In this document: one piece after another, positions 1 through 33,905 of the stretch
Numbering within the stretch: position 1 is the stretch's first letter
Layout of the letters: every line of letters starts with the position of its first letter
Assembly (NCBI GenBank): GCA_030429935.1
Contig: JAUIGH010000005.1
Span: 1 to 33,905, forward strand
Reading direction: 5' to 3'
Length of the DNA: 33,905 nt
Source of the DNA: a bacterium
GTDB taxonomy: Bacteria; Patescibacteriota; Saccharimonadia; Saccharimonadales; Saccharimonadaceae
Made by a program: the position numbers and the translations under genes
Notes under the pieces: model-generated
Told to the model about the DNA's origin: nothing
Database searches by the model: none
What the model saw: the letters and a program-made list of their open reading frames with translations, nothing else

Positions 1-1168
1 TCCATGGTGTCGTCGTCCAGGCCAGAAGGTGCATAGCTTTTTCACCCTCTATAAGCTCTTTGACCTTTGTTTCAATCTCATTTATATTTCGGCTCATTAT
101 CTCATCGCGATCAATATTGTCACCTGTCGTATCATCAATGTCCCAATGAACAACGTTATCGCCACTTAGCCATTCTGGCGAATCATCCTCGCCAGTAATG
201 TCCACAATAAGGTCATATTTTTTTATGTCATCTGGTTTTAATTGTGTGCGAGATGCATCACTAATATCAATTTCATAATCTTTTTGCAAAAACTCCTTCG
301 CTCGCCCCTGATGCCCAACTTGGAATGCTTTCATAGCCTCACTATATGTTTTTGCATCTGGATGAATAGTGTCTACGGCCACGCCTGCAGATTCAGCATT
401 GTTTGAATTAGTAAATTGATTGTAAAGAGCTTTTGCTATTTGTGAACGATTTATGTTGGCATAGCATACGAATAAGACTTTCGCACCTTTCTTTAATGGT
501 TCGCGAGTGTTCTCATTACTTTTTAACTTAAACTTTACATACACACTCGGCTCGGTCACATCCTGATACGCGCCGGCGTCCATGGTGACTTCGGCCTTGC
601 TGAGCGGCGTGCCGTCGAGCGTACAGTACATCAGGACTTTTTCGCCCTCGTAGATTTTGCCTTTTTCATATAGTTCTTTGAACGCCCACCAAATCGATTC
701 CATGTAGTCTTTGTCCATGGTCTTGTACGCACCCTGGAAATCCACCCAGCGTCCGATGCGATCGACTGTATCTTCCCAGGCGCTGCTGGTTTCGAGCATA
801 TTCTCGCGCGTAGCGTTGATGTATTTTTCGATACCGTAATCGATGACTTCTTGGCGACTGTGGATACCGAGTTTTTTCTCGGTAAATCGCTCGGCTGGTA
901 ATCCATGCGCGTCCCAGCCCCACACGCGCTCAACGCGCTTGCCTTTCATCGTCTGATACCGCGGCACAGCGTCTTTGACGATACTACTCAGCAGCGTACC
1001 GTGGTGCGGCACACCACTGATAAACGGCGGCCCGTCATAAAACACATAGCCGTTGTCTTTTGGTCGCTGTTCAACCGATTTCTCAAATGTCTTATCCTGC
1101 TTCCAGCGCTGCACCCAATCTTTTTCATACTCCAGCGCTCGCCTGCGTGTACCGTGTTTGAATTTCAT
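1..1168 (-). CDS. ileS: Isoleucyl-tRNA synthetase, N-terminal part (runs off left edge), with an inserted LMW-PTP/ArsC-like domain
   Basis: Hand translation from ATG at 1168: MKFKHGTRRRALEYEKDWVQRWKQ...YVFYDGPPFISGVPHHGTLLSSIVKDAVPRYQTMKGKRVERVWGWDAHGLPAE...SVYVKFKL[...KVLFVCYANINRSQIAKALYN...ESAGVAVD...VVHWDIDD...]MHLLAWTTTPW. Class I HxGH-type motif (PHHG) and WTTTPW present. Frame open to base 1. Confidence 0.95.
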   Translation of the reverse strand, partial: MKFKHGTRRRALEYEKDWVQRWKQDKTFEKSVEQRPKDNGYVFYDGPPFISGVPHHGTLLSSIVKDAVPRYQTMKGKRVERVWGWDAHGLPAERFTEKKLGIHSRQEVIDYGIEKYINATRENMLETSSAWEDTVDRIGRWVDFQGAYKTMDKDYMESIWWAFKELYEKGKIYEGEKVLMYCTLDGTPLSKAEVTMDAGAYQDVTEPSVYVKFKLKSNENTREPLKKGAKVLFVCYANINRSQIAKALYNQFTNSNNAESAGVAVDTIHPDAKTYSEAMKAFQVGHQGRAKEFLQKDYEIDISDASRTQLKPDDIKKYDLIVDITGEDDSPEWLSGDNVVHWDIDDTTGDNIDRDEIMSRNINEIETKVKELIEGEKAMHLLAWTTTPW

Positions 1169-1767
1169 GATTTTTCTCCTGTAATTATCGTTAGTAGTTC
1201 GGGGAACGCATCTGTCTGCAGGTCATGATAGCTAAAATGGCCTTTACCATCATACTGATGGTGCTGTACGTCGCGCACTGACTCCAAAATCTGCTTGGTT
1301 GATTGCTGCACATCGCTATCGTCATCACTCGAAACTAATAAATGGATCTCGTTTGCGCGACTTGAAAGTTCCGGATCAATATCAAAATCAAACATGTCCG
1401 TAGTCTGTTCACGAGCAGGGTCTAACCATGGAGCGACCAAAATGACTTTACCTACGCGAATTTCTGGATTTTCGCTCAAATAGCGAACCAAAAATCCAGC
1501 TCCACAACTATAACCGACGAGAATCATTTGCTCATTGAGTGGCAGATACCGCTCGAGCTCGATGAGCCATTTCTCATACGTAGGCTTGTATGCTTCATAA
1601 ACTTCTGGAGTGTGTGCCTCCCAGCCTTCGATCAATAGTTGCTTTTGCAGCCATGGTAGCCAGTGCGAGTTGCTGAGACTCGGAAATTCAGGCGAGCGAT
1701 ATTCGTTTTCATAACATGTGCCATGAAGTATGATCGCTCGCTGCCGAGCGTGGTGTTTGAATTTCAT
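1165..1767 (-). CDS. Alpha/beta hydrolase, RBBP9/YdeN-like serine hydrolase
   Basis: AIILHG, GYSCGAGFLVRYL nucleophile elbow, VILVAPWLDP, GKGHFSYHD; ATGA overlap with ileS. Confidence 0.85.
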   Translation of the reverse strand: MKFKHHARQRAIILHGTCYENEYRSPEFPSLSNSHWLPWLQKQLLIEGWEAHTPEVYEAYKPTYEKWLIELERYLPLNEQMILVGYSCGAGFLVRYLSENPEIRVGKVILVAPWLDPAREQTTDMFDFDIDPELSSRANEIHLLVSSDDDSDVQQSTKQILESVRDVQHHQYDGKGHFSYHDLQTDAFPELLTIITGEKS

Positions 1768-2312
1768 AGTTCCTCCTCTATTTGGTATTTCCAGCCCGGC
1801 TTCCAGGCACCAGTTTTACGCCAGTTTTCATTGATCGCTTGCTGCCATGTTTTGCCCCGTAGCAAGACTTCGAGCGCTAACTGCGGCGCTTCGTGTGCAA
1901 CAATCGCAATATGCTTGCCCGAATAATTTACTCGCAACATGTCCAAAAAATCTCTCATACGCGCTTCGACATCTTCGTAGCTTTCGCCATCTGGAAATGG
2001 CTCGCTGACAAAGTCGGCCATCGTCTCCTTGAACATATGTTTTTTGCCATTGTATTCACCGTAATTCGCTTCCCGCAAGCGCTTATCAATCACAATTTCA
2101 TGTGTATTTCCAAACCCAAGCCGTGCCGAATCAATCGCCCGACCGAGGTCAGAGCAAAACACAATCTCGAAGCTATTGTCGCTGATCTGGTTTGGCAATT
2201 CCGCGGCTTGCTGCGCACCTAGCTCGGACAATTCGCCAGGCAACCAGCCGGTCGCTCGCTTGGTTTCATTATCGCTCGTCGTACCGTGGACAAAATAGGT
2301 GATTTGTATCAT
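1764..2312 (-). CDS. Histidine phosphatase (phosphoglycerate mutase-like) family protein
   Basis: ITYFVHGTTSDNE...GELSELGAQQAAEL...VFCSDLGRAIDSA...REANYGEYNG...HIAIVAHEA; start set at ATG 2312 (ATGA overlap with upstream gene). Confidence 0.85.
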   Translation of the reverse strand: MIQITYFVHGTTSDNETKRATGWLPGELSELGAQQAAELPNQISDNSFEIVFCSDLGRAIDSARLGFGNTHEIVIDKRLREANYGEYNGKKHMFKETMADFVSEPFPDGESYEDVEARMRDFLDMLRVNYSGKHIAIVAHEAPQLALEVLLRGKTWQQAINENWRKTGAWKPGWKYQIEEEL

Positions 2313-2728
2313 TTTGTCTCCTTCCAAAACACTCGATACTCGCTCGCTTCGTGATAACCCAACTCGCGATACCGATTTAGTAGTTGATCATTGCTCGGAT
2401 TTGTGTACACGATAATGTCTTCGTGACCTCGGTCTTGAGCGATATTTCGTGCTGCAGCGTCGAGCTCGGCAGCCGCTTGCTCGGCCTGCCCGTTAGACGG
2501 ATCGACACAAAATCGTAGCAACCAGCAGCTGTGTGGATTGTCCATTATCATCACCGTGCCAACGACGACGTTGTCAATTTCGCACACTAACAGATCACCA
2601 GCTTTGGTTGTCGCTTCAAGTTTCTCGGCGGTATCGCGTGACGGATCGTATTTGCCACCGTATGACGCACTGTTTTTGTACAGAGTAACCACCTGCTCAA
2701 AATCTCGGTTTTCGTAGTTACGAATCAT
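2309..2728 (-). CDS. GNAT family N-acetyltransferase
   Basis: MIRNYENRDFEQVVTLYKNSASYGG...VVVGTVMIMDNPHSCWLLRFCVDPSNGQAEQAAAELDAAARNIAQDRG...LNRYRELGYHEASEYRVFWKE. Confidence 0.75.
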   Translation of the reverse strand: MIRNYENRDFEQVVTLYKNSASYGGKYDPSRDTAEKLEATTKAGDLLVCEIDNVVVGTVMIMDNPHSCWLLRFCVDPSNGQAEQAAAELDAAARNIAQDRGHEDIIVYTNPSNDQLLNRYRELGYHEASEYRVFWKETK

Positions 2729-3072
2729 GCCTTTGACTCCTCGTGATGCTTGGCTGGATCAAACGCTGGGCCGCAGCTGACGATCATATCGAACTCGCCG
2801 CCCCAGCGAAATCGCTCTAGCGGCGACAGATACATGACGTCGCCCTCGGCCAATTCTCGTCGCTGTTCACCGCGCACCTCGAGCCACCCGGTGCCGCTGA
2901 TGATGACGGCCATCTCGTGCGCTTCTTCGTTGTACGCCCAAGCCCGCGCCGGATACTCGCCACGAATCGATATCTTCGCCACATCCACTTGATCGCTAGT
3001 GGCGTACGAGCGTCCGTAACAGACATCGCTGTTGCGGAATTCTTCGCCCTCGGTGTCGCGCCAGTATCTCAT
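2725..3072 (-). CDS. Cupin-domain protein
   Basis: MRYWRDTEGEEFRNSDVCYGRSYATSDQVDVAKISIRGEYPARAWAYNEEAHEMAVIISGTGWLEVRGEQRRELAEGDVMYLSPLERFRWGGEFDMIVSCGPAFDP; start moved from track 3159 to ATG 3072 (ATGA overlap). Confidence 0.75.
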   Translation of the reverse strand: MRYWRDTEGEEFRNSDVCYGRSYATSDQVDVAKISIRGEYPARAWAYNEEAHEMAVIISGTGWLEVRGEQRRELAEGDVMYLSPLERFRWGGEFDMIVSCGPAFDPAKHHEESKA

Positions 3073-3599
3073 CGATCCGCCCCCCGCACCATCTTGACGA
3101 TTCGCATCGGGGTTTCTTTGTACGACTTTTCGCTGCCTGGTACGACTCGAAATCCGCATTTTTCATAGAATTTTCTCGCCCTGGCATTGTGAGCGGCGAC
3201 CCACAGAAACTGTTCGTTCTCACGGCCCAGCCAATCGATGGCCGGTTCTGCTAGCTTCATCGCTAGCCCGCTGCCGTAATCTGCTTTGTCGATGTATAGT
3301 CCGCATATCTCAGGCGCCTCGTCACGCCTGGCATCGACAAAGCCGGCGATCCGACCAGTTTCATCCGTGGCGATTCGTAAGTAGTAATCAGGATTTTCAG
3401 AGGCTTCTCGGATGAGCGTTTCTCGAAACTCCACGCCTTTTGGCGACAGCATGCCGTTTGCCATATACTCTTCGACCCATTCTCGCGAGATGTCGGCCGC
3501 CTCGTCAGGGTATGCATCGAGCCATGATTGGCGGTGCATGGCGATCAATCCATCGCGATCATCGACGGTTGGCTGCTTGACGGTGTACGTATGAACCAC
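3069..3599 (-). CDS. GNAT family N-acetyltransferase
   Basis: TVDDRDGLIAMHRQSWLDAYPDEA...GRIAGFVDARRDEAPEICGLYIDKADYGSGLAMKLAEPAIDWLG...NARARKFYEKCGFRVVPGSEKSYKETPMRIVKMV; likely GTG start at 3599 preceded by GGAG; the track start at 3614 (TTG) lies inside the leader. Confidence 0.85.
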   Translation of the reverse strand: MVHTYTVKQPTVDDRDGLIAMHRQSWLDAYPDEAADISREWVEEYMANGMLSPKGVEFRETLIREASENPDYYLRIATDETGRIAGFVDARRDEAPEICGLYIDKADYGSGLAMKLAEPAIDWLGRENEQFLWVAAHNARARKFYEKCGFRVVPGSEKSYKETPMRIVKMVRGADR

Positions 3600-3790
3600 G
3601 CCTGCTCCAAACAAAAATCCCTTCCTAGCTACTGGAATCCGCCTAGGGCTAGAGCGGACGGTACCATCCAGTTTCTAAGAAGAGATTCTTAGCACTTCAT
3701 TTATCTTTTACGCAGATTCACGGGAGATTCTACTGGGGCATACACCTGTTCTTTCTCCGACTCGTGGGTGATAGCCACTCATACGTCGTA
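3600..3790 (-). promoter_or_regulatory. T-box leader (tRNA-sensing), candidate Ile
   Basis: Minus-strand RNA contains ACTGGA-TGGTACC-GTCCGC-tctagcccta-GCGGAT-TCCAGT: helix A1 (ACTGGA/TCCAGT), the conserved 7-nt TGGNACC bulge, helix A2 (GTCCGC/GCGGAT). It is preceded by a stem III-like hairpin CTAAGAA-tctc-TTCTTAG and a helix GGAGA/TCTCC with opposing GAA and AGTA (S-turn-like). ileS is in the downstream operon. Confidence 0.8.
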
Positions 3791-3795
3791 TACGC

Positions 3796-3825
3796 AGTAT
3801 ACTCCTCTGTTAGCTCCATCGTCAA
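3796..3825 (-). promoter_or_regulatory. Sigma70-type promoter for the T-box/ileS operon
   Basis: Minus strand TTGACG - 18 nt - TATACT. Confidence 0.6.
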
Positions 3826-3869
3826 CTGGTGACGATATTTGCTTATGTATATTTTATGTGATAAAAGTA

Positions 3870-3898
3870 TTGACATAATCATCATAATTTGATATAGT
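3870..3898 (+). promoter_or_regulatory. Sigma70-type promoter for the 3984 surface protein
   Basis: TTGACA - 17 nt - TATAGT; the 5' UTR carries hairpin GTGTGC-gtgga-GCACAC. Confidence 0.6.
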
Positions 3899-3983
3899 TG
3901 TAGCCATAAGCCGCGAACGTGTGCGTGGAGCACACCGAAGTACGGCGTATATCAAGTCGTAATTAGTAGAGGAGAGACCTACT

Positions 3984-4679
3984 ATGAAGACCACTCATAT
4001 CGTACTCGGTGCCGTATTGACACTCAGTGCTATAACCGCTGCCGTCGCACCTGCTGCGCAGACAGCCGCAACCAACTCATGTAAAACCAATCCATTCCTG
4101 CGCATCGTCGGTGCTGCCGGCCAAGTCGTAGAAATGGGCGCCAACCACAACTGTTCTGTACAGCCTGTTTGCACGCACGGTGGTGCTCACGCATCATTCT
4201 TGAACATCCGTGGCGCGGCAGGACAAACTGTTCAGATGGGTGCGCAAACTGCCGGATCACACAATGATTGTGATGACACATCTGAGCCTATCGACGATCA
4301 CGACTATTGCGACACCAATGCATACCTCGATATTCGTGGTGCTGCAGGTCAAGTTGTCCAGATGGGTGCTGGCGCCACAGACTGTGACGACGAGGAGCCA
4401 GAAACGCCAGTCGAAGAGCCAGAAACTCCGATTGAGGAGCCAGAAACTCCTGTCGAGGAGCCAGAAACGCCAGTCGAAGAGCCAGATAATCCTGAGACAG
4501 AAACTCCTGTCGAAGAAGAAGCTGACGACGAGACTGAAGTTGAAGTCAAAACAGCCTCGACTGAAAAAGTCACCAAACTGCCAACCACAGGTATCGACTT
4601 CAGCGGTCTGCTGATCGGCCTATCAGGTGCAGTCGCAGCTGGCGCTGTGTACGCGGTGAGCTTCTTGCGACGACAATAG
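3984..4679 (+). CDS. Secreted LPXTG-anchored protein with three Cys-bounded GAAGQ repeats and a PEEPETP stalk
   Basis: N-terminal signal peptide (MKTTHIVLGAVLTLSAITAAVAPAAQTA); three (L/Y)xIxGAAGQxVxMGA repeats; EEPETPV repeats; C-terminal LPTTG + TM + RRQ; RBS aggagag. Confidence 0.8.
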   Translation: MKTTHIVLGAVLTLSAITAAVAPAAQTAATNSCKTNPFLRIVGAAGQVVEMGANHNCSVQPVCTHGGAHASFLNIRGAAGQTVQMGAQTAGSHNDCDDTSEPIDDHDYCDTNAYLDIRGAAGQVVQMGAGATDCDDEEPETPVEEPETPIEEPETPVEEPETPVEEPDNPETETPVEEEADDETEVEVKTASTEKVTKLPTTGIDFSGLLIGLSGAVAAGAVYAVSFLRRQ

Positions 4680-4705
4680 TCGATCGACCAGGATCACACC
4701 ACACG

Positions 4706-4736
4706 AAAACCGCTCGTATCAACTCGGGCGGTTTTT
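4706..4736 (+). terminator. Intrinsic terminator of the 3984 gene
   Basis: AAAACCGCTCG-tatcaact-CGGGCGGTTTTT (one G-U pair). Confidence 0.7.
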
Positions 4737-4747
4737 GACTGTAATCG

Positions 4748-4776
4748 TTGACATACGGTATCATATACTTTATAAT
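4748..4776 (+). promoter_or_regulatory. Consensus sigma70 promoter
   Basis: TTGACA - exactly 17 nt - TATAAT. Confidence 0.8.
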
Positions 4777-4820
4777 ATACCTATTATCACCGGTGGGATA
4801 ATGCGAGAAAGACTATTGGT

Positions 4821-4994
4821 ATGAACCAAGCCGACACAGACCAGATCTACATCCTCGACGCTGCCTACACCGACGAGCCAGGCATCGCCGCCCTGCCCGA
4901 AACCGGTACAGAAGTGCTAGTGCCCCTGCTGGTGACTCTGGCCCTCGCCTATCTGACATACCTCATCGTGCTACGCTACCAACGCAGCACCTAG
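4821..4994 (+). CDS. 57-aa LPETG cell-wall sorting miniprotein
   Basis: Hand translation: MNQADTDQIYILDAAYTDEPGIAALPETGTEVLVPLLVTLALAYLTYLIVLRYQRST*. Consensus promoter 45 nt upstream, purine-rich RBS gagaaag, LPETG + TM + RYQR tail. Below the ORF-track length cutoff. Confidence 0.75.
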   Translation: MNQADTDQIYILDAAYTDEPGIAALPETGTEVLVPLLVTLALAYLTYLIVLRYQRST

Positions 4995-5001
4995 CAGCAC
5001 A

Positions 5002-5505
5002 TCACCACAACCACTTGCGGCGCTTGACGAAATCGTGACTCAGCCACCAGTCGGTGATACTCCATTCGCGTCGGCTGAGCGCAGCCACCCAGATGACCAC
5101 GGCGTAAATCAAATGGTCGTCGATGATCGGGTTGTTTTCCAGTGGCAATAGCGCCGCCCACATCAGTACTAATAGAACTGTCGCGCTAATTGCAGCGATA
5201 CGAAGCCCGATTCCGAGGATGAGCGCTAGGCCGATGCCGAGTAGACCAAACATAAACAGCCAATCCACCCATGCCATGCCAGCCAGACTGGTAAATACGC
5301 TCGCAAACGGGCTGTCGGGGTTTACACCGAACTGCAAAAAACCACTGGTTGGCGAGCCGCCACTGATCCAGGCGTTGCCTGATTCGGTCGCGTAGCCCAG
5401 TCCGAACGTCTTATCTAAAAATGCCCACAAAAATACGAATCCGATCATTATTCGCGCTAGTGCCAACATGTGCCAAGCGTTTTTATAAGTTGGATGTTTT
5501 TTCAT
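5002..5505 (-). CDS. DoxX/DoxD-like membrane protein
   Basis: LALARIMIGFVFLWAFLDKTFGLGY...SGNAWISGGSPTSGFL...GLLGIGLALILGIGLRIAAISATVLLVLMW...DDHLIYAVVIWVAAL; multiple TM helices. Confidence 0.75.
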   Translation of the reverse strand: MKKHPTYKNAWHMLALARIMIGFVFLWAFLDKTFGLGYATESGNAWISGGSPTSGFLQFGVNPDSPFASVFTSLAGMAWVDWLFMFGLLGIGLALILGIGLRIAAISATVLLVLMWAALLPLENNPIIDDHLIYAVVIWVAALSRREWSITDWWLSHDFVKRRKWLW

Positions 5506-5550
5506 GTAATGCCCCTTTTTTGGTTACTGTCGTTCATCTGGTAATTGAAT

Positions 5551-6180
5551 TTACGAAAACAGTCCTTCACCATATTTGATGATGATGGCAGCGATGACGG
5601 CTATGATCAGCGTCCACATAGCGAGTTTATCGAAATCTTTTTCGATCCAAGTATGAAGCGTTTTCTGGATGCGCTTTGGGAAATACAAATTATTTTCTCG
5701 GATGTTATAGCGCGTGATCGCGAACCAGACTAGCGTCGTGGTCAATGTGACGAGTAGGCACCACGGACAGAGTGCACCGATAATGAAATAGCTCACACCG
5801 AGGAGATATAGCGCAAATAGAAATCCAAGCGTATAAAATATCTGTGCCGTCGCCATGAACCAACGCGGAAACACGATGCCCGCCAAGCCCGCAACTGCCA
5901 CGGTGATGACTACTGGTTCTGCGATCATACCAAGAAAACTATTAGGAAATCCAAACAAATACGCCGACTCGTGCAAGCCCACCGTCGCACAGTTGAGCAC
6001 GATATTCACACTACACGCCAGGACCGCGTCAGGATTACGGGCTAATTCAACCGCTTCGACGCTGAGGACAAACGATGCGATTAAACTGGCGATCGAACCG
6101 ACCAACATGCTACCGAATATCCAGCGATTATCACGCAGCTTCTTGTCGCGGTGGGTAAAAAAATCAATCAATTTACGCAT
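5551..6180 (-). CDS. Vitamin K epoxide reductase (VKOR) family protein
   Basis: Polytopic; CSVNIVLNCATVGLHESAYLFGFPNSFLGM and CPWC active-site motif (GALCPWCLLVTL). Confidence 0.9.
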   Translation of the reverse strand: MRKLIDFFTHRDKKLRDNRWIFGSMLVGSIASLIASFVLSVEAVELARNPDAVLACSVNIVLNCATVGLHESAYLFGFPNSFLGMIAEPVVITVAVAGLAGIVFPRWFMATAQIFYTLGFLFALYLLGVSYFIIGALCPWCLLVTLTTTLVWFAITRYNIRENNLYFPKRIQKTLHTWIEKDFDKLAMWTLIIAVIAAIIIKYGEGLFS

Positions 6181-6430
6181 AATAACTCACTTCGCTGATC
6201 GTCGGCAACGGTGTGCCGCGCCAATGGTTTTGCAATTGACCATCGTCGGACAGAGCGATAATCGTCGGGTACTCGACGACGTCGTAGACGCGCGCAAAAT
6301 CAGCGCCTTCGCGGGTATCTGGGTCCATCGTCTCGAGCTGTCGGCCGGTTTGGCGCGCAAAATCGCGCAGATAATCCGAGACTTGCCGGCCATGATCTGA
6401 GGCCTCGCGGTACAATACGACGACTCTCAT
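6173..6430 (-). CDS. Small thioredoxin-fold-like protein lacking CXXC
   Basis: MRVVVLYREASDHGRQVSDYLRDFARQTGRQLETMDPDTREGADFARVYDVVEYPTIIALSDDGQLQNHWRGTPLPTISEV; YPTI cis-Pro-like loop; overlaps VKOR and NrdR genes. Confidence 0.55.
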   Translation of the reverse strand: MRVVVLYREASDHGRQVSDYLRDFARQTGRQLETMDPDTREGADFARVYDVVEYPTIIALSDDGQLQNHWRGTPLPTISEVSYYA

Positions 6431-6900
6431 CCGGCGTTCTCCTCGTCTTTTTGCTGACGCTTGGTTTCGAGTATGTTGACGAAATCATCCAACGTCCGAA
6501 AATCGTGAAACACGCTGGCAAATCGGACATAGGCGACTTCGTTGACATCAGCTAATTTATCGAGCACGATCTGACCGATGGCACGCGACGCGACTTCGTT
6601 TTCACCCAGGTCATACACCTGGTCTTCGATGTCGTTGATGATTGACTCGACTTCCATCTCAGATTCAAAAAATTTCCCGACCGAACGGTGTACAGCAGCG
6701 GCGAGTTTGTCGCGGTCGAACAACTCGCGCGTGCCATCGCGTTTGACGACGGCGATATTGCGCCGTTCGATGCGTTCATAGGTGGTAAAACGGTGGCCGT
6801 CTGATGTCTCGCGGCGACGGCGGATCGCCAAACCGTCGGTCGATTCGCGTGATTCCAAGACGCGGCTGTCACCGATCTTGTAGTTATTCGTCATCGACAC
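6427..6900 (-). CDS. nrdR: NrdR-like ATP-cone repressor with lost zinc ribbon
   Basis: DSRESTDGLAIRRRRETSDGHRFTTYERIE then ATP-cone VVKRDGTRELFDRDKLAAAVHRSVGK...IINDIEDQVYDLGENEVASRAIGQIVLDKLADVNEVAYVRFASVFHDFRTLDDFVNIL. Confidence 0.85.
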   Translation of the reverse strand: MSMTNNYKIGDSRVLESRESTDGLAIRRRRETSDGHRFTTYERIERRNIAVVKRDGTRELFDRDKLAAAVHRSVGKFFESEMEVESIINDIEDQVYDLGENEVASRAIGQIVLDKLADVNEVAYVRFASVFHDFRTLDDFVNILETKRQQKDEENAG

Positions 6901-6905
6901 GCCTC

Positions 6906-8099
6906 CTAGTCTTCGCTGTCTTGCTTTTTCTTGCGGCGACGCAAAAATGCCGGCGTATCGTCATCGTCGTCGTTGGTGCTGGTGTCCGGTTCGTTCCACA
7001 TCTCGCCTTGCTCATCGGCCGCGAAGTGTTCGGCACTGTCGACTGTCTCGGCGCTGTCACCGTCCTCATCGATCTCAGCGACGGCACGGTCCATGGCTTC
7101 GCTGGTGTCGCCCGAGGCTGACTCGCTGCCGGTTTCGCTAAACGGACTATCAAATCCGGTGGCGATGACGGTGATGACCAGCTCGTCTTCGATTTCTGGT
7201 TTCAAGGTCGCGCCAAAGATGATGTTGGCATCTGGGCTGACGGCACTGGTGATGATTTCAGCGGCTTCTTGGATCTCGGCCATGCTCATATCGTAGCCAC
7301 CGGTGACGTTGAACAGCACGCCTTTGGCGCCGTCGATGCTGACTTCGATGAGTGGTGATTCGATGGCTTGCTGGGCAGCCTGAGCGGCACGTTCGTCGCC
7401 ACTGGCTCGTCCGATACCCATCAGGGCTGATCCGGCGTTACTCATGATGGCTTTGACGTCGGCAAAGTCGAGATTGATCAAACCATGCTCGGTAATCAAT
7501 TCTGAAATACCCTGGACGCCTTGGCGTAGGACATCGTCGGCGATTTTAAAGGTTTCGAGCAGCGGCGTGCGGCGGTCGATGGTCTGCAACAAACGGTCGT
7601 TCGGGATGGTGATCAGCGTATCGACTTGGCGACCCAGGTTGTTGATGGCACCCTCGGCATTGAGGCGGCGCTTTTCGCCTTCAAAACTGAATGGCTTGGT
7701 GGCGACACCGACGGTCAGAATGCCCATGTCGCGGGCGACTTCACCGACGACGTGGCCGGCACCTGAACCAGTACCACCGCCGGCACCGATGGTGACGAAC
7801 ACCATGTCGGCGCCCTCGAGAGCGTCGCGGATTTCGTCGATCGATTCACGAGCGGCTTGCTCACCGACGCCGGGATCAGCGCCAGCACCGAGACCATTGG
7901 TCGTGTTGTGGCCGAGGTGGATTTTGACATCGGCTTTTGAGTTGTGGAGTGCCTGAGCATCAGTATTCATGGCGATGAACTGGACACCGGTCAGACCGGC
8001 ATCTTTCATGCGATTAACTGCACTGCCACCAGCACCGCCGACACCGACGACTTTGATGCTCGCAAATGATTCAATCTCGTTTGGTTTGACTTCAGGCAT
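6906..8099 (-). CDS. ftsZ: Cell division protein FtsZ
   Basis: IKVVGVGGAGGSAVNRM, GAGADPGVG, FVTIGAGGGTGSGAGHVVGEVA tubulin signature. Confidence 0.98.
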   Translation of the reverse strand: MPEVKPNEIESFASIKVVGVGGAGGSAVNRMKDAGLTGVQFIAMNTDAQALHNSKADVKIHLGHNTTNGLGAGADPGVGEQAARESIDEIRDALEGADMVFVTIGAGGGTGSGAGHVVGEVARDMGILTVGVATKPFSFEGEKRRLNAEGAINNLGRQVDTLITIPNDRLLQTIDRRTPLLETFKIADDVLRQGVQGISELITEHGLINLDFADVKAIMSNAGSALMGIGRASGDERAAQAAQQAIESPLIEVSIDGAKGVLFNVTGGYDMSMAEIQEAAEIITSAVSPDANIIFGATLKPEIEDELVITVIATGFDSPFSETGSESASGDTSEAMDRAVAEIDEDGDSAETVDSAEHFAADEQGEMWNEPDTSTNDDDDDTPAFLRRRKKKQDSED

Positions 8100-8177
8100 T
8101 CATTCCCTCCTTATGCTGGATCCCGGCACTACGCATAGCTTTACGACTAGTATACACTACTCGGTCTGAGTGTGAAG

Positions 8178-9434
8178 CTACGACTTGAATTTATTGAACA
8201 AATTTTTTACAGCGGAGCTAGCACCCGAGATGGCTTGCATGCCGGCTGTTTTCGAATTATTGCCAGGTTTTGCCCCGCGGTGTTTTGGCGCCGAGTCGTT
8301 CATGCTATCTGTTAGCATCAATCCGACAGCTGCGGCGTAGGCTGGCGATTCAACTTTGTCGTTGACGCCGCTAAAGCCACGCGGCTGACCGAGGCGCGCT
8401 GATAAGCCGAGCTTGTCTTTAGCGCAGTCGACCATCGATCGTAGCTGAGCAGCTCCACCGGTCAGGACGACCCCGCTCGGCAACTGGCCGGCGCGGCCGG
8501 CTTTTTTCAGTTCTTTTTGGATAGCTTCGAAGATTTCTTCTAGACGGGCGTCGATAATTTCGTCGATTTCCTCGGTCTGCAGGCTGAGGATTTCTTTGTC
8601 GTGCTTGTAGCTGACGCCTTTGTTTTCGCCGCGCACCACAGCCGAACCGTGCTCGAGCTTGATGGCTTCGGCGGTTTCTGGGTCGACTTTGAGGCCGATC
8701 GCCAGGTCATTGGTGACGTTGACGCCGCCCATTGGCACCACGCCCAGGTACTGCAGATCGCCTTCTTCGAATACCGCCACGCTGGTGGTCGCCCCGCCCA
8801 TATCGATGACAGCCACGCCGCTTTCTAACTGGTTTTCGGTCAGTACGGCGCGCGATGCCGCTAGGACCGATGGCACGGTGTCGTGCGGCATGACGGTAGC
8901 CATTTCTGATGCTTTGGTCAGATTGTTAACGTGTGGTGACAGCGCCGAGATGACATTGGCGTTGATCTCGAGACGTGTGCCGGTCATGCCGATCGGGTCT
9001 TTGATGCCGTCTTGGCCATCCAGACGATAACTGTACGGCACGACTTCGATAATTTCGCGATTTTGCGGTACTTTACCGATAGTGGCGACTTCTTCGACAC
9101 GCAGCACATCGGTGTGTTCGACTTGGTGATCGCCCGAAGCGACCGCTACCATGCCGTCAGCTTTGGTGCTGGTGATGTGCGAGCCGTTGATACTCAGCGT
9201 GGCATCGTTGATCTCGTAGCCGCTCATGCGCTCGGCTTCACCGAGCGCGTCGTCGATGGCTTTGGCTGGACCGCCTAGGTTGACGACGACGCCTTTTCGC
9301 ATACCGCTATTTGGTGCCGTGCCGACGCCGACGACTGCTGGCACACCGGTGCTGGCGTCGATATGCCCGACGACACAACGAACCATCGTCGTGCCCACAT
9401 CGATACCGACCGCATAGCGAGAGTTTTCTTGCAT
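8178..9434 (-). CDS. ftsA: Cell division protein FtsA
   Basis: YAVGIDVGTTMVRCVVG...SINGSHI...VAVIDMGGATTSVAVFEEG...GVVLTGGAAQLRSM. Confidence 0.95.
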   Translation of the reverse strand: MQENSRYAVGIDVGTTMVRCVVGHIDASTGVPAVVGVGTAPNSGMRKGVVVNLGGPAKAIDDALGEAERMSGYEINDATLSINGSHITSTKADGMVAVASGDHQVEHTDVLRVEEVATIGKVPQNREIIEVVPYSYRLDGQDGIKDPIGMTGTRLEINANVISALSPHVNNLTKASEMATVMPHDTVPSVLAASRAVLTENQLESGVAVIDMGGATTSVAVFEEGDLQYLGVVPMGGVNVTNDLAIGLKVDPETAEAIKLEHGSAVVRGENKGVSYKHDKEILSLQTEEIDEIIDARLEEIFEAIQKELKKAGRAGQLPSGVVLTGGAAQLRSMVDCAKDKLGLSARLGQPRGFSGVNDKVESPAYAAAVGLMLTDSMNDSAPKHRGAKPGNNSKTAGMQAISGASSAVKNLFNKFKS

Positions 9435-9466
9435 AAGCTTGATTATATCATAAGACTTACAGACTA

Positions 9467-10006
9467 CTACGGTGTGGTGTCGGCTGCCTCTTGCATATTA
9501 GCGAGGTCTCTTTTCCGATGACGCACTAAACCAACAGCGATTGAAATAAAGCTCATCAATTCGTTGAGAAAGCCCGCGATCGAACCGACGATTGCATTGT
9601 GCGCCATCCAGAGTATCGGCCCGACGATCAACAACTTGCGTGTTCGCTGCGTATCAATTTGCCAGAGTCCGATTGTCACAAAAATTGTCGACGTTATCGG
9701 TAATAAGCTCACCCAGCTTTGCCACGTCGCAAACCCAGCCCCAACTAGCAGAACAAGCATGAGATACAGCGGCCAGCTAGGGCGATTTTCGCCATCGTCG
9801 TACTTCATAAATAGCAACGCGCGAAAAATCGCCACCGCAAACAACGTTGCCGCGGTATATGCACCAAGCATTGCAAAGTGAATCGCCATAAATATACATG
9901 TGATCACACCGAAGATGAGTAATACCTTTCGATCCTTGAATTGCACCGACAAGATGTTTGTCAGCAAGCCGAGAAAGCCAATACATTGTGCGATGATTTC
10001 GATCAT
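9467..10006 (-). CDS. YgjV-family inner membrane protein
   Basis: MIEIIAQCIGFLGLLTNILSVQFKDRKVLLIFGVITCIFMAIHFAMLGAYTAA...FVTIGLWQIDTQRTRKLLIVGPILWMAHNAIVGSIAGFLNE. Confidence 0.75.
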   Translation of the reverse strand: MIEIIAQCIGFLGLLTNILSVQFKDRKVLLIFGVITCIFMAIHFAMLGAYTAATLFAVAIFRALLFMKYDDGENRPSWPLYLMLVLLVGAGFATWQSWVSLLPITSTIFVTIGLWQIDTQRTRKLLIVGPILWMAHNAIVGSIAGFLNELMSFISIAVGLVRHRKRDLANMQEAADTTP

Positions 10007-10758
10007 AGTTGCGTCAAGATCTCAGCACCACTCTCTGTGATCAAGATGGTGTGCTCAAAGTGCGCAGCCAAGCTACCGTCGCGGGTGCTGATTGTCCAGT
10101 CGTCGTCTTCAGTGCGGATCCGAGCGCCACCCAGCGTGGCCATCGGTTCGATCGCGATCGTGTCGCCGACGTGTAGTTGTACGCCACTGCCAGCGCGTCC
10201 CCAGTTTGGGACTTCGGGCGGCATATGCATCTCCAGCCCCACGCCGTGGCCGACCAGCTCGCGGATAATTCCTAATTTGGCTCGTGATAATACCGATTCG
10301 ACGGCTGCGCCGATATCGCCAGTTGTGCATGGTCCGTCAATCGCCGCGATAGCTTCCATGAGACTGCGTTCGGTATGCGTAAGCAAATGCTTGACCGCAC
10401 CGCGCGGCGCTTCGCCAACCACCATCGTAAACGCTGCATCGGTCTTCATACCCTGATACGTGATCACCAGGTCAAAACTGACCACATCGCCGACGGCCAA
10501 CTCGTAGTCAGTCGGCACTCCGTGGACAATTTGGTCGTTGACGCTGATGCAGATGCTGGCAGGAAAGCCGACTTCCGCCGTGCGATAGGTTGCCTCGGCG
10601 CCGTGCTCTTTTATTTGCTCGGCCACCCAGGCGTCTATCTCCAGCTCGGTCATGCCCGGCTGGACATAGTCGCGCAGTTCAGCAAAAATCTGCGCCAGGC
10701 GCCGCCCGCCCTCGCGCATGGCTTGGATCTGTGCACTAGTTTTCGTCGGTTGGCTCAC
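10003..10758 (-). CDS. map: Methionine aminopeptidase
   Basis: SICISVNDQIVHGVPTDYELAVGDVVSFDL...GHGVGLEMHMPPEVPNWG...IAIEPMATLG; likely GTG start at 10758 overlapping the adk 3' end. Confidence 0.95.
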   Translation of the reverse strand: MSQPTKTSAQIQAMREGGRRLAQIFAELRDYVQPGMTELEIDAWVAEQIKEHGAEATYRTAEVGFPASICISVNDQIVHGVPTDYELAVGDVVSFDLVITYQGMKTDAAFTMVVGEAPRGAVKHLLTHTERSLMEAIAAIDGPCTTGDIGAAVESVLSRAKLGIIRELVGHGVGLEMHMPPEVPNWGRAGSGVQLHVGDTIAIEPMATLGGARIRTEDDDWTISTRDGSLAAHFEHTILITESGAEILTQL

Positions 10759-11293
10759 CGACAACCTCCGCGTACAGTCGGTCATGGACTTCGCCAGCCG
10801 TACCCGTACCGTCCAGGTGGACGATCTTGACATCGTCTTCGGCAAAACTGCCCAGCACTGGATACATTTTTTGACGATAGATCGTCATGCGCCTCGCGAT
10901 TGTCTCTGGCGTGTCTTCCATGCGACCACGTTTTTCGAGTCGCTTCATGATTTCGGTTTCAGGGACTTCCAGCACCACGACTTGCTCGATTTCTTCGCCG
11001 GATTTTTCCATGTGATTGGCTAGCCATTCGGCTTGTTCTTTGGTGCGCGGAAAACCGTCGACGATGATTTTTGGAAAGTCGTTGGCTTTGGCGTCTTTGA
11101 CGGCCTCATCGAAAACCCGATAAATTGTCTCGTCATCGATCAGCTCACCGGTTTTGAGAAGTTCATTGAGCTTTTCATCGTTGCTATCGCGCAACATCTG
11201 ACCGGTCGAGAGCCACTTCCAACCCATGCGCACAGCCAGCATCTGGCCTTGCATACTTTTACCTGCACCAGTCGGTCCGAAAAGTAGTATCAT
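10736..11293 (-). CDS. adk: Adenylate kinase family protein
   Basis: MILLFGPTGAGKSMQGQMLAVRMGWKWLSTGQMLRDS...IIVDGFPRTKEQAEWL; P-loop departs from canonical GPPGAGKGTQ. Confidence 0.9.
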   Translation of the reverse strand: MILLFGPTGAGKSMQGQMLAVRMGWKWLSTGQMLRDSNDEKLNELLKTGELIDDETIYRVFDEAVKDAKANDFPKIIVDGFPRTKEQAEWLANHMEKSGEEIEQVVVLEVPETEIMKRLEKRGRMEDTPETIARRMTIYRQKMYPVLGSFAEDDVKIVHLDGTGTAGEVHDRLYAEVVGEPTDEN

Positions 11294-11310
11294 CTTTCCC
11301 CCTGTTTGTT

Positions 11311-11766
11311 CTATGAATTCAGTTGTTCTTTGGCGATGCGTGCCACGGTCGCGCCGTCGGCGCTGTTACCGAGCTTGGCTTTGACCGCACCGATGACTTG
11401 CCCCATAGCCTGTGGCCCGTCAGCGCCAGTCTCGGCTATCGCGGCATCGACTGCCGCGCGGATCTCGTCGTCACTGGCTTGTTCGGGCAAGTAGCGCTGC
11501 AGTACCTCGGCTTCTTGTTCTTCGGGCTGCGCCAGTTCTTCGCGGCCGTTGTCGCGGTAAACTTTGGCGGCTTCGGCGCGTTTTTTGACTTCGCGGGCGA
11601 TGACTTTTTCGACTTCTTCGTCCGTCAGTCCCGTGTCACGCTTGTTCTGCGCAACTTCGTCGTTCAGTACGGCGGCTTTCAGCCCACGTAGCACATCCGC
11701 CACAAAACGATCGCCGCTGAGCATAGCGGCTTTGAGATCGTTTTGAATCGTGTCTTTTAGGCTCAT
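11311..11766 (-). CDS. yqeY: GatB/YqeY domain protein
   Basis: MSLKDTIQNDLKAAMLSGDRFVADVLRGLKAAVLNDEVA...VIAREVKKRAEAA...QPEEQEAEVLQRYLPEQ...MGQVIGAVKAKL. Confidence 0.92.
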   Translation of the reverse strand: MSLKDTIQNDLKAAMLSGDRFVADVLRGLKAAVLNDEVAQNKRDTGLTDEEVEKVIAREVKKRAEAAKVYRDNGREELAQPEEQEAEVLQRYLPEQASDDEIRAAVDAAIAETGADGPQAMGQVIGAVKAKLGNSADGATVARIAKEQLNS

Positions 11767-11769
11767 TGC

Positions 11770-11985
11770 CTAGCGAATACCCAGGCGCATTTTGGCCAGT
11801 TTATCGGCTTTTCGCTCGCGGCGGATGATCGCTTTTTTGCGACGCTCTACCTTAGAGATCGGCTTCGCAAATCGCTGCGAAGACTTTGCTTGCGCGAGGA
11901 CGCCGCTCTGCAGCACCTTGCGGTTAAATCGGCGGATGATGTTCTCATTCGCCTCTCGTTCGTCTTTACGTGTAACTTGTACCAT
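11770..11985 (-). CDS. rpsU: Ribosomal protein bS21
   Basis: MVQVTRKDEREANENIIRRFNRKVLQSGVLAQAKSSQRFAKPISKVERRKKAIIRRERKADKLAKMRLG. Confidence 0.85.
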   Translation of the reverse strand: MVQVTRKDEREANENIIRRFNRKVLQSGVLAQAKSSQRFAKPISKVERRKKAIIRRERKADKLAKMRLGIR

Positions 11986-12050
11986 ATCGTTCAGTATTGT
12001 AACAGATGTCAGAATCGTGTGCAACACATCGAGGGTCTAATACGAAATCG

Positions 12051-12093
12051 AGCCCGCCCCCAGAAGGAGCAGGCTCAACTTCGGGGGCGGGCT
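12051..12093 (-). terminator. Strong GC hairpin downstream of the 12099 gene
   Basis: AGCCCGCCCCC ... GGGGGCGGGCT, 11-bp perfect stem just after the stop of the minus-strand gene; no strong T-run. Confidence 0.5.
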
Positions 12094-12098
12094 GAAGA

Positions 12099-12311
12099 CT
12101 ACTCATGGCTCGAGCTGGACGCTGCACCCATCATGAACAAGATGCCTAGCAGCCAGCCGAACATCACAAGTAGGAAAAAACCCAGCACGAGCAGCGGGTT
12201 CATCCCATCAAGTCCACCCGGGCTACTGATGGCGATTATCAGCAATCCAGTGCCAATCCCCACTCCAACGACGAGATACATATACATACCAGCGACAAGA
12301 ATGTCCGCCAT
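12099..12311 (-). CDS. Small two-TM membrane protein
   Basis: MADILVAGMYMYLVVGVGIGTGLLIIAISSPGGLDGMNPLLVLGFFLLVMFGWLLGILFMMGAASSSSHE. Confidence 0.6.
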   Translation of the reverse strand: MADILVAGMYMYLVVGVGIGTGLLIIAISSPGGLDGMNPLLVLGFFLLVMFGWLLGILFMMGAASSSSHE

Positions 12312-12411
12312 GTCAACTCCTCTAACTCCGGCTGTTCGGGCGGGGTGCCCGAGCTTCGAGTAGCCGTCGTTCTGAACAATAGTAAACGCTCAATAATTCG
12401 ACTATGCAAGC

Positions 12412-14154
12412 TCAAGCGAGTTCGAGGTGCAGGAGCCGGCCTTCGACTGTGCGACGGCCTTGCCATTCGTTGATGTCGGGGTGATACCAGATCGTCACCG
12501 ATTCGCCTGGCTCAACAAAAAAGTGCTGCGGCGCGTTAAACGCCAGCATCTCGAGGCTACGCAAACCGTCACTCAGCGTCAGTTTGACGTGCTGCTGCTC
12601 GGCGCCCATCAGGCGCAGACGTTGCACGGTGACCTGTTCGGTTTTGATGACCGGCTGCGGATTGCCGTTGCCGTACGGTTCCAGCCGGGCCAGTTCGGCG
12701 ACTAGCGCATCGGTGATCTCATCCAGCCCTGCGCTGGCGTCTTCACGCGGCAATAGTTGCTGTTGCTGTACTGCGAGCGATAATTTCTGGTCACCATAGT
12801 GTTTGTTGACACGTGCGCGAAAATCCGCGATGCGAGCTGTCGGTAATGTCACGCCAGCCGCCAGTTTGTGCCCACCTCCTTTGGTGATAATATCGTCAGC
12901 CGCTCGGATGGCGTCGGCGGCGCTAAAATCACCGTACGAACGCGCGCTGCCTTTTGCTTCTTCGCCCATCTCTTCAAGTACGTAGGTTGGTTTTTGATAG
13001 CGCTCCAGCAATTTTGCAGCCACGATGCCGATGATGCCGTGATTCCAGTCTGGCGCGCTGACGACTAGCGCATTGTCGCCCGAGCGCTGCTCAGCTTCGA
13101 CGATGGCTTGCTTCAATATTTTGTCCTGCTCGGCGCGGCGCTTGGCGTTCATCTCATCCAGTTGATAGGCTTTTTCCAGCGCCGTTTGGCCGGTGGTTGC
13201 GGTCAACATGTCGAGTGCGATCTGAGCTGTTTCTAACCGACCGGCGGCATTCATGCGTGGACCAAGCGCAAAGCCCAGGCTACGCGCGTTGACGGTCTGC
13301 GGTTTGACGCCTGCCACTGCCATGAGGGCTCTTAGGCCCGGCCGCCTCGTCTTTGCTAGCACCTGCAAACCCCAGTAGACATGCAGGCGATTTTCATCAC
13401 GAAGCGTCACGACATCACAGACCGTACCGAGCGCCACCAGATCGAGCAGCCATTTTTCTTGACCTGGCTCCAGACCATCGAGGCGCGTCTGCAGGGCTTG
13501 GACGAGTTTAAACGCCACACCGACGCCCGGCAAATCCAAAAACGGATACAAGTCAGCGGAAGCAGAAGATACCCTGGAGCGATCGGACGAGGTCGCATCT
13601 GAGGTCTTTGCTGACGCATCTTCCTGCAAAATAAACTCCTCGTACCTCTCCGGAAAATCCTGCAGCAACCGCTTGGGATTGATCACCGCTACAGCTGGCG
13701 GCTGCTCCGGCGCGACATTGTGATGATCGGTGACGATGACGTCGACATCCAGCTCCGCTGCGCGGGCGATCTCTGCGTGGCTCAGGCTGCCGCAATCGAC
13801 GGTCAATATCAGATCACAACCAGCTTTGGCAATTTTCTCGACAGCCTCGACCGTCATGCCGTAGCCTTCGACAAACCGATTCGGGATAAACGCCGTGACG
13901 TGCTCAAAGCCAAAGCTCGCCAGCGCATCCAGTAACAGCGTCGTCGCCGTCAGCCCATCGATATCATAATCGCCATAAATTGTGATCCGATCTTGGCGGT
14001 CGCGCGCTGCCACCAGCCGATCGACTGCGGCCTGCATATCCGGCAGCAAAAACGGATCATGCCGCCCCGCCTCGTACGACGGCGTCAAAAAATCCGCCCG
14101 TACCTGAGCATCAGATAGCCCACGGGCGGCGAGTATGCGCTCAAACAGCGTCAT
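12412..14154 (-). CDS. recJ: Single-stranded-DNA exonuclease RecJ
   Basis: ITIYGDYDIDGLTATTLL, LTVDCGSLSHAE, VIVTDHHN, FALGPRMNAAGRLE, NHGIIGIVAAKLLERYQKPTYV, GGGHKLAAG; low-complexity insert EDASAKTSDATSSDRSRVSSASAD. Confidence 0.95.
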   Translation of the reverse strand: MTLFERILAARGLSDAQVRADFLTPSYEAGRHDPFLLPDMQAAVDRLVAARDRQDRITIYGDYDIDGLTATTLLLDALASFGFEHVTAFIPNRFVEGYGMTVEAVEKIAKAGCDLILTVDCGSLSHAEIARAAELDVDVIVTDHHNVAPEQPPAVAVINPKRLLQDFPERYEEFILQEDASAKTSDATSSDRSRVSSASADLYPFLDLPGVGVAFKLVQALQTRLDGLEPGQEKWLLDLVALGTVCDVVTLRDENRLHVYWGLQVLAKTRRPGLRALMAVAGVKPQTVNARSLGFALGPRMNAAGRLETAQIALDMLTATTGQTALEKAYQLDEMNAKRRAEQDKILKQAIVEAEQRSGDNALVVSAPDWNHGIIGIVAAKLLERYQKPTYVLEEMGEEAKGSARSYGDFSAADAIRAADDIITKGGGHKLAAGVTLPTARIADFRARVNKHYGDQKLSLAVQQQQLLPREDASAGLDEITDALVAELARLEPYGNGNPQPVIKTEQVTVQRLRLMGAEQQHVKLTLSDGLRSLEMLAFNAPQHFFVEPGESVTIWYHPDINEWQGRRTVEGRLLHLELA

Positions 14155-14156
14155 GA

Positions 14157-14468
14157 TTACTGCGGTTTGATGTCAGCTGTTCGCTTGGCGCGAACTGATT
14201 GGTGGTGCTGCTGGCTCTTGATGACGATGCTCTGCAGTTCTTTGAAAATCGGGAACGATTTGTTGGTCGAATAAATCTTGGTGTTGCCCTGCTTTTCACT
14301 GGTCAGAAAGCCAACTTTTTCCAGGCGTTTCAGCTCACGTTGGATGTTGCCTGGATCTTCTTTGATCAGCTTTGCCAGTCCACGGACGTGCGTGTGAAAA
14401 TCAGGGTACTTGGCGTACACAACTACGATTTTTCGCCGCACCCGAGAGGTGATAAAAACGTCTAACAT
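14157..14468 (-). CDS. Winged-helix (ArsR-like) regulator
   Basis: VRRKIVVVYAKYPDFHTHVRGLAKLIKEDPGNIQRELKRLEKVGFLTSEKQGNTKIYSTNKSFPIFKEL. Confidence 0.75.
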   Translation of the reverse strand: MLDVFITSRVRRKIVVVYAKYPDFHTHVRGLAKLIKEDPGNIQRELKRLEKVGFLTSEKQGNTKIYSTNKSFPIFKELQSIVIKSQQHHQSVRAKRTADIKPQ

Positions 14469-14558
14469 ACTCTCCTTTTCACACTTTCTTCACTTAGACT
14501 GACGTATTTGTCGTTACCAGCTATTTTACCCGCATATTGTCGTGATTGCAACAGTTTT

Positions 14559-15215
14559 CTAGTGCCATTTCATGACGATTTGGCTGATACGGTCGATTGT
14601 TTCCTCGTGGTCAGGGATGTCGTTATTGGTGTAATAATGGTCGATGGCGATGAAGTTTTCTTTGACGTCGAGGATGTGCACTTCGTCGGCTTGGATGTGC
14701 ACTTTGTCGACGGCTGGGATGGCTGCGACTGGGGCGGCCACGACCAATTTTTTGTAGCGTAGCGGCTTGAGAAACTCCAGCGCCACATCCAGCGACGCTC
14801 CGCCGTCCAGACCGTCCGACGCCAGGATGATGACGTGATCGCGCAGTAAATCTTGATCGATCGTGCCGCCATCACCGATCAGCCGATTGATTTTTTGAAA
14901 GGCTTCGCGTTTTTGCTCGTCCAAATATCCGTGAAATTCGCTGGTGTATTCGGTGATCTCGCCACTACTAAAGCTCGAGTTGTAGGTAAAATTACCGCTC
15001 TGCGAGACGGCACCAAAACTCAGGCTCTCGCCCGGCACTTCGATGTCTTCAGTTAGCAGCAGATTGAGCACACAGTGCAACCGAAAAGCGATCTGCTCGC
15101 CCACCAGCACACCGCCGTCACTCAGCGCCACCACGGCGCAATTTTCGTAGCGATATTTTTCTTCTAGGAGTCCAGCCAGCATCACACCGGCTTGCCCACG
15201 CGACTCGAAATACAT
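14559..15215 (-). CDS. Phosphoribosyltransferase-like protein
   Basis: SRGQAGVMLAGLLEEKYRYENCAVVALSDGGVLVGEQIAFRLHCVLNLLLTEDIEVPGE...LLRDHVIILASDGLDGGASLDVALEFLKPLRYKKLVVAAPVAA. Confidence 0.7.
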   Translation of the reverse strand: MYFESRGQAGVMLAGLLEEKYRYENCAVVALSDGGVLVGEQIAFRLHCVLNLLLTEDIEVPGESLSFGAVSQSGNFTYNSSFSSGEITEYTSEFHGYLDEQKREAFQKINRLIGDGGTIDQDLLRDHVIILASDGLDGGASLDVALEFLKPLRYKKLVVAAPVAAIPAVDKVHIQADEVHILDVKENFIAIDHYYTNNDIPDHEETIDRISQIVMKWH

Positions 15216-15244
15216 ATGCGTATTGTAGCAGTTATAATGAGTTC

Positions 15245-17185
15245 ATGCAGTACTTCGAGGTAGCTCCACGCACGATTATTCGCGCCGACCAGGCGCTATT
15301 CACCTACTCACATGATGCGCCAGTTGCGGTTGGTTCTATCGTCGAAGTACCAGTTGGCAAGAAACTGGTTGTCGGCGTCATTGTGAGCCAAGTCAAGCAA
15401 CCTGAGTTCGAGGTTCGACCAATCGAACGTCTCCTGGATCTGCCACCGATCCCACAGCCACTGATCGACGCGGCACGCTGGATGAGCCAGTATTACGCAA
15501 CGCACTTAGCGACGGTGTTATCGAGCATCCTGCCAGCTGGCTTGACCAAAAACCGTCGAGCCCGCAGCTCGAGACCTCTGGAAATCACTCGCAAACGAAC
15601 ACAAATTGTGTTCAATCCAGATCAGCAGTCTGCTCTAAATCAATTGGCCGCGCAAACCACCGGCACCAGCCTGCTTCACGGCGTGACCGGTAGCGGCAAG
15701 ACAGCGATTTACATCGAGCAGGCCAAGCGCACACTTGCTGCCGGTCGCTCGGCCATCATCTTGGTGCCCGAGATCGCGTTGACCTCGCAGCTGGTTGCCG
15801 AGTTCACCCAGCATTTCGATGTCATCCTACTCACCCACTCGCGTCAGACCGAAGCTGAGCGTCACGTCGTCTGGCGCGAAGCGCTGACATCTACCCAGCC
15901 GCGTGTAGCCATCGGCCCACGCTCGGCACTATTTTTGCCATTACAATCCGTCGGCTTCATCGCCATCGACGAGTGTCACGAACCTAGCTACAAGCAAGAA
16001 CAGTCGCCACGCTACTCTGCTCTGCGCGCCGCCCATATCCTAGCCGAAGCGCACCGTGCGCAACTGCTGCTCGGCAGCGCTACCCCGTCAGTCGTCGATT
16101 ATTATCTGGCCGAGCAATCCGGCGCGCCAATCCTACAGTTACCGACGCCGGCCGTGGCCGATAGCGTCAAACCTAGCGTCCAGGTTGTCGATATGACCAA
16201 ACGCGGCAATTTCAATACGCATCGCTTTCTCTCGGACGCGCTGCTGACATCAATTCGTCAGAGTTTGGCGGACAAGCAACAAATTTTGCTGTTTCACAAT
16301 CGCCGTGGCACCGCGCCGACCACACTGTGCGAATCCTGCGGCTGGCAAGCCGGTTGTCCGCGCTGCTACGTGCCGCTGACCCTGCATGCCGATCACCATC
16401 AGATGAGCTGTCACCTCTGCGGCAACACCTCGCGGGTGCCGACCAGTTGTCCGCAGTGTCATAGCGCCGACATCATCCACAAAGGCATCGGCACCAAGCT
16501 CATCCAGTCCGAAATCGAAAAGCTTTTCCCCGACGCCCGGGTGGCGCGCTTCGACGGTGACACTGTAGCGAGCGAGACGGCCGACAAACGCTACCAAGAC
16601 CTGTACGACGGCCGTATCGACATCATCATCGGCACCCAAGTCATTGCCAAAGGCTTCGACTTGCCGCAGCTTTGCACTGTCGGCGTCATCCAAGCCGATG
16701 CCGGACTAAGCTTGCCCGACTACACATCGCCAGAGCGAACATTTCAGTTATTAGCGCAAGTCATTGGCCGCGTCGGTCGCTCGACCCACCCGACGACGGT
16801 CGTCGTCCAGAGTTACCAGCCTTCGCATCCCAGCGTAACTGATGGCGTGGCGCAAAATTACGCTGACTTTTACGACCGCACGCTGCAGCTACGCCGACAC
16901 ACTAACTTTCCGCCCTACTGCTACTTGCTCAAACTGACCTGCACCTACAAGACCGAAGCCGCGGCCATCAAAAACGCCAAGAAATTGGCCGCCACGCTAG
17001 GAGCCGAAGTCACCGGCATCGAACTGCTCGGTCCAACTCCGGCCTTTTACGAACGCGTGCGCGACAGCTACCGCTGGCAATTGGTCGTCAAAAGCTCACA
17101 GCGCCAGACGCTGATCGACTGCTTGTCGCACCTACCCGCCGGCCCACACTGGCAATTCGAGCTCGACCCTAGTAGTCTGCTATAA
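15245..17185 (+). CDS. priA: Primosomal protein N' (PriA helicase)
   Basis: LLHGVTGSGKTAIYIEQ, DECHEPSYKQEQSPRYSALRAA, LLLGSATPS, Zn motif CESCGWQAGCPRCYVPLTLHADHHQMSCHLCGNTSRVPTSCPQC, IIGTQVIAKGFDLPQLCTVGVIQADAGL. Confidence 0.97.
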   Translation: MQYFEVAPRTIIRADQALFTYSHDAPVAVGSIVEVPVGKKLVVGVIVSQVKQPEFEVRPIERLLDLPPIPQPLIDAARWMSQYYATHLATVLSSILPAGLTKNRRARSSRPLEITRKRTQIVFNPDQQSALNQLAAQTTGTSLLHGVTGSGKTAIYIEQAKRTLAAGRSAIILVPEIALTSQLVAEFTQHFDVILLTHSRQTEAERHVVWREALTSTQPRVAIGPRSALFLPLQSVGFIAIDECHEPSYKQEQSPRYSALRAAHILAEAHRAQLLLGSATPSVVDYYLAEQSGAPILQLPTPAVADSVKPSVQVVDMTKRGNFNTHRFLSDALLTSIRQSLADKQQILLFHNRRGTAPTTLCESCGWQAGCPRCYVPLTLHADHHQMSCHLCGNTSRVPTSCPQCHSADIIHKGIGTKLIQSEIEKLFPDARVARFDGDTVASETADKRYQDLYDGRIDIIIGTQVIAKGFDLPQLCTVGVIQADAGLSLPDYTSPERTFQLLAQVIGRVGRSTHPTTVVVQSYQPSHPSVTDGVAQNYADFYDRTLQLRRHTNFPPYCYLLKLTCTYKTEAAAIKNAKKLAATLGAEVTGIELLGPTPAFYERVRDSYRWQLVVKSSQRQTLIDCLSHLPAGPHWQFELDPSSLL

Positions 17186-17194
17186 TTAACCCCA

Positions 17195-17788
17195 ATGAAA
17201 AAAGATGACATCATCACCCTGCCAAATGCGCACTTGCGCCAAAAATCCGCCAAAGTCCACGTCGTTACCGATGACACGCGTCAATTGGTCGCCGACATGA
17301 CCAGCGCCAGCCTGGACTGGGAAGATTCCCGCCCACACGAGATCAGCGCCGCACTGGCCGCCGTGCAGATCGACCGACATGACCGCGTCGTCATTATCCG
17401 CAGCGACTTTGAAGACAAATCCACCCGCGAATTTACCCCGCTGGTCAACCCTGAAATCGTCAAAGGCGAAGGCCAAAAAATCACCGACTACGAAGGCTGC
17501 CTGAGCGTCGACGGCGTCTACGGCAAAGTGCCGCGCTGGGAAAAAGTCCGCGTCCGCGCCCTGGACCTCGACGGCAACGAAATCCGCTTCAAAGCCGAGG
17601 GCTTCCTAGCCCGCGTCATCCAGCACGAAGTCGACCACACCAACGGCCTACTCTTCGTCGACCACATCCGCGGCCAGCGCGACGGATTCTACACACTCAA
17701 CGCCGAGGGCGAACTCGAACCGCTCGACTACGACGAATATATCGCCGACAACCACGCCTTGTGGGATGGAATCGATGACCAAGACTGA
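17195..17788 (+). CDS. def: Peptide deformylase
   Basis: SAALAAVQID (degenerate motif I), EGCLSV (motif II), QHEVDHTNGLLFVD (motif III). Confidence 0.93.
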   Translation: MKKDDIITLPNAHLRQKSAKVHVVTDDTRQLVADMTSASLDWEDSRPHEISAALAAVQIDRHDRVVIIRSDFEDKSTREFTPLVNPEIVKGEGQKITDYEGCLSVDGVYGKVPRWEKVRVRALDLDGNEIRFKAEGFLARVIQHEVDHTNGLLFVDHIRGQRDGFYTLNAEGELEPLDYDEYIADNHALWDGIDDQD

Positions 17789-18653
17789 ATCGTGCGTGTT
17801 TTTCGGTAGCGGCCCAGTCGCGGCGCGCTGTCTGGAATTATTGCTCGAACACACCCAGGTCGAAGCCGTCATCACCAAGCCGCGTCCACCGCACCACCGC
17901 GGCAGTGTGCCAGTGCTCGAGCTCGCCGAAGCCCGCGGTCTAGCCGTCCACACCGCGCACGACAAAACCGCGCTCGACGAGCTAATCGAACAAACGAACT
18001 TCAGCAGCCGCTACGCGGTTTTGATTGATTTCGGGATTATCGTCTCTCAGCGCGTTATCGACGCATTTGAGCTCGGTATTATCAATTCGCACTTTTCGCT
18101 GTTGCCGCTGCTACGCGGCGCCGATCCAATTACCTTTGCCATCCTAGAGGGCCACGCGAAAACAGGCGTCAGCCTAATGCTGGTCGATCGGGGCATGGAC
18201 ACCGGCAAGTTGCTGACCCAAAAAACGCTGCACCTCGATGGCAGCGAAACCACGCCGTCACTGACCGAGGATTTAATCCAGCTCAGCGACGAATTGATAC
18301 GTGAATATCTACCGCGCTATCTGTCTGGCGATTTGCAACCGCGCGCCCAGCCGCACCCCGACCGTGCGACGTATTCGCGCAAACTCACCAAAGCCGACGG
18401 TCAGCTCAACTTATCTCGTCCAGCTGCCAAGTTAGAGCGCCAAATTCGCGCTTTTGTTGATTGGCCACAGTCGCGCATCCGACTCGGTACCGTCGATGTA
18501 ATTATCACGGCCGCACACGTATCGGACCATGAGACCGAACTCTCCTTGCGCTGTGGTGACAGCACCTACCTGGCGATCGACCGCCTCAAACCGGCTGGCA
18601 AAAAAGAAATGCCCGTTGGGGCATTTCTGGCTGGATACCAGGATAAGCTTTAG
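17766..18653 (+). CDS. fmt: Methionyl-tRNA formyltransferase
   Basis: CVFFGSGPVAARCLELLL...INSHFSLLPLLRGADPITFAILEGHAKTGVSLMLVDRGMDTGKLL...YSRKLTKADGQLNL. Confidence 0.92.
   Translation: MESMTKTESCVFFGSGPVAARCLELLLEHTQVEAVITKPRPPHHRGSVPVLELAEARGLAVHTAHDKTALDELIEQTNFSSRYAVLIDFGIIVSQRVIDAFELGIINSHFSLLPLLRGADPITFAILEGHAKTGVSLMLVDRGMDTGKLLTQKTLHLDGSETTPSLTEDLIQLSDELIREYLPRYLSGDLQPRAQPHPDRATYSRKLTKADGQLNLSRPAAKLERQIRAFVDWPQSRIRLGTVDVIITAAHVSDHETELSLRCGDSTYLAIDRLKPAGKKEMPVGAFLAGYQDKL
18600..18628 (-). terminator. Minus-strand intrinsic terminator embedded in the 3' coding end of fmt
   Basis: Minus strand: AGAAATGCCC-caac-GGGCATTTCT followed by T-run (TTTTT); 10-bp perfect stem. Confidence 0.7.
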
Positions 18654-18898
18654 GCGGCGCGCTTTTCAAGTCGCGTGATCCGTGTTTCGTGATTGTCGAG
18701 TTGGTCTGATTTGTCTGCCAAATCACTACCGACTGCGTTCAGGATTTCGTCGAGCTTTTCGTCTTGCTCTGCAAATCGCTGATTCATCTCGTCACGGATT
18801 TCAGTGACAATTTCTCGCTTCTGCTCAGCCAAACCTTGACTCATCACAGCCTGCATCAGCTGCTTGATATCCGCTAAATCATCTTGTGTCAGGCTCAT
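18650..18898 (-). CDS. Small coiled-coil protein
   Basis: MSLTQDDLADIKQLMQAVMSQGLAEQKREIVTEIRDEMNQRFAEQDEKLDEILNAVGSDLADKSDQLDNHETRITRLEKRAA; start moved from track to 18898. Confidence 0.6.
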   Translation of the reverse strand: MSLTQDDLADIKQLMQAVMSQGLAEQKREIVTEIRDEMNQRFAEQDEKLDEILNAVGSDLADKSDQLDNHETRITRLEKRAA

Positions 18899-18920
18899 AC
18901 AGTCAGTATAGCACGAGCTC

Positions 18921-19400
18921 TTAAGCAGCCGGCTGCTGCGGCTGGACGTCAGCCTCTGCAGCTGGTGCATCGGCGGCTTGGGCGCCACCGAGGATGGCGT
19001 CTTTGTTCTGGATGGTTTCCTGCTTCAGTTCTTCCATGACAGCGGCGACGACATCGCGGTAGTCTGGGCGGTTGATGCCGAGCCATTTTAGGCTAGCGTA
19101 TTCGGCTTTGACGACCAATTCTGGCACGTTTTCAGGCGCACCGCTTTTTAGTTGTTGCCAGACACTGTCCTGCTCGTATTCTGGGACATTAGCCGTCAGC
19201 CACTCGTTGACTTTGGTCTCGTCGCGGTCGATGAAACTCTCGAATTCGTCGAGTTGCGCATCGCTTAAGCCTTCTGACAATCGGGTGCCGACACGCAGCT
19301 CCAGCTGCTCACGGAAGTACGCCAAAAACGCTTGCTTTTGATCATCCGGCAATCCACCGAGTCCTACGTCCTGCAAAAATTTATCATCGAGTTGAAACAT
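18921..19400 (-). CDS. DUF5663-type protein
   Basis: MFQLDDKFLQDVGLGGLPDDQKQAFLAYFREQLELRVGTRLSEGLSDAQLDEFESFIDRDETKVNEWLTANVP; resembles the 25104 protein. Confidence 0.7.
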   Translation of the reverse strand: MFQLDDKFLQDVGLGGLPDDQKQAFLAYFREQLELRVGTRLSEGLSDAQLDEFESFIDRDETKVNEWLTANVPEYEQDSVWQQLKSGAPENVPELVVKAEYASLKWLGINRPDYRDVVAAVMEELKQETIQNKDAILGGAQAADAPAAEADVQPQQPAA

Positions 19401-19440
19401 ACCACTCCTTATACTTTCTTATCTATCTCTAGTATAGCAC

Positions 19441-21873
19441 TTAGGCAGCATTTGCGAGCCCACTAGCGCTCGGTGTTAGGCGATATTGTTCTGGCACGCC
19501 GACACGATCCAAATGCGCATTTACAATCTGCACCGTACTATCATTCAACACCGCCCCGTCGGGTCGATCCTGATACTCAAAGACGTTTGGTCCCATCACG
19601 CCTGGTGTGACTACAGGTGAACCATCGCTAAATACTTCGTTTTGGAGTGACACTGCCAATTTGTCTAGTTGCAACTCTGGGTAGCGATCAGCGATACTAT
19701 TCAAGTTAGAGAAGTTGCCAGCCAGCGTATTCTCAAGCATTCGCTGTTCGAAAGCATTCAACTCTAGAGACTCTGGCGAGTTCAGCTCAGCCGCTTCATC
19801 CAAGCCTGCATCTTGTTGTGCCTGCTCAGCATTATCAGTTGTCTCGACTACCGGATTTGCTTCCGCCGCTATCTCGCGTGTTTCAGCATTATTTGTTGAT
19901 TCTGCCGTCGTTTCTGCTGACTGCTGGCTCACTTCTGCGCTACTCGATGCATCTACCGCAGCAGCTGAGTTGTCTAGTTCGCCATTATCAACCATGTCGC
20001 GAATCGTTGTGTCAGTCTGAGCATCGATGACACCAGGCCCACTAATGCCATACGGGTTGCCGTATCGCTCGCCGAGATAACTGGGGTCGTGATACATAAA
20101 ACCTTGCTCGTGTAATTCAGCGCCGAGTTCCATTGACTCATCATGAGTCAGCGTGTCGCTATAGTTATCCTGAACAAACTCATTGAGACCTTCGCCGTGA
20201 TCGACGACCGGGTAATTGTGTTCGATCTCAGCTGTGTTATTCAGCCAGCCTTCTTCATGCGCCGTTTCGACGATCACATTGATCGCATCAGGATTTAGGT
20301 CACCAGCACTGGCGATTCCCCAGCTGTCACCCATTTCATATGCCACGCCTAGCTCTTGCAGCTCAGGGCCGATTTTGTCTAACAGATCATCTGTATACGC
20401 CTCGTTAACGCCCAAGTTGCCAAATGTTTCATACCAGCCTTCACCGCTCGATACGGTGTAGCTGTTAGGAATTTCGAGTGTTGTAGAGTCAACGTCCACC
20501 TCTGCAGCCGGTGCGCCAACAGCTCCGGACGTATCATGAGTCTCGATCGTCACACTACTAGTTGTCTCGTGCGTCGATGACGTATCGACTTGTCCGGTAG
20601 TCGTATGGTTGCTCGTAACATCAACTGAGCCGGTCGTATCCGCGATGTTCGTTTCGACACCAGATACAGTGCCAGCCGTTTCATGAGCTACAGAATCCGT
20701 GCTATCGATGTCGACATCGCCAGTTGTTTCATGAGTGATAGAAGTGTCCGCGTCAACAGTACCTGCAATTTCATGCGCTGACACCATGTCTACTCCACCC
20801 GCAATTGTATAATTACTCGTCATGTCGACAGCTTCTGTCGTCTGGTATGCGTCTGTCGAAGCAGCGTCAACTGTGCCAGTCGCTTCATGGGCTGTCGATC
20901 CGTCGACATCTCCTGTAGACACATGCGAACTACTAGCCTCAACTGAGCCTGTAGTATCATGCGCTTCTACAAAATCAAGCGCACCTGTCGTGTTGTGCGA
21001 AACTGGCACATTCACATCGCCTGCCGCATCATGGCTCAGAGCGTCAACTCCGCCATTTGCTTCATGATCGGCGACTTCCAAGCCGGCAATAGTGGTGTGC
21101 ACCTCAGACTCTGATGCGTGTGCCGCGTCGGGAGCATACAGATCCATCGCGAGACCAATACCAACACCGATTACTGCACCGACGGCGGCTTTTTTAGCAC
21201 CACGCACTACAGCTTCGGTTTTCTTGCCTTGCTGCAGCTTACCTGCTCGGTCAAACAACTGGCTAGCGGCTGCCTGTGCATGTTCGAATCGAATATGGCC
21301 ATTTTCGCCACGGCTGTCGGCCATTAGCTCACGCATCTGTTCTACAGTAACTTCATCCAAACCAGTGATTTCTTTTTCACTAAATCCTTTTACAAATCGT
21401 GCTGCTCCAGCAGTTACCCAGCCAGCGCCGAAGGTGAGTGCTCCCGCAGCTCCGGCGGCAACAGTTGTGCCGACGTCTTTCGCGGTACGCGTCCATTTGC
21501 CACCCGACTCGAAGATCCTGCGTACTACTGCACCAAGTTTTCTTGAAACCATATTGTTCGTAATCTCATTCGTTTCAGCATTGAGTTGATTTTGACTATC
21601 GCATAGATACGAGATCACGAGTGCGTTGCGTTCGGTATCATCGTTAGCGGCGTCAATCTGCTCACGTAAACTCGCTTGACCGTACTGAACAACGAGCGCA
21701 TTGTAGCGTTCTTCGGCAGCATTATACCCACGAATCCTACGATCAAACGTGCGATTTTGGCGTTTCGCTGATATCTGCGCCCACTCGCTCCGTGCAGCAT
21801 CGAGCTGCTCGCCCAATTCTTCAAGCGATGGCGGATCATGTCGTTCGGTGGTGGCTACAGCTGTTTCGCTCAT
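19441..21873 (-). CDS. Large repeat protein with degenerate TTGxVD repeats and tandem C-terminal domains
   Basis: 810-aa ORF; N-terminal helical region, hydrophobic segments, roughly 13-18-residue H(E/D)TTGxVD repeats, then two related GEGxxExF...ISGPGVI-type domains; promoter TTGCGT-17-TAGTAT upstream. Confidence 0.7.
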   Translation of the reverse strand: MSETAVATTERHDPPSLEELGEQLDAARSEWAQISAKRQNRTFDRRIRGYNAAEERYNALVVQYGQASLREQIDAANDDTERNALVISYLCDSQNQLNAETNEITNNMVSRKLGAVVRRIFESGGKWTRTAKDVGTTVAAGAAGALTFGAGWVTAGAARFVKGFSEKEITGLDEVTVEQMRELMADSRGENGHIRFEHAQAAASQLFDRAGKLQQGKKTEAVVRGAKKAAVGAVIGVGIGLAMDLYAPDAAHASESEVHTTIAGLEVADHEANGGVDALSHDAAGDVNVPVSHNTTGALDFVEAHDTTGSVEASSSHVSTGDVDGSTAHEATGTVDAASTDAYQTTEAVDMTSNYTIAGGVDMVSAHEIAGTVDADTSITHETTGDVDIDSTDSVAHETAGTVSGVETNIADTTGSVDVTSNHTTTGQVDTSSTHETTSSVTIETHDTSGAVGAPAAEVDVDSTTLEIPNSYTVSSGEGWYETFGNLGVNEAYTDDLLDKIGPELQELGVAYEMGDSWGIASAGDLNPDAINVIVETAHEEGWLNNTAEIEHNYPVVDHGEGLNEFVQDNYSDTLTHDESMELGAELHEQGFMYHDPSYLGERYGNPYGISGPGVIDAQTDTTIRDMVDNGELDNSAAAVDASSSAEVSQQSAETTAESTNNAETREIAAEANPVVETTDNAEQAQQDAGLDEAAELNSPESLELNAFEQRMLENTLAGNFSNLNSIADRYPELQLDKLAVSLQNEVFSDGSPVVTPGVMGPNVFEYQDRPDGAVLNDSTVQIVNAHLDRVGVPEQYRLTPSASGLANAA

Positions 21874-21949
21874 AATATATCAATATACTAGCATATTATC
21901 GACGTTTACGCAATAGCTTTATGCAGTCCTGTGCATAGGTACACGATAC

Positions 21950-21978
21950 TTGACATATACGCTATAAAGTGCTAATAT
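21950..21978 (+). promoter_or_regulatory. Sigma70-type promoter
   Basis: TTGACA - 17 nt - TAATAT, divergent from the 810-aa gene. Confidence 0.65.
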
Positions 21979-21984
21979 ACAATC

Positions 21985-22136
21985 GATTCATGGAGGAAGC
22001 CGTAGGTAGCCAACAGTCGCCTGCTTTCTCCTGATGACCCTTAACAATCAGTTTGTCACATCATGTTAGTTCACATCGCTGACGCGCTAGAGCGCAGCGT
22101 CGTAGATATCACTGGTAGCTATGACGCTGCGCTTTG
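21985..22136 (+). ncRNA. Candidate structured small RNA or leader
   Basis: Starts just after the promoter; 5' hairpin GGAGGAAG...CTTTCTCC with inner GTAGG/CCTGC; ends at AGCGCAGCGTC-(21 nt)-GACGCTGCGCT hairpin plus TTT. Confidence 0.45.
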
Positions 22137-22349
22137 AGCAGAGAACAACCTCTATTCAGCGTCAGCACCGTAAAACTAACGCTATGAATTACCGACTGCT
22201 GGTCGGTAGACATCTCCCTAGTGGGGGCAACGGTCGGTTGATTTGCACAGCCAAGTCGATCGCCTGTTGCTCCCAAACCTAGCGGGAGCAAAGCCATGCG
22301 AGAAATCCTCGTGTGCGCAGTTCCCCGCGAGGGGGAAGGAGATGACGCC

Positions 22350-22790
22350 ATGCTGCGTCGCACCATGTGCTTTCTGTTGACCGTCGCGACCTCGGGGTAC
22401 GTCGGCTACCTGTTGGCCTGGCACCCCGAGATGTTCGGAGAGGGGTTCGCCCTGCTCCGGACGCTCGGCGCCCTCGCTGCCTTCGTGGCGGCCATCGCGT
22501 TCCTGACCATCGACATCCCCAAGCTATCGAGGCGGGCCGAGCGGCTCATCGCAGTGGCTCTGGGGTTCACGGCGGCCTTTCTGGCCGTCCCGCTGTGGGG
22601 CGCGATCGTCTGGGCCAGCATCGGCTGGCTCCTGCTGGTCGTCGCCGTGCTCGCCCTGCTCTGGGTCGGCACGGTCATGCTGCGCCCCGGCCGCCGGGTC
22701 GGCAGGTGGATCGGCCGGCTGCGGTCGGCGTCCAGCAGCTCGACGTCCACCGCGTCGCCCTCGAGCTCAGGTTCGACCGCGACGCCTTGA
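22350..22790 (+). CDS. Polytopic membrane protein, GC-rich island
   Basis: MLRRTMCFLLTVATSGYVGYLLAWHPEMFGEG...LGALAAFVAAIAFLTIDIP...; RBS AAGGAG; about four TM segments; strong GC3 bias. Confidence 0.65.
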   Translation: MLRRTMCFLLTVATSGYVGYLLAWHPEMFGEGFALLRTLGALAAFVAAIAFLTIDIPKLSRRAERLIAVALGFTAAFLAVPLWGAIVWASIGWLLLVVAVLALLWVGTVMLRPGRRVGRWIGRLRSASSSSTSTASPSSSGSTATP

Positions 22791-22943
22791 CACAACGAGC
22801 GAGCATTGCCACTCACAAAAATGGCAGGTAATTCGCTGGGGAAGCTCCAGCGGGCTGTTGATCGATGAGCCGTCACAATCGATTGAGGCACCTGTGCGCC
22901 TCGCCATTTGGCAAAATGCATACCGAACGCCCGAGGAGGAACC

Positions 22944-23630
22944 ATGAAGCGTTCGTTGTTGGGCGGCGTCCTTGCGGCGTCCGCCATAGCTCTCGGGGGC
23001 TGCGCCACACCCGGCGACGTCTCCGAGGTTGCGGAGGTGGCCTGCTCGCAGGTCGCCACCGAGCTCGACGAGGCAAACGCCGAAGTCGAGCGTCTCGCCG
23101 ATACACCCGGCGAGGCCCAGCAGCAGGCACTGCTCGACGCGCTCCAAGCGCGCGCCGAGCAGTGCGCGGACGACGCGGAGACCACCGAGGACTCCGCGTC
23201 GTCGACCGCCTCCGGGCCGACGAAGTATGTCGGCTGGGACCAGATCGTCGCTGCCCCACCCGAGGGGCTGCAGGCGGCGATCGGCGACCACACCGACCAG
23301 CTGGACTTCGGCTGGTCGGACGTCGACCGCTGGGCGTCCCAGCGGTCGTCTTCGGGCAACCCCTGGGACGCTCGCGTCGTCGCCGTGTTTGGCGACAACG
23401 AGTTCACACCGGCGGAGGCACGTGCCGACGCCGGCGTCGAGGCCGAGGTCGCAGTCGTCCGCGTGACGGCCTGCACCTCGGTCGCCGGGGCTGACTGCCC
23501 CGACTCGGGAGCGCACGCCGTGCTGCTCCGGATCGACGAAGATGGAGTGCCCCAGCTGACCGCTGGCGTACTCCTGAGGGGAGACGACTACTCCCTGCTC
23601 ACCGGCCTGGCCGGAGAGGAGATCGAGTAG
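22944..23630 (+). CDS. Predicted lipoprotein, GC-rich island
   Basis: MKRSLLGGVLAASAIALGGCATPGDVSEVAEVACSQ: lipobox LGGC; RBS GAGGAGG; strong GC3 bias. Confidence 0.75.
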   Translation: MKRSLLGGVLAASAIALGGCATPGDVSEVAEVACSQVATELDEANAEVERLADTPGEAQQQALLDALQARAEQCADDAETTEDSASSTASGPTKYVGWDQIVAAPPEGLQAAIGDHTDQLDFGWSDVDRWASQRSSSGNPWDARVVAVFGDNEFTPAEARADAGVEAEVAVVRVTACTSVAGADCPDSGAHAVLLRIDEDGVPQLTAGVLLRGDDYSLLTGLAGEEIE

Positions 23631-23636
23631 TCCCTC

Positions 23637-23688
23637 GCCATCCCGCCCCGCGCCCTAGACTTCGGTCACGGGCAACGGGCGGGATGGC
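23637..23688 (+). terminator. GC-rich hairpin terminator without T-run
   Basis: GCCATCCCGCCC ... GGGCGGGATGGC 12-bp perfect stem directly after the lipoprotein stop. Confidence 0.6.
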
Positions 23689-23722
23689 CCCGCACACTTT
23701 CATAGCAAATGTTTTACGAAGC

Positions 23723-23786
23723 AGAGGCAATCTTTTCAGATTTCCGAATAGTAACACTATTCGACGCATCTGGATCGATTGCCTCT
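23723..23786. other. Nested three-helix palindromic hairpin
   Basis: AGAGGCAATC-tttt-CAGAT-ttcc-GAATAGT-aac-ACTATTC-gacgc-ATCTG-gatc-GATTGCCTCT: 22 bp in three collinear helices. Confidence 0.7.
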
Positions 23787-23914
23787 GGTAATCCATGTGC
23801 ACCAACACGATGCTGACAAGACCCCCCTTCACTGCACGGCCAGAGAAGTCCCTCGCATGTTCTGCCCACTAGGGAGTGTTTTGTTATAATTTATTATTTG
23901 TGGTATAGATGTCG

Positions 23915-23943
23915 TTGACTTTTTATATAACTTATGCTAATAA
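23915..23943 (+). promoter_or_regulatory. Sigma70-type promoter for the 23982 gene
   Basis: TTGACT - 17 nt - TAATAA. Confidence 0.6.
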
Positions 23944-23981
23944 TAAACACATAAACAACCAAAAACCAACAAAGGAACATT

Positions 23982-25073
23982 ATGTCAGAAACTCTAACAA
24001 CCACACCAGGGTCAGCTGAGGGCGAAGGACTAGACAGCGACGTCGCTACAGTCGGACGTGTTTTCGAAGATGTATCACCTATAGATACTGAGGAACAGCC
24101 CGATCACGACGCGCCTGAAGCACTGGAAACACGTGAAGTATCACCAGTAGGGTCACGCGTGATGGAGGCCGCGACTCGTGTTAATAGGTACCTCGAGCAG
24201 CGTGCTATCAACAAAGCACATGGCGAGGCGCTAGAAAATGATCGCGAACGCACAGTAGCTGCCCAAAATGACGCCTTCGCTTCATACGAAGATAATATCG
24301 CTACAACGGCCGACCGTGAAGCAGCCGAAGATCAGTTCGCAGCCGACTGGGATGAAGCACACCGCATGAATGATAAGTTCGATGCACGTGCAGCACGTCG
24401 AGAAAAGATTGAAGTTGCCAAAAATCATTTACGCGGTATCGGCCGCATTGCAAAGAATGCCCTACTCTTTGGGGTTGGTGTCGGTGTGATGACTGCTGAG
24501 AGGGGTGCTGCAAAAATCGATGCGTACAAGCAGCAACGTGAAGTCAGTAAAGCCCACTCGGAAGCTCTACGTGAAGATAAGCAGCGTACTGTTGAGGCGC
24601 AAGAGGATGCATTTGACAGCTACGAAGAGAATATACAGCGATCTGCCGAACTAGATGAAGCTTATCGTGAAAATGACGAATTTGATGCCAATAAGGCCGC
24701 GGAGCAAGCTGCGATAGATCGTTTGCACGGTAAAGCCCTCAAGATGAATGAGAAAATCGACCGCGCAAACAAGAGTAAAGAACTCCACGACAGCTGGGTG
24801 GCTGAGCATCGCGAGCTAGCCGTGCAACGCAAAGAGGCGGCTATCGCTCGCCGTATTGCCCGCCGTGAAAAATGGGCCCAGCGCAAGGAAACCGTATTGC
24901 GTTACGGTCGTGACACCAGAGACGCAGCTGTCGAATCTGGAAAGCGCGGCTACGAATCTGCTCGGGATAAAGCTGCCCAGCAAAAAGCCAAAGTCGGTAG
25001 ATTCACTACCAGAGCCGTCGCTGCCGGCCAAGGCGCCATAGATGGTGCTCGTGAAGGCTGGAACAACGGTTAA
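23982..25073 (+). CDS. Charged helical protein with internal duplication
   Basis: NKAHGEALENDRERTVAAQNDAFASYEDNI...DEAHRMNDKFDA and SKAHSEALREDKQRTVEAQEDAFDSYEENI...DEAYRENDEFDA are near-duplicates. Confidence 0.7.
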   Translation: MSETLTTTPGSAEGEGLDSDVATVGRVFEDVSPIDTEEQPDHDAPEALETREVSPVGSRVMEAATRVNRYLEQRAINKAHGEALENDRERTVAAQNDAFASYEDNIATTADREAAEDQFAADWDEAHRMNDKFDARAARREKIEVAKNHLRGIGRIAKNALLFGVGVGVMTAERGAAKIDAYKQQREVSKAHSEALREDKQRTVEAQEDAFDSYEENIQRSAELDEAYRENDEFDANKAAEQAAIDRLHGKALKMNEKIDRANKSKELHDSWVAEHRELAVQRKEAAIARRIARREKWAQRKETVLRYGRDTRDAAVESGKRGYESARDKAAQQKAKVGRFTTRAVAAGQGAIDGAREGWNNG

Positions 25074-25103
25074 TAAGACAAACACTGAACAAGGAGCACC
25101 CAA

Positions 25104-25418
25104 ATGAACCAACAAATGATCACTACAAAGATACTCGACGAATTCGGTATCAACCTACCTGACGCCAACGTAGATGGATTCGTTCAACATTTGAACGACC
25201 AGCTCGAAGAGCGTATCGGCGCCGAAATCACCGAATCGCTCACCGATAAGCAGTTGGCTGAGTTGCTACAGCTCCAAGAAGCTGGCAACGATGAGTCGAT
25301 TAGCACGTGGCTCACAGAGACAATCGGCACAGACGAGCTACGCAAAATTGCTGAAGACGAACGAGACATCTTGCTCGGCGAGTTGGCTGAAAATGCCGAT
25401 GCAGTCACCGCTGCCTAA
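25104..25418 (+). CDS. DUF5663-type protein
   Basis: TKILDEFGINLPDANVDGFVQHLNDQLEERIGAEITESLTDKQLAELLQLQEAGNDESISTWLTETIG. Confidence 0.7.
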   Translation: MNQQMITTKILDEFGINLPDANVDGFVQHLNDQLEERIGAEITESLTDKQLAELLQLQEAGNDESISTWLTETIGTDELRKIAEDERDILLGELAENADAVTAA

Positions 25419-25430
25419 CAGTACTCGTCA

Positions 25431-25468
25431 ACCGATAAACGACCCTGTAACAAGGGTCGTTTATCGGT
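25431..25468. terminator. Bidirectional intrinsic terminator between convergent genes
   Basis: ACCGATAAACGACCCT-gtaaca-AGGGTCGTTTATCGGT, 16-bp perfect stem. Confidence 0.8.
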
Positions 25469-25499
25469 ACGCACTGCTACATGCCACCAATTCGATACT

Positions 25500-27299
25500 T
25501 TACACCAGTTCGCGCTTGACCAGCTCGCGGGTAAAGAATTCGAGTTTGTCGCCTTCTTCGACCAGCAGTTTCTTGCTGGTTTTGAGGCTCAGGCCGCACA
25601 TTTCGCCCTCGAACACTTCTTTGGCTTCGACTTGTTGGCGCTGGACGCTGGTGACTTCGGCTTCTGCCAGTTGTTCATCGCCGCGTATGACTCGGACCAG
25701 TAGATCAGCTGTGACCTTACCGCTGGTGACTTCACCGCCACAGATGACCAGGTCTTTGAGTGTGCGAAAGACGCCTTTGATGGTCAGTTTGCCGACTTCG
25801 GTCTCGACGACCTCTGGTGCTAGCAAATCGCTCATCGATTGTTTGGCGTTGTCGAGCAATTCATAAATCACATTGTAGATGCGAACCTCGACGCGGTCAC
25901 GTTGGGCGAGGCGTTTGACGGCTGGCGGCAAATCGACGTTAAAGCCGTAAATAACCGTGTTGTCGCTGCCGATCGCCAGACGGACATCGTTTTCAGAAAT
26001 ATTACCGACGCCGCTACTGATGATGCGCAGCGTCACATCGCCACCGGTGTCGATCAATTTCAAGCTGTCGATCACCGAGGTCAATGAACCCTGGACGTCA
26101 GCGCGGACGATAACGTTGAATTCCGCTGAATCGTGCTTCTGGCTCATCATCTTGAGCAGATCAGCGCCGGTCACGTTGGTGCTGGCGGCGGCTTCAGCGC
26201 GCTCTTGGCGATGGACTTCGACCAGTTTGCGGGCGGCTTTTTCGTTTTTGACGATCTCGAATTGATCACCAAATTCTGGCAATTCCTTGAATCCGGTCAC
26301 CGTGACAGGCGTCGATGGGCCGGCTTCGGATAATTTCTCACCTTTGTAATCGAGCAATGTGCGGACTTTGCCGTAGCTGGTGCCGGCCACCATGTAATCG
26401 CCGGTGTGCAGGACGCCCTGTTCGATCAAGAATCGCACCACAGCACCGCGGCCGGTTTCCATGTGAGCTTCGATGACCAGGCCTTGGGCTGGCACGTCGG
26501 TGTCGGCTTTGAGCTCTTCCAGGTCAGCCGTCAGCAGCACCATGTCGAGTAATTTGTCCAGGTTATCGCCGCGTTTGGCGCTGATCGGCACCATGATAAC
26601 GTCACCGCCCCATTCTTCGGGGTTCAAGCCGTGCTCGCTGGCTAGCTGGGTTTTGACCAGGTCAGGATTGGCTGCGTCTTTGTCGATCTTGTTGATGGCG
26701 ACGACGATTTTGGCGTGCGCATCGCGGGCGAAACGGATCGCTTCGACGGTCTGTGGTTTGACGCCGTCATCAGCCGCTACCACGATGATCACCACGTCGG
26801 TCAAGGCCGCTCCGTGTTGGCGCAAGGCTGCGAAAGCTTCGTGACCCGGCGTGTCGAGCAAGGTAATCGCCCGGTCGTTACGCACCGTCTGATAGGCCGA
26901 GATGTGCTGCGTGATACCACCAGCCTCGCCCTCGACAACGGTAGTATCCAGGATAGCGTCGAGCAAACTGGTCTTGCCGTGGTCGACATGTCCCATCACC
27001 GCGACGATTGGCGGTCGCTCGCTGGCATTTTCGCTCAGCGTGTGGCTGCGCTCTGGCGCGGCGGCTTGTTCATCGCGCTTTTCGAGTGTGACATCGAGGC
27101 CGAGCTCTTCGACGATGATGGTTGCCGTCTCAAAATCAATCCGCTGATTGATCGTCGCCACGATACCGTTTTTGAACAATTCGCCGATCATCTGCGTGAC
27201 GGGCACATTGAGTTTCTCGGCCAGTTCGCCCACGGTAATTGAGCCTGAGAGTGTCAGAACTTTTTGGTCGCCGGGTTGATCTGTCGGTTGAGTTGCCAT
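25500..27299 (-). CDS. infB: Translation initiation factor IF-2
   Basis: [46 protein letters not shown]. Confidence 0.98.
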
Positions 27300-27301
27300 C
27301 G

Positions 27302-27335
27302 GTCGGTTCCTTTCTGCTCGCGCGGGGGAACCGAC
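27302..27335 (-). promoter_or_regulatory. Hairpin overlapping the infB Shine-Dalgarno
   Basis: Minus strand GTCGGTTCC-cccgcgcgagcagaaa-GGAACCGAC-cgATG; the AAAGGA SD runs into the 3' arm. Confidence 0.55.
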
Positions 27336-27354
27336 GAGCTAGCTTAGCTACACA

Positions 27355-28428
27355 TTATTGTTTCTTGTCCGCGAGGCTCAGTGAGATTTTGCGGTTTTCT
27401 TTGTCGATGTCGAGCACGACGAATTCTTTGCGCTCGTTCAGGGTAAAGACTTTTTCTGGGTCAGCTGATTCGCCGCTACCGAGCTCTGAGATGTGTACCA
27501 GGGCTTCGACGGCTGGGCTGATCTGGACAAAGGCGCCAAACGGCGTGATACGCGTGACGGTGCCTTCGGTGGTCTCGCCTTTTTTGAACTTCTCGACTTC
27601 GGATAGCCATGGGTCTGGGGTCAGCTGTTTCATACTCAAGCTCAAGCGGTCTTTATCGATGCTGATGATCTTGGCTTCGACGGTCTGTCCGACTTTGACG
27701 TAGTCGGCTGGGCTAGAGACGCGCTCCCAGCTGATTTCTGAGATGTGGATCAGGCCTTCGATACCATCGACATTGACGAATGCGCCAAAGTCGACCACAC
27801 CAGTGACCACGCCGTTGACGCTGTCGCCGACGGCCAGTTTCTCGAAGCGCTCGGCTAGGCCGTCTTTGATGGCTTCTTTCTCTGAAAAGATCAGTTTGTT
27901 GGCTTTGCGGTCGCAGTCCAGGATGCGGACGCTCAGTGGCGTGCCGACCAGGGCGTTGAGGCGCTGCAAGATCTCGTCTTTGTCAGCGCTGCCGACGCGT
28001 GGGTAGTGTTCAGCAGATAGTTGCGACACGGGCATAAAGCCGCGAACACCTTCGAATTCGATCAGCAGACCGCCGCGGTTGGCGTCGTACGCTTCGACTT
28101 CGATGATTTCTTCGGCCGCCATCTTGGCGCTGGCTTCTTCCCAGCCCTTGTCTTTGGCAGCTTTGCGCAAGCTCAGCAGGCTGTAGCCGTTGTCTAGCTC
28201 AGTGTCGATAACGCTGGCGCTGACGCTGTCGCCTTCGGCGAGTTTTTGTGAGTGACCGACTTCGCGGCGCGGTACGTAGCCGACGCCGAGTGGGCCGAGA
28301 TCTAGTAATACTTCGTGTTTTTTGACGCTGAGCACCGTGCCGGTGACGACGTCGTTTGCTTCGAGTTGCTTTGCGCTAGTGTCAGCGCTTGCCAGCAAAT
28401 CATCCATGGTTGGGGCTGTTGTAGCCAT
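27355..28428 (-). CDS. rpsA: Ribosomal protein bS1 (four S1 repeats)
   Basis: VVTGTVLSVKKHEVLLDLGPLGVGYVP, GLLIEFEGVRGFMP, GVVTGVVDFGAFVNVDGIEGLIHISEISW, GTVTRITPFGAFVQISPAVEALVHISEL. Confidence 0.95.
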   Translation of the reverse strand: MATTAPTMDDLLASADTSAKQLEANDVVTGTVLSVKKHEVLLDLGPLGVGYVPRREVGHSQKLAEGDSVSASVIDTELDNGYSLLSLRKAAKDKGWEEASAKMAAEEIIEVEAYDANRGGLLIEFEGVRGFMPVSQLSAEHYPRVGSADKDEILQRLNALVGTPLSVRILDCDRKANKLIFSEKEAIKDGLAERFEKLAVGDSVNGVVTGVVDFGAFVNVDGIEGLIHISEISWERVSSPADYVKVGQTVEAKIISIDKDRLSLSMKQLTPDPWLSEVEKFKKGETTEGTVTRITPFGAFVQISPAVEALVHISELGSGESADPEKVFTLNERKEFVVLDIDKENRKISLSLADKKQ

Positions 28429-28528
28429 AAGCCTGAGAAGACTCCTCTCTTAGTTACTATTACTTCGTGACACTGCCATAAGAAACATGTGCCACCAAGA
28501 CTTCATCTAGTGTACCTCAAGAGCTGGA

Positions 28529-29131
28529 TTAGAGCAAGTTTGAGCGGCGATAGGCCACGACAGCGCCAACCAGTACGACGACTGGTACGCCAGCGAGCAA
28601 GGTGTCAGCTACGCCAGTCTGCGGAAGCTCGACGCCGGTAGTTGGCATCGATTGAGTAGATTCAGCGTCAGTCGAGTCATCGGCTGAGCTATTGGCTGCG
28701 GTCTGGTCATTCGAGGCGACGGTGTCGTCAGCTGTTTCGTCGGTGGCTGGCGTTTCGGTCGTCGCAGCGTTGTCATCGCTCGAGCTATTCATCGAGTTGG
28801 TGTCGGCGACGGCTGGCTCTTCGGCTTCGTCAGACTCGTCAGCGGCAGTCTGTTCTTCATCCTGACCGGCTTCTTCGTCAGTGGCAGCTTCGTCCGAGTT
28901 GTCGGTTTCGGTTCGCTCGTCGCTGTCATCGGTCGCTTCGTCTGCGACCTCATCAGCTGCTTCTTGGGCGACTTCAGCCGCATCATCGACTGCTTCGTCA
29001 GCTGATTGACCACCCAGCTGACCATCGAGTTGCGTCGCAACCACATACAACCCGCCCAGCACCAAGGCCGCGAGTACGACTCCCACCAATACAAAACTGA
29101 TTATTGATCCCTGTCCGTATCCACGTGACAT
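28529..29131 (-). CDS. Acidic LPXTG surface protein with membrane-anchored N-terminus
   Basis: N-terminal TM (IISFVLVGVVLAALVLGGLYVV), Asp/Glu/Ala/Thr-rich stalk, SMPTTGVELPQTG + TM + RRSNLL; minus promoters TTGATA-17-CATAAT and TTGCAG-17-TATAAT. Confidence 0.8.
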   Translation of the reverse strand: MSRGYGQGSIISFVLVGVVLAALVLGGLYVVATQLDGQLGGQSADEAVDDAAEVAQEAADEVADEATDDSDERTETDNSDEAATDEEAGQDEEQTAADESDEAEEPAVADTNSMNSSSDDNAATTETPATDETADDTVASNDQTAANSSADDSTDAESTQSMPTTGVELPQTGVADTLLAGVPVVVLVGAVVAYRRSNLL

Positions 29132-29229
29132 ATGACTTTCACCTCTCGCATTTAGGATTCTTTAGCAAAATTATACTGTAATTATGCTCTACCTGCAAGT
29201 ATCTATCAAATTTTCCACCCCGTCGGTTT

Positions 29230-29382
29230 GTCGGCGCGAGGTGCGCGCCGTGTGTGGGTTTGTGAAATCCGAGCCTGTACGCGAGGATTTCAGCCGAACG
29301 CTCGCATGATGCACCGGTGATGCATCATGCGAGAAGTGTACCCTCACACGATGCGCGCCTCGTGCCGACCAGCGCACCTCGC
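29230..29382. other. Long structured intergenic element (three-helix junction), possible ncRNA
   Basis: Closing helix 29230-29246/29353-29369 (17 bp, two G-U), 29250-29259/29340-29349 (10 bp, one mismatch), hairpin TGAAATCC/GGATTTCA (29263-29292), hairpin CTCGCATGATGCA/TGCATCATGCGAG (29301-29333). Confidence 0.7.
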
Positions 29383-29411
29383 CCCGCGAACATTCGTGCT
29401 ACACTACGAGC

Positions 29412-30236
29412 ATGATTATTGCGGTGGATACAGGCGGGACCAAAACGTTGATCGAGGCATTTGACAGCCAGGGCGAAAAAACCCACATCGTCAAGTTTCC
29501 AACGCCGCGCGACCCCGAGGAGTATATAGAGCAGCTTACCAGCGTGGTCAGCGATTTCGTTGGAGAACGCAAATTAGATGCAATTGCGATAGCTTTGCCT
29601 GGCACTATTCGCGGTCAACAACTCTCTCGAGCAGGTAATCTGGGTTGGGAAAATATCGACGTCATTACACACCTACAGCCGACGTTTCCGTCAACACTAA
29701 TCGTGATCGGCAATGACGCTGATATCGCCGGGCTAGCAGAGATGCGCAGCTTCGACAATGTGCCACAAACTGGGCTATATGTAACACTCAGTACTGGAGT
29801 TGGTACGGGAATCTGTTTTGCTGGCCAGCTCGATGAAGCAACCGCTATCTTTGAGGCCGGCGCGATGCACCTCGACTACGATGGCGCTGTGCAACGCTGG
29901 GAAGACTTCGCCAGCGGCAAAAATTTTTACGAACGCTATAAAAAATTCGGCGCCGACATCGACGATCCAGCTGTCTGGCGCGACTACGCCGACCGCGTCA
30001 GCCGCGGCCTGCAAGCGCTCATCCCTATCTTTGAACCGAACCGCGTGGTGATTGGTGGCAGTATGGGCACGCATTTCGCCAAGTATGACTCATTCCTACT
30101 TGACGCTCTGCGCCAGACGATTCCGACCTATCTCGAACGCACGCAGATCTCTCAAGCTAACCACCCCGAGGAGGCTGTCATTAATGGCTGCTACTACTAC
30201 GCCGTCGATCAGCTCGCTCTTGCCCCGTCTGCGTGA
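29412..30236 (+). CDS. ROK-family protein/sugar kinase-like
   Basis: MIIAVDTGGTKTLIEAFD...IVIGNDADIAGLAE...LYVTLSTGVGTGICFAG...NRVVIGGSMG. Confidence 0.85.
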   Translation: MIIAVDTGGTKTLIEAFDSQGEKTHIVKFPTPRDPEEYIEQLTSVVSDFVGERKLDAIAIALPGTIRGQQLSRAGNLGWENIDVITHLQPTFPSTLIVIGNDADIAGLAEMRSFDNVPQTGLYVTLSTGVGTGICFAGQLDEATAIFEAGAMHLDYDGAVQRWEDFASGKNFYERYKKFGADIDDPAVWRDYADRVSRGLQALIPIFEPNRVVIGGSMGTHFAKYDSFLLDALRQTIPTYLERTQISQANHPEEAVINGCYYYAVDQLALAPSA

Positions 30237-30660
30237 CGCCTACCCCGACCTCGAGTTCGTAGCCAGCGATCACTTTGCGTGGCAACCCACTGGCTCACGT
30301 GTCGTCTACAATGAAGCGGCCGATGACGCCGTCTGGCAACTACTACATGAGCTAGGTCACGGCTTGCTTGGCCACACAGCTTACGCGCGCGATATCGAGT
30401 TGATCAGTATGGAACGTGATGCATGGCAACGCGCCATCAGCGTCGCCCACGACTTCGGCTTGACACTACCACCTGACACGATCGAAGCGCACCTAGATAG
30501 TTACCGCGACTGGCTGCATGCGCGTAGCACCTGCCCCGACTGCCAGCAAACTGGTATACAAACCGCCGAAAAGACCTATACCTGTCCTCACTGCCGTACG
30601 GCCTGGTCAGTGAACGACGCGCGCACTTGTCAACTCAGGCGCTACCGCCACAAAAAATAG
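30184..30660 (+). CDS. HExxH metallopeptidase-like protein with C-terminal zinc ribbon
   Basis: VWQLLHELGHGLLGHTAYARDIELISMERDAWQRAI ... CPDCQQTGIQTAEKTYTCPHC; start ATG 30184 overlaps the ROK gene. Confidence 0.75.
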   Translation: MAATTTPSISSLLPRLRDAYPDLEFVASDHFAWQPTGSRVVYNEAADDAVWQLLHELGHGLLGHTAYARDIELISMERDAWQRAISVAHDFGLTLPPDTIEAHLDSYRDWLHARSTCPDCQQTGIQTAEKTYTCPHCRTAWSVNDARTCQLRRYRHKK

Positions 30661-30683
30661 CTCCCACTAGTGGGAGCTATTTT
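30654..30683. terminator. Bidirectional terminator, perfect 30-bp palindrome
   Basis: AAAATAGCTCCCACTAGTGGGAGCTATTTT. Confidence 0.8.
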
Positions 30684-30700
30684 GATCGAGTCCGTACTGC

Positions 30701-30898
30701 CTAAGCAGCGACTTTTTTACCACGACGGCTAATGCGGCCACCTTTGGCGCCAGCGATACGTGCCAGCTGCGGGTTGGCAGCAAAACCACCAGTTTTACCG
30801 TTTTGACCACCCTTTTTGCCGATACGAGCGTAAAAGTTAGGGTCTTTTGCTAAGTTCTTTTGCGCGGCTTTCTGGCCGCCAGCTTTGGTTCCTGCCAT
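30701..30898 (-). CDS. KGG-motif (con-10-like) general stress protein
   Basis: MAGTKAGGQKAAQKNLAKDPNFYARIGKKGGQNGKTGGFAANPQLARIAGAKGGRISRRGKK. Confidence 0.85.
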   Translation of the reverse strand: MAGTKAGGQKAAQKNLAKDPNFYARIGKKGGQNGKTGGFAANPQLARIAGAKGGRISRRGKKVAA

Positions 30899-30986
30899 GA
30901 TGCAGTTTTCCTCCATATTAAAAAGTTTTCCACGCGTATTTCGCTTGGAAAACCCTCATTATTACCTCGCACATGTGGTGTGCTAT
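30899..30986 (-). promoter_or_regulatory. 5' leader with terminator-like hairpin (candidate attenuator)
   Basis: Minus strand GTTTTCCA-agcgaaatacgcg-TGGAAAAC-TTTTT lies 5' of the SD (GGAGG); promoter TTGACA-17-TAATAT at 30993-31021. Confidence 0.55.
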
Positions 30987-30992
30987 GTTTTT

Positions 30993-31021
30993 ATATTATC
31001 ATAGTGCTCTAGCTTTGTCAA
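30993..31021 (-). promoter_or_regulatory. Sigma70-type promoter of the KGG gene
   Basis: Minus strand TTGACA - 17 nt - TAATAT. Confidence 0.7.
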
Positions 31022-31091
31022 CGTTTACGTATGCATTTTATATTGTGAAAAAAGTATTGCACATATACCGTTCATGCTATACACTGGTGGT

Positions 31092-31201
31092 AATGGTCAA
31101 TGAGCAATCGCTCATGATCAACAGGCACCTGTTTGAATCTCCAAAACACACAGAGGTTCACACCATATAAAACGACCCGATCTGCGAGACGGGTCGTTTT
31201 T
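31092..31201 (+). ncRNA. Candidate small RNA or leaderless 25-aa ORF transcript
   Basis: Promoter TTGCAC-17-TACACT (31057-31085), hairpin ATGAGC-aatc-GCTCAT, terminator AAAACGACCCG-atctgcgaga-CGGGTCGTTTTT (31169-31201); ORF MVNEQSLMINRHLFESPKHTEVHTI*. Confidence 0.45.
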
Positions 31202-31301
31202 GGTTTAGGCGCTAAATCGATTACGCTATTACGCGCAATTGAAGCAATTTTAAATGACGCAGTACATCATGAAGATACATTAAATGACAAACCGTAAGTA
31301 C

Positions 31302-32069
31302 TTACAGGTTGTCTACAGCATCAGCTAGAGCATTCGCCAAAGGCGCGTATGACTCACGGCTCGATTCAGCTACTGTCTCGAGTTGTTCGTATGCTTTGCG
31401 AAGTTCAACCGTGGCGTCATCGAATCCGGGGCGTTTTTCAGCTTTGTTAGCTGCTACTAGTCCATCATAGCGCGTGATAATGTTTGTGATCACCTCTGTT
31501 AATGCGTCAGCTTCTGCCTGGTAGCTATCGAGCTCCTCGGATTGGTCTGTGATGGCTGATCGAGCGGTCGTCCAAACCTTCTTTTGGGCGGCATAATCCC
31601 CGGCTTTGGCTTTTTTGAGCTGTTGATTGGCGTCATTGACGATCTGAGTGATGTGTTGTTCAGCCTCAATACGGTGGCGAAGTTCGGTCGCAGCCTGTGC
31701 GGCTGTCTCGAGTGAATCTGCCGCTGCTTCACAATCATCCATCACTTGTCTGGCCGACTGATCGACGGCCGCCCGCCATGAGCTCAGTAGCGGCGCGTCC
31801 TCGCAGTGCGTGTCGGCCTGATTCTGCAGTGTGGTCTCGAGCTGGCGCAGCGTATCGAGGGTTGGCTCGTCTTGATCCAATAGTTCGTTCGCCGTGACTC
31901 GCGTTTGATCATACTCCGCCTGCGTGTCATCAACATACCGATTCCAGGCGTAGAAATGGTAGACAATGAACACAGCAATCAATAACACAATCACGCCGGC
32001 TGCCAGCAATACGGTGCGCTTGTGACGCCACCACGGCTGTACAGCTTTGGCCGATTTCTTTTGTCGCAT
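31302..32069 (-). CDS. Membrane-anchored helical extracytoplasmic protein
   Basis: MRQKKSAKAVQPWWRHKRTVLLAAGVIVLLIAVFIVYHFYAWNRYVDDTQAEYDQ...; start moved to ATG 32069, TGATG overlap with upstream gene. Confidence 0.65.
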   Translation of the reverse strand: MRQKKSAKAVQPWWRHKRTVLLAAGVIVLLIAVFIVYHFYAWNRYVDDTQAEYDQTRVTANELLDQDEPTLDTLRQLETTLQNQADTHCEDAPLLSSWRAAVDQSARQVMDDCEAAADSLETAAQAATELRHRIEAEQHITQIVNDANQQLKKAKAGDYAAQKKVWTTARSAITDQSEELDSYQAEADALTEVITNIITRYDGLVAANKAEKRPGFDDATVELRKAYEQLETVAESSRESYAPLANALADAVDNL

Positions 32070-32806
32070 CACCTGCCGCTCCACATCTCGCTCGACAGCG
32101 GCCATGGGTTGAATTTGCAGCCCTGCAAATCGATCGATTGCTGCAACATGACTGGCGCGTACGAGCCGGGACTGCCGCAAGTCGCGTGGCCGTGACCGAG
32201 CCAGTGGCCGACTTCGTGATTGATCACCATGTGGCGATAGTCTCGGATGCCGCCACCAGCGTTGTTCCAGGCGGTGGTGCCGTAACGCCAGCGGTCGTCG
32301 TTGATGATGACCGAAGTGCCGACGCGGCAACTCCACTGGACACTACAGCCAGATGAAAAGCTCGGTACTTGGCTGGCTTGACTGAGGATCAGGTTGAAGC
32401 TACCGCCGCTGTCGACTTGCTGAAAATTAAATCCCAGCTGCGCCCAGCCACGGCTGTCATTGAGCGTCTGATTGGCTTGCGCGGCAAACTCCGCTAGATT
32501 TGAGCTAGTAACGCCTTTGGTGCTGACCGTGTAGCCAATCGTGCGACCACCGCCAGTGGCGCGCGGTGCGGCGGCCTGGGCTGCTGCGGCAGCGGCGGCT
32601 TGTTCGGCGGCAACTTGGTCTTGGTACCACTGTGGTTGCGGTGTTTTTGGTACCGCGACTGCTTCGAGTGCTTCTGGTGCAGTCTGCAAACTCGTCAGCG
32701 ACTCGATTGACGCGGCCGTATCAGTTTCGCCGTCTTCGGCCACCACAGCAGACCAGCCACCTATAGCTAGCACGACCGCTGCGACTATGCCTCCCCATCG
32801 TTTCAT
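32069..32806 (-). CDS. DUF3152-type secreted metallopeptidase-like protein
   Basis: N-terminal signal (MKRWGGIVAAVVLAIGGWSAVVA), SFNLILSQASQVPSFSSGCSVQWSCRVGTSVIINDDRW, MVINHEVGHWLGHGH zincin motif. Confidence 0.85.
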   Translation of the reverse strand: MKRWGGIVAAVVLAIGGWSAVVAEDGETDTAASIESLTSLQTAPEALEAVAVPKTPQPQWYQDQVAAEQAAAAAAAQAAAPRATGGGRTIGYTVSTKGVTSSNLAEFAAQANQTLNDSRGWAQLGFNFQQVDSGGSFNLILSQASQVPSFSSGCSVQWSCRVGTSVIINDDRWRYGTTAWNNAGGGIRDYRHMVINHEVGHWLGHGHATCGSPGSYAPVMLQQSIDLQGCKFNPWPLSSEMWSGR

Positions 32807-32826
32807 ATGCACCTCAGTATACCAGC

Positions 32827-33905
32827 TTAATCGAGCATCGCCCACATCGCCGCCCGGTGGTGCGCGAAATTATGATACGAATAGCTACCCAGTTCGACAA
32901 TCATGCTTGGGATGCCAGCGTTTGCGTAGGTCCAGTCCTCGAACGAGCCGGTGATGTCGTAGTCAAAGGTGCCGCCCTGCCCAGTTGCGTTACGATAGCC
33001 GACCATGCCAGCGTACTGCGAAGCTTTGCCGGCCGAATATCCGCCTGGATCGCCGATCACCAAGCTACCGACCGCGTGGTATGACACGAGCAGCCGCGGG
33101 CCATAGGCGCTAGCCAGATTCATGATGGCGCGGGTTTCTGGCTCGGAGCCTGGCTTGCTGCCACCGCCGCCTTTGACCGGGCCGTTGGTGTCGTTGATAT
33201 CTTTGACCCAGTTGCTGGTCGGGAAGTTGCGGCTGATGTTGACATTATTGGCGTTATTGCGCGAGCCTGCCGCTACACCGTCGGGGTTGATCGATGGCAC
33301 GACGATGATGCGACGGTTGCCGATTTTGCTCGGGTTGGCCTCGAGCTCGGCGATCCACGAATCCATCATGTATTTTGAGCTGACTTCGTTGCCATGAATT
33401 GCACCGGTGTAGAGCGTGACTGGGCCGCTGTTGCCGAAATGATAGGCGACGATTGCCCGGCCCTGCGTCGAGTAGCCGATAACACTGGTCGTGTAGCAAA
33501 TCGTGCGACTCTTGTAGCTCCAGCCGTCGGTGTTTTCGATATCCCATTTGCTGAGCAGTCCGCCGCCGACGCTAACCGTGAATGGCACGCAGCGCCCCAG
33601 ACCGTTTAGCTGCACAGCAACCTGTGTCGCGCTCAGTTTGCTGACGGCGGCTGAGCCACCTTTGACGCTGACAAATTTGGTAATGTCCTGTTTGTCCGAC
33701 AGCGGCTGGTCAAAGCTAATGATGGCCTGGGCGCTCGGGTCGACTTTGACGCTCGGGATCGAGATGCCAGTGACTTTTGGACCGCCCGATACCGTGAACG
33801 GCACGTCATAGCTGTCGACCAGTGTCGAGCTATCGACCGCATCGACCGACGTCAACGCGATGGTATACTTTGTTTCTCGCGGCAAATCCTCGTCGAGCTT
33901 GGCAG
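32827..33905 (-). CDS. M14-family zinc carboxypeptidase (partial, runs off right edge)
   Basis: VTLYTGAIHGNEVSSKYMMDSWIAELE...RRIIVVPSINPDGVAAGSRNNANNVNISRNFPTSNW...EPETRAIMNLA...LLVSYHAVG...IPSMIVELGSYSYHNFAHHRAAMWAMLD; frame open to window end. Confidence 0.88.
   Translation of the reverse strand, partial: AKLDEDLPRETKYTIALTSVDAVDSSTLVDSYDVPFTVSGGPKVTGISIPSVKVDPSAQAIISFDQPLSDKQDITKFVSVKGGSAAVSKLSATQVAVQLNGLGRCVPFTVSVGGGLLSKWDIENTDGWSYKSRTICYTTSVIGYSTQGRAIVAYHFGNSGPVTLYTGAIHGNEVSSKYMMDSWIAELEANPSKIGNRRIIVVPSINPDGVAAGSRNNANNVNISRNFPTSNWVKDINDTNGPVKGGGGSKPGSEPETRAIMNLASAYGPRLLVSYHAVGSLVIGDPGGYSAGKASQYAGMVGYRNATGQGGTFDYDITGSFEDWTYANAGIPSMIVELGSYSYHNFAHHRAAMWAMLD

Follow-up and report, generated by a model that had tools for sequence, protein, structure and literature searches.

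What is a phosphatase doing inside an isoleucyl-tRNA synthetase (IleRS), and how did it come to be there? Few enzymes are as conserved as the aminoacyl-tRNA synthetases, and the gene in question belongs to the Saccharibacteria, which are very small and live on other bacteria. The window, by which we mean the whole stretch of 33,905 nucleotides analyzed here, is the entire contig C58 of an 823-kb MAG. An earlier note on this DNA had described one uninterrupted frame that reads from IleRS into an LMW-PTP domain and back into IleRS, and the open frame, the Pfam matches, and the AlphaFold and Foldseek results agree with that description (Table 1).

A phosphatase fold at the CP1 entry of IleRS

Table 1. 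Coordinates of ileS, its insert, and the genes and leader ahead of it in the window.
Feature	Position	Strand	Remarks
ileS, 5' part	2..1168	-	Open frame of 389 codons that exits at the contig start; N-terminal catalytic half, embedded LMW-PTP and LLAWTTTPW
LLAWTTTPW, IleRS restart, CP1 editing-domain signature	2..28	-	
Inserted segment, residues 216–380, linker and LMW-PTP-fold enzyme	29..523	-	In place of a short hairpin turn
LMWPc domain PF01451	53..478	-	Pfam match; fold agrees
WDIDD, candidate general-acid loop	131..145	-	Last Asp is residue 346 (131–133), invariant
P-loop CYANINRS (CX5RS), residues 235–242, with Cys235 and Arg241	443..466	-	
IleRS residues 1–215, Rossmann half	524..1168	-	Profile match; 93% identity to G051
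RBBP9-like serine hydrolase, cargo gene	1165..1767	-	Stop overlaps ileS start
Histidine phosphatase, cargo gene	1764..2327	-	Related to the domain embedded in G030 IleRS (2e-44)
GNAT acetyltransferase, cargo gene	2309..2728	-	
Cupin, cargo gene	2725..3159	-	
GNAT acetyltransferase, cargo gene	3069..3614	-	
T-box leader, tRNA-Ile type, ultrashort stem I, AUC in loop	3622..3795	-	Operon head; Rfam and covariance model

Pfam assigns residues 18–230 of the window frame to tRNA-synt_1 (2.3e-56) and residues 231–372 to LMWPc (3.8e-7), the latter at 30.8 bits and so above its gathering score of 23.2. Against the full-length IleRS model TIGR00392 the frame scores 234 bits (cut-off 621), the window holding the 5' part of the gene only; TTTPW is present, and the KMSKS position falls outside the window. 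The insert, previously placed at 35–490, is present but slightly wider (29–523).

The nearest relatives of this IleRS, from G049 and G148, are ≈93% identical to it across the N-terminal 215 residues and have no insert. Their site reads VYVKFKLKDDRSLLAWTTTPW or VYVKFKLKDGRTLLAWTTTPW, with the turn KDDRS or KDGRT, and spans 21 residues compared with 181 in the window, so that a short turn has been swapped for ≈160 residues. Counted on the alignment, this turn corresponds to the Thermus thermophilus IleRS loop at about residues 212–223, just ahead of WTTTPW at the entry to CP1, which is where the earlier note had located the insertion. No direct repeats were seen by eye around the insert. Because an AlphaFold model of the full-length L113 fusion, built from four sequences, failed (pLDDT 36), we argue from the T. 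thermophilus alignment that the embedded domain would form an extrusion. As read from the gene sequences, these comparisons show a native Saccharibacterial ileS (family-level group f1) in which a surface hairpin turn at the CP1 entry has given way to a complete enzyme of LMW-PTP fold.

Modeled in isolation from 13 aligned sequences with AF2, the inserted domain reaches a pLDDT of 85 and a pTM of 0.83. The best match to this model in a Foldseek search of the PDB is the LMW-PTP 4egs (4.7e-6), followed by ArsC and Wzb, and the matches listed are LMW-PTP or ArsC. The P-loop Cys, Asn, Arg, and Ser are invariant in all nine fused copies found (see below), and the acid motif W-x-[IV]-x-D is likewise present in nine of nine, in keeping with the signature and candidate acid first noted in the window. 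A complete LMW-PTP/ArsC-fold domain is thus confirmed inside IleRS. It shares with the LMW-PTP/ArsC superfamily (PF01451) the fold, the CX5RS loop, and the downstream acid, and differs in lying within IleRS, in lacking an initiator Met, in having one Cys, and in an extra N-terminal linker. Phosphatase activity is plausible.

A second suggestion, that the module is an arsenate reductase, we reject. Thioredoxin- or glutaredoxin-coupled ArsC enzymes require a resolving Cys, and the P-loop Cys is the only one in the entire insert; the NCBIfam ArsC models score 31 bits against a cut-off of 158.

The insert is AT-rich relative to the ileS flank, as had been remarked (GC 0.386 versus 0.510; GC3 0.30 versus 0.62). 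Recent acquisition, which was proposed from this difference, fits the insert-free nearest relatives. However, 23 of 24 enzyme inserts (from loci partly picked for long frames) have a lower GC3 than their host gene, and low GC3 may therefore mirror the character of the cargo rather than its recency.

Recurrence of the fusion and movement between loops

The same phosphatase occurs inside IleRS in nine of 394 genomes searched from the Saccharibacteria family of the window (group f1). It uses four loops, at residues 217, 298, 504, and 571 in the numbering of the insert-free G019 IleRS: site 217 in the window, G146, G205, G023, and G005, site 298 in G044, site 504 in G404 and G346, and site 571 in G345. 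Six of the nine fusions (G146, G205, G044, G404, G346, and G345) reach the C terminus with KMSKS, TTTPW, and GTGIVH intact, and two of them exceed the TIGR00392 cut-off (L113 from G146, 1156 residues, 783 bits; L128 from G404, 761 bits). The fused frames of the window and of G005 exit their contigs. In G023, the fused IleRS (L112:5293-6777) meets a stop after 495 codons, close to the contig end. Those fused records that carry names belong to the Saccharibacteria or are MAGs under the label Candidatus Nomurabacteria, which here cluster with the window family. The fused phosphatases are ≈40% identical to the window copy. Because nine Saccharibacteria share this phosphatase inside IleRS, the fusion is neither a lone oddity nor a misassembly; the earlier note had called for a search of related genomes, and the architecture recurs there in independent assemblies with the downstream ileS intact.

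That the window itself reflects misassembly or a binning artefact had to be weighed, since its insert lies at a contig end and another contig of the same bin, C17, carries a chimeric-looking ileS. The latter (L137, near the contig end at 18187) has a Saccharibacterial IleRS C-terminal part of ≈720 residues from WTTTPW, 83% identical to G162, behind a first 223 residues that are bacterial IleRS1-like and ≈28% identical to the window family. We do not regard it as a normal paralogue, as its foreign N terminus is joined at WTTTPW. Its 3' part probably belongs to the window ileS and was joined to a misassembled end; this join would have to be placed by inference, since C58 and C17 were not found to overlap exactly over any long stretch. 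For the family as a whole, misassembly is refuted by the same architecture in independent assemblies, which hold the insert and both flanks on a single contig, and for the window it is exceedingly improbable, its upstream genes fitting the ileS neighborhood of relatives by synteny.

The phosphatase is one of several enzymes found in this position. Pfam identifies YunG (G072), NUDIX (G040), GNAT (G005), serine hydrolase (G008), and histidine phosphatase (G030 and G044) among IleRS inserts, together with a sub-threshold 2H phosphoesterase match in G145. G014 and G044 have three enzyme-sized inserts each, and site 217 of G064, G230, and G298 holds mutually related domains that match no named family. 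The sequences thereby show that the relatives accommodate this and other whole enzymes in a small number of fixed loops, their IleRS being otherwise intact.

Inteins and introns favor in-frame sites in essential, conserved genes, and the position in ileS would suit an element that is removed by protein or RNA splicing to leave a mature IleRS without insert. We consider this highly improbable: Pfam scans of the fusions contain no Hint/intein family and an Rfam scan no intron family, the insert substitutes a nonconserved turn and splits no conserved motif, and unrelated enzymes serve as inserts at one site.

To account for the distribution of the fusion, we turned to trees and to the edges of the insert. 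On an IleRS tree of 84 loci with the insert columns left out, the LMW-PTP label needs seven changes, which implies that it was gained or lost several times. Resolution of the phosphatase tree is weak; within it, five fused copies from sites 217, 504, and 571 cluster with support of 86/91. Every fused copy has a linker [LVI]xxx[SA][KR] before the first strand (LKKGAK, LNKNSK, VDENSK), which is absent from the three nearest stand-alone phosphatases, and most retain a tail resembling a stand-alone C terminus. The common linker and tail suggest that a fused cassette has moved between IleRS loops. The fusion has probably been gained several times, in part by such movement.

Two genes upstream of ileS open with copies of the ileS start. 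The first 15 nt of the window serine hydrolase gene are identical to it (1753-1767 versus 1154-1168, minus strand), and the protein start MKFKHHARQRA has a pattern in common with the ileS start MKFKH..R.RA; in G023, a PemK-like gene directly upstream of ileS (L112:4742-5293) opens with the copy MKYKYGSRRRAVEYEKDF. These copies are a hint that the ileS start may be duplicated during insertion.

A tRNA-Ile T-box leader and the genes between it and ileS

The leader at the head of the window operon matches the Rfam T-box family RF00230 at 26.9 bits (E 3.7e-4) and that of L105 at 36.9 bits (E 1.5e-4), both under the gathering score of 93; the match is stronger in G006 than in the window. A lineage covariance model (R1) built from 21 aligned leaders gives the window leader 144 bits. 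In this alignment AUC and UGGUACC are invariant (21/21), the S-turn reads AGUA, and 28 of 33 predicted pairs show compensatory change across the 21 loci. R1 matches range from 1e-39 to 1e-20, many at loci outside model building, and no match occurs in 25 control loci totaling 148 kb (leuS/valS and others), nor was a T-box found upstream of leuS or valS. The leader shows a specifier codon, the S-turn, the UGGUACC bulge, and antiterminator/antisequestrator pairing, upstream of the cognate synthetase. Present in 84 of 101 relatives and nearly always single per genome, it precedes ileS on a shared contig and strand in each of the 74 genomes where the two could be placed.

These leaders resemble the actinobacterial ileS T-boxes described in Nocardia farcinica and Mycobacterium tuberculosis (PMC7583486; folding in PMC10651847) in preceding ileS, in a short stem I with an Ile codon, in an AGUA-type S-turn, and in the UGGUACC T-box. 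They differ in falling under the Rfam gathering score and in having cargo genes before ileS. Most published actinobacterial T-boxes, those of ileS among them, regulate translation, and they sense whether the tRNA is aminoacylated (PMC7583486, PMC10651847); by analogy the Saccharibacterial leader is predicted to sense uncharged tRNA-Ile. Some genomes with fusions (G404, G346, and G014) lack a T-box within the sequence searched; fusion can therefore occur without T-box control.

In the window, 2453 nt separate the T-box from ileS. A gap of at least 150 nt (151–3078 nt) occurs in 33 of 48 genomes of the window family compared with three of 26 in other families, where the gap is ≈30 nt and under 150 nt in 23 of 26; this set of 74 genomes was not picked for long frames. 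Where the sequence was read, the window-family gaps hold mostly one to five genes, encoding NUDIX, GNAT, cupin, inositol monophosphatase, histidine phosphatase, ArsC, serine hydrolase, methyladenine glycosylase, PemK-like, YunG, and other proteins. In the window family, therefore, gene order and predicted products show that small-enzyme genes gather between a conserved tRNA-Ile T-box leader and ileS. Five families (NUDIX, GNAT, His_Phos, Ser_hydrolase, and YunG) are found both inside IleRS and interposed. Among T-box loci, interposed genes went with a large insert (12 of 15 versus 19 of 43; p=0.03 in a chosen sample, uncorrected for phylogeny).

Further upstream, positions 5002-8099 of the window keep the upstream neighborhood of ileS that is conserved in this family, with genes that we named from reading the sequence as FtsZ, NrdR-like, glutaredoxin-like, VKOR-like, and DoxX-like.

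Passenger enzymes and other explanations

On balance we think it fairly probable that ileS is a cargo locus controlled by tRNA-Ile, in which the phosphatase travels as a passenger enzyme through its fusion to IleRS. Following the example of the translation-regulating ileS T-boxes of actinobacteria, the leader would switch the operon on in response to uncharged tRNA-Ile, and more IleRS and passenger enzymes would be made, the passengers either from separate genes or built into IleRS as an extruded domain. Enzymes that gain from T-box control or from linkage to an essential gene would settle before ileS or inside IleRS, and a passenger fused to an essential gene would be expressed and retained along with it in a small genome. 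The embedded phosphatase is probably an active passenger domain; it would be expected to act on phosphomonoesters while IleRS still charges and edits tRNA-Ile. The sequences show the anatomy, the recurrence, the conservation, and the leader, from which we infer that the fusion is expressed as such, is active, is induced, and is of benefit.

A different possibility is that the target of the embedded enzymes is the synthetase reaction itself; they might, for instance, strip phosphoryl groups off IleRS, tRNA-Ile, or an analogue of the aminoacyl-adenylate, and IleRS would then be a regulated multienzyme machine or would contain its own protection against inhibitors of charging. The inserts lie in the CP1-entry and neighboring loops, the cargo stands behind a leader predicted to sense uncharged tRNA-Ile, the catalytic residues are constrained, and GNAT, NUDIX, and phosphatase domains could act on nucleotides or aminoacyl-nucleotides. 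We nevertheless judge such coupling unlikely, for the cargo covers a very wide range of chemistry (cupin, serine hydrolase, DNA glycosylases, PemK-like, and YunG as well), one enzyme occupies four different loops, and most relatives have no large insert. Cargo that is chemically mixed and can be swapped among genomes, loops, and stand-alone genes speaks against a single function linked to aminoacylation, and we found no specific support for the redox or phospho sensor or the tRNA-end processing activity that the earlier note had considered.

The same loops also accept sequence of other kinds. Shorter inserts of 25–60 residues in them are low-complexity or palindromic-repeat translations, and the LMW-PTP sits inside IleRS in only the nine of 394 family genomes given above. 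LeuRS has inserts too, and inserts are thus not exclusive to IleRS. ValRS of most genomes has no insert. As the LeuRS inserts occur without a T-box, insertion tolerance may belong to CP1-type synthetases rather than to the T-box locus. The short inserts, the small number of fused genomes, and the LeuRS inserts would suit a neutral reading in which surface loops of IleRS and LeuRS tolerate whatever DNA arrives in frame and the embedded enzymes are transient by-products that bring no benefit. Random capture would be expected to leave mostly broken fragments, whereas catalytic residues and domain integrity are retained in all nine fused copies despite their divergence from the window copy, and the same enzyme families recur in the T-box–ileS interval; neutrality accordingly strikes us as improbable.

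Several side observations concern these other inserts. In-frame palindromic repeats of ≈80–110 nt are seen in IleRS loops of L157, L151, and L159 (sites 217 and 670), L100 (site 252), and L079 (site 850), and one such repeat has more copies in G220 and G358. The LeuRS of the window genome (G000:C34, L179) contains NUDIX within one open frame; inserts are found in L180-L191 as well, NUDIX at ≈239 or ≈369 in insert-free LeuRS numbering (domain named by eye), and an ASCH-like LeuRS insert, also named by eye, occurs in G072 and G130.

Returning to ileS as a cargo locus, a bolder version may be put forward tentatively, and we hold it to be rather doubtful as a whole: the ileS of the window family would be a gene-capture platform in which a tRNA-Ile-sensing leader drives exchangeable stress enzymes before or inside the synthetase, with cassettes moving between loops and genomes. 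If this were true, IleRS would double as a carrier and a starvation-induced delivery device for accessory enzymes.

Parts of this picture have precedents, synthetases with extra domains and ileS T-boxes being already known kinds. The NCBIfam family NF040702 (ileS_w_GNAT) is an IleRS annotated with an additional enzyme domain, an N-acetyltransferase; the Saccharibacterial proteins score 175–259 bits against its cut-off of 1999, and their enzyme varies by genome and occupies several loops. Rickettsia palindromic elements are in-frame repeats in coding genes, similar to the short palindromic repeats that several Saccharibacteria have, in frame, within their IleRS loops, whereas the window insert is a whole enzyme with no repeat. 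Extra synthetase domains, appended or inserted, include UNE-I of vertebrate IARS1 (PMC9643514); the Saccharibacterial inserts differ in being exchangeable whole enzymes, in internal loops, that vary between related bacteria. In the open-access literature searched, we found no report of such IleRS fusions or of T-boxes in Saccharibacteria, nor of synthetase loops with exchangeable whole enzymes and the same enzyme kinds in an operon behind a tRNA sensor.

A synthetase that repeatedly takes in whole, unrelated, apparently working enzymes bears on the reach of an essential enzyme as a scaffold, and its loops offer protein engineering a set of natural sites for insertion. With its interposed cargo, the T-box makes a testable claim on how host-dependent bacteria may meet isoleucine shortage. 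For annotation, such fused genes risk being called frameshifted, chimeric, or duplicated.

One feature of the synthetase itself is also unusual. The class I motif in the window IleRS is HHGT (PHHGT, 995-1006, minus strand) in place of HxGH; HHGT is found in 77 of 84 ileS loci and HYGT in four. An altered signature motif in IleRS2 has been linked to mupirocin hyper-resistance (PMC10485003).

Follow-up and report, generated by a model that had tools for sequence, protein, structure and literature searches.

A dispersed palindromic element of Saccharibacteria with a conserved three-way-junction core and a copy-specific paired outer stem

What is the highly structured, GC-rich sequence that lies between two divergent genes on a contig of a Saccharibacteria genome (JAUIGH010000005.1, analysed over its 33,905 nucleotides, hereafter the window)? 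A preliminary description, made from the sequence alone, left the choice between a novel non-coding RNA or switch and a cruciform DNA element. The reading favoured here, with a probability of roughly 0.8, is that the feature is one intergenic member of a family of small palindromes, non-autonomous and about 125-150 bp long, that are dispersed in Saccharibacteria. On this reading the element would be selfish, recognised through its core, and endowed with an outer stem (P1) that is rebuilt from the flanking DNA.

Fold and setting of the window copy

Refolding of positions 29230-29370 yields a three-way junction whose helices and coordinates are essentially those proposed in the preliminary description, with a minimum free energy of -97.7 kcal/mol versus a mean of -65.8 for shuffled sequences (z = -7.28; none of 200 shuffles equalled it). 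The closing helix (29230-29246/29353-29369) and the inner part of the outer stem (29250-29259/29340-29349), formerly counted as two helices, are a single interrupted outer stem, named P1, of about 27-31 bp. The parts of the element and its neighbours are as follows:

28529-29131, minus strand: divergent neighbour coding for a 200-aa acidic protein with no Pfam family
29230-29259, plus strand: 5' arm of the outer stem P1, partner of 29340-29369; sequence copy-specific, pairing family-wide
29263-29292, plus strand: P2 hairpin, TGAAATCC/GGATTTCA (29263-29270/29285-29292); sequence conserved and covarying
29293-29300, plus strand: conserved P2-P3 joint GCCGAACG, nearly invariant in the 14-copy alignment
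29301-29333, plus strand: P3 hairpin, CTCGCATGATGCA/TGCATCATGCGAG (29301-29313/29321-29333); helix covarying, in all copies
29334-29341, plus strand: conserved junction-closing AAGTGTAC (AAAAGTGTGC across the family), from the 14-copy alignment
29340-29369, plus strand: 3' arm of the outer stem P1, from the predicted fold
29372-29382, plus strand: second complement to the 5' arm (the alternative pairing), private to the window copy
29412-30236, plus strand: divergent neighbour coding for a ROK-family protein (PF00480, E 7.6e-25)

No plausible coding sequence lies inside the element, and the flanking genes are indeed divergent (28529-29131 on the minus strand, 29412-30236 on the plus strand), separated by an intergenic region of 280 bp. 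The acidic protein has a hydrophobic segment near each end, as read from its sequence. Ahead of the ROK gene, the motif TGCTACACT (29397-29412), 6 nt from the ATG, is largely kept in relatives, and its position and conservation suggest that the ROK-gene transcript may be nearly leaderless.

The window has no Rfam match at gathering score, in agreement with the earlier remark that the element resembles no recognised RNA; gathering and relaxed thresholds together returned nothing beyond low-scoring hairpin (microRNA-type) matches, well short of the gathering scores. Moreover, such an element is not described for Saccharibacteria in the open literature searched, and the palindrome family was, by Rfam and this literature, previously uncatalogued there. 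In that sense, the novelty suggested beforehand stands. The alternative pairing that might have made the element a switch also exists, as an 11-nt complement between 29236-29246 and 29372-29382, but it is present in one of 70 copies and is therefore not a conserved switch.

A dispersed family with copy-specific, paired outer stems

Both covariation and further copies, which the preliminary description had proposed to look for, are present, the latter in relatives. BLAST against 100 relatives gave several short matches per genome to the P2-joint segment, and most of the matched places fold into the same three-way junction. When 150 relatives were searched with a covariance model built on 14 copies, 14 of them proved to be carriers, with 49 copies in all; G043, G056, and G115 have nine each, the highest count per genome. 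Of 392 genomes of the order, 23 are positive. An exact-pattern scan of 84,980 species returned 28 stretches, all from Saccharibacteria or unclassified bins, while the viral contigs (IMG/VR), phages, and plasmids searched gave no match. The incomplete assembly of the window genome contains no further full copies, and this single copy counts against the favoured reading.

The element is typically 125-150 bp long and consists of a conserved core (the P2 hairpin, the GCCGAAC joint, the P3 hairpin, and AAAGTGTGC) closed by P1. The lower P2 helix is paired in 98% of alignment cells and the P3 helix in 95-97%; over 78 distinct sequences, the paired fraction of pair cells is 91.8%, versus 62.4% in shuffles. 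Specifically, double changes occur at all 30 modelled pairs, and the signal is lost when the partners are slid; the alignment leans towards the structure because it was fitted to it, and the contrast is still very large. Most of the genomes are metagenome assemblies, so that single cases may be assembly errors, and the conclusion rests on many independent cases. Four head-to-head pairs of elements were also met (L087, L088, L089, and L090), with a near-constant spacing of 33-42 nt between the model ends.

P1 has a median length of 29 bp across the family (interquartile range 26-32), and its sequence mostly shows no relation from copy to copy, not even among copies of a single genome, whose outer arms average 24-37% identity. 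In G115, mean identity is 88% for the cores and 33% for the outer arms; nonetheless, the arms of the same copy pair past the end of the model by a median of 21 nt, versus 0 for arms taken from different copies. Exceptions to the unshared arms are an identical pair in G040 and the inner part of P1, which is partly common to copies in some genomes. G115 also carries an inverted repeat unrelated to the element (L139:19361-19599), in which arms of 54 bp enclose 131 nt.

In at least two copies, part of P1 derives from the host gene. In tlyA, the outer half of one P1 arm is made up of the coding sequence CCGGACATCGTTCTTA, whose peptide PDIVL is conserved in relatives, and the opposite arm, which relatives lack, repeats it in inverted form (at least 16 nt); likewise, in mnmA, 12-14 nt of host coding sequence are inverted-copied in the outer part of P1. 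Conversely, both arms came with the element in G040, in the second copy in G123, and in the methyltransferase gene (see below), so flank-derived renewal of P1 does not apply to every copy.

The mispairs of the outer stem are G.U more often than A.C (89 versus 39, sign test p 0.0096), with no excess in P2 and P3 (26 versus 23); the tRNA control for this comparison carries little weight, since the tRNA finder prefers G.U pairs and discards A.C ones. The excess in the outer stem suggests that one strand folds, as single-stranded DNA or RNA, and counts against a purely strand-symmetric process, which would give none.

Presence/absence, flips, and in-frame insertion

Four relatives (G001, G002, G018, and G010) have the same two divergent genes as the window, separated by a short intergenic region without such a structure, although the intergenic DNA of this locus is too diverged in relatives to place the exact insertion point. 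Elsewhere, the element is present in a methyltransferase gene of G043 and absent from that gene in the sister G123 (85% identical), and at another locus one copy is common to both genomes, with a second copy beside it in G123 only. In G040, one 144-bp unit (P1-core-P1') occurs as two identical copies in unrelated surroundings. Moreover, two sister species have the element in opposite orientations at two orthologous sites, and the P1 arms have both changed yet are paired. The element sites of G115 are syntenic with its congener G028 on one side only, which makes that comparison uninformative, and inspection by eye revealed no clear target-site duplication at L051, L061, or L088.

The window copy is itself intergenic, while in relatives the element lies in frame in eight gene types: mnmA, tsaD, tlyA, mutM, dnaX, an ABC-F gene, a methyltransferase gene, and rnhB/yraN (named by NCBIfam; the methyltransferase scores under the cut-off of its family). 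Uninterrupted versions of mnmA, tsaD, tlyA, mutM, and the methyltransferase gene occur in relatives. At one site (L051 in G040), rnhB and yraN are fused through the element into one reading frame. At the corresponding point of mnmA, different long palindromes occur in several further genera, indicating that this loop is a general landing place. Such different palindromic inserts (L121-L125, in mnmA of G018, G022, G023, G005, and G008) measure about 140-190 nt and occupy the same loop; that of L122 contains the motif CATTCCGGACTTGATCCGGAAT.

Origin of the element and closest known systems

A functional structured RNA (regulatory, ribozyme-like, or antisense), in which selection on the fold of the transcript makes the helices covary, would account for the strong conservation of the core, the covariation, and the predominance of G.U over A.C among the outer-stem mispairs, and the lack of an Rfam match leaves room for a new RNA. 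Strong covariation alone, however, is no proof of a functional RNA, and the copies lie on both strands and mostly antisense within unrelated coding genes, orthologues are flipped, the occurrence is sporadic (14 of 150 genomes), and P2 and P3 lack the G.U excess; the explanation is improbable. For the window copy, a regulatory RNA or switch is likewise unlikely, with an alternative pairing that is private to it and a site that is empty in four relatives. The other half of the earlier proposal, a cruciform DNA element, comes closer if understood as a DNA palindrome that moves, its likeness to the AAV ITR being one of shape only.

The movement itself could be that of an ordinary MITE, i.e., a deletion derivative of a DD(E/D) insertion sequence that is moved by the transposase of that sequence and has P1 as its terminal inverted repeat. 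The size and the palindromic ends fit, and the entire P1-core-P1' unit moved in G040 and G123, but terminal repeats should be common to copies, and here they are mostly unrelated though the cores are about 88% identical; nor was a parent insertion sequence or a target-site duplication found (the transposase search concerned Y1, and duplications were sought by eye). This origin is rather doubtful, if less so than a functional RNA. Far less credible is the landing of the core in pre-existing long hairpins, such as the terminators between convergent genes, with P1 as the old hairpin: several copies do lie between convergent genes, but the coding-gene insertion sites have no hairpin in relatives, and in 400 kb of G115 coreless hairpins seldom reach such a length, so existing hairpins do not simply serve as its targets.

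The favoured reading, a palindromic element that moves as DNA, can be given a putative mechanism. The element would behave as selfish DNA whose conserved core is recognised by the mobilising machinery, probably as folded single-stranded DNA or RNA, and P1 would be rebuilt or lengthened by inverted-repeat copying of one flank. Most simply, template switching during replication at the hairpin would renew P1 and keep it paired, or a fold-back step at insertion would do so, while recombination between the P1 arms may flip the core. Stems are reported to arise and to be mended through template switching (PMC8794818). A bolder version, proposed only tentatively, is that the element carries the core alone and makes its terminal inverted repeat anew on site, copying about 15-30 nt of host flank in inverted form by fold-back priming or template switching, so that the ends would always be paired without being inherited. 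The search for a mobilising enzyme covered the Y1 transposases (PF01797) in carriers and identified no mobiliser. PF01797 occurs in two of the 14 carriers (G002 and G041) and in none of the copy-rich G043, G056, G115, and G123, and a Y1/HUH transposase was rejected as the mobiliser in that its presence does not track the element. Besides the single copy in the window genome, the points that count against the favoured reading are these negative searches for a mobiliser and for a target-site duplication, the cases in which both P1 arms came with the unit, and the G.U excess of the outer stem.

Among known systems, bacterial MITEs are similarly small and non-autonomous with inverted-repeat ends, but the ends of the Saccharibacteria element are mostly unshared between copies, with no parent insertion sequence or target-site duplication found. 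REP/RAYT systems share the dispersed palindromes, some of them in inverted pairs, but the Saccharibacteria element is longer and the Y1 transposase does not track it. Hairpins made by template switching have perfect stems formed in one step and multi-base compensated changes, but were reported for RNA genes and not for a mobile element (PMC8794818). The copy-specific paired stem offers a natural record of the growth or repair of a palindrome.

The closest system is that of the Rickettsia palindromic elements (RPE), palindromes inserted in frame into conserved genes (PMC10969869). The RPE pose the puzzle of the route by which such short palindromic DNA gets into essential genes while the reading frame is kept. 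Finding this behaviour in an unrelated lineage of ultra-small parasites, together with dozens of copies, empty sites, and a conserved core, opens the mechanism to testing. The likeness extends to the length of about 100-150 bp, the dispersal, the stable hairpin folds, and the in-frame entry into conserved genes; the typical RPE copy number, several dispersed per genome, is found in relatives (up to nine), whereas the window genome has one. Conversely, Saccharibacteria belong to another phylum, and their element has a three-way-junction core and a copy-variable outer stem. Membership among the RPE is not claimed, because the likeness drawn here is one of size, fold, and habit and the host lineage differs; the element would best be filed as a new palindromic family that appears to work like the RPE.
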